Part shown: positions 1 through 54,036 of the stretch, in pieces
How positions within the stretch are numbered: the stretch's first letter is position 1
Layout: every line of letters starts with the position of its first letter
Assembly (NCBI GenBank): GCA_002238765.1
Contig: MPMZ01000014.1
Span: 1-54,036 of the forward strand
DNA: 54,036 bases
Reading direction: 5' to 3'
From: Nitrospira sp. bin75
GTDB taxonomy: Bacteria > Nitrospirota > Nitrospiria > Nitrospirales > UBA8639
The notes under the pieces: model-generated
Databases searched by the model: none
What the model was told of the DNA's origin: nothing
What the model saw: only the letters and a program-made list of their open reading frames with translations
Made by a program: the position numbers and the translations under genes

Positions 1-741
1 GCCTTGGCTCGTTCCACGCTCCAGCGTGATGATGACGTTCTCCTGCAACACTTCATCATCCTTAAAGGCCTTATTTCTCGATGCGAACAGGTGTATCTGC
101 AGGATGGCCGCACGTTCCAGAACATATTCACGGAAGGGTCGGTAGTATGGCCCATTACAGAAACTGCGCGGTACGATTGCAACAAGTTGACCGTAATCCT
201 CCAGCAAAGATAAAGACAGGGCCACAAACGCTGAATACAGATTGACGGTTTCAATGCCGACTCGCCGCAGTGCCGAACGGTAAAGAGAGCAACTGCGTAT
301 TTTCTTGTAGGGAGGATTAAGGATGGCGTGGGTGTATCTTGGAAGGGCCTCGGCAAATAGATCCCCGGACAGCGAAGCTACCGCAGCATAGACGAAGTCG
401 TCACCCCTGATGTTTGATGCGACGTTTGGATACCGTCCGTATTCCTCCAGCGATTGGATTAAATAGGAGTGAAGGCACTCGTCGATCTCGAAGGCATCGA
501 CTTCGATACGCGGACAATCAAAGCCGCCGCCAGTCCACCTTTCCAAAAAGGCGACGGAAAGAGAACCGATACCGGCCCCGGCATCGAGCAAGCGACAGTT
601 GTTCCCGGATTTTTGAGTAAACAGCCCTGCCATAAATCGAGCGATTTCCGCAGGTGTGAAAAATTGGCCATATTGTGACTTCTTCTTTGGATCAATGGCC
701 TTTGCCACGGTCAGTCTTGACGGCTCAACTTCTGAGAGCAA
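1..741 (-). CDS. N6-adenine DNA methylase, Eco57I-like, 3' end cut by window edge
   Basis: The reading frame stays open for 247 codons to the first base of the window, so only the N-terminal part is present. It opens with SQYGQFFTP (about residues 21-29), typical of adenine methylases that pair with type II endonucleases. A SAM-binding motif LDAGAGIGSLS follows (about 51-61), then the catalytic NPPY motif (about 141-144). The start is TTG at 741: a stop lies seven codons upstream in frame, and AAGGAGG sits eight bases before the TTG. Two tiny genes precede it on the same strand, and the nearest one ends 16 bases upstream, so an operon is likely. Family knowledge suggests it protects DNA by methylating adenine. 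A BsuBI/PstI-like or similar endonuclease could lie beyond the window; that is inference. Confidence 0.85.
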   Translation of the reverse strand, partial: MLSEVEPSRLTVAKAIDPKKKSQYGQFFTPAEIARFMAGLFTQKSGNNCRLLDAGAGIGSLSVAFLERWTGGGFDCPRIEVDAFEIDECLHSYLIQSLEEYGRYPNVASNIRGDDFVYAAVASLSGDLFAEALPRYTHAILNPPYKKIRSCSLYRSALRRVGIETVNLYSAFVALSLSLLEDYGQLVAIVPRSFCNGPYYRPFREYVLERAAILQIHLFASRNKAFKDDEVLQENVIITLERGTSQG

Positions 742-757
742 AGGATTGCCTCCTTAT

Positions 758-910
758 TTATGGAGATGCGTCGTCGTTTTCATCCGGGAAGATCTTCGAG
801 TTCCAGAACGAATCGATAACCTCCTGGGGCGTCTCGTCAAAATCCGGAGCGATCCAGATCTGACCTTTCAATGCACCAAGTTTGCGTTTGGTCTTAGGCT
901 TACTTTCCAT
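758..910 (-). CDS. 50-residue protein matching the C-terminal half of a Phd-like antitoxin
   Basis: This small gene encodes 50 residues. From LKGQIWIAPDFDETPQEVI onward it is nearly identical to the C-terminal half of the 84-residue antitoxin at 8369-8623, including SFWNSKIFPDE. The N-terminal DNA-binding half of that antitoxin is absent. Its ATG lies inside the 3' end of the upstream 93-residue gene (11-base overlap), and it ends 16 bases before the TTG of the methylase, whose ribosome binding site lies in that gap. In this antitoxin type the C-terminal part usually wraps the toxin, so it could be a toxin-binding remnant or solitary antidote. It may also be a decayed duplicate. Translation is plausible from the tight spacing but unproven. 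Confidence 0.55.
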   Translation of the reverse strand: MESKPKTKRKLGALKGQIWIAPDFDETPQEVIDSFWNSKIFPDENDDASP

Positions 911-1181
911 GATTTCCCCACAACCTCTGAATCCACTCCGAAAACAGTTTTTCGGCTAACATGCGTCTCCTTTCGTTATCGGGCTCATCGGACGCCTGCT
1001 CTGCTTCGTATTTCAACTGAATAAATTCAGCCATTCTTTCCTTTATTGTGTCTAATAGCAATTGTAATTCCGCACGATTCTCCAAAAAAAGAAATGGCAC
1101 TCTAATGATTGGAGGCTTTATCTGAGATGTAATAGGACTGGATAACGGCATGCGACGTTCACGCTCATTTCTCTCTATCAT
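900..1181 (-). CDS. Hypothetical protein, 93 residues, first gene of a methylase operon
   Basis: I do not recognise this family. The product is a highly charged, probably helical soluble protein. Its N-terminus is rich in Arg and Glu, and a likely amphipathic helix runs over about residues 30-90 (ENRAELQLLLDTIKERMAEF, then acidic and basic stretches). There is no signal peptide or membrane segment. AAAGGGA lies about 13 bases before the ATG at 1181, a weak ribosome binding site; an internal ATG at codon 11 is an alternative. It overlaps the next gene by 11 bases, and the methylase follows, so the three are probably co-transcribed. A role as a small control or accessory protein of the methylase is possible, but nothing in the sequence demonstrates it. 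Confidence 0.5.
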   Translation of the reverse strand: MIERNERERRMPLSSPITSQIKPPIIRVPFLFLENRAELQLLLDTIKERMAEFIQLKYEAEQASDEPDNERRRMLAEKLFSEWIQRLWGNHGK

Positions 1182-1382
1182 TCGTATATAATTCCCTTTC
1201 TTTTAATGTATATTGAGATGTCCATCTCGATGGAAGACCGTATGATAATGCAACACAACGTCGGTTCTCAGGGTACTCGGCCGTAGTCTGCCGGATGAGG
1301 GCGTCTTCAATAGAGGTGGATGGAGATACCTATTACCAATTGTGACGACCTTGCAGCTATGCCGGTCAATGACTGCCATCCT

Positions 1383-1820
1383 TCATGACGTATCGCGCGC
1401 GGGCCGGCGCCATCGCAAACCTTCGAAGCGTGCGAAATCACGGTCGAGCGTAATCCATTCACAGCCGGACTCGATCGCCAAAGCAGCGAAATACGCGTCC
1501 GGTATCAAGTTGCCCATAGTTTCCGCACCCCGATACAGTCGCGTAAATATCTCCCAATGCCTGGGGCCTGGGCTGACTGGAATACACTGGGGCTGGCTCC
1601 TGATCACGTTTGCGAATTGCAGGGCCTCATCCGGTGGACTTGGGCGGATGAAAACACGGGGATGTGTGACGATGCGGAGGAATCCGCTCAACACCAGATC
1701 GGATACGGCAAATGCTTCGTCCCCGCCAAGCACGGCCTCAAGCCACGGCCGGCAAGACCCGTGTTCCGAAGCGTCGTCACGATACGCCGCGACAAGGACG
1801 TTCACGTCAGGGAGGACCAT
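1383..1820 (-). CDS. VapC-type PIN-domain ribonuclease toxin
   Basis: The product is about 145 residues and begins MVLPDVNVLVAAY, the first acidic site of a PIN fold (Asp5). It continues with SDLVLSGFLRIVTHPRVF, then IPDAYFAALA and TLDRDFARF, which carry the later acidic residues. These are the features of the COG1848-like VapC branch, whose members cleave RNA, often tRNA, when released from antitoxin. I chose the ATG at 1820 because the PIN fold starts there, and because the overlap with the upstream antitoxin stop (14 bases) is typical of translational coupling. A longer in-frame start 13 codons upstream would lie wholly inside the antitoxin gene. Confidence 0.85.
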   Translation of the reverse strand: MVLPDVNVLVAAYRDDASEHGSCRPWLEAVLGGDEAFAVSDLVLSGFLRIVTHPRVFIRPSPPDEALQFANVIRSQPQCIPVSPGPRHWEIFTRLYRGAETMGNLIPDAYFAALAIESGCEWITLDRDFARFEGLRWRRPARDTS

Positions 1821-2055
1821 TATTCCCTTCGATGAGATCAAGCAGAGAGGCCGAATCACTCAGGTCCACGCCGGGCATCACTCCTGTTCCATGGAACAGA
1901 GGCAGGTCAACGGCAGGTCGCTTCGTAGTGCGACGTCGGGATAGAGACTCGCGGAGAGCGTCCTGAATGACGGCCGTCAGTGTCTTCCCAGTGTCCGCAG
2001 CAATCCCCTTTAGCTCGGTGAATAGATGGTCATCAATATGAATCGTTGTACGCAT
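1807..2055 (-). CDS. VapB-type ribbon-helix-helix antitoxin
   Basis: This 82-residue protein starts MRTTIHIDDHLF, a ribbon-helix-helix strand followed by helices (ELKGIAADTGKTLTAVIQDA), so it should bind operator DNA as a dimer. The C-terminal tail (about residues 45-82) is Pro/Asp rich and would cap the toxin. I chose ATG 2055 over the one four codons upstream because the upstream ATG falls within the predicted -10 box. That leaves almost no 5' leader. It overlaps the toxin gene by 14 bases. Autorepression through the AT-rich repeats just upstream is likely from family behaviour. Confidence 0.85.
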   Translation of the reverse strand: MRTTIHIDDHLFTELKGIAADTGKTLTAVIQDALRESLSRRRTTKRPAVDLPLFHGTGVMPGVDLSDSASLLDLIEGNNGPP

Positions 2056-2062
2056 ACATAAA

Positions 2063-2091
2063 AACATACATAATATACATATTTATGTCAA
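2063..2091 (-). promoter_or_regulatory. Promoter of the vapBC pair, probably leaderless
   Basis: On the minus strand a perfect -35 box TTGACA (2091-2086) is followed after 17 bases by TATGTT (2068-2063). The ATG at 2055 lies seven bases further on, so transcription should start at or next to the start codon. The spacer is full of TATGTAT/ATACATA repeats that could serve as antitoxin operator sites. Confidence 0.6.
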
Positions 2092-2192
2092 CAGTGAGGC
2101 GGCCGTGCTGCTGCCCTGACTGATTGCCCCTTCCCTTTCTGGTCCTCGTCATCGCAAATCCAGAAGCGTGTAGTGCTATTATGGATTAGGTA

Positions 2193-2222
2193 TTGTGACC
2201 ATGGTCGTGACTATAGTATTAT
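2193..2222 (+). promoter_or_regulatory. Predicted promoter of the second antitoxin-toxin pair
   Basis: TTGTGA (2193-2198) and TATTAT (2217-2222) are spaced by 18 bases and lie about 40 bases before the antitoxin start. The overlapping sequence GTGACCATGGTCGTGAC contains the palindrome GACCATGGTC, a possible operator. Confidence 0.4.
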
Positions 2223-2262
2223 AGGAACGTGATCAACAACAAAGAGGATGGAGTTGGAGAAG

Positions 2263-2538
2263 ATGGGCAACGATAACGTAGCTGGTTCCCGCATGATCAA
2301 GGCATCCGAGTTCAAGGCCAAGTGTCTGAAGCTGATGGACGAGGTGGCAGACAGCGGCGCCGAGATCGTCATTACCAAGAACGGCCAACCGGTCTCGCGG
2401 CTCGTGCCGTATCGCGAGAAGCCGAAGAGTCTGTTTGGCATTGACAAGGGAAGATTCAAGATACTTGGCGACATCATTGAGCCCCTGGACGTCGAGTGGG
2501 AAGCCAACACCGGCCAGACTGGGGACGGTGACAGGTGA
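2263..2538 (+). CDS. Phd/YefM-type antitoxin
   Basis: The protein has the Phd/YefM layout: an N-terminal MIKASEFKAKCLKLMDEVAD segment, then the conserved IVITKNGQPVSRLVPY strand (residues about 34-49 of this start), then a toxin-binding tail. ATG 2263 is preferred because GGAG lies nine bases upstream. ATG 2248 (five codons longer) follows directly on AAAGAGG with no spacing, and ATG 2293 begins the conserved domain but lacks a clear ribosome binding site. Its TGA overlaps the toxin GTG by four bases (GTGA). Such antitoxins repress their own operon and neutralise the PIN toxin. Confidence 0.85.
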   Translation: MGNDNVAGSRMIKASEFKAKCLKLMDEVADSGAEIVITKNGQPVSRLVPYREKPKSLFGIDKGRFKILGDIIEPLDVEWEANTGQTGDGDR

Positions 2539-2933
2539 TTCTCCTCGATACGCACGTTGTGCTGTGGTTGAGAGGGGGTGAGGCGCGATTGGGAGCGAGG
2601 GCTCGCCGCGAAATCGACCAGGCATGGCAGTCCGGTGAAGTTGGCGTCTCCGCGATCTCGTTCTGGGAAATAGCGATGCTCAAGGAGAGGGGCCGGATCG
2701 AATTCCCCGAAGACGTCGGCCTGTGGCGTCGGAAGCAATTGGAACAGGGGATGATTGAAATCGCCGTCGATGGGGCGATTGGAATCCGCTCGATCAGCCT
2801 TGCCGATTTCCATGCCGACCCGGCCGACCGTCTGATCGTCGCGACCGCGTTGGAGGGCCACCGTCTCGTGACCGCTGACGAACGCATTCTCGGTTGGGCG
2901 GGTCGGCTGCGCCGGCTGCGAGCCACGGAATGA
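2535..2933 (+). CDS. VapC-type PIN-domain toxin
   Basis: This 132-residue protein shows all four acidic positions of an active PIN ribonuclease: MILLDTHVVLWL (Asp5), ISFWEIAML (Glu), DPADRLIVATA (Asp) and LVTADERIL (Asp). The last two motifs are those of the COG3744-like VapC branch that pairs with Phd-type antitoxins, which matches its neighbour. It starts with GTG within the antitoxin stop region, so translation is probably coupled. The module runs opposite to most genes of the island, which suggests it is an independent insertion. The C-terminus (GRLRRLRATE) is short and basic. Confidence 0.88.
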   Translation: MILLDTHVVLWLRGGEARLGARARREIDQAWQSGEVGVSAISFWEIAMLKERGRIEFPEDVGLWRRKQLEQGMIEIAVDGAIGIRSISLADFHADPADRLIVATALEGHRLVTADERILGWAGRLRRLRATE

Positions 2934-3042
2934 GGGGCTGTAGCGGCTGTTAGGCGTGATGCAGGAAGACGCTCCTTTTACTCGTGTGGCTGGGCCTACG
3001 AGGGCGATGAGTCTAAAGTGAATGCATCGCTTTGCTCTTCCG

Positions 3043-6000
3043 TCATGCCATTGCCCCGCTTTGATAGTATGGCGACGGCACCGTTGGGTAGGCGCGGAAC
3101 ACGTGCCGGAATACGTCATCGGACTTGGTTGCAACTTCGTCGTCAGAGTAAACGCCGGTGGGCAGGCCGGTCGTTTCGTTATAAAGGAAGTCCCGGATAG
3201 CGACCACAACCGCATCCCGGGTCGTTTCTTTTTCGCGCCATTGGTCGACGCGGAGTTTCTCGGTCTTCAACGTCCGTAGCAGTTCGACGGCGACGTCTTT
3301 GATCCGCTTGATCTCGGCTGCGTTCAGGTCCGGCTTCTTCAGCAAGTCGAAAATCGCCAGTGACTCCTCGTCCAAATTCTCCCGGACCGCGCGCCGTTCC
3401 TCATTGTCCAATTCCTGCGCCAATTTGAGCAGTGCCTCGAACGTCTGTTCGATCGTCATCCGATCCTTTTCGCGGTTGTACTTTGCGACGGTCTCTTCAT
3501 AGTGCTTCTGAAAATCGGCGCGCAGGGGGTTTTGCGCCAGCAGGCGCTGTACCCGCTTCTCCAGAACGTGCCTCAAGTCTTGAACAAGCGAGTTCTTGTT
3601 CTGGTAACGCTGAAATTCTCGCTTCAGTTGCTCAAAGTCGATATGGCTGATGTCGTAAGGTACAGGCATGGGATCGTCGGCCGCGAGTTCAGGCTGCACC
3701 TCTATCGCCTCGTCCACCACCTCGTGTAGCTTGCGGATGATGTCTCTGATGTCGGCCTGCTCACGATCTTGCTGAAGGCTCTTATACACGATGTTGATGG
3801 CGTCGCGGTCCGCCCTATGGGCGTTGACGTCCTTCACGTTGATACAAGCCCTGAATTTCTTGAATGCCTCGCGGCACATCACCTCGAATCGCTTTCGGGT
3901 TTCGTCATTTTCGTTGGCAGCTTCCTTACACGCCACGATGGCGGCGTTGCGCTCGAAGCCGGTCTTCCGGATGACGTCGTCCAGCGATGCTCCTCGCTCA
4001 TCAAGGAAAGCCCGCACGAAGGCAATAGCCTCGGCCAAGTCGACCAGCAGATCTTCATCCGGCTTGGCCGGATCGGTCTCGTCGACGCGGCCAGGCTGCG
4101 TCCCGGCAAAAGTCGCCAGCGCCCTGCGCAGGTGTTTCAGAACGCCGCAGTAATCCACGATCATGCCGTTGTTCTTGCCCTCGTTTACCCGGTTCGCGCG
4201 GGCGATGGCTTGCATCAGGGTGTGGGCCTTGAACGGCTTGTCGAGGTAGAGGGTGGAAAGGCTGGGTACGTCGAAGCCGGTCAACCACATGGCACACACA
4301 ATGGCGATACGGAAGGGGTGTTCTTCCTCTTTGAAGGCCTCGTCCAAATCCATTCGCTGCATGTTGCGGAAACGCGGCTTGCTACGCATCGACTCGGGCA
4401 GGTCCATGCCCTCCTTGATGAGCCTCCGGTGCGGGGTAACGTCCAGATCCCACCCCTGGAACTTCTTCACCTCCCCCTGCTCCTCACTCACCACTACCGC
4501 CACGCGGGTCTCGCGCATCCAGTCGATCTGCCGCTTCAGGTAGATCGACTCCTGCTCGTCGGTTGTCCGTGACGTTTCTGCTTCCAATTCCTTGATACGC
4601 TCGTTCCAGTAGAACCCGATCAGCTTGTGCATCCGCACGCAAGTCAACTTGTCGATACAGACCAGCATCGCCTTGCCGGTTTCCCAGGCCGTCGAGTAGT
4701 GCCGTACGAAGTCCTGCGCAATCTGATCGAGTCGCTTGCCCGCGGTGACGACGTGATAGTCGCGCTTGAGTTCCTGCTCCAGACGTTGCTCCACGTCGAC
4801 GTTATCGGTCTCCCATTCTTCCAGCTTCCCGGCGATACGTTCGTTCAGGTCGCCGATGGCCACCCCCAGCTTGTCGCCGCGTGCGTCGTAGAAGAGCGGC
4901 ACGGTCGCCTTATCCTCCACGGCCCGCTGGAAGTCGTAGGTCGAAACGTACTCGCCGAACATCCGTCGCGTGATCTCGTCTTCCGTGAACAGCGGGGTGC
5001 CGGTGAAGCCGATGTAGCTTGCGTTGGGCAGGGCGTTTCGCATGTTGAGCGCCAACGTGCCGTACTGGGTACGGTGCGCCTCGTCGGTGATGATGATGAC
5101 GTCGTCGCGTTGCGTGTAACTTTCGCCTTCGGCCACTTGCTTGTTGAACTTCTGGATCAGCGAGAAGACGTGCGATTTGTGCTCAGCCAGTAACCGGCGC
5201 AGGTGTTCGCCGCTTGAAGTCCGGCATGGGTCGCGGTCATGGTCCACGACGCCGCAGCCGGCAAACGTCTTGTAAATCTGGGTGTCGAGGTCGTCTCGGT
5301 CAGTGAGAATGAGGAAAGTAAAGTTGCCGCCGAGTTTCCGGTGCACCTTGCGGGTGAATATCACCATCGAGTAACTCTTGCCGGCCCCTTGGGTGTGCCA
5401 GAAGACGCCCAGCTTGCCTTGTCGCGCCTCGCGGTTTCGCACCGCAGCGATGGCCCGGTTCACACCCAGGAACTGGTGATTGCGGGCAATGATTTTCTTC
5501 GGCTCGCCCGACGACTCGTCGAAGAGAATGAAGTTCTCCACAAGATCCATGAAGTTACGCTTGTCGCAGACGCCCTTGAGCAACGTCTCCATGTCCACCA
5601 CGCCGGGTTCTTCTTCGGCCAGCCGCTTCCATTCGTGAAAGTGCTCCCACTTGCTGGTAATGCTGCCGATCTTCGCCTTCTCGCCGTTACCGAACATCAC
5701 CACCGCGTTGTGGTGGAAGACATGGGGAATGGTGTCGCGGTAATCCGAGTAGTTGTCCTCAAAAGCAGTCCTGAGGTCCCGGTGGATGTTCTTGCACTCG
5801 ATGAAGAGCAACGGCAGACCGTTGACAAAGCCGACGACGTCCGCCCGGCGGCGGTAGAGGTCACCTTTGATCCACAACTCGCGGACGCAGAGGAAATCGT
5901 TGTTCTCCGGTGTCTCGAAGTCGAAGACTCGCAACCGCTCCCGTACCGGCTCGCCCTTGTCGTTACGGAAGGTGACCAGTACGCCGTCGCGGATCAGGTC

Positions 6001-6291
6001 GTATTTTTCACGGTTGGCGGTGACGATGGTCTGCGAGGCCACGGTAGCGGTGATCTGTCGCACCGCGTCGTCGTAGGCGTCGTCCGGCAGTCCCGGATTC
6101 AATTCCGCCAATTTCCCGCGTAGCGCGCGCGTCAGCACCACCTCGCGCTCGGACGCGCGTCCAAGCAGGCTCTCCGGCCCGAAGTCCTCGTTGTGATAGG
6201 CGTAGACGGATTTCCAGCCGAGTTGCCGTTCCAGATATTCGGCCGTGGTCTGCTGGACAAGAGTGTCTTCGGTGTAAGGAGCCGGGGTCAT
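3043..6291 (-). CDS. hsdR: Type I restriction endonuclease, motor subunit R
   Basis: At 1082 residues this has normal HsdR length. The N-terminal nuclease region contains RADVVGFVNGLPLLFIECKN (about residues 148-168), with the Asp and Glu-x-Lys of a PD-(D/E)XK site. A superfamily 2 translocase follows, with Walker A HTQGAGKS (about 297-304), ITDEAHR (about 401-407) and FTGTPLF. The C-terminal third is helical and charged and should dock to the methylase core. It forms the restriction complex with HsdM and HsdS, encoded about 7-10 kb upstream on the same strand. It overlaps the preceding AlbA_2 gene by four bases (ATGA at 6288-6291), so those two are co-translated. No break or missing motif is visible. 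Confidence 0.95.
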   Translation of the reverse strand: MTPAPYTEDTLVQQTTAEYLERQLGWKSVYAYHNEDFGPESLLGRASEREVVLTRALRGKLAELNPGLPDDAYDDAVRQITATVASQTIVTANREKYDLIRDGVLVTFRNDKGEPVRERLRVFDFETPENNDFLCVRELWIKGDLYRRRADVVGFVNGLPLLFIECKNIHRDLRTAFEDNYSDYRDTIPHVFHHNAVVMFGNGEKAKIGSITSKWEHFHEWKRLAEEEPGVVDMETLLKGVCDKRNFMDLVENFILFDESSGEPKKIIARNHQFLGVNRAIAAVRNREARQGKLGVFWHTQGAGKSYSMVIFTRKVHRKLGGNFTFLILTDRDDLDTQIYKTFAGCGVVDHDRDPCRTSSGEHLRRLLAEHKSHVFSLIQKFNKQVAEGESYTQRDDVIIITDEAHRTQYGTLALNMRNALPNASYIGFTGTPLFTEDEITRRMFGEYVSTYDFQRAVEDKATVPLFYDARGDKLGVAIGDLNERIAGKLEEWETDNVDVEQRLEQELKRDYHVVTAGKRLDQIAQDFVRHYSTAWETGKAMLVCIDKLTCVRMHKLIGFYWNERIKELEAETSRTTDEQESIYLKRQIDWMRETRVAVVVSEEQGEVKKFQGWDLDVTPHRRLIKEGMDLPESMRSKPRFRNMQRMDLDEAFKEEEHPFRIAIVCAMWLTGFDVPSLSTLYLDKPFKAHTLMQAIARANRVNEGKNNGMIVDYCGVLKHLRRALATFAGTQPGRVDETDPAKPDEDLLVDLAEAIAFVRAFLDERGASLDDVIRKTGFERNAAIVACKEAANENDETRKRFEVMCREAFKKFRACINVKDVNAHRADRDAINIVYKSLQQDREQADIRDIIRKLHEVVDEAIEVQPELAADDPMPVPYDISHIDFEQLKREFQRYQNKNSLVQDLRHVLEKRVQRLLAQNPLRADFQKHYEETVAKYNREKDRMTIEQTFEALLKLAQELDNEERRAVRENLDEESLAIFDLLKKPDLNAAEIKRIKDVAVELLRTLKTEKLRVDQWREKETTRDAVVVAIRDFLYNETTGLPTGVYSDDEVATKSDDVFRHVFRAYPTVPSPYYQSGAMA

Positions 6292-7793
6292 GATGATCTC
6301 CCCTCCAAATTCGCCAACCGTCTCTTGCCGTTTTCCGTGAGTCTGTATTTCTGCAACCGGCTGTTGGGTTTCTCCGGAATCGTGTATTCGATCAACTCGC
6401 CATCCACCAACGAACGAATCATCTTGTTGAGCTGGCCTGAGACAGTACTCTGACCCAAGCCGGTCGAGATGGCTGATTTTGCCATGGGAGCCCGACGAAG
6501 AAGTGCCAGAACTCGTTGCTCAAGACTCTCTGGCTGTGACTCTGGCTGTGACTCTGGCTGTGACTCTGGCTGTGACTCTGGCTGTGACTCTGGCTGTGAC
6601 TCTGGCTGTGACTCTGGCTGTGACTCTGGCTGTGACTCTGGCTGTGACTCTGGCTGTGACCCGGTTTGGTCCCTAACTTGGTCGGCCGGTCGTGGGAAAG
6701 TGGTCGTCACCCAGTGGTCGGAAACGTCAATAACAGGCTCAGCCACCCCGTGTTCACGGCACAGATCGCGAATGCGCCTGATGCCGGAACCGATTCTCTC
6801 TACCGCTTCCATCCGGTGCAGGATGCCGAACAGTAACGGATTGCGTGGAATGCTCTTGGTACCGAGACCCGCTTCGGTCATGCCGGCGGGCAGCCCGCCC
6901 GGGCTGACAATTTCGAGTCGATCCTTAAAGAGGTAAATCTGCACGTTGGCGGTGGAGCGGTAGTCGCGATGAGCCAAAGCGTTGACGACCGCCTCACGAA
7001 CAGCCTCTTCCGGCAGTTCCGGGCGCTCCTCGCGTTTAACGTGCTTGATAATGTATTCCACGTTGATCTTGGAGAGAATCCAGGCCACCACTTCATCAAT
7101 CATCGAGTAGACGTCGCCATGGAAGTCGCGCCGATCAAGGATTCGTACCTTGTCGGTGCCCATGAAGAGAGCGCAAGCGACGTCGGCACTGACGTTGAAT
7201 TTGCGGATATCCTTTGCCAACAGCCAAGCTCCGGCGTGACTCATGCGCCCGTCTTCGCCGATCAGGTGCAGGTTTCCGAGGGCCGTCCCAGGTTCCATGT
7301 CGGTGGGGATTTTCGCGCGTTTCCTGAAAAGGTCCCAGTTTTTCTCGTCGAGATCGGCTTCAAGGGAGAACTTCTCACAGGCGGTTTCATCGAAGTGGAT
7401 CAGCCCCTCCTTGTAGAAGAACTCACGAATTTCCTCCCGTGACATCTGCTGGCTGCTTGATCCCTCACGGATGAAGAACTTGCCCCCGAAAGAGTAGGGC
7501 TTGCTTTGCTGGGCGGGTACTCTCACGCAGAGCACTTTGCCCGCGCTTGTGATCTCCACCGCAATCGGCGGGTCGGCGGAACGGGCGATTGACTGGGCTT
7601 CTGATTTCAGGCGATTGTGGTTGGCAACCCCGCAGACCTCTCCATCATCCGTCACGCCAAGCAGAATCGTCCCGCCGGTCGCGTTGGCAAAAGCGCATAT
7701 CTCACGGCCAAGTCCGGAAGTGCCGGAGCGCTTGAATTCAGTTGTAAAGCCTTCGCCGAGGGCGACGAGATTGGATAGGTCCCCTTGGTTCAC
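6288..7793 (-). CDS. AlbA_2 / GHKL ATP-binding protein with SQPE repeats, linked to hsdR
   Basis: The 501-residue protein starts with a Schlafen-like AlbA_2 domain (EGFTTEFKRSG, then EICAFANATGGTILLGVTD, about residues 14-50), common in putative transcriptional regulators. A RecG-C-like GHKL ATPase segment follows with EEAVREAVVNALAHRDY (about 263-279) and a G-rich SPGGLPAGM. Residues about 379-422 are eleven perfect SQPE repeats, a flexible polar linker. The C-terminus is a winged-helix domain (SAISTGLGQSTVSGQLNKMI). This architecture is often found next to type I restriction genes, and it overlaps hsdR by four bases. A regulatory role for the restriction locus is inference from context. The DNA repeat behind the linker makes length variation likely. 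Confidence 0.85.
   Translation of the reverse strand: MNQGDLSNLVALGEGFTTEFKRSGTSGLGREICAFANATGGTILLGVTDDGEVCGVANHNRLKSEAQSIARSADPPIAVEITSAGKVLCVRVPAQQSKPYSFGGKFFIREGSSSQQMSREEIREFFYKEGLIHFDETACEKFSLEADLDEKNWDLFRKRAKIPTDMEPGTALGNLHLIGEDGRMSHAGAWLLAKDIRKFNVSADVACALFMGTDKVRILDRRDFHGDVYSMIDEVVAWILSKINVEYIIKHVKREERPELPEEAVREAVVNALAHRDYRSTANVQIYLFKDRLEIVSPGGLPAGMTEAGLGTKSIPRNPLLFGILHRMEAVERIGSGIRRIRDLCREHGVAEPVIDVSDHWVTTTFPRPADQVRDQTGSQPESQPESQPESQPESQPESQPESQPESQPESQPESQPESQPESLEQRVLALLRRAPMAKSAISTGLGQSTVSGQLNKMIRSLVDGELIEYTIPEKPNSRLQKYRLTENGKRRLANLEGRSS
6529..6660 (+). repeat. Eleven perfect tandem copies of a 12-bp unit inside the AlbA_2 gene
   Basis: The unit TCTGGCTGTGAC is repeated exactly eleven times with no mismatch. 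Read on the minus strand it encodes Ser-Gln-Pro-Glu each time. A 12-bp unit preserves the reading frame, so slippage would change linker length without breaking the gene. Confidence 0.97.
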
Positions 7794-7988
7794 ACTGACA
7801 TCTCCTCGTTCACTTTGCCTAGCACGAGAATAGTACGGTCATTGAAGCAACCCGACAAGCTCGCTGGCCCGAAGTCCCCGGGTTGTAGGCGTACACCGAC
7901 TCTAGTCGCATTATCCTTCCAGATTACCCGGCTGTCGTTTGCCGGACGAGGGAGTCTTCGGTGGCGGGGCGAGTGTCGTCCGCGTGGT

Positions 7989-8369
7989 CTATGCCGCCAT
8001 CGTGCGCACGTCGTAGCGCGAGATATGGCGGTCCCTGGTGACAACGATGAGGTCTTCGATTTGGGCTTGCGCGACCAGCATCCGATCGAACGGGTCACCG
8101 TGGTATGGCGGAAGGGTGCCCGCCTGTTCCGCGTGACGAAACGTGAGAGCAAGTGGTGTGAAGCCCTGTTTTTTGATGCTCGCTTCCAGGTTGTCCGGGG
8201 CTTGCAGCTTCCCCAAGGCGTGCTTGACGGCGATCTCCCAACCGCTGATAGAACTGACAAAGACTTCGTTAAACGAATCGGCTATGGCTTCATAGGCACG
8301 TCCGTCCAACCTCTGAGGTTCCGCCATCCACCACAGGAGAGCGTGAGTGTCCAGTAGGAATCGTGCCAC
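7989..8369 (-). CDS. VapC-type PIN-domain toxin
   Basis: This 126-residue PIN protein carries ARFLLDTHALLWWM (first Asp), SISGWEIAVKH (Glu), HGDPFDRMLVAQA (Asp) and VVTRDRHI (Asp), the complete acidic set of the COG3744-like branch. It starts with GTG, whose G is also the last base of the antitoxin stop (TAGTG), so the pair is translationally coupled. Together with the antitoxin it sits between the Dcm-Vsr gene and the AlbA_2 gene, within the stretch of genes that separates hsdS from hsdR. It is expected to cleave RNA when free of its antitoxin. Confidence 0.9.
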   Translation of the reverse strand: MARFLLDTHALLWWMAEPQRLDGRAYEAIADSFNEVFVSSISGWEIAVKHALGKLQAPDNLEASIKKQGFTPLALTFRHAEQAGTLPPYHGDPFDRMLVAQAQIEDLIVVTRDRHISRYDVRTMAA

Positions 8370-8623
8370 TATTCGTCTTCATCCGGGAATATCTTCGAGT
8401 TCCAGAACGAATCGATCACTTCCTGCGGCGTCTCGTCAAAATCCGGAGCGATCCAGATCTGCCCTTTCAACACACCTGATTTGCGCTTGGTCTTCGACTT
8501 ACGATACGGCTCCAGTCGCAGGTAAGGTTCCCCGGCCTTGGCGATCACGATTTCTTCACCTTCCCACGCCAGTTTGCCCAGCTTCGAGAGCTGCGATTTG
8601 GCCTCGTGCATGTTTACTTTCAT
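8369..8623 (-). CDS. Phd-like antitoxin of the third PIN module
   Basis: The 84-residue protein has a Phd-type N-terminus (MKVNMHEAKSQLSKLGKLAW, then EIVIAKAGEPYLRLEPY). A lysine-rich hinge and an acidic toxin-binding tail ending FPDEDE follow. ATG 8623 is preceded by GGGGATC. The stop shares one base with the toxin GTG. Its C-terminal 40 residues are almost identical to the 50-residue protein at 758-910, and the DNA identity between the two extends through the shared segment, so one is a recent partial copy of the other. Autoregulation is suggested by a repeat over its promoter. Confidence 0.88.
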   Translation of the reverse strand: MKVNMHEAKSQLSKLGKLAWEGEEIVIAKAGEPYLRLEPYRKSKTKRKSGVLKGQIWIAPDFDETPQEVIDSFWNSKIFPDEDE

Positions 8624-8637
8624 GGGATCCCCATAAA

Positions 8638-8680
8638 GCTAAGTCTAGCTAAGTCTAAAATGGTGCGAGAACTGTGTCAA
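8638..8680 (-). promoter_or_regulatory. Promoter and repeat operator of the third PIN module
   Basis: On the minus strand TTGACA (8680-8675) is followed after exactly 17 bases by TAGACT (8657-8652). A 10-base sequence TAGACTTAGC occurs twice in tandem (8657-8638), and the first copy covers the -10 box. This arrangement fits an antitoxin operator that blocks RNA polymerase. Confidence 0.6.
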
Positions 8681-8835
8681 GAGACCGTCCCGTTCGCCCA
8701 TATCTTTGCGGAAGGCAACACGCACGCCATCGTGGAGCAATTAGTGCTTCTCACGGTTGGCGACAATGTCTGAACGTGGTTGTGCACGAGGAATCCTCGA
8801 CGTTTTCCAGACAAGCGAGTACCCTTAACTCGATT

Positions 8836-10344
8836 TCAACTATTTTCTTCAAGTTTATGCCGTATTCTTAGCAAGCACTGACCGGGGGCCTTGGTCAATC
8901 GACATTCCCAAATGCGTATAACTTTCCAACCCTGTTGCCTGAGGGAACGGTTAGCACGACGATCCCTGGCTTTGGTTTTCTCAATTTTATCTCGCCACGC
9001 TTTGAAGTTCGTCTTGGGTGTGAGGTTCCTACAGTCGTGGCCGTGCCAAAAACATCCGTCAACAAAGACGGCAACTTTCATCTTGGGCCAGACGAAATCC
9101 GGTCGTCCGGGAAGCGGTTGGTGTCTGCGCCAACCCGTTAAACCTTCCTTACGTAGCAAATACGCGAGTTGCATCTCGGTTGTTTGGTTGCCGGTGCTAA
9201 GTACACGGGACATTAAATCGCCGCGGTTTAAACCGCCAAACGTCGTGCGCTCCTGCTGAGCATTGCCCGGCCACCGACCCATTGTTGTGCTAGACCGAAG
9301 TGTTTTGAAGGATTCCTTGGCTACAGCCTCAGCAAAGTCACACGGAAGAGCATTACCGACGATGTTACACGCATATTCCATATAGGGCGTATCGAGTTTG
9401 TAATCTGAGGGAAAGGTCTGCAACAATGCCGCCTCTCTCACAGAGATCGTCCGCTCCATTTCGGGATGTCCGAATCGCCCCTTGCTCAAGGTGGTGCATC
9501 CACCAGTGATCGTCGGTGCGACTTCGTCCCACGCCATACGCCCATACACGTTTCTGAAGCCCCTATATGTACCTTTGTGACATTCAGGTCGGAGATCCTC
9601 GGGAATCTTGATCCACGTTGCACCAGGTTTCGCATGTTTTAGCCGAAGTTTGTTCATCTCCGACAGAGAACGGACGAGATGCCAGTTTGAACGCTCGAAA
9701 GCCGAGTGTTCCCTCGCCTCTGCCAACAGAATCGGTTCGGCCAAGCTGCCAATCGTATCCTTAACGGTTCGCCAGGGAGCAAAGCCTTTCTTCCCATCCT
9801 TGGAATGAGTGGGTAGGGGGATGGGTATTTGGCAACCAAGACCTCCAAGGACGACGAGTCTGCGGCGATTTTGCGGGACGCCATAATCCGCAACTTGAAG
9901 GACTTCCATCGTTACCGTGTAGCCGAGTCGCTCAATTCGTTCACGAAATTCGTTCAACAGCGGCTTGCCCCGCCCGGCGAGACCAGGGACGTTCTCCATC
10001 ATGACTGCCTTCGGTCTGATCTCTTCGACTAACCGTGCCATCTCTCGGACCAGATCGTTCCTTAAATCATAGCGCCTATATTTTGACGTAAGGCTGGTAA
10101 ACCCTTGGCATGGTGGACAGCCAGCGAGCAGATCTATCACTCGACCGGGCGCCAGTGCCTTCAGATCACCGCCCTTGATTGTTCGGATATCTTGCTTGTA
10201 CGCTCTGACCTCGGGATGGTTAGCGGTATACGTGGCGAAGGCATGTTTTTCGATCTCGACCGCAGCCAAGACCGTGAATCCCGCTCGCTTGAGACCGACG
10301 GTGAGGGCTCCTCCCCCTGCGAACAAATCGATGGCGACAGGCAT
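8836..10344 (-). CDS. Fusion of cytosine-C5 DNA methyltransferase and Vsr mismatch endonuclease
   Basis: This 502-residue protein joins two enzymes. Residues 1-345 are a C5 methyltransferase with DLFAGGGALTVGL (motif I), GCPPCQG with catalytic Cys79, MENVP (116-120) and QNRRR (158-162); the target-recognition region lies at about 190-300. Residues about 378-485 are a very-short-patch-repair endonuclease: GRPDFV with the catalytic Asp416, DGCFWHGHDC (429-438) with active-site and zinc-type residues, and IWECRL. In the classic Dcm/Vsr case the nuclease repairs T:G mismatches formed by deamination of 5-methylcytosine; here both are on one chain. ATG 10344 begins the methylase fold and lies seven bases after the upstream GHKL stop. 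A longer start at 10413 would overlap that gene by about 60 bases. Confidence 0.93.
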   Translation of the reverse strand: MPVAIDLFAGGGALTVGLKRAGFTVLAAVEIEKHAFATYTANHPEVRAYKQDIRTIKGGDLKALAPGRVIDLLAGCPPCQGFTSLTSKYRRYDLRNDLVREMARLVEEIRPKAVMMENVPGLAGRGKPLLNEFRERIERLGYTVTMEVLQVADYGVPQNRRRLVVLGGLGCQIPIPLPTHSKDGKKGFAPWRTVKDTIGSLAEPILLAEAREHSAFERSNWHLVRSLSEMNKLRLKHAKPGATWIKIPEDLRPECHKGTYRGFRNVYGRMAWDEVAPTITGGCTTLSKGRFGHPEMERTISVREAALLQTFPSDYKLDTPYMEYACNIVGNALPCDFAEAVAKESFKTLRSSTTMGRWPGNAQQERTTFGGLNRGDLMSRVLSTGNQTTEMQLAYLLRKEGLTGWRRHQPLPGRPDFVWPKMKVAVFVDGCFWHGHDCRNLTPKTNFKAWRDKIEKTKARDRRANRSLRQQGWKVIRIWECRLTKAPGQCLLRIRHKLEENS

Positions 10345-10351
10345 GTTTCTG

Positions 10352-12487
10352 TCAGTCTGCTGGCTCAATGACGTTCTTCTTCTGTTTTTCAGCCTCGGCC
10401 AAGAAGTCTTCATGCATCTTTTTAGTTCTGAGAAGAAAAGTCTTCCAATTTATATGCGTTAGCGTTCCATTTTCGCGAAATGAGTCGAATGAAACTTCTT
10501 GGGCACCGGTTAAAGATAGGTCGTCGCATACCAAGGTGATATGAAATGATCGAAAGATATCCCGGAATTCTTTATTCCCCGGTTCGTCTAGAAATTTATT
10601 CATCTGATTATTATAGGTAATGATCCTGTCCATTTCATTATTTGTCAGTTTATGCATCGGTCTCTTGATTTCGATGAGTTGTAGTCCGTTGTCTTGGCTC
10701 GATAGCACGAAATCAGGCCGCTTCCCTGTCTCTGAGAAGTCCTCCAAGCTAATCTTCTGACCGGTGTTCTTCTCGTAAAATTTCTCAAACTCTTTCTTAA
10801 GTGTGCTGAAAGCTTGGTTCGCTGTAATTGGCGCCCACTGTGGATCGATCAACCATGGAGCGTACTTAATTAACTCCTGAAGCTTCGGTTCGGCCGTTTT
10901 CTGGTCGTCCTTCAAATCTTGAACCCTCTCGATAACTTTGAGCCTATCTTCTGCAATTCTTCCGAAAGAAGATAATTCCGCCAATCGGGCAGTTCTCAGT
11001 ATCCCACTGATCACCGCCATGGGTGTATTCTCCGCATCGGCTGCTTCCCTTAGTTTCTTGTCGAGCGTGATATGCGGCGCCAAGGTGAGGCTCAGTTGCA
11101 CCATCGGCTCAACGACTTCGATGTCATCTACTTCACCAGCGCGAATTGTTTGACCAAGCAATCTTGCCAGTTCCCTGGCCGTTTTCCTGATGGCTTCCTG
11201 TCCATCGGCTGGAAATTCCCTTACTATTTGCTCCTCAATTTTGCCGACTTCGGCGAATCGCTCCCATGTTTTCTTCCTCATAGGATCGCGTGCCAAATAT
11301 CCAATCTTGTGTATGATTTTCCGACCCCATTCCTGAAACTTCTGACCTAAATCATGGGACCACAAGATGTCTCGTCTGTCCGTCTGAATCAAATCTTCAT
11401 ATTCATCTAACCAGTCAGCATGCAGCGCACCCACCAAGTAGGACCGAATGCTATGTTCTCCGTGGAAGCCGGCACCACGGTTGAAAACCGCTGTCTGCCC
11501 CGCGATTTTGCCTCTGCAGTAAATTCGGACACCGGCCATCAAGTCGTCCTTGTATGGATTCTTGGCATATGCCGCCCAACCGGTAATTGGGTAAAAAAGC
11601 CCATCGTGATGAAAACCTGCTCCAAACTCCGTTATCGTTTCTCCGGCCGGACCGACCGCACAGTATCCGGTATCGTCTTTCACTGAGAGATTCGGCCCTG
11701 TAGGACCGTTGAGTGTTATCTTCGAGTTGTCCATGGTCTCGACAGAGAACGACTCAAGGATGGTTTCATACTCCGGCGCTGTCTTCATCTTTGTCGTGTC
11801 GCGCGTTTTAATTATCCAGCTCCCCGTTGGCAGGCCGAAGCGTTGAGATAACTGTCGTGAGAAGGTTGAGTGCGTGGAGACACGGCGGTACGCGAAGCGT
11901 TTCAGAATGACGGTTGTGCCAGAATTTGGCCGTAGCGTGTTGTCCTTAGAGCCTGTTCCTGGCTCGTACTCGAACTCTGTATCTTTCAACATATCCTCTC
12001 GATTCAAGATCAAGTGTGCGGTCAGGTACCCAGTATCCGGTTTCCCATCGGGTCCATCGCGCGTGACCTTTTCTCCGCCTGATGTGAGTATCTCTATTAC
12101 CTCGCATATGCCAAATGGCGCCAACTTACCGACACCTTTACGTCCCATGACTTTTCTGTTGAACTTTGGAGAAGTATCGCCCCTTCTGGGACGATCATCA
12201 GTTCTTCGTTCGGCACCAACTACAAGGTAGAAATTGTTCACTTCATCTGGCGTCATCCCGATGCCGTTGTCAGTCACCTTGATTTCAAAATTCTTATCTG
12301 CGATGACTCCTCCTGCCTTCGAGGCAAGATATTCCCCCATAGGAGCTTCGATCATGACTTCTGTCGCGTCAGCGTCATAGCTGTTGGAGACGAGTTCCGC
12401 GATAACGGCTGATACTTTGTCGTAAAGCTTTACACCAAGCTTGTCGATTGTTAGCCGGGAAATTCTCATTTTGTATTTGTTTGTCAT
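10352..12487 (-). CDS. MutL/MORC-like GHKL ATPase with apparent C-terminal PD-(D/E)XK nuclease
   Basis: The 711-residue protein has a complete Bergerat ATP-binding fold: AELVSNSYDAD (Glu31, Asn35), VTDNGIGM (72-78) and GRKGVGKLA (115-123). Such MutL/MORC-type ATPases are known beside DNA methylases and Vsr nucleases. The middle region is probably the transducer and helical linker. Near the C-terminus, RPDFVLSS followed by LIEIKRP (about 588-606) fits the Asp...Glu-x-Lys pattern of a PD-(D/E)XK nuclease. It is directly followed by the Dcm-Vsr fusion. A plausible reading, not proven, is an ATP-driven clamp that senses methylation or mismatch state and cuts or recruits the Vsr activity. MTNKYKMRIS is taken as the start; the ribosome binding site is weak. 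Confidence 0.85.
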   Translation of the reverse strand: MTNKYKMRISRLTIDKLGVKLYDKVSAVIAELVSNSYDADATEVMIEAPMGEYLASKAGGVIADKNFEIKVTDNGIGMTPDEVNNFYLVVGAERRTDDRPRRGDTSPKFNRKVMGRKGVGKLAPFGICEVIEILTSGGEKVTRDGPDGKPDTGYLTAHLILNREDMLKDTEFEYEPGTGSKDNTLRPNSGTTVILKRFAYRRVSTHSTFSRQLSQRFGLPTGSWIIKTRDTTKMKTAPEYETILESFSVETMDNSKITLNGPTGPNLSVKDDTGYCAVGPAGETITEFGAGFHHDGLFYPITGWAAYAKNPYKDDLMAGVRIYCRGKIAGQTAVFNRGAGFHGEHSIRSYLVGALHADWLDEYEDLIQTDRRDILWSHDLGQKFQEWGRKIIHKIGYLARDPMRKKTWERFAEVGKIEEQIVREFPADGQEAIRKTARELARLLGQTIRAGEVDDIEVVEPMVQLSLTLAPHITLDKKLREAADAENTPMAVISGILRTARLAELSSFGRIAEDRLKVIERVQDLKDDQKTAEPKLQELIKYAPWLIDPQWAPITANQAFSTLKKEFEKFYEKNTGQKISLEDFSETGKRPDFVLSSQDNGLQLIEIKRPMHKLTNNEMDRIITYNNQMNKFLDEPGNKEFRDIFRSFHITLVCDDLSLTGAQEVSFDSFRENGTLTHINWKTFLLRTKKMHEDFLAEAEKQKKNVIEPAD

Positions 12488-12770
12488 GGCTGGTCCAATT
12501 TCTTGGTTCTGTAGCTGTAACGCGCCCGGCTCGTGAGTTTTGCCTTGGTTTACTTGATATTCGGTTTATGCAGGTCCGGTGGCTTGACCGTACGAAGATC
12601 GCTTGGGCAAACCGCTTAGGTAGCACGTTGATAGTGAGGACTGCATGGGCTTGCCAAGAGCCGTCCTCGTCGTAGGTAACATAAATTACACGAACGCTTG
12701 GCAGTCTGATTAAGCTAAGGAGATTATGAGAATACCAGATGATAACTTACTTTTTAAAGGCGAGAAATCC
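12488..12770. other. 283-bp gap between hsdS and the GHKL gene
   Basis: No credible gene is visible on either strand. The base composition is clearly more AT-rich towards hsdS. It probably holds the 3' end of the hsdMS transcript and the promoter of the GHKL/Dcm-Vsr cassette on the minus strand, although no strong -35/-10 pair stands out. It marks the left border of the DNA that separates hsdS from the rest of the type I locus. Confidence 0.4.
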
Positions 12771-13973
12771 TCAAACCATCACCGCTCCATTCATCAGGCG
12801 TGGCAAGAGCAGGTCGCGGGCTTGGGCGAGCTGCTGATTGTGTAGTGCCAAGTTTCGCAACTGATTGCATGCCGGTGCCACAACATCGCTGAACAAACTC
12901 AACAGTGTTGGTGAGGGCCTCTTGAACTGCGATCTAAGAAGGTATTTCCAGTCCATTCTTGGCATCTTTGAGCCTTCTCGGACGGTCTTTGATGCCAAAG
13001 CTACAAACTCATCACTCGAGAGAAGGAACAGTACGTAATAGTAGAGGTAATCTTCTGAGGGACGAATAACAATCGCATCAGATGACGCGATGCCGTCCAC
13101 GAGAGCGAATCCAACTTTGTGAAAGTAGGGCCGGATCTTGCCGAACAGGATGTCCCCTTCAGCGAACTTGAATTTGTTGCTATCGACTTCACTGGCCGTT
13201 CCCCATTCATTCAGCGTGACCGCACGCTTTGGAATGTGCTCAAGTCCTATATATGCAGTGTCAGGTGACACATCCTTTGGGTTAATTGATTCCCGAATAT
13301 CTGTGCAGAGTTCGGAAAGCGGTTTACTCTCCCACCCTTCCGGTACGCCGTCTTTGACCTTGACGTGCTCGTGGCCGGGGAAGCGGAGGTGGACGAACCA
13401 CTGCTTGTAGATCAGCCGTGCCGCCTGTTCCAGCAACTGAATTCGTCGCCGGTTGTTCTCGATCAGGTCGTCGTAGGCGGAGAGGATGGAGGCGATGCGC
13501 TGCTGGATAGCGAGACCAGGGAGGTGCAATTCGAAGTCTGGAAACCTAGTCAGTGGAATACGGTCTACCGTCGCGCCACTGATGATATTCGACTTGACGA
13601 CAGCGCGCCAGGCGGGTGTCAAGAAGTAGTAGTGCAAGAAGCGAGGGTTAACCTTCGTCTGGTCAGGACGAATCAGAGCCATGCGTCTACCGAGACATCC
13701 CCTGAATCCATCAGGAATAAGCGCATAACGGTGTAACGTCGCTTCATAGGAGAATACTATGTCGTTTTTCCACGGAACGACGCGTTTTATCCATTTTGGG
13801 TAGTCCTCCTCGGATACGTGGCGGATTTCCGACAAATCTAAAGTGCCTCGCGGAGTGACATTCTTGATGCCCAGAAAAATAGGCCCCTCGTCAGCGCCCT
13901 TTGGAGTTGCATGGGGACCGTCGTAGATACCGAGAGCTATGTCTTTGATTGGCCTAATCTGGAGGTTACTCAT
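12771..13973 (-). CDS. hsdS: Type I restriction-modification specificity subunit S
   Basis: The 400-residue protein has the usual two target-recognition domains separated by conserved helices. The first domain spans about residues 1-150. The central helical spacer reads LAIQQRIASILSAYDDLIEN with RRRIQLLEQAARLIYKQWF (about 153-195). The second domain runs from about 210 to 360, and a C-terminal helix ends ARDLLLPRLMNGAV. Each domain reads half of a bipartite DNA site. It overlaps hsdM by four bases (ATGA at 13970-13973). The domains are complete, with no sign of truncation. The recognition sequence cannot be read from the protein alone. Confidence 0.95.
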   Translation of the reverse strand: MSNLQIRPIKDIALGIYDGPHATPKGADEGPIFLGIKNVTPRGTLDLSEIRHVSEEDYPKWIKRVVPWKNDIVFSYEATLHRYALIPDGFRGCLGRRMALIRPDQTKVNPRFLHYYFLTPAWRAVVKSNIISGATVDRIPLTRFPDFELHLPGLAIQQRIASILSAYDDLIENNRRRIQLLEQAARLIYKQWFVHLRFPGHEHVKVKDGVPEGWESKPLSELCTDIRESINPKDVSPDTAYIGLEHIPKRAVTLNEWGTASEVDSNKFKFAEGDILFGKIRPYFHKVGFALVDGIASSDAIVIRPSEDYLYYYVLFLLSSDEFVALASKTVREGSKMPRMDWKYLLRSQFKRPSPTLLSLFSDVVAPACNQLRNLALHNQQLAQARDLLLPRLMNGAVMV

Positions 13974-16153
13974 ATCCCCAATTCCTCGAAATTCTTCTTG
14001 ATCGTTGCCGCCAATTCCACTGCCTCGGTGTTGAGGTCTTCCAGTTCGACGTGGATCTCGCGTAGGGCTTCCTCGAAGTCGAAGTCTTCGTCCTCTTCTT
14101 CGGGGGCGACGCCCACGTAGCGGCCAGGGGTCAGGCTCCAGTCGTTGGCTTTGATCTCGGTATGGTCCACCAGCTTGACCAGTCCCTCCACGTCGCGCAG
14201 CTTCGCCTTGGGGAAGCGCTCGGTGAGCCAGTGGGCTTGGCGCCAGAAATAGCGGACCTTTCTGAGTTGTCCCCAGGCATGTACCGGCGACGACTCATCC
14301 AGCTCCGTGAGATTCTGGCGGGCTTCGTCCACGGTTTTGCGGGCGCGCGTGACGTCGCGGGCGTTCCAGGCGTCGCTGGATTTGGCGCCGCACTCCTTCT
14401 CGCAGGTCTCGATCAGGCGTGTGGCGAGCTTGTAGAGGAGGTCGGTCTGCTTGATGAGATCGTGGCTGGTTTCGGCCAATGGTGCGAGGCTGCCAACTGT
14501 CTGCAGAAGCTTCTTTACCGAATCGACCCCATAGTTGGCAGCGGGTTCGGCAACTTGCAGATATTCGTGAGTGGATACCGGTGCTTCAGATCGCAACGTT
14601 TCTTTGAAGGCTTTAATGCCGGAGTTGAAGGCGAGCAGGGCAGCGTCCAGTTCCTTTTGAGTTTCAGTGGGAGCGTCGTCCGAGCCGAGTGTCCTAAGAA
14701 AAGGGGCCAGCACGTCCCGGAGGCTGTTGAGCGCGGCGAGGAAATCCGGTAGCGGTTTGACCGCTTCGCCGTGTTCATTCTTGGTGCTGAAGCAGGCGTT
14801 GCCTTCATCGAGGGTGCGGGTGCAGTAGTCGGACACCAGGCCGAGATAGCGCCCGGTCTCACCTCGGTAGAGCCAGACGATAGCCAGCAGGTTCTGCTGC
14901 TGCTCGGGGCTGAAGTCGTAGATTTTGCGTGTGACCTTGCGGTAGACGTTACGCGCATCGATCATCAGTACCTTGTCACGGTGTTCCTTTGGCTTGTTGC
15001 GGTTGAGAAACCACAGTTCGCAGGGCACGGTGCGGGTGTAGAAGAAGTTGGAGCGGATGGCGATCATCACGTACACGTCGCCGGTTTCTACCAGCTTCTG
15101 CCGTACCTTGGCCTCGGAACCACCGGCGCTGGATGCCTGCGACGACATGACGAAGCCCTCGCGCCCTGTTTCGCTCAGGTAACTGTAGAAATAGCTGATC
15201 CAAACGTAATTGCCGTTGCTGACTTTGTCTTTCTTGTTGACGCCGGGCAGGCCGAAGGGCAGACGCGGGTCGGTCTTGACCTTGTCGGCGTCGATCTCGT
15301 CCACGTTGAATGGCGGATTGGCCATGACGTAGTCGGCTTTGCCGAGCAGTTCGTGGGGGTCTTCGTAGTAGGTGATCGCTTGCCGGATGTCGCCTTCGAG
15401 GCCGTGTACCGCCAGGTTCATCTTGGCCAAGCGGATGGTGGTGGCGTTTTTCTCCAGGCCGCGGAAGGTGAGTTGCTCGGTTGGGTTCTGGCCGTGCTCC
15501 TCCACGGTCCGGGCGCTCTGCACGAACATGCCGCCGGACCCACAGGCCGGGTCGAGTACCGTACCGCGTTCGGGGTCGAGCACGTGGGCGATCAACGAGA
15601 CGAGCGAGACGGGCGTGAAGAACTCGCCGGCATCGTGGGCCTTCTGGTCCGCGAACTGTGTGAGGAAGTATTCGTAGATGCGACCGAAGACGTCGCCGGA
15701 GACTCGCTTCAACTCGTCGGGGTTGAGCGTGCGCAGGAGTTGGCCGAGGACGTCGTTGTCCAGTTCCTGGTATTCGCTCTTGGGGAGGATGCCGCGTAGG
15801 CCGTCGTAGTCCGCCTCGATGGACTCCATCGCCGCGATGATGGCCTTGGCGCGGTCCGTGCCGTCGGGCAGGGCGACCAGTTGGTCGAACTGGGCCTCGG
15901 GACGCAGGAAGATGGCACTTTGCTGGGAGAAGTCTTCCTTGGTGCGTGCCCGCCTCTTGCCGCCGCGAGAGGGCAGGTTCGCTTCAATCTTGTCTTTCAC
16001 TCCCAGGTAGCGGCTGTAGGCGTGGCGCAGGAAGACCAGCCCCATCACCGGCAGGAAGTATTCGTTGCTGGCGTAGTTGGAGTTGGCGCGCAGGGTGTCG
16101 GCCGCACTCCAGAGACGCCGTTCAATGGCTTCGATGTGTTCGAGTTGGGACAA
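13970..16153 (-). CDS. hsdM: Type I restriction-modification adenine methylase subunit M
   Basis: This 727-residue N6-adenine methylase has the HsdM N-terminal helical domain, the conserved GEFFTPVSLVSLIA entry (177-190), SAM motif VLDPACGSGGMF (199-210) and catalytic NPPF (279-282). A long C-terminal region (about 480-727) is rich in charged helices and should contact HsdS. It is longer than the classic enzyme of about 520 residues but matches the extended HsdM subgroup. The start MSQLEHIEAIERRLW is the natural N-terminus. It is the first gene of the hsdM-hsdS unit and overlaps hsdS by four bases. With HsdS it methylates the host site; with HsdR it completes the restriction enzyme. Confidence 0.95.
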   Translation of the reverse strand: MSQLEHIEAIERRLWSAADTLRANSNYASNEYFLPVMGLVFLRHAYSRYLGVKDKIEANLPSRGGKRRARTKEDFSQQSAIFLRPEAQFDQLVALPDGTDRAKAIIAAMESIEADYDGLRGILPKSEYQELDNDVLGQLLRTLNPDELKRVSGDVFGRIYEYFLTQFADQKAHDAGEFFTPVSLVSLIAHVLDPERGTVLDPACGSGGMFVQSARTVEEHGQNPTEQLTFRGLEKNATTIRLAKMNLAVHGLEGDIRQAITYYEDPHELLGKADYVMANPPFNVDEIDADKVKTDPRLPFGLPGVNKKDKVSNGNYVWISYFYSYLSETGREGFVMSSQASSAGGSEAKVRQKLVETGDVYVMIAIRSNFFYTRTVPCELWFLNRNKPKEHRDKVLMIDARNVYRKVTRKIYDFSPEQQQNLLAIVWLYRGETGRYLGLVSDYCTRTLDEGNACFSTKNEHGEAVKPLPDFLAALNSLRDVLAPFLRTLGSDDAPTETQKELDAALLAFNSGIKAFKETLRSEAPVSTHEYLQVAEPAANYGVDSVKKLLQTVGSLAPLAETSHDLIKQTDLLYKLATRLIETCEKECGAKSSDAWNARDVTRARKTVDEARQNLTELDESSPVHAWGQLRKVRYFWRQAHWLTERFPKAKLRDVEGLVKLVDHTEIKANDWSLTPGRYVGVAPEEEDEDFDFEEALREIHVELEDLNTEAVELAATIKKNFEELGI

Positions 16154-16299
16154 GAGTGACGTGATCCCGATCCGGTGGACAGGTTAAGGCTTTCGCTTTT
16201 TGGCTGCCGATGAACGATCAATGCTGATTGTATAGCAATGACCGATGAAGACAAGCCTCAAACGATTGGGGTTCACGTCACTCGAAGGGACGCCGGATC

Positions 16300-16626
16300 T
16301 CAGTCGGCTTGGGCGGGCCAGAATTTATAGCGGATTTGCGGCAACTGTTTGCCTTCGAAGTTCGGAATGTCGTACAGACACCGGTCGATGGTCTCAACCT
16401 CTTCCTTCGTAAATTCAAAGACCTTGGACACCTTCCAGAATTTATCAAAGGTGAAATAATCCCCTTTTTCCGGTTTTTCAGCCAGCGCGGCCTGCATTTG
16501 TTTAAAGCCCTCGGTATCCACGTTTGGTATCCGGCCGTTATTTTTGTCCACGCACCATTTCAGGATCTCGGCGACCCCATACATGGTGATTTCGATTTTC
16601 ACTTTACCCGAATTTGTTTCCGACAT
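16300..16626 (-). CDS. Hypothetical protein, 108 residues
   Basis: I do not recognise this family. The protein is small, soluble and acidic to neutral. It begins MSETNSGKVKIEITMYGVAE and has several aromatic residues (YFTFDKFWKV, then KFWPAQAD at the C-terminus). The ATG at 16626 is well supported by AAGGAGG, whose spacing is about ten bases; a TTG two codons upstream is less likely. It lies upstream of hsdM on the same strand but is separated by about 150 bases, so co-transcription is uncertain. It may mark the edge of the defence island or be a conserved chromosomal gene. Confidence 0.65.
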   Translation of the reverse strand: MSETNSGKVKIEITMYGVAEILKWCVDKNNGRIPNVDTEGFKQMQAALAEKPEKGDYFTFDKFWKVSKVFEFTKEEVETIDRCLYDIPNFEGKQLPQIRYKFWPAQAD

Positions 16627-16856
16627 TGTCAAGCTCCTCCTTCCAAAGAGGAAATCTATAGCACATTTTCTTGAAACTCTTCCAGTCGTTTCAGCGGGAA
16701 ATTGCAGGTTTCGAAGAAAATCCCGGGAAAATCCCGTGCGCGGCGAGTAGAAATTCGAGCAAAATGTCCCGAAGAATCCCGGTGACCGTTGAATAACCCG
16801 TTGTATCGCCTAGTCGAAAGCTCGTATACTACCTCCTTTATGTGGAGCTGCTGATG

Positions 16857-16890
16857 CTCCCGGACCCCTGAGCCCGGGAGACCGGCGGTC
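16857..16890 (+). promoter_or_regulatory. Two GC-rich hairpins in the leader of the FG-GAP lipoprotein gene
   Basis: CTCCCGG (16857-16863) pairs with CCGGGAG (16874-16880), and GACC/GGTC form a second short stem just before the coding region. The element sits immediately upstream of the lipoprotein start. I could not assign it to a known riboswitch class. Confidence 0.35.
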
Positions 16891-16907
16891 CGATGAGGGT
16901 TGCTGAC

Positions 16908-18074
16908 ATGTTTTTTCCCCGCTTGGCGGCAGGCAACAGACTCCGTGTCCTCACGCTGTGTGGGATTCTGCTCCTGCCCGGCTGCTCGCCCGAAGATCCC
17001 TACGTGCCCCCGGACCTGCTCTATCTCTTCGCCAGTTATGACGTCGGGAAAAACCCAACCGCCATTCAGGCCGGGGACTTCAACGAGGACGGCTTTTCGG
17101 ACCTGTTGACCAGCAACATCTCGGCGAATTCCCTGTCCCTCCTGTTCGGAAACGGGGACGGGAGCTTCCAGGCGCAAGTCTCCATTCGGGTGTGCAAGGA
17201 ACCCCGGAATTTGGCCGTCCGGGATTTCAACGGCGATCGGCATGACGACCTGGCCATCGCGTGTTCCGGGAGCAATCAGGTGGCGATTTTCAAGGGGCAG
17301 GCGGGCGGGACGTTCGAGAAAGACGGGCTGTATCCCGTGCACCGGACGCCGGTCTCCATCGCCAGCGGCGATTTCAACAGTGACCGACACCTGGATTTGG
17401 TCGTGGCCCTGCGAAACGACAAGCTGCAACTGTTGTTCGGTAACGGGCTCGGGAAATTTCAGATCGGGCCGCTCTATGAATATGGGGATACCCCCACCTC
17501 GGTGACCACCGCGGATTTCAACCAGGACGGGCATCTGGATTTGGCGGTCACGAACGGCGGGCCGATGAGCAACGCCGTCTCGATCTGGTTGGGGCAGGGA
17601 GACGGCAACTTTCTCCAGCCCACCGATTACCGGACGGGCAAGCGGCCGTTATCCGTCTCCTGCGCCGATTTCAACAACGACGGCGTCTGGGATCTCCTGG
17701 TGGTGAACGGGCAAATGAACACCATCACCGTCTTTTTGGGCAACGGTGACGGCACCTTTCAGGACGGCATCGACTCAGGCGGCGACGCCGGACCCATGCA
17801 TGGCTTGGCCCAGGATTTTGACGGGGACGATATTTCGGACGCGGCGGTCGTGAACATTCAATCGGGCAGCCTCTCGGTCCTGTTCGGGAAAGGCGACGGC
17901 TCATTTTATTATCCTCCGCGTCAATATCAGACGCCCCGTGGGCCGTTTGCCTTGACCTCGTTGACCGTCGCCCATGGCCGGGACGAAGAACCCGGTCTGG
18001 CGGTTGTCAACAATGCGGAAAATAGTGTATCGATTTTTCTGCATCATGGGTTAAAATTCAGGCAGCAGAGCTAG
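16908..18074 (+). CDS. FG-GAP/VCBS repeat lipoprotein
   Basis: The product is about 388 residues with a lipoprotein signal (LTLCGILLLPGC; Cys acylation expected at about residue 26), so it should be anchored in a membrane on the periplasmic side. The remainder is a chain of repeats of the form DFNxDGxxDLxVxN...SVLFGNGDGSFQ, at least six of them. This is the FG-GAP/VCBS pattern, which folds as a beta-propeller and often binds calcium through the DxNxDGxxD loops. ATG 16908 is preferred over 16893 because GAGGG lies eight bases before it. The binding partner is unknown; adhesion or surface scaffolding is only a family-level guess. It is divergent from the gene at 16300. Confidence 0.82.
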   Translation: MFFPRLAAGNRLRVLTLCGILLLPGCSPEDPYVPPDLLYLFASYDVGKNPTAIQAGDFNEDGFSDLLTSNISANSLSLLFGNGDGSFQAQVSIRVCKEPRNLAVRDFNGDRHDDLAIACSGSNQVAIFKGQAGGTFEKDGLYPVHRTPVSIASGDFNSDRHLDLVVALRNDKLQLLFGNGLGKFQIGPLYEYGDTPTSVTTADFNQDGHLDLAVTNGGPMSNAVSIWLGQGDGNFLQPTDYRTGKRPLSVSCADFNNDGVWDLLVVNGQMNTITVFLGNGDGTFQDGIDSGGDAGPMHGLAQDFDGDDISDAAVVNIQSGSLSVLFGKGDGSFYYPPRQYQTPRGPFALTSLTVAHGRDEEPGLAVVNNAENSVSIFLHHGLKFRQQS

Positions 18075-18177
18075 GCGTCCCCCCGCGAAAGCGGGTGGCC
18101 AGGATCCGGCCACTACCTGACCGGGTGGCATGGAGCATTGGAAGCTCACGGCAGGAACAACGGACGGGAACGTAGCC

Positions 18178-18360
18178 ATGGAATGTCTCAGGTGTCGCGG
18201 GTTGATGATGGTGGAACGGCATTACACCACCATGACCAAACACCTCTATGCCAAGTGCCTCAACTGCGGATTTTGGTTCGACCTGGTGGACGTGCTCAGG
18301 TTTTTCCATCGAGTCGTGCGCAACGGCTATCACGGAGCAAAAATCCGAGAGACGCTGTAA
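18178..18360 (+). CDS. Small zinc-ribbon-like protein
   Basis: The product is 60 residues. CLRCRGLM near the N-terminus and CLNCGFWFD in the middle give two Cys-x2-Cys pairs, which is the usual ligand set for one structural zinc. The tail is basic and helical (LRFFHRVVRNGYHGAKI). The exact start is uncertain: ATG 18178 begins right at the zinc ribbon, while ATG 18130 would add 16 unremarkable residues. No partner gene is evident, and it follows the lipoprotein gene by about 100 bases. The function is unknown. Confidence 0.6.
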   Translation: MECLRCRGLMMVERHYTTMTKHLYAKCLNCGFWFDLVDVLRFFHRVVRNGYHGAKIRETL

Positions 18361-18405
18361 GCCTCGTAGGTCGGATGAGCGCAGCATCATCCGGCACCTC
18401 CTTCC

Positions 18406-18501
18406 GTCATCCTCGACATCTGTAATCGAGGATCCAGGGTCTTTATTCTTTCTTCGTCCGTGAAAACAAAGACGCTGGATTCTCGCTTTCGCAAGAATGA
18501 C
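18406..18501. repeat. Imperfect 96-bp palindromic intergenic repeat
   Basis: The left half, beginning GTCATCCTCGACATC, is matched by an imperfect inverted right half ending AAGAATGAC, with GGATCCAGGGTCTTT opposed to AAGACGCTGGATTC. A related half-element occurs at 25723-25765. The shape fits a short non-coding mobile palindrome of the REP/MITE type. Confidence 0.7.
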
Positions 18502-18552
18502 AGGTAGGTCGGGTTAGCCGAACAGGCGTAACACGACAGCGGTCCCCGCGGC

Positions 18553-19158
18553 CTAGCCTTTCGAGAGCAGTTTCAAGCCTTCCCGAATCAGTTCGTCGAG
18601 TGACGTGGGGGCAGGGTTTGTCCGGCTCACCTGATCGAGGGCGTTCTTGACGTCGCGATGCCGGTATCCCAGGTTGACCAGCGCCGACAGGGCATCCTCC
18701 CGGGGAGCGTCAAACGCAACCGGCGCCTCGCTCGCCTTCGGCGCGCCATCTGCGAGACAGGCGATTTTATCCTTGAGTTCCAGGGCAATGCGGCCCGCGG
18801 ATTTCTTTCCGATTCCCGGAACCGACGCGAGTGTGTCCAGGTCGTCGGCGAGAATGGCTGCCCGCAAGTCGGCAATCTTCAAGGCGGACAACACGCTCAG
18901 GGCGAGTTTCCCGCCCACGCCGGAAATCTTGGTCAGCAGAGTAAAGGCCGTCTTTTCATCGGGTGTCAGGAACCCGAATAATTGAATGGAGTCTTCTCGC
19001 AGGTGGGTGAAGACGTGCAGCGTCAAGGGAGCGCGAAGGTCGGGGAGGGCGAAATACGTGCTGAACGGGATGAAGACTTCATAGCCGACGCCGTTGACGT
19101 CGAGCACGAGCCGTGAGGGGTCTTTGGCCGCCAGGATTCCCGTCAGGTTGGCAATCAT
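18553..19158 (-). CDS. ruvA: Holliday junction branch migration protein RuvA
   Basis: The 201-residue length is normal for RuvA. It begins MIANLTGILAAKDPSRLVLD, the OB-fold domain, with HLREDSIQLFGF. Two helix-hairpin-helix motifs follow: ISGVGGKLALSVLS and VPGIGKKSAGRIALELKDK. The C-terminal domain III (EDALSALVNLGYRHRDVKNAL) contacts RuvB. RuvA tetramers clamp the four-way junction and load the RuvB motor. The gene lies downstream of yebC on the same strand with 39 bases between them, a classic pairing. ruvC and ruvB are not in the immediate neighbourhood, so the cluster is partly dispersed here. Confidence 0.97.
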   Translation of the reverse strand: MIANLTGILAAKDPSRLVLDVNGVGYEVFIPFSTYFALPDLRAPLTLHVFTHLREDSIQLFGFLTPDEKTAFTLLTKISGVGGKLALSVLSALKIADLRAAILADDLDTLASVPGIGKKSAGRIALELKDKIACLADGAPKASEAPVAFDAPREDALSALVNLGYRHRDVKNALDQVSRTNPAPTSLDELIREGLKLLSKG

Positions 19159-19197
19159 GAAGCAGTGTCACGTGAGCGGCGACATAGTGAGCGAACC

Positions 19198-19950
19198 TCA
19201 GCCGGATGCCGCGACTTTTTCCATAACCTCATCCGGAATGTCGAAGTTGGCATGCACTTTTTGAACGTCGTCATGGTCGTCCAGGATTTCCATCAGTTTC
19301 AACATTTGCTCGGCCGGTTTTTCGTCGAGACGGATTTGATTCTGAGCGAGGTAGGTGATTTCAGCCACGGACGTGTGAATGCCGGCCTGGTGCAGGGCCG
19401 CCTTGACCGCTTCGAACTCGGAGACTTCCGCGGTGATTTCAAAGTCGTTGCCGGCCTGTTTGACGTCCTCCGCCCCGGCTTCCAGGACGATACTCAATAA
19501 CTGGTCTTCATCGACCGGAGCCCCTTCCGTGACCAGGAGGCCTTTCTTGTGAAACTGCCACGCGACCGCGCCGGCTTCGGCCATGGTCCCATGATTTTTC
19601 CCCAGGATGTTGCGAATTTCCGACACCGTGCGGTTCCGGTTATCCGTCATGATCTCGAGGAGGACCCCTGTGCCGCCGGGCCCGTACCCTTCCAGGGTGA
19701 ATTCCTCATAATTGACGCCGGGCAGTTCCCCCGTGCCGCGCTGGATGGCGCGTTTGATGGTATCGGCCGGCATGTTGGCTTCTTTGGCCTTGGCAATGAA
19801 GGTGCGCAAGGTCGGGTTCGCATCGGGATCTCCGCCTGCGCGGGCCGCGATGGTCAGGTCGCGGATCAGCTTGGTGAAGACTTTGCCGCGTTTGGCATCG
19901 ACCCCTGCTTTATGGCGTTTGATCGTGGACCAATGACTATGACCGCCCAT
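19198..19950 (-). CDS. yebC: YebC/PmpR family protein
   Basis: The 250-residue protein begins MGGHSHWSTIKRHKAGVDAK and contains KAKEANMPADTIKRAIQRG, GYGPGGTGVLLEIMTDN and NRTVSEIRNILGKNHG, the diagnostic signatures of YebC. The family is described as DNA-binding regulators, and more recent work links some members to translation at stalled polyproline sites; which applies here is not visible in the sequence. It precedes ruvA on the same strand and is divergent from fmt. Length and start are normal. Confidence 0.95.
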   Translation of the reverse strand: MGGHSHWSTIKRHKAGVDAKRGKVFTKLIRDLTIAARAGGDPDANPTLRTFIAKAKEANMPADTIKRAIQRGTGELPGVNYEEFTLEGYGPGGTGVLLEIMTDNRNRTVSEIRNILGKNHGTMAEAGAVAWQFHKKGLLVTEGAPVDEDQLLSIVLEAGAEDVKQAGNDFEITAEVSEFEAVKAALHQAGIHTSVAEITYLAQNQIRLDEKPAEQMLKLMEILDDHDDVQKVHANFDIPDEVMEKVAASG

Positions 19951-20198
19951 GCCGTCGTTTCCTTATGCGAAACACGCGAATCTGTTGCGATATATCCTGA
20001 TTATTCAAGGAAAGCCTTGCCTGGTTGGTATCATAGGATAGGGCATCTGACCGTGTCAACGAGAGCTAGGTAGTAGAGACTAAGTATTGCCGTCCCCATT
20101 CCTGTTAGTCGCCCACGAAAAGCGGTGAGCGTTGTGACAGGCGGACCAAGGCACACAGAGAAGTTGCGTGACGGCGGGGAGGATGGTAAGGAAACGGC

Positions 20199-21173
20199 AT
20201 GCGTGTCGTCTTTATGGGAACGCCGGCCTTTGCCGTGCCGTCACTGGAAGCTCTGGACAACTCGGATCATGAGGTCGTCGGCGTGGTCACCCAGCCCGAC
20301 CGCCCCAAAGGAAGAGGACAGGCCGTGGTACCGTGCCCGGTGAAAGAACTGGCGTTGGTCAAGGGGTTGCCCGTGAGTCAACCCGAGAAGATCAAAAGCC
20401 CGGAATTCGTGCGGCAACTCTCCGATTGGAACCCGGACGTCATTGCCGTGACGGCGTTCGGCCGGTTCCTGCCCAAAGCGATCCTGGACCTCCCGCCCAT
20501 GGGTTGCGTGAACGTCCACGGTTCCCTGCTGCCCGCCTACCGGGGCGCCGCACCGATCCAATGGGCGCTCATTCACGGGGTTCCGGAAACGGGGATTACC
20601 ACGATGTTGATGGATGAAGGGATGGATACGGGTGCCGTGCTGCTTCAACAACCGGTCCCGATTGAACCCGAGGATACCACCCTGGAATTGGGCGCCCGGC
20701 TGGCGCAGGCCGGCGGCGCGCTCCTGGTGGAGACGCTCACGCGGTTGGCGGAACAGTCGGTCGTTCCCCGTGAGCAGGATCACACCCGGGCCACGCTGGC
20801 CCCATTGCTGACGAAAGAAGATGGCGTGATCGATTGGACGCAATCGGCCAAGGACATTGCCAACCGGATCCGGGGTCTTTCTCCCTGGCCCGGATCCTAC
20901 ACCTTTCATCATGAGCATCGCCTGATCATCCGGAAAGGCCGCGTCGATGCCCAAGGCGGCTCGGGCGGGAGCGACGGGGTACAACCGGGGACCATCATGG
21001 CCGTGGGGCCGAAATCCTTTTGGGTCGGGACCGGTGAAGGCAGGATCGAAGTCCTGGAAGTCCAACCCGCGAATAAAAAACGCATGTCCGTGGAGCAGTT
21101 TCTTCAAGGATATTCGCTCCGGGTGCATGAGACGCTCAGCCCGCGGCCGGAAGAGCCTGTGGCCAATTATTAA
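20199..21173 (+). CDS. fmt: Methionyl-tRNA formyltransferase
   Basis: The 324-residue enzyme begins MRVVFMGTPAFAVPSLEAL and carries the catalytic core NVHGSLLPAYRGAAPIQWAL with the SLLPxxRGAAP signature, followed by GITTMLMDEGMDTG. The C-terminal OB-fold-like domain spans about 205-310. It formylates initiator Met-tRNA using 10-formyltetrahydrofolate in the cytoplasm. AAGGAAA precedes the ATG with suitable spacing. No def (peptide deformylase) gene is adjacent, unlike many bacteria. A small hypothetical gene and ksgA follow on the same strand, so these translation genes may share a transcript. Confidence 0.97.
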   Translation: MRVVFMGTPAFAVPSLEALDNSDHEVVGVVTQPDRPKGRGQAVVPCPVKELALVKGLPVSQPEKIKSPEFVRQLSDWNPDVIAVTAFGRFLPKAILDLPPMGCVNVHGSLLPAYRGAAPIQWALIHGVPETGITTMLMDEGMDTGAVLLQQPVPIEPEDTTLELGARLAQAGGALLVETLTRLAEQSVVPREQDHTRATLAPLLTKEDGVIDWTQSAKDIANRIRGLSPWPGSYTFHHEHRLIIRKGRVDAQGGSGGSDGVQPGTIMAVGPKSFWVGTGEGRIEVLEVQPANKKRMSVEQFLQGYSLRVHETLSPRPEEPVANY

Positions 21174-21229
21174 CGACGCGTGGCGCGTGTGGTCTCGTGT
21201 GAGAACGTGACGCCGAAATCGGGGATAAC

Positions 21230-21559
21230 ATGAGTGATCAAACCAAGCAGGCATTGGAATTCATCGCGAAACAAATACGGGAACTCAAAATTATTCAACC
21301 GCATCTGGTGGAAGCCGTGAATGCGATATTGGCCAAAGAACAATTTTACAAATGGAAAAAACAGGTCGTGGGGATGGTGGGAGAACAACTCGGAGACGGC
21401 TACCGGAAACGGTTATCCAAGGATTGGCTGGAGACGGCGTTTGCCGGAGCGGATATGTACGATGAATTGAGTGACGACATCGAAATGTGTCTCCGCCACC
21501 TGTACCAAATTTCCCACGAGATTGAAACCGAGGGGCTGCAAAGCCCCAATGAGAAGTAG
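21230..21559 (+). CDS. Hypothetical protein, 109 residues, between fmt and ksgA
   Basis: I do not recognise a named family. The protein is soluble, helical and charged, starting MSDQTKQALEFIAKQIRELK with likely helices across its length (LVEAVNAILAKEQFYKWKKQ, then MCLRHLYQISHEIETEG). There is no signal peptide or zinc motif. The ATG lies 56 bases after fmt, with GGGGATAAC upstream as a weak ribosome binding site. It is flanked by two translation genes in the same direction, so it may be co-expressed with them, but a role cannot be assigned from the sequence. Confidence 0.7.
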   Translation: MSDQTKQALEFIAKQIRELKIIQPHLVEAVNAILAKEQFYKWKKQVVGMVGEQLGDGYRKRLSKDWLETAFAGADMYDELSDDIEMCLRHLYQISHEIETEGLQSPNEK

Positions 21560-21560
21560 A

Positions 21561-21646
21561 GATTGTGGATTGCTGATTTTTGATTTGGGATCTTGGATTT
21601 TGCAATCCGCAATCAGCAATCCAAAATGAATCAGCAATCCACAATC
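21561..21646. repeat. Perfect 18-bp inverted repeat between a hypothetical gene and ksgA
   Basis: GATTGTGGATTGCTGATT (21561-21578) is perfectly inverted at 21629-21646. The 50 bases between contain further short GATT/AATC variants such as CAATCCGCAATCAGCAATCC. The ksgA ATG lies 11 bases after the right arm, so the transcript leader would be strongly folded. Such AT-rich ATTGCGGATT-like families are dispersed repeats in many genomes. Confidence 0.75.
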
Positions 21647-21657
21647 CACAATCCAAA

Positions 21658-22461
21658 ATGCTCATCCCGCCTCGCCCGCGAAAACGCCTTGGTCAACATT
21701 TTCTCATCGATCCCAATATCGTCCGAAAAATCCTGAAGGTTGCGGCGTTGAGTCCGGAAGACGTCGTCTTCGAAATCGGACCCGGACGGGGCGCTCTCAC
21801 GCAGGTGTTGTGTGAACGGGTCTCCAGGGTGATTGCCGTGGAACTCGACCGGCATCTCGTCGACTATCTGGCGCAGACCGGCGCGCAACACGCCGCCCTG
21901 GAACTGCATCACGGCGACGCCCTGGCATTTCCCTATGACACCCTGCCCCGGGGAACGGTCGTCATTGCCAATTTACCGTACTACGTGTCCACGCCTTTGG
22001 TATTCCGGTTGCTGGAGGAGCGCGAGCTGATCGACCGCATGGTCCTGATGCTGCAACGCGAAGTGGCTGAGCGCATGGTCGCGGAACCGGGCTCACGGGA
22101 CTATGGCCTCCTCTCCGTGGTCACCCAATACCGGACCAAGCCCCGCAAGGCATTCGTCGTGCCGGCGAGCTGTTTCCGCCCGGTCCCGCAAGTGGACTCG
22201 GCGGTGGTGTGTCTTGCGGGCGGGGCCGGGCGGAACCCCACCGATGCCCGGTTTGACGAGGTGTTCCTGAGAGTCGTCCGCGGTGCGTTTGCCCATCGGC
22301 GCAAAACTCTGATCAACTCCTGCCGGGAGGAAGGATGGGAAGAACCGTTGATGCGACAGGCCCTGGAACAGGAGCGGATCGACCCGCGCCGCCGCGCCGA
22401 AACGCTCACGGTCGAGGAATTCATTGCCTTGGCCCATTCCGTCCGGACTTCTCACGGTTAG
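21658..22461 (+). CDS. rsmA: 16S rRNA dimethyladenosine transferase
   Basis: This 267-residue enzyme (also called KsgA) starts MLIPPRPRKRLGQHFLIDPN. It has SAM motif FEIGPGRGALTQVL, the acidic EL of motif II in VIAVELD, and the catalytic NLPY (IANLPYYVSTPLVF). The C-terminal helical domain (FAHRRKTLINS, then RAETLTVEEFIALA) is complete. It dimethylates two adjacent adenines near the 3' end of 16S rRNA during small-subunit assembly. I chose ATG 21658 because the conserved KRLGQHFL segment begins just after it; longer reading frames would run through the repeat sequence upstream. The ribosome binding site is poor and the leader is palindromic, so translation may be modulated by RNA structure. 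Confidence 0.96.
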   Translation: MLIPPRPRKRLGQHFLIDPNIVRKILKVAALSPEDVVFEIGPGRGALTQVLCERVSRVIAVELDRHLVDYLAQTGAQHAALELHHGDALAFPYDTLPRGTVVIANLPYYVSTPLVFRLLEERELIDRMVLMLQREVAERMVAEPGSRDYGLLSVVTQYRTKPRKAFVVPASCFRPVPQVDSAVVCLAGGAGRNPTDARFDEVFLRVVRGAFAHRRKTLINSCREEGWEEPLMRQALEQERIDPRRRAETLTVEEFIALAHSVRTSHG

Positions 22462-22557
22462 TCTGAACAGTCCCGGGTCTCTACGAAAGGATACTCACAT
22501 ATTCTTCACTAGGTATTTCGCTTGATAAACTCTTTCTTTCTGTGGTAAATTTTTTCC

Positions 22558-24975
22558 ATGCGCCTCTTTTCCAGGCCCGCGAAGAAGTCCAATAAGCCGG
22601 AAGCGCCATCCCCCACCTTTCCCCTTAAGCGGGAACTCGTCGGCATTTTTCTCATCACCCTGGCCGTGTTGGTCTTTCTGAGCTTGTGGTCTTTTTCGCT
22701 CCGGGACGTGGGCTGGTTTGCGTTCCCCGAGAGCGAAATGGTCGAGGGACCGGGCAACCTGAACAATCAGACCGGTCTGGTGGGTGCTTATATTGCCGCG
22801 AGCCTGATCTGGGTCGTGGGCTCCGCATCATTGGCGATCCCGTTTCTGGTCCTCTGGCACGGCATTCGAGTCTTTCAAAAAGAACGCAAGTCCATCAAAA
22901 GCATCCTGGGCTCCCTGCTGCTGGTCCTGTGCATGAGTACGCTCGTGTGGTTGCATCATCCCCTTTCCGCACAGGTGTTGCAGGACGGGATCACGTCGGG
23001 ATTGTATGCCGGGCAGGCGGGAGTCTGGGTGTCAGGCGTGTTGAAACCCCTGTTCGGTCAATGGGGCAGCACGGTCCTCCTGGCATCCCTGCTGCTCGTC
23101 TCCCTCTTGCTCATCACGTCCCTTTCCCTTTCGGCCGGAATCGAACGCATCCCCAAGGGCGTGGGGAAGATGGGGAAATTGGTCCGGCGTCCCGTTTGGC
23201 ATTGGCCGTCCGCGTTGCCATGGCCTTCCTGGTGGAAGGATCGCTTGCAACCCAAGGCCAACAAACCACTCAAGATCAACCGGGAGTTGGGTGCGCGACG
23301 GGCGACCTTTTCATTTCTGAAACATGATGCCCCTTCGCAGGAGCCACCCCTTGAAACAGAAGACCCGGACCCGGCTGAGCTGGATTTTCCCGTAGAGACC
23401 GGCCCCCGTGTGGCCCCGCGGTCCGGCGTCCCGCGACCTGAAGCGGTCCGGAAAGTGGCGAAGGGTTATCATCTGCCTGATCCCATGGCCCTGCTGGAGG
23501 CGCCCCCTGTGTCGAATGCGCGGCAGACGGATCAGCTTTTGGAGTCGCAATCCCAAGTCCTCACCGGCGCGTTGCAGAACTTCGGTATTGCCGGAAAAGT
23601 GACGGAAGTCCACCCGGGGCCGGTCATTACCATGTATGAATTCGCTCCGGGGCCCGGCATCAAGGTCGCGCGCATCGTGACGCTCGCCCACGATTTGGCC
23701 ATGGCCTTGAAAGCCCCCAGCGTGCGCATCGTGGTCCCGCTGCCGGGAAAATCCACGGTGGGCATCGAAGTGCCCAACCCGGTAAGGGAAACCGTGGCCT
23801 TACGGGAAATCCTGACCAATGAGGCCTACGTGAGGTCCCAGTCCACATTGACGCTGGCCCTGGGGAAAGATATTTTCGGTCGGCCGTGCGTGACGGACCT
23901 GAGAACCATGCCGCATCTGTTGGTGGCCGGGGCAACCGGGGCAGGGAAAAGCGTGGGCTTGAACAGCATGTTGTTGAGCCTCCTGTTCTCGTCCCATCCG
24001 GACGAGGTCAAACTGTTGCTCATCGATCCCAAGGTCCTGGAACTCCAGGTTTATGACGGCATTCCGCACCTGTTGCATCCGGTGTTGACGTCCCCGAAAG
24101 CCGCGGCTCGCGGGTTGACCTGGGTCCTGCAGGAAATGGAGCGCCGCTATCGCCTGCTGGCGGAACACGGGGTGCGCAATATTCTGGCTTATAATCAGAA
24201 AATAGAGGGCGGCCGGCGTTCTGTTCCGCAGGACGCGCCTCCGGCCCGGTCGGCCCGGCTCGGGGCGGCGACCGAGTCCGAAGAATCCGACGACGTGCAA
24301 CCCGAGGAGACGCCGCAACCCCTCCCGTACATCGTGGTGGTGGTCGATGAATTCGCCGATCTCATGATGACGGCGCCCAAGGAGGTGGAAGAAAAAATCG
24401 CCCGGCTGGCCCAAATGGCCCGGGCGTCGGGCATCCATCTGATCCTGGCCACCCAACGCCCGTCGGTGGACGTGGTGACTGGACTCATCAAGGCGAATTT
24501 TCCGACCCGGATTGCCTACCAGGTGTCTTCCAAAACGGACTCCCGGACCATTCTCGACGCCAACGGCGCCGAAGCGCTTCTCGGATTGGGCGACATGCTG
24601 TATTTGCCACCGGGCACCGGACGTCTGACGCGGCTGCACGGCTGCTATGTCTCCGACGATGAGGTCCGCCGGGTGGTCGAGTACGTGAAAGCTCAGGCCG
24701 GACCGGATTTTTGCAGCGAGCCGGCGTTCCAGGAGCCGGTCAGCGTCGAAGAGGAGCAGGAACGCGATGAAGTCTATGAGCAGGCCAGGGAAGTGGTGTT
24801 GACCTCCGGGCAGGCCTCCGCGTCGCTCATTCAACGTCGATTGCGGCTGGGGTATCCCCGGGCGGCCCGAATGATTGAGCAGATGGAAGAAGAAGGGATC
24901 GTGAGCGCGCCCGGACGCGATGGCCGTCGTGAAGTGTTGGGCCGTCGCATGGCGCTCGAAGAGGAGGCAGGATGA
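22558..24975 (+). CDS. ftsK: DNA translocase FtsK
   Basis: The 805-residue protein has about four membrane helices within residues 25-195 (GIFLITLAVLVFLSLWSF and later hydrophobic segments). A short charged linker follows, then a RecA-like motor with Walker A VAGATGAGKSVGLN (about 454-467) and Walker B VVVVDEFADLMM (about 590-601). A C-terminal gamma winged helix (ASASLIQRRLRLGYPRAARMIEQM, read in parts) would bind polar KOPS-like sequences. It pumps chromosome ends across the division septum and activates dimer resolution. An extra Ala/Pro-rich stretch of about 35 residues lies between Walker A and Walker B (around 555-580). Its TGA overlaps the lolA ATG by four bases. Confidence 0.95.
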   Translation: MRLFSRPAKKSNKPEAPSPTFPLKRELVGIFLITLAVLVFLSLWSFSLRDVGWFAFPESEMVEGPGNLNNQTGLVGAYIAASLIWVVGSASLAIPFLVLWHGIRVFQKERKSIKSILGSLLLVLCMSTLVWLHHPLSAQVLQDGITSGLYAGQAGVWVSGVLKPLFGQWGSTVLLASLLLVSLLLITSLSLSAGIERIPKGVGKMGKLVRRPVWHWPSALPWPSWWKDRLQPKANKPLKINRELGARRATFSFLKHDAPSQEPPLETEDPDPAELDFPVETGPRVAPRSGVPRPEAVRKVAKGYHLPDPMALLEAPPVSNARQTDQLLESQSQVLTGALQNFGIAGKVTEVHPGPVITMYEFAPGPGIKVARIVTLAHDLAMALKAPSVRIVVPLPGKSTVGIEVPNPVRETVALREILTNEAYVRSQSTLTLALGKDIFGRPCVTDLRTMPHLLVAGATGAGKSVGLNSMLLSLLFSSHPDEVKLLLIDPKVLELQVYDGIPHLLHPVLTSPKAAARGLTWVLQEMERRYRLLAEHGVRNILAYNQKIEGGRRSVPQDAPPARSARLGAATESEESDDVQPEETPQPLPYIVVVVDEFADLMMTAPKEVEEKIARLAQMARASGIHLILATQRPSVDVVTGLIKANFPTRIAYQVSSKTDSRTILDANGAEALLGLGDMLYLPPGTGRLTRLHGCYVSDDEVRRVVEYVKAQAGPDFCSEPAFQEPVSVEEEQERDEVYEQAREVVLTSGQASASLIQRRLRLGYPRAARMIEQMEEEGIVSAPGRDGRREVLGRRMALEEEAG

Positions 24976-25697
24976 AGCTTCGTGGATTCATCGTGATCGG
25001 CTGTGTTGTGGTCATGTTCCCTCTCCTTCCGGGAGCGTGGAAGGGTGACGGCCTGCAGGCGGTGGCGCAGGCCAGGGGAAGCGACGATCTTCAGGCGTTG
25101 GTCGAACGCGTGGACGCGCGGTACGCGCAGATCACGGATTTCCAGGCGGATTTCGTTCAGGAAACGCGCATTCAAGGATTCGACACGCCTCTTCGGTCCT
25201 CCGGGCGCGTGTTTCTGAAAAAACCCGGGAGGCTTCGCTGGGATTACCTGGACCCCTCGGTCGAACACATCTACGTGCATCAGGACCAGTTGGCGATGTA
25301 CGTGCCCGCCCATAATCAGGTGTTAAAGGGCAGTCTGACGATGATGGTCTCGACGAAGGCCCCGCTCCGGTTACTCCAGGGGGTCGGGAAACTGGCCGAA
25401 CATTTCTCCGTGGAACCCACCGGAGATGGAGAGAAGGAAGATGGCGGGTTGCCGTTGCTGACGCTGATCCCCAAGCCTGTGTCGGGTTCGCCGCCGTCCT
25501 CGCTCGTCAAGATCGTGGCGGAGATCCAACCGCGCACGTATTTGATTCAATCCCTCGCCTTGCATGAAAACAACGGCAACGTCTCCACGTTTCGGTTTTC
25601 CAATTTCAAGGTCAACGAAGGATTGGATGACGCGGTGTTGATTCTGAATCCGCCTGAAGGGGTGGTCACCGTCGAAGATTTTCTCCCGAAAAGCTGA
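24972..25697 (+). CDS. lolA: Outer-membrane lipoprotein carrier protein LolA
   Basis: The 241-residue precursor has an N-terminal signal (MKLRGFIVIGCVVVMFPLLP, cleavage probably near residue 32-36). The LolA half-barrel follows: LVERVDARYAQITDFQADFV, then GRVFLKKPGRLRWDY, YVHQDQLAMYVPAHNQ, and FRFSNFKVNEGLDDAVL near the end. LolA carries lipoproteins across the periplasm from the Lol ABC exporter to the outer membrane. This implies a diderm cell, consistent with the lipoprotein gene at 16908. It overlaps ftsK by four bases (ATGA), an arrangement seen in many Gram-negative genomes. Confidence 0.93.
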   Translation: MKLRGFIVIGCVVVMFPLLPGAWKGDGLQAVAQARGSDDLQALVERVDARYAQITDFQADFVQETRIQGFDTPLRSSGRVFLKKPGRLRWDYLDPSVEHIYVHQDQLAMYVPAHNQVLKGSLTMMVSTKAPLRLLQGVGKLAEHFSVEPTGDGEKEDGGLPLLTLIPKPVSGSPPSSLVKIVAEIQPRTYLIQSLALHENNGNVSTFRFSNFKVNEGLDDAVLILNPPEGVVTVEDFLPKS

Positions 25698-25722
25698 GAT
25701 CGCGTCATCCCCTCCCCCTGCT

Positions 25723-25765
25723 GTCATCCCCGACATTCTTAATCGGGGATCCAGGGTTTTTGTCT
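25723..25765. repeat. Half-copy of the dispersed palindromic repeat
   Basis: GTCATCCCCGACATTCTTAA followed by TCGGGGATCCAGGGTTTTTGT closely matches the left half of the element at 18406-18501. It also forms its own hairpin, CCCCGA...TCGGGG, and lies just after lolA, where it could act as a weak terminator or RNA stabiliser. Confidence 0.65.
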
Positions 25766-25833
25766 GTGGCACTTGTAGCCGCGCCATCTCATGGCGCTTA
25801 TTTCCGAACGAGCCGTTTTTTGAGAACCGTGTC

Positions 25834-26424
25834 ATGCCTCACGTGAAAAAGAAAACGATAGGTGGCCCTCTGAGATTCCTGTTGTGCCTTGTTGGCGTGG
25901 CCGTGGGCGCGTGGCTTGTTCCCGTGTCCGTCCTGAGCCTGACGAACGACCTGACCAACGATCCGGCCAAAGTCGTCAAAAAGTATTTGTCGTTGGATAA
26001 GCGTGGAGTCCGTTTGACCGCGCACTCATACGAGGCAGTGATGCCCTATGTGGCGTGGGAACGGGAAGAGCCGGTATGGGAACGGTTCGTGGTGATCCGC
26101 GACTATGCCGTCAGCGACGACGTCACGCAATGGGACATCGTGAGCAGCACGGAAGCCCGCATTCCCGTCACCTTTCAGGTCCTCGGAGTGGTTCACGTGG
26201 GAACTGCCACGTTTGTTCCCGCGCCGGAGGAGGAAGTGTTGTCCATTCGCATACGGGCCGTGGACAATCACTGGAAAATGGTGTCGCCGGTGTTTCCTCC
26301 GCACGTGGGCCGGAGCCGCTTGGCGGATTTCGTGAAAGACGCCATGCTCCGTGAACCCAACGACGACCGGGCCCGGACGTTGCGCAGGCTCAGGGAAGAT
26401 CTCGTCAACGCCGGCCGATCATGA
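25834..26424 (+). CDS. Hypothetical protein with one N-terminal membrane anchor
   Basis: I do not recognise a named family. The 196-residue protein has a basic N-terminus (MPHVKKKT) and one hydrophobic segment (LRFLLCLVGVAVGAWLVPVS, about residues 14-33), an uncleaved anchor or signal. The rest is a predicted periplasmic domain rich in beta strands (WERFVVIRDYAVSDD, then ARIPVTFQVLGVVHVG), with a charged helical C-terminus (ARTLRRLREDLVNAG). The pattern is reminiscent of small NTF2-like or DUF4440-like domains, but that is a guess. Its stop overlaps the gph start by four bases, so the two are probably co-translated. Confidence 0.75.
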   Translation: MPHVKKKTIGGPLRFLLCLVGVAVGAWLVPVSVLSLTNDLTNDPAKVVKKYLSLDKRGVRLTAHSYEAVMPYVAWEREEPVWERFVVIRDYAVSDDVTQWDIVSSTEARIPVTFQVLGVVHVGTATFVPAPEEEVLSIRIRAVDNHWKMVSPVFPPHVGRSRLADFVKDAMLREPNDDRARTLRRLREDLVNAGRS

Positions 26425-27086
26425 ACCGCGGCCCGATAGCGGACTCCATCCGGTTGGTCATCTTTGATCTTGACGGGACCCTCATTGATTCCAAGTACGA
26501 TATCGCCGCGTCGGTGAATCTCACGCTCGGCGACCTGAAGTTACCCACACTGCCTCCCGAACAAATTTTTACCTTCGTGGGCGACGGGGTCAAACGGTTG
26601 TTGCGTTTATCCGTGGGGGAGGGAAACGAGGCGCGCTATGAAGAAGCGCTACGGATCTTCCGCGGGCATTATCTCGCGCATTGCCTGGATACCACGCAAT
26701 TGTATCCCGGTCTGGACCGGCTGTTTGACGGGCGGGATACGCGGACGAAGGCCATGGCCACGAATAAATCGTTGGAATATACCCTCCGTATTATCGAAGG
26801 CTTGAAGGTCAAGGACCGGTTTGCCGCGATCGAAGGTCCCCTCGATCAGTCTGATCTGAAACCCGATCCGGGCATGCTGTGGCGAATCCTGGAGTGTCTC
26901 TCGGTTCAACCGGAAGCGGCCATGCTCGTGGGCGACAGCACGAACGACGTGCGGGCCGCCCAAGCCGCCGGGGTATCTGCCTGCGCGGTCGGCTACGGAT
27001 ACGGCAATCGAGACAAAGTGTCGGCCCTCAAGCCTGACTACTACTGTGAAAAGCCGGGCGATCTGCTCTCGCTTTTGTTCGGGTAG
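26421..27086 (+). CDS. gph: HAD-family phosphatase, phosphoglycolate phosphatase-like
   Basis: The 221-residue protein has the three HAD motifs: VIFDLDGTLIDS with nucleophile and acid Asp, a KAMATNKS Thr-to-Lys-type second motif, and MLVGDSTNDVRAAQAAG as the metal-binding motif. The helical cap (about residues 25-90) is of the C1 type seen in Gph and PPi-hydrolysing relatives. Gph removes 2-phosphoglycolate, often formed by DNA end processing or by oxygenase activity; the true substrate cannot be told from sequence. The start overlaps the preceding gene by four bases. Its final 57 bases have a diverged second copy at 28220-28276. Confidence 0.85.
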   Translation: MNRGPIADSIRLVIFDLDGTLIDSKYDIAASVNLTLGDLKLPTLPPEQIFTFVGDGVKRLLRLSVGEGNEARYEEALRIFRGHYLAHCLDTTQLYPGLDRLFDGRDTRTKAMATNKSLEYTLRIIEGLKVKDRFAAIEGPLDQSDLKPDPGMLWRILECLSVQPEAAMLVGDSTNDVRAAQAAGVSACAVGYGYGNRDKVSALKPDYYCEKPGDLLSLLFG

Positions 27087-27281
27087 GATTCTCTTGTTCC
27101 CTAACAATGCCTTGCGTTGAGCGCCCTTTCCCTCGGCTGCCATGGTAGCTATAATGCGCCATTTCTCTACAGTAGATTCGGACCTGAATTGGAATGCGAA
27201 GGTTATGGCAAGTCGCAAATTGACAAAGAAAGCACCTTCTTGGGCGACCTATAAGACGGCTACTCAGAAAAAGGTATAAAC

Positions 27282-27596
27282 ATGACGAGGGACGAACAAG
27301 TCGTTGTTTATCTCAACAATCATACCGGGAAGTTTTTCTGTAATGCCTGCATAGCAAAAGCGTTAGGAATAAACCAAATCCAAGCATCCAATGCGACTCG
27401 TCCCCTAGGAGCAACAATTTGTTTCGATAGAACACATGGGCTTTGCTATCAGTGCGGACAACAAAGAGAAGTTATAAAAAAGCTTCATATGGAAGAAGTT
27501 GTGGACTTGTTCTTCAAGCTCGCTGCCCAAGGGGATACAAGCGCCCAGAAGCTTATTGACACGATCGTAAAGAAACACCAAGCTGGACAGGGATAA
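27282..27596 (+). CDS. Hypothetical Cys-rich small protein
   Basis: The 104-residue protein has FCNACIA (Cys20, Cys23) and CYQCGQQ (Cys55, Cys58), a possible four-cysteine zinc site. The intervening region (ALGINQIQASNATRPLGATI) could form a helix-turn-helix around the metal. The C-terminus is helical. AAAAGG lies shortly before ATG 27282. Composition is AT-richer than the flanking core genes, as in the next, frameshifted gene, so both may have been acquired together. I do not recognise the family; a nucleic-acid-binding role is only suggested by the zinc-like layout. Confidence 0.65.
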   Translation: MTRDEQVVVYLNNHTGKFFCNACIAKALGINQIQASNATRPLGATICFDRTHGLCYQCGQQREVIKKLHMEEVVDLFFKLAAQGDTSAQKLIDTIVKKHQAGQG

Positions 27597-27721
27597 AAGC
27601 TAGGGCATGATTCTCCTGGCATATTATGATTTGACTTCTTCTAAAGGGAGCCAAATGTGGGGTTGTCGGTCGTGGCTGAAGAAAAGAAACGTATGAAGTG
27701 CTCAAGAAAGGATAAACAGAC

Positions 27722-28170
27722 TTGCTTTCAAAACTGTTGCAGCTTCTTAAAAAGGTAAAAATCCGCGTACAGGCAAACAGAGGAGACCCTCTTGCCAATT
27801 TCTTGTGGGTGCGATGTATAACGCGAATGACCAAGACTACAAAGCCTTGGAATGGTTTCAGAAAGCTGCCAATCAGGGCGAACCAAATGCATTGTGCTCG
27901 TTAAGCCTGCTTCACTCTGAGGGCCGTATTGTGCCGACCGACCGCTGCTTGTCGTACATGTATTGCACATTAGCCATGCTCCAAGGCCATGAAGAGGCTA
28001 AAGTGTGGCGCGCTACATTGGAAAGAGAGATGACACCCGAAGAGTTGGCCAAAGTACAGCCTGCTGCATTTGAATATGAGAAACTCATCAAGACAGTGAG
28101 AGAGACGCCTGAACTCATGCCAACAGACATGCGAGAGTCAATCGAAACTCTCCTAAAGAACCAGCGTTAA
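27722..28170 (+). pseudogene. Sel1-repeat protein gene with an apparent frameshift
   Basis: Two overlapping frames together make one Sel1-type protein. The first (from TTG 27722) reads LLKKVKIRVQANRGDPLANF, ending in the start of a Sel1 repeat. The second (from about 27805) picks up at GAMYNANDQDYKALEWFQKA and continues through NQGEPNALCSLSLLHSEGRI to a stop at 28168-28170. The pattern 'GDPLANF - LGAMY' is interrupted at about 27800-27808, where the frame moves. A one- or two-base indel would restore continuity. Sel1 repeats are helical pairs used as protein scaffolds. It could be a true pseudogene or a sequencing error; the second frame alone might still be translated as a short 121-residue product. 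Confidence 0.65.
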
Positions 28171-28219
28171 GAAACCATCAACGAGATGATTTTGCCGGTT
28201 CTGTTCTTCAAAATCAGGA

Positions 28220-28276
28220 TTGCTAGACTGCTATTGTGAACAACCAGGCGACCTGCTTTCGCTCCTGTTCGGGTAG
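28220..28276 (+). pseudogene. Diverged second copy of the gph 3' end
   Basis: These 57 bases align without gaps to the end of gph (27030-27086), with 44 identical positions. In the matching frame they read CYCEQPGDLLSLLFG then a stop, against YYCEKPGDLLSLLFG in gph. Most differences are silent, so the copy came from a related but diverged gph rather than from a recent local duplication. Confidence 0.75.
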
Positions 28277-28308
28277 AATGTTATGGCAACCCTCTTGATG
28301 CTGTTTTT

Positions 28309-28629
28309 TTAAGGGATGTCTATTTCACTCAGACTGCCGGACAACATGGATTCGATAGCTTGGTTGATAGCTGTGGCAGCCATTCGAATACGAGGCCAAC
28401 TTGTGGTGGACAACACGAGAATAGCGATGCTTCGTGCGGCAAGGTTCTGTTGGTCATGGAGGTTCTTATCAGTTGTGACAAGAATATCAAACCCTTGTTC
28501 CTCGGCCTTGACTAACAACTCTCCGTTCGTCAGCGTACTCCAGCCACGCTCAAAAACCGTTTCCACTTCATGAGAGGTCAGGTGTTTCCGCAGAGGGACC
28601 GGCGTTCCCTGATCGAATAGAACTCGCAC
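28309..28629 (-). CDS. DUF5615 PIN-like toxin
   Basis: The 106-residue protein begins MRVLFDQGTPVPLRKHL (first Asp), continues with the family hallmark SHEVETVFERGWSTLTNGEL, and has ILVTTDKNLHDQQNLAARS with a second acidic site. This is the DUF5615 PIN-like type, normally paired with a DUF433 antitoxin, as here. It starts with GTG immediately after the antitoxin TGA with no gap (TGAGTG), so the two are translationally linked. It is probably a ribonuclease toxin by fold relation. The pair lies in the small accessory block downstream of gph. Confidence 0.85.
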   Translation of the reverse strand: MRVLFDQGTPVPLRKHLTSHEVETVFERGWSTLTNGELLVKAEEQGFDILVTTDKNLHDQQNLAARSIAILVLSTTSWPRIRMAATAINQAIESMLSGSLSEIDIP

Positions 28630-28857
28630 TCAGGCAACGTAGGGTGAGGCTAGACTTTTGGCGGCATGGTCGAGAACCGTGCGTACTTGCTCCAGAGTCA
28701 CGCCAGGAAACAAGTCCACAAATTCTGTGATTTCTACTCCGTCTTCAAGGTTTTCGAACAGAGCCGAAACTGGGACACGGGTGCCACAGAACACCCATCC
28801 TCCATTCATTCGGTCGAAATCACGTTCGACCACTGAACAGGTTGACCAATCCAACAT
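28630..28857 (-). CDS. DUF433 antitoxin
   Basis: The 75-residue protein contains GGWVFCGTRVPVSALFENLE and ITEFVDLFPGVTLEQVRTVL, the core of DUF433: a short strand followed by a helix-turn-helix. These proteins act as antitoxins for DUF5615 toxins and likely bind their own promoter. It directly abuts the toxin gene. The N-terminus (MLDWSTCSVVERD) is normal for the family, so ATG 28857 is probably correct. No strong promoter was recognised in the upstream gap, which also contains the leader of msrB on the other strand. Confidence 0.85.
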   Translation of the reverse strand: MLDWSTCSVVERDFDRMNGGWVFCGTRVPVSALFENLEDGVEITEFVDLFPGVTLEQVRTVLDHAAKSLASPYVA

Positions 28858-29081
28858 ATCCCTATCCTATCTCTAGTCGCGCAACGATTCAAGGCATGAT
28901 CGAAATGCCGAGTTTCCGGTCCTTCCCCAAAGATCTGTCCATGGGTTCTGTGAAATTCTGTATGGGGGCGCCTCCCCATCTGGCATCATAGCTCGCAGGG
29001 GAGTAGACTGAATCATCAGGAAGATTCGGGTAACAAAACCGTGATCAGGGCAGTTGACTGCCACGGAAAGGAGGGAGGCAT

Positions 29082-29591
29082 ATGGAAATCGGAAGGCGAA
29101 CCGTCTTGCAGATAGGGGCATTGGCGGGGTTGGGACTCATGGTGAAAGCCATGGATTTCTCGCCTGTGCTGGCCACGACGAACAAAGAACCGGGTGACAT
29201 CGTCAAAGTCGTCAAGACCGACGAAGAGTGGAAGGCCCTGTTGACTCCGGAACAATATTACGTGCTTCGCGAGGAAGGGACGGAGCGGCCGTTTACCAAT
29301 GGCTATCATGCCAGCAAGGCCAAGGGCACGTACTCCTGTGCTGGCTGTGACCTGGCCCTGTTCTCCTCGGAGGTCAAGTATAACAGCCAGACCGGCTGGC
29401 CGAGTTTTTGGCAGCCGCTCTCGGACCGGGTTGTCGGGACCAAAACCGATTGGAAATTAATTTATCCCAGGACCGAGGTACACTGCGCACGCTGCGACGG
29501 CCACTTGGGCCATATTTTCAATGACGGTCCTCCACCGACCGGCTTGCGGTATTGCATCAATTCCGCCGCGCTTAAGTTTCAAGCCGTATGA
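29082..29591 (+). CDS. msrB: Peptide-methionine (R)-S-oxide reductase with Tat signal
   Basis: The 169-residue protein has an N-terminal twin-arginine-like signal ([16 protein letters not shown], Arg5-Arg6), so it is probably exported folded to the periplasm. The mature MsrB domain carries zinc ligands CAGC (86, 89) and CARC (135, 138), the GWPSFW motif (105-110) and catalytic Cys158 in [11 protein letters not shown]. The resolving cysteine seen in some MsrB is not obvious. It reduces the R form of methionine sulfoxide in proteins damaged by oxidants. AAGGAGGGAGG sits just before the ATG. A hairpin followed by T residues lies about 100 bases downstream. Confidence 0.93.
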
Positions 29592-29687
29592 GGAGGGTTG
29601 CGGAGGCGTGTCGGTAAAAGTCTTGACTTGATGACGGCGTCATATGGCCGTCATCAGGAGAGGTCGAGCGAGTCCGGGGGATGAAGC

Positions 29688-29715
29688 AGGCCTCCACAGA
29701 GGCCTTACGCTTTTT
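29688..29715 (+). terminator. Hairpin terminator between msrB and rpmB
   Basis: AGGCCTC-CACA-GAGGCCT (29688-29705) forms a perfect 7-bp stem, and five T residues follow at 29711-29715 on the plus strand. It ends the msrB transcript and overlaps the last bases of the convergent rpmB, for which it could also act as a hairpin. Confidence 0.65.
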
Positions 29716-29893
29716 GAATGAGCCCCGACCGCAGGCACCGGGTACAGATCTGAATGCGTTTCGCCGTACCGTTCAGTAATGCACGAACGGTTTGAAGGTT
29801 CGGGCGAAAGACCCGTTTCGTCTTATTATTGGCGTGACTGACGTTATGTCCGCTCATGCGTTTTTTTCCACAAACCACGCAGGCAAAAGCCAT
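29705..29893 (-). CDS. rpmB: Large-subunit ribosomal protein bL28
   Basis: The 62-residue protein reads [20 protein letters not shown] then [16 protein letters not shown], the bL28 signature. CVVC near the start and CTRC near the end give four cysteines, the zinc-binding ('C+') form of L28. It is a structural part of the 50S subunit. It stands alone, without rpmG, which is common. The start has a good purine-rich leader (GAAAGGAGTCACCGAG). Confidence 0.97.
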
Positions 29894-29974
29894 CTCGGTG
29901 ACTCCTTTCCTTCAAGCAAGAACCTCAAACAGAACTCTCCTGATACCATACCGTTGATTCTTCTGACAACCCTG

Positions 29975-30041
29975 TCCTGAGCGTAATGCGCAGCGCGCCT
30001 GAAGGCGAAGGTCCTTCGACTTCGCTCCGCTACGCTCAGGA
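29975..30041. repeat. Imperfect palindrome with TCCTGAGCGTA ends
   Basis: TCCTGAGCGTA at 29975 is inverted at 30031-30041 (TACGCTCAGGA), with GAAGGTCCTTC as a further palindrome at the centre. It is a common intergenic repeat type and may form a long hairpin between rpmB and recG. A partial relative (CCTTGAGCCAGTCGAAGGGC) follows at about 30086. Confidence 0.65.
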
Positions 30042-30146
30042 TGAACGGAGGGGGGAAGGATGAATGGGGAGTGATAATCCGTTCACCTTGAGCCAGTCGA
30101 AGGGCCTTTGTCTGGGTCCGTCACATATTGTACTATTCGCCCTGGG

Positions 30147-32774
30147 ATGGAGACGAACTCGCCGCCGGACACCCAGATCCCGCAGAAGTTGCAGGCGCTT
30201 GTGGACCGGTTGAATCACCCGATTCAATCAGCCTATGAAAATCGGAGAAACCCGGTCTCATCCACGACACAGCTCGATACGTTCATTGCAACGCAAATCG
30301 TCGAGGCGTTGCGAAATACGGTGTTTCCCGCACGCGTCGAAGCGGAATTATTGGTCCTGCGATTTTTGTTTCAGGAACAGGAGAGGTCGGTACGGACCTC
30401 GGACCGATTAGAGACGGCCAGGCGGGTCCTGGGTCGTTTATCCACCATGGCGCTTCAGCAGACTTCCGATTCCTCAGACTCGGCACCTGACACGGATCGC
30501 ACGGTTTTGCCCGGTCACGGTGATTCGCGTGGTGCGAAGCAGCCTCACGACGCGTCGAACCGCCCATTGCACGAGACGGACATCCGGTTTGCCAAAGGGG
30601 TCGGCCCCAAGCGAGCCCTGTTACTGGAAAAATTGGGAATTCGCACGATTGAGGACGCCTTGTGGTTTTTGCCATGGCGGTATGAAGACCGTTCCCGCAT
30701 CGTCTCCATCTCTCAATTGGTCCCCGGCGAGAAAGCCACGATTGCCGGGACCATCCATCACGCCAAGCTCCGCCGGACGCGACGACGGAATATGACCCTG
30801 TTTACGATGTCGGTTCATGATGAAACAGGTGCCGTGGAAGTCGTGTTCTTCAACCAGAATTATCTCGAAGGCCTGCTCCAGAACGGGTTGCGGGTGGTGC
30901 TCAGCGGTCCGGTAGTGGCGCACCCCCGGAAAGCCGGGCTCCAGATGAGGACGCCGCAGTATGAGGTGGTGGATGAGGATGAGGACCTGCTGATCCACGT
31001 CGGACGCATAGTCCCGGTGTATCATGAAACGCGCGGGCTGAGTTCGCGGCAACTTCGCCGGATCCTGTGGGGCCTGCTGGACGCGTACGGCTCCGGCTTG
31101 CAGGACCCGCTGCCCGCGCGGTTTTTGCAGCAGCACCATTGGCCCTCGTTGCATGAGTCCATCGCGTCTCTCCATTTTCCCGGCCACGGCGCGGAACTGT
31201 CTTTGCTCAACGACTGGAAGACACCGGCTCATCACCGGTTGGCTTTTGAAGAAGGCTTCCTTTTGCAACTGGCGTTGGCGCTCCGGCAGCGCATGAATCA
31301 ATCAACGGTGCCTGGCATTGCATTCCGGCTCACCGGGACGTTCACCACGCCGTTGCAGAAGGACTTGCCGTTCCGACTGACGGAAGCCCAACACCGGGTG
31401 ATCGCCGAGATCGAAGGAGATATGCGCGCCCCCCGGCCCATGAACCGGCTGCTCCAGGGAGACGTGGGGTCGGGGAAAACCATTGTGGCCCTGCATGCCA
31501 TGTTGGCGGCCTGTGGGGACGGGTATCAGGCCGCCTTGATGGCCCCGACCGAGATTCTGGCGGAACAACACGTGTTGACTCTCCGGCCCTACCTCGAAGC
31601 GCTTGATGTTCCCGTTGCCTTTTTGACCGGGGGGACGCCGCTGAAAGAGCGGGCCGCGGTCCTGGAACGCATCGCCGCGGGAGATGTCCGACTCGTCGTG
31701 GGGACGCACGCCCTGCTGGAACAGGACGTGCAATTCGCCAGGTTGGGAGTCGTGGTTGTGGATGAGCAACATAAATTCGGCGTGTTGCAACGAGGGAAAC
31801 TTCGAGAGAAAGCCCTGCATCCCGACGTCCTGGTGATGACCGCCACCCCGATACCCCGGACCCTGGCCATGACGGTGTATGGAGACCTCGACGTCTCCGT
31901 CATCGACGAGTTGCCTGCCGGACGCAAACCTATCCGGACGCGCGTCTTTCGCCACAACGCACGGCCCAGGGCTTACGAGTTGGTGCGGAAGGAAGTGAAC
32001 GCGGGGCGGCAGGCCTACATCGTGTATCCGTTGGTGGAAGAATCCGAAAAGCTCGACCTCGAAGCGGTCATGCAGGCGGCGGAACGCTTACGGGAAACGG
32101 AGTTCCCCGGGATGAACGTGGGTATTCTCCACGGACGTATGAAGTCCGGGGAGCGAGCCGGGATCATGAAGGCGTTTCGGGCGGGAGACGTGCACATCCT
32201 GGTGGCCACGACCGTGATCGAAGTGGGTGTGGACGTGCCCAATGCCACCGTAATGGTGATCGAACACGCCGACCGGTTCGGGTTGGCCCAGCTCCACCAG
32301 CTTCGCGGACGAGTCGGGCGGGGGGCGCAACACTCGTTCTGTTTCCTGATCAGTTCGGCGGGCCGGCGCCAGGATCAAGCCTTATCCTTTCCCACCATGC
32401 AGGGAACGGAGGGTCCGGCATTGCCGTTCTCCGGGGAGCCGGCCGTGGACCGCACGCGCACGCACACCGGGACGACGCAGACCGCCGAACAGCGACTGAA
32501 AGCGATGGTGCAGTCCTCCGATGGATTTGCGATCGCCGAACAGGATCTCCGAATCCGTGGACCGGGTGAAATGTTGGGTACCCGGCAATCGGGCATCCCC
32601 GAATTTCGAGTGATGAACTTGGTTCGGGATGCCACGGTGTTGGAACAGGCCCGGCACGAGGCGTTTGCCCTGATGGAGCGGGATCCGGAGTTGGCTCACC
32701 CGGACCATCGATTGCTCAAAGCCACCGTGCTGCGGAGATGGCAAACCAAATTGGATCTGGGATCGATCGGATAG
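30147..32774 (+). CDS. recG: ATP-dependent DNA helicase RecG
   Basis: The protein is 875 residues, longer than the usual roughly 690. The wedge domain begins at about residue 145 (FAKGVGPKRALLLEKLGIRT), so about 145 N-terminal residues are extra, partly helical and partly Ser/Asp rich. The motor has Walker A LLQGDVGSGKT (about 434-444), VVVDEQHKFG (about 534-543), TATPIPRTLAMT and QLRGRVGRG. A second insertion of about 45 residues lies between motif VI and the conserved SSDGFAIAEQDLRIRGPGE (about 734-778). RecG regresses stalled forks and drives junction migration. ATG 30147 is used; a TTG 13 codons upstream is possible. The Ppx/GppA gene follows six bases later. Confidence 0.95.
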   Translation: METNSPPDTQIPQKLQALVDRLNHPIQSAYENRRNPVSSTTQLDTFIATQIVEALRNTVFPARVEAELLVLRFLFQEQERSVRTSDRLETARRVLGRLSTMALQQTSDSSDSAPDTDRTVLPGHGDSRGAKQPHDASNRPLHETDIRFAKGVGPKRALLLEKLGIRTIEDALWFLPWRYEDRSRIVSISQLVPGEKATIAGTIHHAKLRRTRRRNMTLFTMSVHDETGAVEVVFFNQNYLEGLLQNGLRVVLSGPVVAHPRKAGLQMRTPQYEVVDEDEDLLIHVGRIVPVYHETRGLSSRQLRRILWGLLDAYGSGLQDPLPARFLQQHHWPSLHESIASLHFPGHGAELSLLNDWKTPAHHRLAFEEGFLLQLALALRQRMNQSTVPGIAFRLTGTFTTPLQKDLPFRLTEAQHRVIAEIEGDMRAPRPMNRLLQGDVGSGKTIVALHAMLAACGDGYQAALMAPTEILAEQHVLTLRPYLEALDVPVAFLTGGTPLKERAAVLERIAAGDVRLVVGTHALLEQDVQFARLGVVVVDEQHKFGVLQRGKLREKALHPDVLVMTATPIPRTLAMTVYGDLDVSVIDELPAGRKPIRTRVFRHNARPRAYELVRKEVNAGRQAYIVYPLVEESEKLDLEAVMQAAERLRETEFPGMNVGILHGRMKSGERAGIMKAFRAGDVHILVATTVIEVGVDVPNATVMVIEHADRFGLAQLHQLRGRVGRGAQHSFCFLISSAGRRQDQALSFPTMQGTEGPALPFSGEPAVDRTRTHTGTTQTAEQRLKAMVQSSDGFAIAEQDLRIRGPGEMLGTRQSGIPEFRVMNLVRDATVLEQARHEAFALMERDPELAHPDHRLLKATVLRRWQTKLDLGSIG

Positions 32775-32780
32775 CAGCCG

Positions 32781-33653
32781 ATGCGAGTCGCGGGAATTGA
32801 CATCGGCACCCTCACCTGCCGGTTGTTGGTGGCGGAGGTTTCGCCCGAGGCGGCCGGCCCGCTTCGCGCGATCCGTTCGGAACGGAAAATTTTGCGATTG
32901 GGCGAAGGGGTCGACCGAACCGGACGGCTCAAACCGGAGGCCATGTCGCGCGTGACCGGGACGATTCGGGAGTGGAAAACGATCATCGAGAGGCATGGGG
33001 TTGAGCGGTACACGGCCGTGGCCACGAGTGCCGTGCGGGAAGCCGGGAATCGTGAAGAATTTCTGGAGCGGGTCAGACGGGAAACGGCCGTCGAGGTGGA
33101 AGTCATCGACGGAGAGGAGGAAGCGCGACGGACCTTTTTGGGGATTCGATCCGGTCTGCCGGACGTGGGGGAGATCCTGGGGTTGGATATCGGCGGCGGG
33201 AGTACGGAATTCATCGCCAGCCGGCCCGGGAAGCCCCTCATGATGACGTCGATTGATATGGGAGTAGTGCGATTGACGGAGCGGGTGTTACGGGGTGATC
33301 CGCCGCGTGCCGAGGAAATTCACAAAGCGGAAACCTTGATCCGGGACCTCACCCGAAAGGCTCGACGGGAGATCGGAGACGTCACGGACCTGACTCTTGT
33401 GGGTACCGCCGGCACGATCACCTCCTTGGCGGCGATCGCTCAGCAGCTTCCCACCTATGATCCCTCGCGAATTCAGAAGTACGTATTGGAACTTCCGGTG
33501 ATTCGGCGTATCGAGCGCGACGTGTTCGGCAAGATGCAATTGGGCCGCGTCGGGATGCCCGGCCTGGAAGCAGGCCGCGAAGGCGTCATTGCAGCAGGTG
33601 TGCTGATCCTTCGCTGCGCGATGGAAGAGCTGAACGCCCGCGGTGCGTGGTGA
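32781..33653 (+). CDS. Exopolyphosphatase / Ppx-GppA family phosphatase, 3' end probably frameshifted
   Basis: The 290-residue product has the ASKHA phosphatase features: VAGIDIGTLTCRLLVAEV, RYTAVATSAVREAGN, VIDGEEEARRTFLGI, LGLDIGGGSTEF and VGTAGTITSLAAI. It is expected to hydrolyse polyphosphate or pppGpp. It ends abruptly at NARGAW. In the next frame the DNA continues SEYGLREGVLVHLARV then stops at 33703, which is the normal C-terminal motif of this family. Adding a single G near 33650 would give GAWVSEYGLREGVL without a gap. Either the gene has recently lost its last 17 residues or the base is a sequencing slip in a G-rich stretch. It follows recG by six bases and is likely co-transcribed. 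Confidence 0.88.
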   Translation: MRVAGIDIGTLTCRLLVAEVSPEAAGPLRAIRSERKILRLGEGVDRTGRLKPEAMSRVTGTIREWKTIIERHGVERYTAVATSAVREAGNREEFLERVRRETAVEVEVIDGEEEARRTFLGIRSGLPDVGEILGLDIGGGSTEFIASRPGKPLMMTSIDMGVVRLTERVLRGDPPRAEEIHKAETLIRDLTRKARREIGDVTDLTLVGTAGTITSLAAIAQQLPTYDPSRIQKYVLELPVIRRIERDVFGKMQLGRVGMPGLEAGREGVIAAGVLILRCAMEELNARGAW

Positions 33654-33845
33654 GCGAGTACGGGTTGCGGGAAGGGGTCCTGGTGCACTTGGCCCGGGTC
33701 TGAACCGCGACTCCAAAGCCGTTTGCCCCATAACTGGTTGACAAAAAAGAATTTACGTGGACAATCAAGCTAAGATCAGAGCATTGATCTTATATGGGCA
33801 TTCTGTTATGACAGACATCTCGCGCCATTCATCAAAGGATTCCTC

Positions 33846-35297
33846 ATGAGAGATATCCCAAAAGCTCAAATATTGAAGCGAGTCGCATATGAAAATCCGT
33901 GGTGGGATGAACCGCACAGGGTGCCCATGAACTATACGCAGTGGAAGCCACGCCCCTATTTGGAACTGTTTTTCCCGCTCTTAGAAAATCAGGATATTCG
34001 AAGAGCCTCGCTTCTTATGGGGCCCAGACGCGTTGGGAAAACCGTCCTCCTCCATCACGCCATTGCCCGGCTCTTGCAAACGATTCCTCCGAGGCAAATC
34101 GTCTACTTTTCAATTGATCACCCTTTGTACAATAGTCTCGGCCTTGAACAACTCCTGGAATTTTTTGGTGAGACAAGTGGCACTGATTATAAAACAATTC
34201 CCACGTACGTCTTTTTTGATGAGATTCAGTATCTGAAGGATTGGGAAATCCATCTGAAGACACTGATGGATGCCTTTCCTGCGGTGAAACCTATCGCTGC
34301 GGGTTCCGCGGCTGTCGCCTTGCGGCTGAAGAGCGTTGAATCGGGCGCCGGACGTTTTACGGAGTTTCTCCTTCCGCCCCTCACGTTTCATGAATATCTT
34401 TCCCTATCGGAACGTTCAGACAAGCCTATGCCCAAATTCATACGGCAGGCGACGCGAAAGGGGCCCAACTTTTCCCGCGCAAACAACATCAAGCACCTTA
34501 ATCGGGTGTTTGTTGATTACCTCAACTATGGCGGGTATCCGGAAGTCGTGTTTTCAACGGATATTCAGAAAGACCTGGGCAGATTCGTCAAGGCAGACAT
34601 CGTCGATAAAGTACTCTTACGCGATTTGCCGAGTTTATATGGAATCCAGGACATCCAGGAACTCAACTCGTTGTTTACGACGCTTGCTTTTAATACGGCC
34701 AACGAAGTGTCCCTGGAGGATCTTTCAAAGAATTCCGGTGTGGCGAAAAATACGATTAAACGGTACATCGAATATCTTGAGGCGGCTTTTTTGATTCGGG
34801 TGCTGCATCGGGTTGACCAGAGTGGACGACGGTTTAGACGGGCCAATTTTTTTAAAGTCTACCTGACAAATCCGTCGATCTATGGCGCGCTCTTTGCGCC
34901 GGTCAAGGCCCATGACCAAGCCATGGACTCACTGGTCGAAACGGCCATATTCTCCCAGTGGTTCCATGCGGATATGTCGATGTTTCATTATTCCAGATGG
35001 CCGGGCGGAGAAGTCGATATGGTCTCCAGAGGGCCCGATCAGAATATCCAATGGGCCATGGAAGCCACCTGGTCCGATCTGTTTGAACAGCATTCCGCTA
35101 AACTCAGGAGCAGTTTGCGTTTTTGTCGTTCAAACAACCTCAAAGATATGATCGTCACCTCAAAAAAGGAGAAGACCTCGAAAACGATCGACGGTGTCAA
35201 TTTTGAATTTGTTCCGGCGAGCGAATACTGTTACACGGTTGGGTACAACCTTGTGATGGGAAAAAAGGTCTTTCGAGGAGATGACAATCAGTCCTGA
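33846..35297 (+). CDS. AAA ATPase of the DUF4143 type
   Basis: The 483-residue protein has Walker A LLMGPRRVGKTVLLHHAIA (about residues 57-75) and a Walker B-like TYVFFDEIQYLKDW (about 119-132). FAAGS-like sensor residues (PIAAGSAAVALRLKSVESGA) and GRFTEFLLPPLTFHEYLSL follow, as in this ATPase family. The C-terminal half contains a winged helix (LEDLSKNSGVAKNTIKRYIEYLE) and the DUF4143 nuclease-like domain (YSRWPGGEVDMVSRGPDQNI with a Glu and Asp, then QWAMEATWSD). The family is widespread and of unclear role; defence or toxin-like functions have been suggested. AAAGGA precedes the ATG. It stands alone and converges with the methyltransferase gene one base after its stop. Confidence 0.85.
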   Translation: MRDIPKAQILKRVAYENPWWDEPHRVPMNYTQWKPRPYLELFFPLLENQDIRRASLLMGPRRVGKTVLLHHAIARLLQTIPPRQIVYFSIDHPLYNSLGLEQLLEFFGETSGTDYKTIPTYVFFDEIQYLKDWEIHLKTLMDAFPAVKPIAAGSAAVALRLKSVESGAGRFTEFLLPPLTFHEYLSLSERSDKPMPKFIRQATRKGPNFSRANNIKHLNRVFVDYLNYGGYPEVVFSTDIQKDLGRFVKADIVDKVLLRDLPSLYGIQDIQELNSLFTTLAFNTANEVSLEDLSKNSGVAKNTIKRYIEYLEAAFLIRVLHRVDQSGRRFRRANFFKVYLTNPSIYGALFAPVKAHDQAMDSLVETAIFSQWFHADMSMFHYSRWPGGEVDMVSRGPDQNIQWAMEATWSDLFEQHSAKLRSSLRFCRSNNLKDMIVTSKKEKTSKTIDGVNFEFVPASEYCYTVGYNLVMGKKVFRGDDNQS

Positions 35298-35298
35298 C

Positions 35299-36783
35299 TT
35301 ACCGCTGACTATACCAGCGGAAGCCTTGGGATTCTTTATAGGCGGGGCGGTGAAACCCTCCGGGTTTCTCCAGGATCAGGGCTTTGAAGTCCCACAACCC
35401 GAACCAGGCCGGATCGAGGACGTTGTGGTAGTGCAAGCCGGTCAGTTTGGTCAGCATCTCACCGAGCGTCTGCCGTAATTCCGATTCGGTATAGGCCCGC
35501 ACGGCGAACGTCTTCCCCTCCGCTTCCTGCAGCCGTCGTATCGCATAGGCGGCGCCGGTGCACAGCACTTGCGTATCCCGTCGAATCGAGAGCAGTTGCG
35601 GCAGCGCGCAGTATTGTTCCCGAAATCCGAGCCATCGGGCCGCGTGACGGAGGTACGTAAATTGCACTTCGTATTCCGTATGGCCGGGGAGCCGCACGGG
35701 GTCGGGCCAGCCTGAATCGATCCCGAATTCAATGAGCAACGCCCGCCCGCCCGGTTTGAGCACGCGCCAGAGTTCGTGCAGGAACTGAATGGCGCCATGG
35801 TTGAAGATCGCTTCGTCGGGATACGGGGTGTCCAGGTTCAAGCGGAGTTGTTGGATGAGATCCAAACTTTGCTGGTGTTCGGGCGTCGCGCCTTTGCGGG
35901 TCTCAAGTTCTTCCCTGGACAGGTGGACCGGGGTCATATCCGCCAGGTTTTCATTGTCGATGACCAAGTCTACGCTGGCCTCGGCCAAGGGCAATTGTTC
36001 CGCGTTCGCGTTCAGGACGCGGGCGTCCCACCCTGCTTTTTTGGCTAATGTGAATTGGGATTGCAGAAAGGCCCGGGTGAGGTCCAGAAAGATGTATTCC
36101 ACGCCGCGTCGTTCGACCGGCGAAAATTCTTTTGCCATTTCCTGGGACAGGTACCCCAAGCCCGCGCCCACCTCGACGACCCGTTGTGGTTTCGGACTCC
36201 ACCATCCCAGTTGCCGGAAGGTTTTGGCGAGCAATTGGCCATAGGAGAGTCCATGCAGCGCGTCGCAGGGTTCCCTGAGGAGATGGGAAACCGTGGTTTC
36301 CACGATCTCGAAATGGCCGTGATGGCTTTGAATCCCCTTATGATGAAACTCCGTGAGGTGCTCCTCGCTTTCGACTGCCACGTTTTCATGCCATTGTTCA
36401 CGCACCTTCTGGAGAAGCAGGTCCCACTTCGCGTTGATGCTGTGCCCGCTTGGCGGTTCCGTTCCGAAATAACACAACGAATAGCGGGGTAAGGACCACC
36501 GTTCGAGAAACCACCGGCCGGTTTCCTGATTGGCGCCACAGACCCATTTGCCGAATTGCTCGAGGAGCGCGCTGATCGACAGGCGGCCATCCATGGCCCC
36601 GAGGAGAGAGGCGCCCATCCGGTTCAGCCGGACCAGGGGCAGATCTTCATCCAACGGCGTGACCCACCATTCATGGCCCCCATGTTGGTAGACCACGAGG
36701 TCCGGCATGCGCCAGGCCCGTTGTTGGAGAATCTCACCCTCCAGGGCCAGGGGTTGAAGGGATGGGGCAGGGGAGACTGTCAT
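35299..36783 (-). CDS. PqqD-like domain plus SAM-dependent methyltransferase
   Basis: The 494-residue protein has an N-terminal part (about residues 25-100: VVYQHGGHEWWVTPLDEDLP, then LNRMGASLLGAMDGRLSISA) that resembles the PqqD/RiPP-recognition fold, in which a 'xRLNxxGAxLL' helix is typical. The C-terminal two thirds are a class I methyltransferase with VVEVGAGLGYLSQEMA (about 200-215), a second acidic strand and ELWRVLKPGGRALLIEFG. The neighbouring upstream gene on the same strand encodes a haem-oxygenase-like diiron oxidase (PqqC/CADD-like). The pair suggests a small-molecule or peptide-modification step, but the substrate is unknown. Confidence 0.75.
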   Translation of the reverse strand: MTVSPAPSLQPLALEGEILQQRAWRMPDLVVYQHGGHEWWVTPLDEDLPLVRLNRMGASLLGAMDGRLSISALLEQFGKWVCGANQETGRWFLERWSLPRYSLCYFGTEPPSGHSINAKWDLLLQKVREQWHENVAVESEEHLTEFHHKGIQSHHGHFEIVETTVSHLLREPCDALHGLSYGQLLAKTFRQLGWWSPKPQRVVEVGAGLGYLSQEMAKEFSPVERRGVEYIFLDLTRAFLQSQFTLAKKAGWDARVLNANAEQLPLAEASVDLVIDNENLADMTPVHLSREELETRKGATPEHQQSLDLIQQLRLNLDTPYPDEAIFNHGAIQFLHELWRVLKPGGRALLIEFGIDSGWPDPVRLPGHTEYEVQFTYLRHAARWLGFREQYCALPQLLSIRRDTQVLCTGAAYAIRRLQEAEGKTFAVRAYTESELRQTLGEMLTKLTGLHYHNVLDPAWFGLWDFKALILEKPGGFHRPAYKESQGFRWYSQR

Positions 36784-36828
36784 TCTTCTTTCCCTTCTCC
36801 TTCTGGGAGAGGGTAGGGTGAGGGAGAA

Positions 36829-37593
36829 TTAATCAAGCGCATCGGCGAGGTTGGCGTCAAAGACCATCCGGTACATGCCCGCCCAGAACTCCGACCAGGC
36901 GTCGGCGGCTTCCCGGGCGCCTGCGGCCACCCGATGCAAGTCGTCTTCGGACCGGGCCGTCTTGCGCACGGCCTCAACCAACCAATTGCCGTGGTGTTGT
37001 TCTTCAGCCAGGTGTAACGTGAAAAATTCCAGTTCGCCGGGATGAAACTGCTCATAGTGTTCGAGGCCCGGCACGAAATATCTGAATTCTGATGCCGCGG
37101 TGGTTTCGACGGCCAAGGCAGCTCCCAGCGCGGTCAAATGTCCGGAGTGAAGGAACAATCGCCGCAACGTGTCGAGGTAGGTCGTCACTTCGGGGATCGG
37201 GACGGTGGCTTGGAGATCCCGCGGCTGGAGCCCGATGGAAGACGCAAACCGTTCGAGTTGGCGGATATGCACGCGGTCCGGCGACCCGCTGCCCAACTCC
37301 GAGTACAGGGTCTTGGCCAACTCGGTTCGCATTTCCATCTCGTGAATCGGGGTATGGTATAACAGTCCTTCCAGGACCTTGACGAAATGGAAGCAAAAAT
37401 AATGGTATTGCCGGACAAAAGCCCGGAGCTGCCGAGGTCGAAGTTGTCGAGACTCGAACGTTCGGAAAAATTCATTGGTATTGACCGGGTGTGCCTGGAG
37501 TTCCAGGACAAGCGCTTCGACGTCGGAAGGGGTAGCTTGAACGGGACTCATATAACTCACACCAGGAACGGAAAAACTCATATCGCCCATCAT
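36829..37593 (-). CDS. Haem-oxygenase-like diiron oxidase, PqqC/CADD family
   Basis: The 254-residue protein is all-helical, like PqqC, TenA and the CADD-type enzymes. Candidate iron ligands are in SELGSGSPDRVHIRQLERF (Glu, His), AVETTAASEF (Glu) and TLHLAEEQHHGNW, with His-x3-Glu-x2-His. Relatives include a cofactor-free oxidase in PQQ synthesis and a diiron enzyme that makes p-aminobenzoate from its own tyrosine. Which reaction applies is open. It lies 45 bases upstream of the PqqD/methyltransferase gene on the same strand, so both are probably co-transcribed. The start is uncertain: several ATG codons lie within the first 15 codons, and none has a strong ribosome binding site. Confidence 0.8.
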   Translation of the reverse strand: MMGDMSFSVPGVSYMSPVQATPSDVEALVLELQAHPVNTNEFFRTFESRQLRPRQLRAFVRQYHYFCFHFVKVLEGLLYHTPIHEMEMRTELAKTLYSELGSGSPDRVHIRQLERFASSIGLQPRDLQATVPIPEVTTYLDTLRRLFLHSGHLTALGAALAVETTAASEFRYFVPGLEHYEQFHPGELEFFTLHLAEEQHHGNWLVEAVRKTARSEDDLHRVAAGAREAADAWSEFWAGMYRMVFDANLADALD

Positions 37594-37683
37594 GACGATG
37601 ACCGAATCCAGATTACACGATGCTTTTGGCCCGTCGCAAGGCAGCAGTTGTGACGGCGTCCACGGGCTGTTCTTCGTCTTATC

Positions 37684-37700
37684 GATATGGTATACATATC
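37684..37700 (+). promoter_or_regulatory. Possible HigBA operator
   Basis: GATATG-GTATA-CATATC is a perfect 6-bp inverted repeat, about 30 bases before the toxin GTG. TACATATCATGTA overlaps it as a second palindrome. The site lies in an AT-rich patch containing the likely promoter, consistent with autorepression by HigA. Confidence 0.45.
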
Positions 37701-37728
37701 ATGTATTATTTTGCTAAACTTTTCCATC

Positions 37729-38010
37729 GTGATTCGAAGTTTCAAAGATAGGAGGACCGAACGATTTTTCAAAGGTAAACGGATTCATGCTTTCCAGGGT
37801 TTTGTCAATCAGGCAACCCGTAGACTGACTATTCTGGACAACGCCGTATCACTGCACGACTTGTCGGCTTTGCACAGTAACCACTTGGAATCCTTGTCTG
37901 GAGACCGCGTGGGGCGGTACAGCATTCGCATCAACCGGCAATGGCGGTTGTGCTTTCGATGGCAGGATGACGGTCCCTATGATGTAGAGATTACTGACTA
38001 TCACTCATGA
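37729..38010 (+). CDS. higB: HigB-type RelE-fold toxin
   Basis: The 93-residue toxin starts VIRSFKDRRTERFFKGKRI (GTG read as Met) and has the conserved SLHDLSALHSNHLESLSGDR, YSIRINRQWRLCFRW and DVEITDYHS blocks of HigB. HigB enzymes cut mRNA on the ribosome, and the arginines and C-terminal Tyr/His are the catalytic type. GTG 37729 is chosen because homologous HigB begins there; longer frames would run into the promoter. The antitoxin gene follows ten bases later, the inverted gene order typical for hig modules. Confidence 0.9.
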   Translation: MIRSFKDRRTERFFKGKRIHAFQGFVNQATRRLTILDNAVSLHDLSALHSNHLESLSGDRVGRYSIRINRQWRLCFRWQDDGPYDVEITDYHS

Positions 38011-38020
38011 GGAGGGTGAA

Positions 38021-38320
38021 ATGACCCAGAATGGTATGCAGCCCGTGCATCCCGGCGAAGTTCTGCGCGAGGAGCTTGAGGTACTGGAAATGTCGGCGAA
38101 GGCTTTCGCCGAGGCCATGGACGTTCCGGGCAATCGGATTACGGCAATACTCAACGGCCAGCGTGGCGTAACGGCTGATACGGCATTGCGGCTATCGCGG
38201 TATCTTGGCACCACTCCGGAGTTCTGGTTGAACTTGCAAAAGACGTTCGAATTGCGGGCGGCGGAGTTGAAAACCGGTAAGCAGATCGCGCAACGGGTAA
38301 AGCCTCGCCCCGCTGCCTGA
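38021..38320 (+). CDS. higA: HigA-type XRE antitoxin
   Basis: The 99-residue protein has the HigA start HPGEVLREELEVLEMSAKAF and a helix-turn-helix (AFAEAMDVPGNRITAILNGQ). RLSRYLGTTPEFWLNLQKTF follows, the dimer and toxin-contact segment. GGAGG precedes ATG 38021. It should bind the operator upstream of higB and neutralise the toxin. A second HigA-like gene follows 69 bases downstream. Confidence 0.92.
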   Translation: MTQNGMQPVHPGEVLREELEVLEMSAKAFAEAMDVPGNRITAILNGQRGVTADTALRLSRYLGTTPEFWLNLQKTFELRAAELKTGKQIAQRVKPRPAA

Positions 38321-38389
38321 GGCTGGCGGACGACCATACGTCGGATTCGTGCAAGTAGACAAATGCTCTTGGCATTTGAAGGATCAAGA

Positions 38390-38740
38390 ATGGCTGAGTA
38401 TCGCCCCAAACGCCCGTTGCACCGTCCCTCTGTTTATCCTGGGGAAATCCTGCGCGAGGACGTTCTGCCGGCGCTGGGCTTATCGGTCAGCGAGACAGCC
38501 AAGCGACTCGGTGTTTCGCGCCAGCAGTTGCATAGGATTTTGGCTTGCACTCACCCCATCACGGCAGAAATGGCGCTGAGGACCGGCAAACTGATCGGCA
38601 ATGGTCCGGGGCTCTGGCTGAGGATGCAACAGAATCATGATCTGTGGCGTTTGGAGCATGCCCTGAAAAGCGAATTGAAAAAAATGGGACTTATCCTGTT
38701 AACTTGGCAGATAAGTCTGCTAATATTGGGAGACTTATGA
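38390..38740 (+). CDS. Second HigA-like XRE antitoxin, no separate toxin
   Basis: The 116-residue protein again shows PSVYPGEILREDVLPALGLS, then ETAKRLGVSRQQLHRILACT and GNGPGLWLRMQQNHDLWRLE, the HigA/VapI layout. It is only moderately similar to the first HigA, so this is not a simple recent duplication. AAGGA precedes ATG 38390. The last part (MGLILLTWQISLLILGDL) is unusually hydrophobic and is encoded by overlapping inverted repeats (ACTTATC/GATAAGT). The natural end of the gene may therefore have been altered. No second higB lies beside it; it may share the first toxin or be an orphan repressor. Confidence 0.75.
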   Translation: MAEYRPKRPLHRPSVYPGEILREDVLPALGLSVSETAKRLGVSRQQLHRILACTHPITAEMALRTGKLIGNGPGLWLRMQQNHDLWRLEHALKSELKKMGLILLTWQISLLILGDL

Positions 38741-38962
38741 CGAAAGCCACTGATATAAGAAATACGGCCAGAGACCAGCTTTGAAGAATGAAAATTGTAC
38801 GCCACCGAGAACATCGCACCAGAAAATCCCAAGGAAACCATCCTCTTGGATGCATTGCCATCGCCTCGAAACCCCCAGAACGAGGGGTGTAAGCATCGCG
38901 CCTCCAAGGTAGACTAAGAAAACGGCGTTGATGAGTTCTTGTCTGTACGCTTTCACGCTCAT
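38735..38962 (-). CDS. Small membrane protein, 75 residues
   Basis: The protein has two or three hydrophobic stretches: AVFLVYLGGAMLTPLVLGV (about residues 13-31), FLGIFWCDVLGGVQF and AGLWPYFLYQWLSS at the end. It begins MSVKAYRQEL. Its ATG overlaps the stop of the upstream 177-residue gene by four bases (ATGA), which supports genuine translation. It has no recognised family. The 3' end overlaps the last codons of the converging HigA-like gene by six bases. Together with its partner it could form a small membrane complex. Confidence 0.5.
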   Translation of the reverse strand: MSVKAYRQELINAVFLVYLGGAMLTPLVLGVSRRWQCIQEDGFLGIFWCDVLGGVQFSFFKAGLWPYFLYQWLSS

Positions 38963-39492
38963 GATTGCTTAATCCTTTCAAGCAATTTGTCGCGCAAAAT
39001 AATGGCAAGAATCTCAAGAATCTCAAAGAGGCGCTTCCCTTTATTGTATGCGTACAATTCTAATTTCGTTGCCGAATCGGGATCGCGTCCTTTCAATTCG
39101 GCCATCAGGTCTTTTTGGGCATACCTTCGACAAAATTCTTGGACCTCATACGAGTTCATGTCTCGTACAGTGCCATAGAGGAGGCGTGCATAAAATTCGC
39201 AAATTTTATCGGCCTCAATATCACGGGCCATTTGCAACCCTATCTCCGTTAAGAGGATTGGGCTACTGGTCTTAGCAGGGGCAGGCTCATTTTTCACGAT
39301 TCGCAATAATTCGTTCAGGTCAGCGCGAGCGTCAATCATAAAGCGTTCAACATTATCCAGACCCTTATCGACAAACCCTTTCCAAACGCCAGCCCTAAAA
39401 AGAAGTGTGCCGAGCGCACCCATGAATGCAAGAATGCCAAGAATTATTTTCCCCGAATTCTGGACGACGAATGACTCTATCCAAGCTTCCAT
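38959..39492 (-). CDS. Hypothetical membrane-anchored protein, 177 residues
   Basis: The protein has one hydrophobic segment near its N-terminus (SGKIILGILAFMGALGTLLF, about residues 13-32). A long soluble, mostly helical domain follows (VDKGLDNVERFMIDARADLN, then ICEFYARLLYGTVRDMNSYE and KLELYAYNKGKRLFEILEIL). ATG 39492 is preferred because GAGGAG lies about ten bases before it. Its TGA overlaps the next gene's ATG. I do not recognise a family. The pair is transcribed away from the AAA ATPase/TOPRIM pair, sharing the intergenic region at 39493-39772, so a functional link is possible but not shown. Confidence 0.6.
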   Translation of the reverse strand: MEAWIESFVVQNSGKIILGILAFMGALGTLLFRAGVWKGFVDKGLDNVERFMIDARADLNELLRIVKNEPAPAKTSSPILLTEIGLQMARDIEADKICEFYARLLYGTVRDMNSYEVQEFCRRYAQKDLMAELKGRDPDSATKLELYAYNKGKRLFEILEILAIILRDKLLERIKQS

Positions 39493-39737
39493 TGGTCGTT
39501 TCTCCTCTTTCAACAAACCACACCGTTCCTTGAGGATTCAAGTTATGAGGACGGAATAAATTGTGGGAAATTAGGGCGACAAAAAGCGTACAGGGATTGG
39601 GACCATTCGTCAAACGTCAAGTTAAGAGGATAAATCCCAAAAAAATAGAGACCACCGAGACGACGATTCCGGAACATGCCGTTTTCTGACAGTCGGCAAC
39701 AGATGATCGCTTATATTATCTTGCATGATCAATTATA

Positions 39738-39766
39738 TTGCGTTCTTGACGAATAAACGTTACAAT
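39738..39766 (+). promoter_or_regulatory. Promoter of the AAA ATPase/TOPRIM pair, nearly leaderless
   Basis: TTGCGT (39738-39743) and TACAAT (39761-39766) are spaced by 17 bases. The ATG at 39773 begins only six bases after the -10 box, so the transcript is likely leaderless. The rest of the gap to 39493 shows no gene on either strand. Confidence 0.55.
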
Positions 39767-39772
39767 TTAGGA

Positions 39773-40987
39773 ATGATAACATCATTTTCTGTAGAAAACT
39801 ACCATTCCATACGAGAAGAAGTCGTCCTCGACTTGCGCATTCCAAAAACCGCTCCCGACCTGCCGCGCTTCCGGCGAAGCTCATCCAAACCTGATATCAG
39901 GCTGCCTTCCGTCGTGGTGCTCATCGGACCCAACGGTTCTGGCAAGACAACATTGCTCAGGGCGCTGATCGATACTGCTAGAATCGCCTCATCCGCGTTG
40001 CCTACGGAGGAGAACAACCCGATCAATACCTTCGTACCCTTCCTCTCTCCGGAAACCAGGGGAAAACCGACGCGATTTTCTGTGGAGTTCGAGGCAGAGT
40101 GGCTGGCGCTTGGCGAGGCCCGGCAATTGTTCCACTATGAGTTAGCCGTGGGACGTGATGCCTCCGGCTTCCAAGGCCATTCCTTCCATTATGAGGTGTT
40201 GTCCTACTTCCCAAAGGGCCGTCCCCGCCGTCTTTTCGAGCGAAGAGGCCCGGGAGAGCCCATCTACGTTTCCAGCGAGTTCGGGCTCAAGCTCAATGAT
40301 GATCGCCTCAAGGCAGTTCGAAAAGATGCCTCGCTGATCGCCACGCTTGCCTTGCTCAACGTACCCCTGGCCATGCGAATTGTGAAAGACATGCAATTGG
40401 TCCTGTGGTCGAGCAATATCGTGTTTCACTCGAAATGGGAGCCTCCGACAAAAACAGTCATCCAACTCTTCGAGGGGAATCCCGAGCTAAAGGTCTGGGC
40501 CAGGAAGCATATCCAATCCAGCGACCTAGGGATTCAAGGCTTTGATATTAGCAACAGCTTACAAGGGGAAAAAGTGGTGTTCTTCAAGCATCACGGACTC
40601 GACGCACCGATCCTTCTCCATTTCGAATCCAGCGGGACCAAACGTCTGTTTCACCTGTTACCTCAAGTTGGTTTTGCACTTAACAGTGGCGTTCCCGCTG
40701 TCCTCGACGAGGTCGACGGCGACCTGCACATGGATATCGCAGGCGAAATTCTCGACTGGTTCCGTTTGCAGGAGAGCAATCCTCACGACGCACAACTTTT
40801 CGTCACCTCTCACAACGTCGGTCTGCTCGACGACTTGGAGAAAGAGGAGGTATTCATCGTGGAAAAGGACGGCAACGGCGCGACTCAGGTACACGGCGCC
40901 CAGGACGTGCGGGGCCTTCGCCGTGATGCCCGTCTTTATCCCAAATACCGGGCGGGGGTTCTCGGCGGTCTCCCGAAACTCGGATAA
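39773..40987 (+). CDS. AAA/ABC-type ATPase, OLD/RloA-like
   Basis: The 404-residue protein starts MITSFSVENYHSIREEVVLD, the N-terminal strand of AAA15/21-type ATPases. It has Walker A VLIGPNGSGKTTLLRALID (about residues 49-67), an ABC-like signature SSGTKRLFHLLPQ, Walker B AVLDEVDGDLHMDI (about 308-321) and the H-loop FVTSHNVGLLDD. There is no TOPRIM domain in this chain, unlike OLD; instead a separate RloB/TOPRIM-like gene follows seven bases later. This is the two-gene layout of RloAB- and PARIS-like defence pairs. The ATG at 39773 matches the beginning of the conserved domain and the predicted promoter. Confidence 0.85.
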   Translation: MITSFSVENYHSIREEVVLDLRIPKTAPDLPRFRRSSSKPDIRLPSVVVLIGPNGSGKTTLLRALIDTARIASSALPTEENNPINTFVPFLSPETRGKPTRFSVEFEAEWLALGEARQLFHYELAVGRDASGFQGHSFHYEVLSYFPKGRPRRLFERRGPGEPIYVSSEFGLKLNDDRLKAVRKDASLIATLALLNVPLAMRIVKDMQLVLWSSNIVFHSKWEPPTKTVIQLFEGNPELKVWARKHIQSSDLGIQGFDISNSLQGEKVVFFKHHGLDAPILLHFESSGTKRLFHLLPQVGFALNSGVPAVLDEVDGDLHMDIAGEILDWFRLQESNPHDAQLFVTSHNVGLLDDLEKEEVFIVEKDGNGATQVHGAQDVRGLRRDARLYPKYRAGVLGGLPKLG

Positions 40988-40993
40988 CTGGCA

Positions 40994-41542
40994 ATGCCCC
41001 GACGCAGGCCGGTCGAACCCAGGCGAGTCATCTTTGTCGGGGTTGAGGGAAAGAATGATCGGGCTTTCGCGCGGTTCCTTCAATTCTGTTGTGACAGTGA
41101 AGGTCTGCACCTGCATTTGAAGGTCAAGACGGCAAACGGAGGTGACTCCTTAGCCGTGGTCAAAGAAGCCGTTCGCCACATGACGAGACGTCTCGACAGA
41201 AGGGATATCAGTCACAATCTGGTTTTGCTGGACCGGGACCGCCATCCACAAGACGTGAAGGCGAGACGTGACGCACAAGCCGTGGCGTCCAAGTCAAAGT
41301 TGGAGATCATCTTTCAGAATCCGAACCTGGAAGGCCTGCTGCTTAGGCTGCATCCAGGACATGAGAGTCGGGGAATCGCGGCAGGCGACTCCATGCCAGA
41401 GCTTCGCAAGATTTGGCTAGAGTACAGCAAATCATCACTGACAGCGGAGCAAATGAATCAACGCTTTACTGTGTCCGACCTGCGGCGGGCAGCCCGGTAT
41501 GATCAAGGGCTGCGAAGGCTGCTCGACATTCTCGGTCTTTGA
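40994..41542 (+). CDS. RloB/TOPRIM-like putative nuclease
   Basis: The 182-residue protein begins with VIFVGVEGKNDRAFARFL, a Glu followed by a helix, as in the first TOPRIM strand. NLVLLDRDRHPQD (about 74-86) supplies the Asp-x-Asp pair. FQNPNLEGLLLRL (about 106-118) resembles the 'NPxFExWLL' segment of RloB proteins. The C-terminal helical part is short. It directly follows the AAA ATPase gene, so the two very likely work together. RloB and TOPRIM partners are thought to cut nucleic acid when an ATPase senses phage, but function here is inferred from context only. Confidence 0.75.
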   Translation: MPRRRPVEPRRVIFVGVEGKNDRAFARFLQFCCDSEGLHLHLKVKTANGGDSLAVVKEAVRHMTRRLDRRDISHNLVLLDRDRHPQDVKARRDAQAVASKSKLEIIFQNPNLEGLLLRLHPGHESRGIAAGDSMPELRKIWLEYSKSSLTAEQMNQRFTVSDLRRAARYDQGLRRLLDILGL

Positions 41543-41688
41543 GCACCGGATCAGCCATTCTTCAAACAGCAGATCCTTCACTTCGTTCAGGATGACAGAA
41601 TAGGAGATGCCCGGAACGAGAGCAGAGGCGGCGCAGCACCTATGATAGAATGAAAAAGGAAGATTTTGTTCAGCGATCTGTTTGAAAC

Positions 41689-43404
41689 ATGGTGACGACC
41701 TACGAATTTGACGTGCTCGTGATGGGGGCCGGGTTGGCGGGGTTGCGTGCGGCGTTGGCCGCGCATCAGACCGGGGCGACTGTCGCGGTGATCACCAAGG
41801 TCCATCCCGTTCGGAGCCATTCCAATGCCGCGCAGGGCGGTATTAATGCCGCTCTGACCGACCGTGGCGACAAGTGGGAAGAGCATGCCTTCGAGACGGT
41901 CAAGGGCAGCGATTATCTGGGCGACCAGGATGCCGTGGAAATCCTGGCACAGGAAGCCGGGCAGGACATTCTGGCTTTGGAACACATGGGCGTGATCTTT
42001 AACCGGAACGAAGACGGACGGTTGGGGACCCGTCGCTTCGGGGGGCAAAAACGCGCCCGCACCTTTTTCGTCTCCGACTTTACCGGACAGGCGTTGCTGC
42101 ACGTCTTGTACGAGCAGGCGATGAAGGCTCGTCTTCCGGTGTTTGAGGAGTGGTTCGTGACGTCGTTGGTCAAGGATGAACATGGACAATGCGGAGGGGT
42201 CGTAGCCTTTGAAATACGAAGCGGGCGCGTGGCGTTGTTCAAGGCCAAGGCCGTGATTATTGCCGCCGGTGGGTTGGGGCGCGTGTTCGAGCCGAGTACC
42301 AACGCGCTGATCTGTACGGGCGACGGCATCGCGCTTGCGTATCGGGGCGGAGCCCCGCTGATGGACATGGAGATGGTGCAATATCATCCCACGACCTTAC
42401 GGGGAAAAGGATTGCTCCTGAGTGAAGCGGCTCGAGGGGAAGGCGCCTATTTGCTGAATGCCGAGGGCGAACGGTTCATGGAGCAGTATGCTCCGAACAT
42501 GATGGAGTTGGCCTCACGCGACGTGGTGTCTCGCGCGGAGCAGATCGAAATCAATGAAGGCCGGGGGATTAACGGTTGCGTGTTGCTCGATTGCCGGCAC
42601 TTGAGTAAGGCCCTCATCAGGGAGCGCCTCAGCCAGATTTTCGAGGAGGCGAAATCGTTTGCCAATATCGATTTGACCGAAGAACCGATTCCCGTGTGCC
42701 CGGGCATGCACTATATGATGGGCGGGGTGAAGACGGACGTCGAGGGCCGTTGCTGGGATCCTGCAGGCGGATGGCAAGGCGTTCCCGGCCTGTTCGCGGC
42801 CGGAGAAGCCGCGTGTCTGAGTCTCCACGGCGGGAATCGACTCGGAGCGAATTCCTTGTTGGATACCGTGGTGTTCGGGCGCCGGGCGGGCCGTTGTGCG
42901 GGAGAGTATGCGAAATCCCTTCCTCAACCCCGTATCGGCGACGGCGTGGTGAAGGACGAGGAAAGCGGCATTAAGCGAATCCTGGTCCGTCCCGAAACCG
43001 ACGATGCCGTTGCCCGTATCCGGCACGAGATGGGACGCACCATGACGGAGAACTTGGGCGTGTTTCGGGATCAGGAAGGGATGGCCCATGCTCAAGGGAC
43101 AATCGCCGTTCTTCGGGAACGGTGGAATCGCGTAGCCATTCATGATAAAGGACAGGTGTTCAATACGAGCCTCGTGCGGGCGTTGGAACTCGACTTCATG
43201 CTGGACTGTGCCGAGACCATCGCGTTGGGCGCCCTGACGCGAACGGAAAGTCGCGGCGCTCATTTTCGAACGGATTGCCTCAATCGTGACGACGAACATT
43301 GGTTGAAACATATTCTGATTTATCATCGGCACGACGGGCCGCCTCAACTGGAATTTCTGCCCGTTCGGATTACTCAATGGGAACCGCAAGTCCGCGTGTA
43401 TTGA
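41689..43404 (+). CDS. sdhA: Succinate dehydrogenase flavoprotein subunit
   Basis: The 571-residue protein has the FAD-binding VMGAGLAGLRAALAA (about 11-25) and RSHSNAAQGGINAAL, with His44 at the position that binds FAD covalently. HPTTLRGKGLLLSEAARGEG, then CPGMHYMMGGVKTD, and the substrate region LHGGNRLGANSLLD follow. It oxidises succinate to fumarate in the TCA cycle, or the reverse in some organisms. The next genes are the iron-sulfur subunit and a CCG-domain subunit, so the complex is of the SdhABE type, without classic SdhC/D anchors nearby. The start is supported by its position directly before the FAD fold. Confidence 0.96.
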   Translation: MVTTYEFDVLVMGAGLAGLRAALAAHQTGATVAVITKVHPVRSHSNAAQGGINAALTDRGDKWEEHAFETVKGSDYLGDQDAVEILAQEAGQDILALEHMGVIFNRNEDGRLGTRRFGGQKRARTFFVSDFTGQALLHVLYEQAMKARLPVFEEWFVTSLVKDEHGQCGGVVAFEIRSGRVALFKAKAVIIAAGGLGRVFEPSTNALICTGDGIALAYRGGAPLMDMEMVQYHPTTLRGKGLLLSEAARGEGAYLLNAEGERFMEQYAPNMMELASRDVVSRAEQIEINEGRGINGCVLLDCRHLSKALIRERLSQIFEEAKSFANIDLTEEPIPVCPGMHYMMGGVKTDVEGRCWDPAGGWQGVPGLFAAGEAACLSLHGGNRLGANSLLDTVVFGRRAGRCAGEYAKSLPQPRIGDGVVKDEESGIKRILVRPETDDAVARIRHEMGRTMTENLGVFRDQEGMAHAQGTIAVLRERWNRVAIHDKGQVFNTSLVRALELDFMLDCAETIALGALTRTESRGAHFRTDCLNRDDEHWLKHILIYHRHDGPPQLEFLPVRITQWEPQVRVY

Positions 43405-43434
43405 TGGTCACTCGTTCGCTGATAAACTAACGCC

Positions 43435-44394
43435 ATGCTGACCACGTTTCGCATTCGTCGCTTCAATCCGGAATCGGAATCGCCACAACCCTATTTTCAA
43501 GACTACCGGTTGGTGACGGAACGGTCGGACACGGTTCTCGATGCGTTGATCAGGATCCGGGAAACCGTGGATGAATCGCTGACCTTGCGCTGTTCGTGCC
43601 GGGGCGCTATCTGCGGGTCCTGCGGGATGCGCATCAACGGACATGCCGGCTTGGCGTGCAAAACCAAAGTGGCGTCCCTGGCCTCGCCGGACGAAACGAT
43701 CCATGTGGAACCCATGAACAATATGCCGGTGATCAAGGATCTGGTCACGGACATGGCCGGGTTTTGGGAGAAGATCCGTCAGGTTCAGCCATGGCTTCAG
43801 CCGAAGGGCCCGGAACCGGAAGGCGAGTATCTGGCCTCCCCGGACGCCATGAATCATTTGACTGGCGTCATGGGCTGCATCATGTGCGGGGCCTGCGTGT
43901 CGGACTGCGCGGCCCTGGAAGTCAATGCGGATTTCGTCGGTCCGGCGGCGTTGGCCAAGGCCTATCGCTTTGTGGCGGATCCGAGAGACGGGGGCAGTTC
44001 GTCGAGGTTAGGAGAACTCAATCATCCCGGCGGGATGTGGGACTGCACGCGGTGTATGGAGTGTATTGAAGTGTGCCCCAAAGGGGTGGGAGCCATGGAT
44101 CGCATCATGGTGCTTCGCGCCAAAGGGATCGAACAGGGCGTGCCGCCTACCTGTGGCTCACGGCATACCGAAGCCTTTGCGGACATTATCGAACGTAAAG
44201 GGCGACTGGATGAACCGATGTTGGCCGTTCGAACGTTCGGGCTCACGAATTTCAGGCAGATGTTTTCTTTTCTGCCGATGATCCTGCGAGCATTGCCTCG
44301 AGGAAAACTGCCCAAATCCGGCCCCTTGTTTCGGGCGATACCGGGGATTGATCGTATCCGCCGGTTGTTTCGCCGAGCGAAGGAGCGACCATGA
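43435..44394 (+). CDS. sdhB: Succinate dehydrogenase iron-sulfur subunit with two [4Fe-4S]-type motifs
   Basis: The 319-residue protein has a [2Fe-2S] motif with Cys55, 60, 63 and 75 (CRGAICGSC). A ferredoxin domain follows with Cys148, 151, 154, 158 (CIMCGACVSDC) and Cys204, 207, 210, 214 (CTRCMECIEVCPKG). In standard SdhB the last cluster is [3Fe-4S] because one Cys position is replaced; here all four are present, which predicts a second [4Fe-4S] cluster. This is a hallmark of the 'type E' quinone reductases that carry an SdhE CCG subunit, encoded next. The long C-terminus (about residues 225-319) is also atypical. It overlaps the following gene by four bases. Confidence 0.95.
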   Translation: MLTTFRIRRFNPESESPQPYFQDYRLVTERSDTVLDALIRIRETVDESLTLRCSCRGAICGSCGMRINGHAGLACKTKVASLASPDETIHVEPMNNMPVIKDLVTDMAGFWEKIRQVQPWLQPKGPEPEGEYLASPDAMNHLTGVMGCIMCGACVSDCAALEVNADFVGPAALAKAYRFVADPRDGGSSSRLGELNHPGGMWDCTRCMECIEVCPKGVGAMDRIMVLRAKGIEQGVPPTCGSRHTEAFADIIERKGRLDEPMLAVRTFGLTNFRQMFSFLPMILRALPRGKLPKSGPLFRAIPGIDRIRRLFRRAKERP

Positions 44395-45272
44395 AATACG
44401 CGTTTTTCCCCGGGTGCGTGTCAAAGGGCGGCTGTCCCGAACTCTATCAATCCGTGAAGCAGGTGTATCCTCGACTGGGGATCGACCTGGAGGAAATGAC
44501 CACGGCGTCGTGTACTGGCGCGGGGGTGTTGCAGGAAAAAGATTTGCGGTTGGGGGATCTCCTGAACGCCCATACCTTGGCTCTGGCCGAACAACAGGGC
44601 CTCCCCATCATGACGATTTGCAGTACGTGCCAAGGGGTGATGAGTCAGGCGAATCATCGGCTGGTAACGGAGCCCGGCTATCTGGACGAGATCAACCAAG
44701 TCTTGGCCGAAGAAGGGCTGACCTACCACGGCACCACTACGGTGAAACATTTTGTGTGGATCCTCCTGGAAGACGTCGGGGAGCAAAAGCTCCGGCAGGC
44801 CGTGCAGAGGCCGTTGACCGGGTTGCGCGCGGCCCCGTTTTATGGATGCTACATTCAACGGCCGAGTGCGGCGCTGGGATTTGACGAACAGCCGTCACGG
44901 GCACAATCATTGGAAACGGTGATGGCATTGCTGGGCGCCGAGGTGGTGGATTTCCCCGGCAAAACCCGATGCTGCGGTATGCCGCTTCTCACCATTAACG
45001 AACCCGGCTCGCTGCAGATGGTTGCCCATCATACGTCCGATGCCAAAGAGCATGGCGCTGACGTGATGGTGACACCCTGCCCCTTGTGCCACCTGAACCT
45101 CGACGGGCTTCAAACCAAGGCGGCCAAACACGATCGCCGGGAAATCGATCTGCCGATTTTGCATTTGCCGCAGTTGTTGGGATTGGCCCTGGGTCTCGAT
45201 CCACGGGCGCTCGGCCTGAACCGCAATCTGGTGTCCACGAAATCGGTGCTGGAGAAACTCGGGGTCGCGTAA
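44391..45272 (+). CDS. CCG-domain succinate dehydrogenase subunit, SdhE/HdrB-like
   Basis: The 293-residue protein has two CCG domains of the kind found in heterodisulfide reductase HdrB. The second is complete: Cys153, Cys194-Cys195, Cys230 and Cys233 (TRCCGMP and CPLC). The first has Cys9, Cys41, Cys77 and Cys80, with Ser40 where the double cysteine would begin. Such subunits replace the haem-binding anchors in type E complexes and are thought to hold an unusual Fe-S cluster and bind membrane via helices. It overlaps sdhB by four bases, so the complex is co-translated. No membrane anchor of its own is evident. The name sdhE is also used for a flavinylation factor; this is not that protein. 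Confidence 0.9.
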   Translation: MKYAFFPGCVSKGGCPELYQSVKQVYPRLGIDLEEMTTASCTGAGVLQEKDLRLGDLLNAHTLALAEQQGLPIMTICSTCQGVMSQANHRLVTEPGYLDEINQVLAEEGLTYHGTTTVKHFVWILLEDVGEQKLRQAVQRPLTGLRAAPFYGCYIQRPSAALGFDEQPSRAQSLETVMALLGAEVVDFPGKTRCCGMPLLTINEPGSLQMVAHHTSDAKEHGADVMVTPCPLCHLNLDGLQTKAAKHDRREIDLPILHLPQLLGLALGLDPRALGLNRNLVSTKSVLEKLGVA

Positions 45273-45282
45273 AAGCGGGCGA

Positions 45283-45672
45283 TTACGAAACTTCTTTGGA
45301 TACGGTTTTAAAGTAGGCCAGGAGGTCACGCGCCGAAAGAATGCCGACGATCTTTCCGTCATCCGTCACGGCCAAGTGACGAATCCGTTTGTTCGCCATG
45401 AGCTCTCTTGCATAGTGGGGCGAAAGCTTTTTCTCGACGGTCAGAATGGGACTGGACATGACGTGAACCACTGACGTGTTTGCCACGTCGTCGTGTTCGG
45501 CCACGGCGCGGACCACGTCGGTCTCCGTAATGATTCCGGAATAATCGCCGTCTTTTCTTACCAACAGCGACCCGATGCGCTGGTCATGCATTTGGCCTGC
45601 AGCCTGTTTGACCGTCGTGTCCTCGGTCACGACGGTCAGATCCCTGTTCATCAATTGTCCGATGGTCGCCAT
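45283..45672 (-). CDS. Two-CBS-domain protein
   Basis: The 129-residue protein contains two CBS domains: QLMNRDLTVVTEDTTVKQAA, then GIITETDVVRAVAEHDD and VMSSPILTVEKKLSPHYARE, then IRHLAVTDDGKIVGILSARD. Stand-alone CBS pairs bind adenine nucleotides and can sense energy state. It converges with the sdh operon, ending ten bases from its stop. The function is unknown beyond ligand sensing by family. Confidence 0.88.
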   Translation of the reverse strand: MATIGQLMNRDLTVVTEDTTVKQAAGQMHDQRIGSLLVRKDGDYSGIITETDVVRAVAEHDDVANTSVVHVMSSPILTVEKKLSPHYARELMANKRIRHLAVTDDGKIVGILSARDLLAYFKTVSKEVS

Positions 45673-45810
45673 CGTGTCTCTCTTTACGAATAGGGAAAAG
45701 GCTGGAAAGCGATGGGGTGTATTCTAGGAAAAACCGCCGAGATATGCAAGAAAGCGGCAACCTCTGACAATCACCTGAACCCCTTCCAAGAGAATAGGTT
45801 TTTCGGCATC

Positions 45811-46530
45811 TTATGGCTTTCGCATTTTGGCGTACGCTATAGCGTGAGCGGTCAACGAGGTTGCAAACGTCGCGAAGCTGAATTCTTGATTTGGCTCGGT
45901 GAATTTCCCTTTCAGGCCGCCCTTTTTGTCTGACAAAATCAGACAAGTTCCATCATATAAGCGCTCCCGCATCAGGCGCTCGCAAAACAGTTCGTAGCGT
46001 TTGGCGTAGGAGGTCATCTTGAATTCGGGGAATACCCCGAAATGCGGCTCGTCTACTTTAACTGGTGTCGTGGCTTTCGGCGTATCTTCCAAAAGCATTA
46101 ACCACCCGAGCCACGGCTTTTGTGACGGCTTGAATTTACCTTCCCGGTACGCGGTTAGCAGGTCCATTGAATTGCCGAGCGCTTCTTCTACGCGATTGTT
46201 GAAATTGTTACCGAAAGATGGTCCGATATGGGCTTTGAATTCAATCGATGCTAGAAGCCGGTCGTCCACGACCACCAGTAAATCCCAATTTTTGGTCGGC
46301 CTGAAATAGCCAGGCAGCGTCGTAGCTCTGGTATGGATCGTGGAATCCGGCAACCCTGCCCCTGACAGCAACTCAGTCAAAAGCTTTATGAACCCGTCAA
46401 GATGTTTGCTGCCAGTGACGGCACTGCGGTTGCCGGCATCCTTTTTCCCTGTGGATCCCCCTTGCTTTTTGTGCTGATGACTTCTTGCCTTCCAAAAAAA
46501 TTGAATGGCTTTCGTCAGCCGGTCTTGCAT
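45811..46530 (-). CDS. PaeR7I/XhoI-like type II restriction endonuclease
   Basis: The 239-residue protein matches the PaeR7I family in length and motifs: FWKARSHQHKKQ near the start, then TRATTLPGYFRPTKNWDLLVV with Asp83, and LLASIEFKAHIGPSFGNNFN with Glu97-x-Lys99, together the PD-(D/E)XK site. The family recognises CTCGAG and cuts after the first C. Here the cognate methylase lies directly upstream on the same strand (three bases gap). Composition is clearly AT-richer than the flanking sdh and TPM genes, so the pair was probably acquired horizontally. The exact recognition site should be treated as a prediction. Confidence 0.88.
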   Translation of the reverse strand: MQDRLTKAIQFFWKARSHQHKKQGGSTGKKDAGNRSAVTGSKHLDGFIKLLTELLSGAGLPDSTIHTRATTLPGYFRPTKNWDLLVVVDDRLLASIEFKAHIGPSFGNNFNNRVEEALGNSMDLLTAYREGKFKPSQKPWLGWLMLLEDTPKATTPVKVDEPHFGVFPEFKMTSYAKRYELFCERLMRERLYDGTCLILSDKKGGLKGKFTEPNQEFSFATFATSLTAHAIAYAKMRKP

Positions 46531-46533
46531 AAC

Positions 46534-47517
46534 CTATTTCTTTTTCGTTTCCGTTTTTATTTTGGCGTAAGAGAACAATGAACCTGTTGCGCGGCGAATC
46601 CGTTTCTCTGCGAGGTCACAATAAGAGGGGTCGATTTCCACGCCAATGGAGTTGCGTCCCCATTTGGCCGCGGCGACCGTGGTGGTCCCCGTTCCCGTGA
46701 ACGGATCCAACACCGTATCCCCTACAAAGGAGAACATCCGGACCAACCGTGTCGCTAATTCTTCGGGATAGGGGGCGGGGTGCAGTCGGGTCGATGCGCC
46801 GGTAAGACCGGACCAAATGGGCTGAAACCATTGTTTGTGGTTTGTATCAGATATGACGGACAGTATCCGCATTGCGACTGTCGGATTCCGGTATCCACCC
46901 GGTTTGCGTTGCATCAGGACGAACTCAATGTCGTTCTTAATGACGGCATTGGGTTCATACGGTTTCCCCAAGAACCCGGCACCATTTCCCGATACCTCAA
47001 ACACGGCATTGGCAATCTTGTGCCAGATGATTGGCGCCAGGTTGTCGTACCCAAGTTTTCTACAGTGATCTTGAATAGAGGCATGAAGCGGAACGACCGT
47101 GTGTCGCCCGTCGTTTTTTCTTCGTGCCAGACAGACGTCGCCGACCACGCAAATCAGGCGCCCCCCCGGGACCAACAGGCGAAAACAATGCGACCAGACT
47201 TTATCAAGTTCACGGAGAAATTTTTCATAATCTTTGATGTCCCCAAGCTGGTCCGTGTTGTCTTTGTATTTTTTTAAGATCCAGTACGGCGGGGAGGTCA
47301 CTACTAAATGAATGGATTCATCTTCGAGAAACGTCAGTTCACGCGCATCTCCCTGGATTAATCTGTGTGTTGTCGGGATTTGCTGGACTGCCGCTTCTAT
47401 CTGCTTGAGGAGCCGTTTGTCCTTTGCGATACGAGGAATATCGGTTTGCGGGTCTTTCAGGTCGGCGACTGAACCAGGCAGATAGCGATCATAATCAAAG
47501 ACATCTGGCGTTGCCAT
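46534..47517 (-). CDS. DNA methyltransferase of the restriction pair, N4/N6 beta class
   Basis: The 327-residue enzyme has the catalytic TSPPYW (74-79) before the SAM-binding VLDPFTGTGTTTVAAAKWG (about 267-285), the order of beta-class N4-cytosine or N6-adenine methylases. The target region lies between (about 100-230). The TSPPYW form is most often linked to N4-cytosine or N6-adenine in such pairs. It precedes the PaeR7I-like endonuclease by three bases and should protect its site. The classic PaeR7I/XhoI partner methylases are larger and of a different motif order, so this pairing is worth noting. Confidence 0.9.
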   Translation of the reverse strand: MATPDVFDYDRYLPGSVADLKDPQTDIPRIAKDKRLLKQIEAAVQQIPTTHRLIQGDARELTFLEDESIHLVVTSPPYWILKKYKDNTDQLGDIKDYEKFLRELDKVWSHCFRLLVPGGRLICVVGDVCLARRKNDGRHTVVPLHASIQDHCRKLGYDNLAPIIWHKIANAVFEVSGNGAGFLGKPYEPNAVIKNDIEFVLMQRKPGGYRNPTVAMRILSVISDTNHKQWFQPIWSGLTGASTRLHPAPYPEELATRLVRMFSFVGDTVLDPFTGTGTTTVAAAKWGRNSIGVEIDPSYCDLAEKRIRRATGSLFSYAKIKTETKKK

Positions 47518-47774
47518 GGCGATTTCTACATTGGTGCGTGCTGAATTGTGGAAGACCTTTGTTTCCGTAGCGACGTGGCTGAATTTTGTCCGACCGAGGC
47601 TTTAATTTTTCAGTTTTGCAGTATAAGCCCTTTCAAATTCTCTGACAATAAATGGCGTACTTCTCCCATCACCTGGATTTTCGCTCTTGCAAGGGTTCTC
47701 CCTGTGCGTTAGCCTGATCAGGCAGGGCAAGTGATAGGTTCCCAAAGGCAATTTTGACTCAGGAAGCACACCTC

Positions 47775-48500
47775 ATGACCCAATCCGTGATGAATCTCGA
47801 ACAAGTCGTCAGTGGCATGCAGGAGCCGATGAAGCGGTTTATTGATCGTTTGCAGACGCTCGGGGGGGAAAACTGTTTGGCGGTGATCGGGGTCGGCGCC
47901 ATTGCCACGTCGGGCTTTGATGCGGCGCGGCATACCGCGCGCAGCGTCCTGGTCCTGGAAACGATCGATCTGGCCGTGCTCAGGGAACTGGCCAAGGACG
48001 GGGTGAAACTGGGAAAAGCCAAAATCGCCGCTCCGCTGATCATGACGCCCGTCTACATTACCGGATCCCTGGATACCTTTCCGTTGGAGTTTCTGGAGAT
48101 TCAGCAATGCCACGTGTGTTTTGCCGGCACCGACTATTTCGCGGACCTCTCGTTTGAGGAACGTCACGTCAGGCTGCAATGTGAGCGCGAGTTGAAAACC
48201 ATCCTGATCGGCATGCGTCAGGGCCTTCTGGCCGCCGCAGGTCGTGAGAAACTGTTTGGGGTGATGGAAGGCGATATTGCCGAGCGGATGATCCGCACGC
48301 TCCGCGGGCTGTTGTGGCTTCATGGACAATACGACTACCTGTCGGCGCTTGAAGTCGTCGGCCGGATCGAGCAGGAAACAGATCGATCGCTTCCCGGCAT
48401 TCGTGCGGCGCTGCAAGAAGACCGCCACCATGACTGGAATGACTTTACGCGGCTCTATGATGAAATCGACGGCTTAAAAACCGTGGCTGATCGCTGGTAA
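47775..48500 (+). CDS. Hypothetical protein upstream of a TPM-LemA cluster
   Basis: I do not recognise a named family. The 241-residue protein is soluble and starts MTQSVMNLEQVVSGMQEPMK. It contains ENCLAVIGVGAIATSGFDAA, then SVLVLETIDLAVLRELAKDG, APLIMTPVYITGSLDTFPLE and IGMRQGLLAAAGREKLFGVM, which suggest an alpha/beta fold, possibly nucleotidyltransferase-like. ATG 47775 is chosen because AGGAAG lies about nine bases before it. The TPM-domain gene begins five bases after its stop, so it is part of that operon. Confidence 0.7.
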   Translation: MTQSVMNLEQVVSGMQEPMKRFIDRLQTLGGENCLAVIGVGAIATSGFDAARHTARSVLVLETIDLAVLRELAKDGVKLGKAKIAAPLIMTPVYITGSLDTFPLEFLEIQQCHVCFAGTDYFADLSFEERHVRLQCERELKTILIGMRQGLLAAAGREKLFGVMEGDIAERMIRTLRGLLWLHGQYDYLSALEVVGRIEQETDRSLPGIRAALQEDRHHDWNDFTRLYDEIDGLKTVADRW

Positions 48501-48505
48501 CGACC

Positions 48506-49330
48506 ATGGGCGGGAAATCCTGGTTAGCCGTCGCGGTTCTGCTGGTCCTGCCCGCGTTGAGTTGGGGCGAGGTATCCGTGCCGGACCCCGGCACCTACGT
48601 CGTGGACAGCGCGGGCATCATCGACCCCGGAACCGAACGGCAGTTGGAAGGCTGGCTTCGCGAACTCGAACAGAAAACCACGGCGCAGGTGAAGGTCCTC
48701 ACCGTTCAATCCACAGAAGGAGAGGACATGTTCGGTTTTGCCCAGCGGCACGCCGAAGCCTGGAAGCTCGGCCAAGCAGGGAAAGACAACGGCGCGCTGA
48801 TCGCGTTGGCTCTCAAGGAGCGACAGGTCCGCATTCACACGGGGTATGGCTTGGAGGGGGCGTTGCCCGATTCATGGGCGGGTTCGGCGTCCCGTGCGGC
48901 GGCCTCGCAATTCTTTAAACGGGGCCAATATGCCCAGGGTCTTCTCCAATTGGCGGTCGTGACGGCCAACCAGGTTGCGGATACCGAAAGGGTCACGCTC
49001 ACCGGGATTCCCCAACACCGGTATCGGCCCAGCCGTGGTGGCGGAGGCGGTTCGGTTCTGGGCTCGTTGCTCATCCCGCTGTTTTTTCTCTTTATGTTGT
49101 TTTCCAACATGCGTCGCCGTCGCCGGCATTATTCCAACTGGGGCGGCGGAGGCATGGCCGGTGGCATGGTCGGAGGCATGTTGCTCGGCAGCGCCTTGGG
49201 TGGCGTCACGGGGAGAAGTCCGTGGGGCGTCTCAAGCGGCGGTTTTGGCGGCGGATTCGGTGGAGGTTTCGGCGGATCGTTCGGCGGGGGTGGAGGCTTC
49301 GGTGGGGGCGGGGGCGGCGCCGGTTGGTAG
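48506..49330 (+). CDS. TPM-domain membrane protein with glycine-rich tail
   Basis: The 274-residue protein has a signal-like N-terminus (SWLAVAVLLVLPALSWG). A TPM domain follows (about 28-150: VVDSAGIIDPGTERQLEGWL, then DNGALIALALKERQVRIHTG and GYGLEGALPDSWA), then one hydrophobic segment (SVLGSLLIPLFFLFMLFS) and a C-terminal tail of about 70 residues rich in Gly with Phe (GGGFGGGFGGSFGGGG). TPM proteins are linked to photosystem repair or phosphatase function in other bacteria and are often encoded with LemA, as here. Function in this organism is unclear. The tail may be disordered or interact with the membrane surface. Confidence 0.85.
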   Translation: MGGKSWLAVAVLLVLPALSWGEVSVPDPGTYVVDSAGIIDPGTERQLEGWLRELEQKTTAQVKVLTVQSTEGEDMFGFAQRHAEAWKLGQAGKDNGALIALALKERQVRIHTGYGLEGALPDSWAGSASRAAASQFFKRGQYAQGLLQLAVVTANQVADTERVTLTGIPQHRYRPSRGGGGGSVLGSLLIPLFFLFMLFSNMRRRRRHYSNWGGGGMAGGMVGGMLLGSALGGVTGRSPWGVSSGGFGGGFGGGFGGSFGGGGGFGGGGGGAGW

Positions 49331-49381
49331 TGAGGCGGTTTGCCTGCGTCGAAACGGCATACGTAACGGAGGGACACAATC

Positions 49382-49954
49382 ATGAGCGCTGGACGCATCT
49401 TACTCATGGTCTTCGGCGGGTTGCTCATCCTGATCCTGATGCTGGGTGGCTGCGTCTATTCCGGATATAACCAGGTCATCGAGATGGATGAAGCGGTGAA
49501 GAGCCAATGGGCACAGGTCGAAAATCAATTGCAGCGACGGTTTGAATTGATTCCCAATCTGGTCAATACCGTCAAAGGGGTGGCGGGCCAGGAAGAGAAG
49601 ATTTATCTGGGCGTCGCCAATGCACGCAAAGCCTATTTTCAGGCGCAGTCGGTCAATGAGAAAGCGCGCGCGGCTGGCGGGTTCGAGTCGGCGCTCTCGC
49701 GTCTGTTGGTCCTGCGGGAAACCTATCCCCAACTCAAATCCGATCAATCGTTTCTCAAACTCCAGGACCAACTGGAAGGGACGGAGAATCGATTGGCGGT
49801 CGAACGAAAGCGGTACAACGACAGCGTGCGGGTCCTGAACACCTTTATCCGGAAATTGCTGGGAAGGCTCTATGCCGGGCTGGCCGGCGTCGGACAAGCC
49901 GAATACTTCGAAATAGGCGAAGAAGCCCGGGCCACGCCCAAGGTGGAATTTTAG
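49382..49954 (+). CDS. lemA: LemA family protein
   Basis: The 190-residue protein has an N-terminal membrane segment (ILLMVFGGLLILILMLGGC, about residues 5-23). The LemA core follows: GYNQVIEMDEAVKSQWAQVE, then NQLQRRFELIPNLVNTVKGV and FLKLQDQLEGTENRLAVERK, ending VLNTFIRKLLGR. LemA proteins form helical bundles anchored in the membrane; their role is not well understood. It follows the TPM gene by 51 bases, with AACGGAGGGACAC before the ATG, a frequent gene pair. Confidence 0.93.
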   Translation: MSAGRILLMVFGGLLILILMLGGCVYSGYNQVIEMDEAVKSQWAQVENQLQRRFELIPNLVNTVKGVAGQEEKIYLGVANARKAYFQAQSVNEKARAAGGFESALSRLLVLRETYPQLKSDQSFLKLQDQLEGTENRLAVERKRYNDSVRVLNTFIRKLLGRLYAGLAGVGQAEYFEIGEEARATPKVEF

Positions 49955-49958
49955 AATC

Positions 49959-49979
49959 ACTCCCCCCTTGAGGGGGAGT
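49959..49979. terminator. GC-rich hairpin between lemA and the convergent citrate synthase gene
   Basis: ACTCCCCC (49959-49966) and GGGGGAGT (49972-49979) form a perfect 8-bp stem with a five-base loop, five bases after the lemA stop. No U-run follows, so it may act as a processing or pausing site for both convergent transcripts. Confidence 0.45.
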
Positions 49980-50035
49980 CGGGGAGCCAAGGGTGTAGCC
50001 CGCAGGCGAACCGGTGGGGGGCAGGGAACGCCGGG

Positions 50036-51328
50036 CTATTCCATTCTTTGATCCATGGGAACGTAGTCGGTGCAGGTCCGGCCGGTATACAATTGTCGAG
50101 GCCTGCCGATCTTGACGTGGGGGTCCCGCATCATTTCCCGCCAATGGGCGATCCAGCCCGGCAACCGGCCGATTGCAAACAAGACCGTGAACATGTTCAC
50201 GGGAAACCCGATCGCCTTGTAGATCACCCCGCTGTAAAAATCGACGTTGGGATACAATTTATTCGAGACGAAGAAGTCGTCCGTGAGGGCGGCGTCTTCC
50301 AGGCGTTTGGCGACGTCGAGCAACGGATCATGCATGCCGAGAACGGCCAGGACTTGCTCGCAGGCCCGTTTTAAGATTCTGGCGCGGGGGTCATAGTGTT
50401 TGTAGACGCGGTGGCCGAACCCCGCGAGTCGGAAGGGATGACTTCGATCCTTGGCCAGTTCGATATATTTCCCCACGTTGTCTCCATCGGCATGGATGGC
50501 TTCGAGCATCTCCATGACTCGTTGATTCGCGCCGCCGTGTCGCGGTCCCCACAAGGCATAGATGCCGGCGGACACGGATGCAAAGAGATTCGCATGCGAC
50601 GATCCGACGAGCCGTACCGTGGACGTTGAACAATTCTGCTCATGATCGGCGTGGAGGATGAACAGCAGGTTCAAGGCGTTGGAGACCACGGGATTCACCG
50701 CGTATGGCTCGGAGGGCACAGAGAACATCATCCGGAGAAAATTGGAACAATAATCCAGCGAGTTATCGGGATAGACAAAGGGCTGCCCGATCGATTTCTT
50801 ATAGGAATAGGCGGCGATGGTCGTGATCTTGGCAAGGAGGCGGTGAGTGGATAACTCGACTTGTTGAGGGTCGGTCGGGTCGTGGCTGTCCTGGTAAAAC
50901 GTCGAAAGCGCGCCGATCACGGCTGACAGAATCGCCATGGGGTGCGCATCCCTGGGGAATCCATCGTAAAACCGTTTCACGTCTTCGTGCAGCAGCGTGT
51001 GCCGGGTGATGGCGTTTGCGAATCCCCGATATTCAGGCTGGGTGGGCAGGTTGCCGTGAATCAGGAGGTAGGCGTTCTCCAAAAAATTCGACTGTTCGGC
51101 CAATTGCTCAATGGGAATCCCGCGGTATCGAAGAATCCCCCGGTCTCCGTCGACAAACGTCACGCCGCTGGAACAGGAGGCGGTATTCACGTACCCGGGG
51201 TCAAAGGCGGTGAGTCCCGTTTGGGCGCGTAGCGTGGTGACGTCAAGCACCTGTTCGCCTTCGGTTCCCGTGACAACGGGGAGGGCGACGGTTTGGTCGG
51301 CAACGTGGAGTGTGGAGAGTCGGCTCAT
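50036..51328 (-). CDS. gltA: Citrate synthase
   Basis: The 430-residue enzyme has LRYRGIPIEQLAE, the catalytic region ADHEQNCSTSTVRLVGSSHA with its His, GPRHGGANQRVM with the second His, and AGFGHRVYKHYDPRARILK with the catalytic Asp later in the same block. It condenses acetyl-CoA and oxaloacetate to citrate in the TCA cycle (Si-type by its length and N-terminal extension). It begins MSRLSTLHVADQTVAL and has AAGGAGG just before the ATG. Proximity to sdh suggests a metabolic neighbourhood rather than an operon, since it is on the opposite strand and separated by several genes. Confidence 0.97.
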   Translation of the reverse strand: MSRLSTLHVADQTVALPVVTGTEGEQVLDVTTLRAQTGLTAFDPGYVNTASCSSGVTFVDGDRGILRYRGIPIEQLAEQSNFLENAYLLIHGNLPTQPEYRGFANAITRHTLLHEDVKRFYDGFPRDAHPMAILSAVIGALSTFYQDSHDPTDPQQVELSTHRLLAKITTIAAYSYKKSIGQPFVYPDNSLDYCSNFLRMMFSVPSEPYAVNPVVSNALNLLFILHADHEQNCSTSTVRLVGSSHANLFASVSAGIYALWGPRHGGANQRVMEMLEAIHADGDNVGKYIELAKDRSHPFRLAGFGHRVYKHYDPRARILKRACEQVLAVLGMHDPLLDVAKRLEDAALTDDFFVSNKLYPNVDFYSGVIYKAIGFPVNMFTVLFAIGRLPGWIAHWREMMRDPHVKIGRPRQLYTGRTCTDYVPMDQRME

Positions 51329-51498
51329 CGGAGAACCTCCTTGAGAATACGGAATTTCCTGTTAAGGACCTCTGTTATATTCTACCGAAAACATTGCGGG
51401 AGATGGCTGTCAGACAAGGTCATGGGGTTGCCGCCAAGGCAAAAACCTTGATAGGTAACATCGTGGCACCTGGTTGAACCTTCCTCTTCCACGCGATT

Positions 51499-51969
51499 AT
51501 GCCTGACTATCTGATTACCTGGGTACACCTCGCCGCGGCCATCGTCCTCATCGGCGGGTTGCTGTATTCCCAACTGGTGCTTAATCCGGTGGCACGGGGT
51601 ACGCCATCCGATTCAACATCGCGGGAAGTCGTCCGCCTTTCAGGTCGCCGCTTTCGAACCATCGCGTGGGTCTGTCTCATTGTCCTGATCCTGACCGGGG
51701 CGTATCAGATGTTGAATGAAAGCGGTTCCGCCCGGATCGAAACCGCCTGGGGGGTGGTGTTGATGCTGAAGTTGCTCTTGTTCGCCATCGCCTTCGGGCT
51801 TCTCCTCATTCACGACTTCATTATCGATCCGTATGCCCCGTCGTCTCAGGACGCTTCGACGCCGGCCTCGTCGCCAACCGTCCAGGCCCGGGCCGATACC
51901 CTGCAAAAAGCCGTCATCGTGATGACCCTGGCCGTCCTGCTCGTGGCTTCGTATCTGTCGAAGATCTAG
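51499..51969 (+). CDS. CopD-like integral membrane protein
   Basis: The 156-residue protein has four hydrophobic segments: WVHLAAAIVLIGGLLYSQLV, then IAWVCLIVLILTGAYQML, VVLMLKLLLFAIAFGLLLIH and AVIVMTLAVLLVASYL. This is the size and layout of CopD/DUF2269-type membrane proteins, which are linked to copper handling or haem-like electron transfer in some cases. Early His and loop Arg residues are present. It stands between citrate synthase and CcmI, without a copper-binding partner next to it. Confidence 0.7.
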   Translation: MPDYLITWVHLAAAIVLIGGLLYSQLVLNPVARGTPSDSTSREVVRLSGRRFRTIAWVCLIVLILTGAYQMLNESGSARIETAWGVVLMLKLLLFAIAFGLLLIHDFIIDPYAPSSQDASTPASSPTVQARADTLQKAVIVMTLAVLLVASYLSKI

Positions 51970-52012
51970 TTCGGTTTGTAGCGTGGTCGGGGGTTGTCTT
52001 TTATCGGCAAGA

Positions 52013-52933
52013 CTAAAACGGCGTCTCTCCGTCACGCAATTTGGCGAGGGCTTGTTTGACGAAATCGGCGTCCTGGCTGCCGGGATCCAGGTTCTTGTGC
52101 GCGGTGGCCCAAAATTCTTCGGTTTCCCGATACCGCTTCAAGTACCAGAGGGCCAACCCTTTATACCAATTCACGCCGGGTTCGTTGGGACGATCGACCA
52201 ACACGACGTCGAAATGCTCGAGCGCGGCTTCGAAGATTTTGGGGTCGTCGAATTGTCGTTCTTCGATCATGATGACGCCCAGGTTGTAATGTGCTTCATG
52301 ATTGCGAGGCTCCAGCGCCAAGACCTTCTCGTAAGCCTTCTTCGCGTCATCCATGCGTTCCATGACCATGTAGGAACGGCCGGCCATCATCTGGCCTTGC
52401 ACGTCATCGGGGTTTTCTTTGAGCCTGGCTTCCAACCGTGCGACCATTTCCCGCGGATCGGGCATTTGACCGGTCCTTTCGGTTTGAATGCCCACGAGAC
52501 GGTTGATGGTGCGCCATTGCAGAAAACTGTAAGTCCCGACCGACAAGACGACGACCACCAGGCTGACCGTGATCGCCGACCCCCAGGCACTCGCCGGTTG
52601 CCCGGCTTGCTCGGAGGACGAAGGCGGCCGGGCCGTGGCGGTCAGCGCTTCGAGTCGATCCATGACACCCAGCAGGCGCTGCTCGTCCGTGGCTTTCAGC
52701 CGCTCATAATCCTCCGGTTCCAACCGGCCTTGTGCCAATTCGACGTCGAGTTCCTGGAGTGACTGGAGAAGGACCTCGCGTTCGACGGAAAGATCGGCCC
52801 GTTCCTGGTCCTCTTCGGCATCCCGGCTAATCAGTCCTGAGGCCGTAGGGTCCTTCCGCCAAAAGGGAGAAGAAATCGCGGCAATGACCCCGACGAGGAT
52901 CGTAAGACAGACAAAGAAGAAGATGGTCGACAT
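52013..52933 (-). CDS. Cytochrome c biogenesis protein CcmI-like, TPR protein
   Basis: The 306-residue protein has an N-terminal membrane helix (IFFFVCLTILVGVIAAISSPF) and a cytoplasmic coiled region (EREVLLQSLQELDVELAQGR, LEPEDYERLKATDEQRLLGV). A second helix follows (AITVSLVVVVLSVGTYSFLQ), then TPR repeats (DDAKKAYEKVLALEPRNHEA, YNLGVIMIEERQF). This is the CcmI/CycH layout; the protein presents apocytochrome c to the haem ligation machinery. Other ccm genes are not within the window. Nitrite-oxidising or other respiratory chains that rely on cytochromes c would need it. Confidence 0.85.
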   Translation of the reverse strand: MSTIFFFVCLTILVGVIAAISSPFWRKDPTASGLISRDAEEDQERADLSVEREVLLQSLQELDVELAQGRLEPEDYERLKATDEQRLLGVMDRLEALTATARPPSSSEQAGQPASAWGSAITVSLVVVVLSVGTYSFLQWRTINRLVGIQTERTGQMPDPREMVARLEARLKENPDDVQGQMMAGRSYMVMERMDDAKKAYEKVLALEPRNHEAHYNLGVIMIEERQFDDPKIFEAALEHFDVVLVDRPNEPGVNWYKGLALWYLKRYRETEEFWATAHKNLDPGSQDADFVKQALAKLRDGETPF

Positions 52934-53025
52934 GCAGTGTGTCCGAGAAACGTGTGATGTGGAACGGCTAGATGGTGTGAAACATGTTCAGGCCGGTGAC
53001 GGCTTGCTGCAATTGCGTACCCCAT

Positions 53026-53053
53026 GTAGGGAACAACGATCGTTGTTCCCTAC
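53026..53053. repeat. Perfect 28-bp palindrome before hicB
   Basis: GTAGGGAACAACGA-TCGTTGTTCCCTAC is fully self-complementary. It ends 55 bases before the hicB ATG and lies after ccmI on the divergent side. It may be a repressor operator or a processing hairpin. Confidence 0.7.
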
Positions 53054-53108
53054 CTTGCGCTAATGGTGTATATATTTGCACATGGGAACCAAAAAGGAGA
53101 AGAGCCTC

Positions 53109-53492
53109 ATGAGGTATCCCGCAGTGATCGATGGCAAAAAAGGCGCTTATGGCGTGACGTTTCCCGACCTGCCCGGTATCGTCGCCATGGGGAAAACGCT
53201 TGACGAAGCGCTGGTGAACGCCGAGGAAGCGCTGCGCGATTACGTGGTAGAGATGGAGAAGGACGGGGAGACAATCACACCGCCCAGTGCGCTCGAACAG
53301 GTGAAAACCCCCGCTGGGTGTCTGCTGGTGTCCGTCCCGTTGCTCCGGCTCTCTGGCCGGAGCGTGCGCGCCAACATGCTGCTGGATGAAGGCGTGGCCG
53401 CCTTCATCGACAGCGAGGCACGGCGGCGCGGCATGACCCGCACGTCCTATGTGGAATGGATGACTCACCGCATTGCGCAAATGGGCGGATAG
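53109..53492 (+). CDS. hicB: HicB-type antitoxin, apparently solitary
   Basis: The 127-residue protein has the HicB RNase-H-like partial domain (MRYPAVIDGKKGAYGVTFPD, then LPGIVAMGKTLDEALVNAEE and ALRDYVVEMEKDGETITPPS). A ribbon-helix-helix domain follows at the C-terminus (VRANMLLDEGVAAFIDSEAR, then MTRTSYVEWMT). AAGGAG before ATG 53109 decides the start. No hicA-like toxin gene is visible immediately before or after it within the window, so the toxin has been lost, lies elsewhere, or was never present. The C-terminal domain should still allow DNA binding. Confidence 0.88.
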   Translation: MRYPAVIDGKKGAYGVTFPDLPGIVAMGKTLDEALVNAEEALRDYVVEMEKDGETITPPSALEQVKTPAGCLLVSVPLLRLSGRSVRANMLLDEGVAAFIDSEARRRGMTRTSYVEWMTHRIAQMGG

Positions 53493-53536
53493 AAACCGCA
53501 TGTGGGAAGCCTCAATAGCGGCAGGAGTCAGCCGTT

Positions 53537-53986
53537 TCATTTCGCATATTGGACCATGAGCTCCTTTAATTTTATAGAAAGACGAGGGAAAGTAAACTTC
53601 CCATCGTTATCCCACGCTTTCCTACCTTTCAGTAATCCGAGGCCAAAGAATTTTTTTAGAAGTTCATCATGCGGGTATATGTACCATTTTCTACCCTCGT
53701 TACAGTTACATTGTCCACGCTTTTTACATTTCTTACACTCGTTAAATGCAATGTAAATGTCTTTGCCCCTAAATTTTTTATCAAACGTTAGGCGTCCCTT
53801 GAGTTGAATTTTCATAAACGTCTTACCATCAATGTGACAGGCGAGGAAATCAGCTCCTTGCCAATCGTCGCTCAAGCGTATGCAATTAAACCCATAATCG
53901 GCTAACGTTGATGCAACTTTTTGGAAATTGAAATTCTCCTTTTGCCGAGCATTCAAATCCTCCTCATAGCTTATACGCTTAAACAT
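53537..53986 (-). CDS. Hypothetical protein with possible PD-(D/E)XK-like motif and Cys cluster
   Basis: The 149-residue protein has QGADFLACHIDGKTFMKIQL followed by KGRLTFD. The Asp plus Gln-x-Lys spacing resembles a weak PD-(D/E)XK nuclease core (about residues 45-66). A cysteine cluster follows (ECKKCKKRGQCNCNEGRKW, about 83-101), which could hold a zinc ion. The C-terminus is helical. AAGGAAGG lies just before ATG 53986. The gene is AT-rich compared with ccmI and citrate synthase, so it may be acquired. The nuclease assignment is tentative. Confidence 0.6.
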   Translation of the reverse strand: MFKRISYEEDLNARQKENFNFQKVASTLADYGFNCIRLSDDWQGADFLACHIDGKTFMKIQLKGRLTFDKKFRGKDIYIAFNECKKCKKRGQCNCNEGRKWYIYPHDELLKKFFGLGLLKGRKAWDNDGKFTFPRLSIKLKELMVQYAK

Positions 53987-54036
53987 AGATTTCCTTCCTT
54001 ATGTGCAGCGTTTTAAAGAGATGGAATAATAACAAA

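Follow-up and report, generated by a model that had tools for sequence, protein, structure and literature searches.

A probable type II-like restriction-modification cassette with a one-chain C5 methyltransferase-Vsr protein within a type I operon of Nitrospira

In the BbrUII/HgiDII family (NF050001), an ATPase-nuclease is accompanied by an adjacent C5 methylase, and a Vsr gene is often present in the cassette. M.HgiDII is the C5 methylase of HgiDII, and its site is GTCGAC. In the very-short-patch repair pair dcm-vsr of E. coli, a C5 methylase gene likewise lies beside that for Vsr. According to the paraMORC3 passages of Iyer, Abhiman and Aravind (2008; PMC2292703), paraMORC3 proteins consist of GHKL and S5 modules followed by a C-terminal RE-fold nuclease with an E-D-ExK motif, belong to a group of families found beside Dcm and Vsr genes, and were also noted as stand-alone genes. 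VcSduA, a GHKL-type Shedu protein (type I-D) encoded by a single gene, has proven anti-phage activity, and this defence requires both the ATPase and the nuclease residues (PMC12137116).

The window analysed here, a stretch of 54,036 nucleotides from Nitrospira sp. bin75 (contig MPMZ01000014.1), contains a related cassette of two genes (Table 1). The original prediction had proposed two genes seven bases apart, one encoding an ATPase with full Bergerat motifs and a C-terminal RPDF...LIEIK nuclease pattern, the other a C5 methyltransferase fused to Vsr, and had expected ATPase and methylase to be adjacent in other genomes. The gene layout, the motifs and the fusion were confirmed, the profile evidence bears out a predicted PD-(D/E)XK nuclease, and the adjacency recurs. 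The combination of ATPase, nuclease, methylase and Vsr also exists as proposed, but it is less novel than implied, given paraMORC3, as portrayed in PMC2292703, and VcSduA (PMC12137116). By its predicted domains, the window ATPase is built like the proteins termed paraMORC3 or GHKL-type Shedu, and this kind of system is already known. What is unusual is the one-chain methylase-repair protein, which does not appear in the paraMORC3 passages of Iyer et al., and the position of the cassette inside a second defence operon, where it is enclosed by the hsdS and hsdR genes of a type I system. In at least two other settings, too, type I genes lie beside the cassette.

Table 1. Features of the cassette and of the surrounding type I operon (window coordinates)
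Feature	Position	Strand	Details
hsdR, surrounding type I system	3043..6291	minus	HSDR_N, SWI2_SNF2; TIGR00348 482 bits
SLFN/AlbA_2 + HATPase_c_4 protein, cassette-hsdR interval	6288..7793	minus	PF04326 E 6e-20, PF13749 E 2e-21
PIN toxin, cassette-hsdR interval	7989..8369	minus	PIN E 5e-16
Phd-like antitoxin, cassette-hsdR interval	8369..8623	minus	PhdYeFM_antitox E 0.0016, weak
One-chain C5 methyltransferase-Vsr fusion (M + V)	8836..10344	minus	502 aa, ATG at MPVAID
Vsr mismatch-endonuclease domain	8902..9228	minus	PF03852 residues 373-439; TIGR00632 residues 374-481
Junction of the fusion, with the old vsr start codon kept as Met355	9280..9282	minus	aligns with ATG of separate vsr in L066, L054, L052
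C5-cytosine methyltransferase domain	9310..10332	minus	PF00145 (DNA_methylase) residues 5-345, E 1.4e-57
ATPase-nuclease ORF	10352..12487	minus	711 aa, predicted restriction subunit (R)
Predicted PD-(D/E)XK (Shedu-like) nuclease domain	10367..10891	minus	residues 533-707
Predicted nuclease active-site stretch RPDF...LIEIK	10664..10720	minus	residues 590-608
GHKL + S5-type ATPase module	11279..12466	minus	residues 8-403
hsdS, surrounding type I system	12771..13973	minus	Methylase_S E 3e-17
hsdM, surrounding type I system	13970..16153	minus	N6_Mtase E 2e-76 + HsdM_N

In the ATPase-nuclease protein, the ATPase domain was detected by a profile search (HATPase_c_3, E 3e-16). The Bergerat motifs are ELVSNSYDAD (31-40), DNGIGM (73-78), and GRKGVGK (115-121), in which N35, D38, D73, G75, G77, K117, G118, and G120 are invariant among 55 homologues. 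Fold searches with the full-length AF2 model (mean pLDDT 87.4) were dominated by GHKL proteins at residues 8-403, and the best solved-structure match to this modelled segment was the MORC3 ATPase-CW (Z 22.9, rmsd 3.2 over 294 residues). The alignment of the model to the MORC3 ATPase indicates that an S5-type domain follows the GHKL domain. Assignment to MORC proper was rejected: against the S5 signature GhXhhpXXRhl, the window protein reads G319-VRIYCRG-K327-IA, with a Lys at the Arg position. G319, R325, and K327 are conserved among the ATPase homologues. Relatives of the ATPase were not found in the viral contigs searched.

The assignment of the C-terminus as a PD-(D/E)XK nuclease is supported by Pfam profiles and conserved motifs. 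The putative active site comprises RPDF (590-593) and IEIK (605-608); D592 and E606 are invariant among the 55 homologues, and K608 is at least 90% conserved. In the AF2 model, the predicted strands bearing D592 and E606/K608 adjoin each other. PD-(D/E)XK family profiles matched the C-terminal region in most of 36 homologues, with SduA_C matching 27 (best E 2.2e-7) and HSDR_N_2, HSDR_N, NucS_C, PDDEXK_4, and VRR_NUC also found. For the window protein itself, the SduA_C score was 24.8 bits (E 2.8e-5), as compared to the Pfam gathering score of 27. Against solved structures, a profile of the C-terminal domain gave only weak matches, with NucS (E 0.48) and also Shedu (E 0.77) among them.

The BbrUII/HgiDII model NF050001 matched the window ATPase over nearly its whole length (E 1.3e-63, residues 5-705 versus 1-651 of 659), and a full-length match was likewise obtained for all of the 55 aligned homologues. 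PADLOC labels the protein REase_II. However, its score as an NF050001 equivalog, 215.6 bits, is below the curated cut-off of 550, its clade in the ATPase tree lies well away from the loci above this cut-off, and its methylase is fused to Vsr. Transfer of the HgiDII site to the window system was rejected because of this low score and the distant clade.

In the fusion protein, both halves appear complete in their motifs. The protein retains intact Dcm motifs I, IV (PCQ), VI (ENV), VIII, IX, and X and intact Vsr motifs PGRPDF, GCFWHGHDC, and IWEC. The Vsr domain exceeds the cut-offs of both models (PF03852, E 1e-17, 63.9 bits versus 27; TIGR00632, 99.7 versus 97.85 bits), and a Vsr profile built from 10 relatives matched E. 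coli Vsr (1cw0) with an E-value of 3e-35. A single-sequence structure prediction of the fusion was unusable (pLDDT 37). The difference from the E. coli dcm-vsr pair is that the window has one polypeptide, linked to a predicted restriction subunit.

The gap between the two genes is exactly 7 bp (10345-10351), so that predicted restriction and modification genes are adjacent, as in type II systems; a longer alternative ORF of the methylase-Vsr gene, from 10413, would overlap the ATPase gene. Among 79 related loci, Dcm lies within 2 kb of the ATPase in 56; in 46 it is a neighbour on the same strand, no more than 350 bp away, and Vsr is present together with Dcm in 27. The best reading of the cassette is therefore a type II-like restriction-modification system with built-in very-short-patch repair, which we consider probable. 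The sequence data behind it are the homology and domain content of the proteins, their conserved motifs, the linkage of the genes, purifying selection, and the unfused sister arrangement described below; the recognition motif, the ATP switch, and every biochemical activity are what we infer. The methyltransferase half would mark the host copies of a cytosine-containing motif, and the GHKL-Shedu protein would serve as the restriction subunit. To judge from MORC, Hsp90, and MutL, ATP binding may close a dimer clamp on DNA, and the closed clamp may license the PD-(D/E)XK domain to cut unmarked DNA, such as that of a phage or plasmid. The tethered Vsr half would nick T:G mismatches arising from deaminated methylated cytosine, and repair of the mutagenic cost of the methylase would thereby keep step with methylase production.

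Alternatively, the GHKL-nuclease could act alone as a defence protein of the Shedu type (type I-D), recognising features of phage DNA irrespective of methylation, with Dcm-Vsr a separate methylase-and-repair protein that merely adjoins it. VcSduA, likewise one chain with an N-terminal GHKL ATPase and a C-terminal nuclease of the Shedu family, functions as a single gene (PMC12137116), whereas the window ATPase neighbours a methylase-Vsr protein; the stand-alone paraMORC3 genes mentioned by Iyer et al. point the same way. In addition, no Dcm was found within 2 kb in 23 of the 79 loci; these 23 are mostly from Nocardia or truncated, many of the Nocardia ones being intact, and the ATPase-nuclease may therefore also function without a linked methylase. 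Conversely, in the clade with 49-55% identity to the window ATPase, Dcm is directly downstream in every locus with enough intact sequence (L067-L071, L073, L074, and L087), and the Dcm identity (58-64%) tracks that of the ATPase. BbrUII/HgiDII-family proteins also carry annotations as restriction enzymes belonging to systems with a linked methylase. We consider the stand-alone explanation unlikely.

The original prediction had further suggested that ATP-driven loading couples to T:G repair, which received no direct support. On this idea, the MutL-like ATPase would use ATP to load the Vsr domain, and T:G repair would be the main task of the pair. MutL physically binds and stimulates Vsr in an ATP-enhanced manner in Neisseria gonorrhoeae, and E. 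coli MutL does likewise (PMC6116569); the 27 loci with Vsr near the ATPase fit such a role. However, the ATPase has its own intact nuclease motif, and most of its close relatives have Dcm but no Vsr beside the ATPase, so that Vsr appears to be optional, an accessory to the methylase rather than a core partner of the ATPase. Moreover, the window Vsr shares 72-76% identity with Vsr proteins whose paired ATPases are only ~25% identical, and therefore Vsr and the ATPase are not evolving as an obligate pair. A loader function is thus very improbable. An artefact of sequencing or annotation, with a stop codon lost in one assembly, is a scarcely conceivable explanation of the fusion, because a second, congeneric Nitrospirales genome carries the same fusion (G013; L051 6093-7622). 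In all relatives outside these two genomes, the genes are indeed either separate or in reverse order, as the artefact explanation would expect. However, the two fusions come from separately assembled genomes with 91% protein identity, and the junction shows a shortened Dcm tail, not a single base error. The dN/dS values between the pair are low in both halves (0.15 for the Dcm part and 0.125 for the Vsr part) and 0.12 for the ATPase. These results indicate that the fusion is real and is kept under purifying selection in the congeneric pair.

Sequence comparison indicates that the fusion is the derived state, because a Binatia relative (L066), whose ATPase is 81% identical to that of the window, has separate dcm and vsr genes that overlap, the vsr start codon and the dcm stop codon sharing an ATGA. 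The dcm-vsr overlap in such unfused relatives resembles that in E. coli. In the Dcm tree, the two fused forms group together (99/96) with L066 as their sister, whereas among the three closest rows of the ATPase tree the window and L066 are weakly joined (88, not starred). The fusion would have arisen when the overlapping dcm and vsr were brought into one frame, the Dcm tail being lost and the vsr start being left as Met355. Among the 395 genomes of the phylum and the 79 related loci, no further fusion in the Dcm-Vsr order was found, and a search of open-access papers returned no published Dcm-Vsr fusion; Vsr-Dcm fusions, in the reverse order, arose elsewhere.

Restriction systems that methylate cytosine do so at the price of mutations, which Vsr serves to offset. 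Caulobacter cells that lose a C5 methylase mount a DNA-damage response dependent on a Vsr-like protein (PMC12907096). The natural one-chain protein and its close unfused sister allow a clean comparison of whether physical coupling makes repair better or guards against damage induced by Vsr. GHKL-Shedu restriction subunits occur widely and their biochemistry has received little study; the cassette gives methylation as a simple handle on the licensing of a GHKL-Shedu nuclease.

A further reading, which we regard as quite unlikely, gives the tethered methylase-Vsr chain a new combined activity and takes in the surrounding operon. The methylase domain would position Vsr at its own motif, which would let a single enzyme carry out marking and repair and perhaps also nick sites whose methylation is improper, and the whole cassette would function jointly, as one unit, with the type I hsd system that repeatedly surrounds it.

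The cassette is genuine and not an artefact, being a GHKL-Shedu/BbrUII-like restriction cassette of a known kind, and is distinguished by its rare one-chain methylase-Vsr protein and its place inside a type I operon. It lies on contig 6 of a source genome of 3.04 Mb in 115 contigs. The ORF coordinates bear out the 7-bp gap read earlier between the ATPase and methylase genes. The profile matches to the domains are strong, and the TIGR00632 (vsr) match of the methylase-Vsr protein is above the curated cut-off.

Genes of the cassette and the surrounding type I operon in the window
Feature	Position	Strand	Profile matches
hsdM	13970-16153	-	
hsdS	12771-13973	-	
ATPase, 711 aa	10352-12487	-	HATPase_c_3 E 3e-16
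Methylase-Vsr protein, 502 aa	8836-10344	-	DNA_methylase E 1e-57; Vsr E 1e-17
Phd-like/PIN pair	7989-8623	-	
AlbA_2 protein	6288-7793	-	
hsdR	3043-6291	-	

Eleven perfect copies of the 12-bp repeat CTCTGGCTGTGA (window 6528-6660) encode a Ser-Gln-Pro-Glu run in the AlbA_2 protein; since the unit is 12 bp and in frame, copy number can change without a frameshift. Beside the defence operon, an ORF at 16893-18074 (+) has a lipoprotein-like start and, by eye, FG-GAP-like repeats.

The NCBIfam BbrUII/HgiDII restriction enzyme model matched residues 5-705 of the ATPase (E 1.3e-63) with 215.6 bits, well below the cut-off of 550, and also matched all 55 homologues in the alignment A2; the PADLOC label was REase_II. 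In an AF2 model built from A2 (mean pLDDT 87.4), the first 403 residues best matched the MORC ATPases among solved structures (MORC3, Z 22.9, rmsd 3.2 over 294 residues); Hsp90 and MutL matched less well. MORC proper was rejected: the ATPase does not match the MORC-specific S5 motif of Iyer 2008, since it carries Lys at the Arg position, a substitution that fits paraMORC. N35, D38, D73, G75, G77, K117, G118, and G120 are invariant in the homologue alignment.

For the C-terminal domain, 36 homologues were compared. SduA_C (Shedu) matched 27 of them (best E 2.2e-7), HSDR_N_2 matched 19, HSDR_N 8, and NucS_C 4; these are all PD-(D/E)XK families. D592 and E606 show no variation, and the conservation of K608 is at least 90%. 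The AF2 model orders this region as helix 533-542, strand 552-556, helix 560-575, strands 593-596 and 601-607, helix 616-634, and strand 647-653. On profile matches and conserved residues, the PD-(D/E)XK nuclease of the original prediction is thus a well-supported assignment.

A second genome from this genus, G013, carries the same Dcm-Vsr fusion adjoining the same ATPase and an hsdS; dN/dS values between the two were 0.12 (ATPase), 0.15 (Dcm part), and 0.125 (Vsr part). A GTDB contig titled Nitrospirales bacterium encodes an ATPase 87% identical to that of the window. In the Candidatus Binatia locus L066 (ATPase 81% identical), dcm and vsr are separate, with the dcm stop and vsr start overlapping as ATGA, and Dcm is ~30 residues longer. 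The ATGA overlap recurs in the congeneric G012 and G009, beside ATPases only ~25% identical. Met355 of the window's fusion is the surviving old vsr ATG, now in the Dcm frame. Because the Dcm tree groups the window with G013 (support 99/96), with L066 as sister, the simplest history is a single fusion event within the Nitrospirales lineage.

Of the 395 genomes surveyed in the phylum, 109 had a Vsr, and among the frames listed only four exceeded 450 aa: those of the window, G013, G395, and G248. The last two have the opposite order, Vsr before a different Dcm, and no such ATPase was found in the stretch examined. The ATPase profile retrieved 79 related loci, among which fusions occurred only in G013 and in the Dehalococcoidia locus L078 (reverse order, Vsr-Dcm). 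Most plasmid records covering both halves, among the matches listed, have two annotated genes, a few being unannotated there. These surveys put the origins of methylase-Vsr fusion at two or more, probably three, spread over two gene orders, and show it to be uncommon. The L078 fusion (10008-11783, 592 aa) immediately follows the GHKL-nuclease gene; in the near relatives L076 and L119 the two genes are unfused. Reverse-order fusions of 549 aa, with a methylase of another subfamily, were seen in two same-phylum genomes (L144 879-2525; L145 4565-6211).

Across the 79 loci, Dcm lies within 2 kb of the ATPase in 56 and is a same-strand neighbour within 350 bp in 46; Vsr lies within 2.5 kb in 27. 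Gene orders vary (ATPase-Dcm-Vsr, Dcm-ATPase-Vsr, and Vsr-Dcm-ATPase). Vsr is accessory in these cassettes, since the clade closest to the window's ATPase is mostly ATPase-Dcm without Vsr. Vsr of the window shares 72-76% identity with its counterparts in G009 and G012, whereas the ATPase identities are only ~25%, which suggests that related cassettes have swapped the Vsr gene. At L091, L094, L096, and L117 (and at L093 and L095), two GHKL-nuclease genes on opposite strands flank Dcm, with Vsr in some.

The cassette follows hsdS in the window, G013, the Binatia genome, G009, G012, and the gammaproteobacterium L072, whose contig terminates within the ATPase region. It is followed by hsdR in the first four; in L072 hsdR lies upstream of the cassette, and in G012 hsdR was not seen within the stretch examined. 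HsdS of G009 and L072 has an N-terminal nucleotidyltransferase domain. Since the ATPase clade or the arrangement of the hsd genes in G009/G012 and L072 is not that of the window, the separate type I settings number about three. At L052 3228-5333 and L072 6215-7717, the HsdS-like protein upstream of the GHKL cassette carries a nucleotidyltransferase (Polbeta) domain at its N-terminus; L052 also has a DUF559 domain and a nucleotidyltransferase-partner gene in front.

Iyer and colleagues predict that GHKL-nuclease proteins of this kind act in restriction-modification systems (PMC2292703). VcSduA, which has the same two domains as the window's ATPase-nuclease, restricts phages, and both its ATPase and nuclease residues are needed (PMC12137116). 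M.HgiDII is a characterised C5 methylase with the site GTCGAC, as cited in PMC5867850. From these precedents we infer that the methylase would mark self, that the GHKL clamp would license the nuclease on unmarked DNA, and that Vsr would repair deaminated 5mC. The MutL-Vsr interaction is real in Neisseria (PMC6116569), but for the window's ATPase the same part would be speculative.

A second GHKL restriction-type locus lies on contig 22 of the window's own genome (L146 7256-13614), where separate genes encode Vsr (opposite strand), a 537-aa Dcm, a GHKL protein of the HATPase_c_3 type, and a protein with a Z1 domain.
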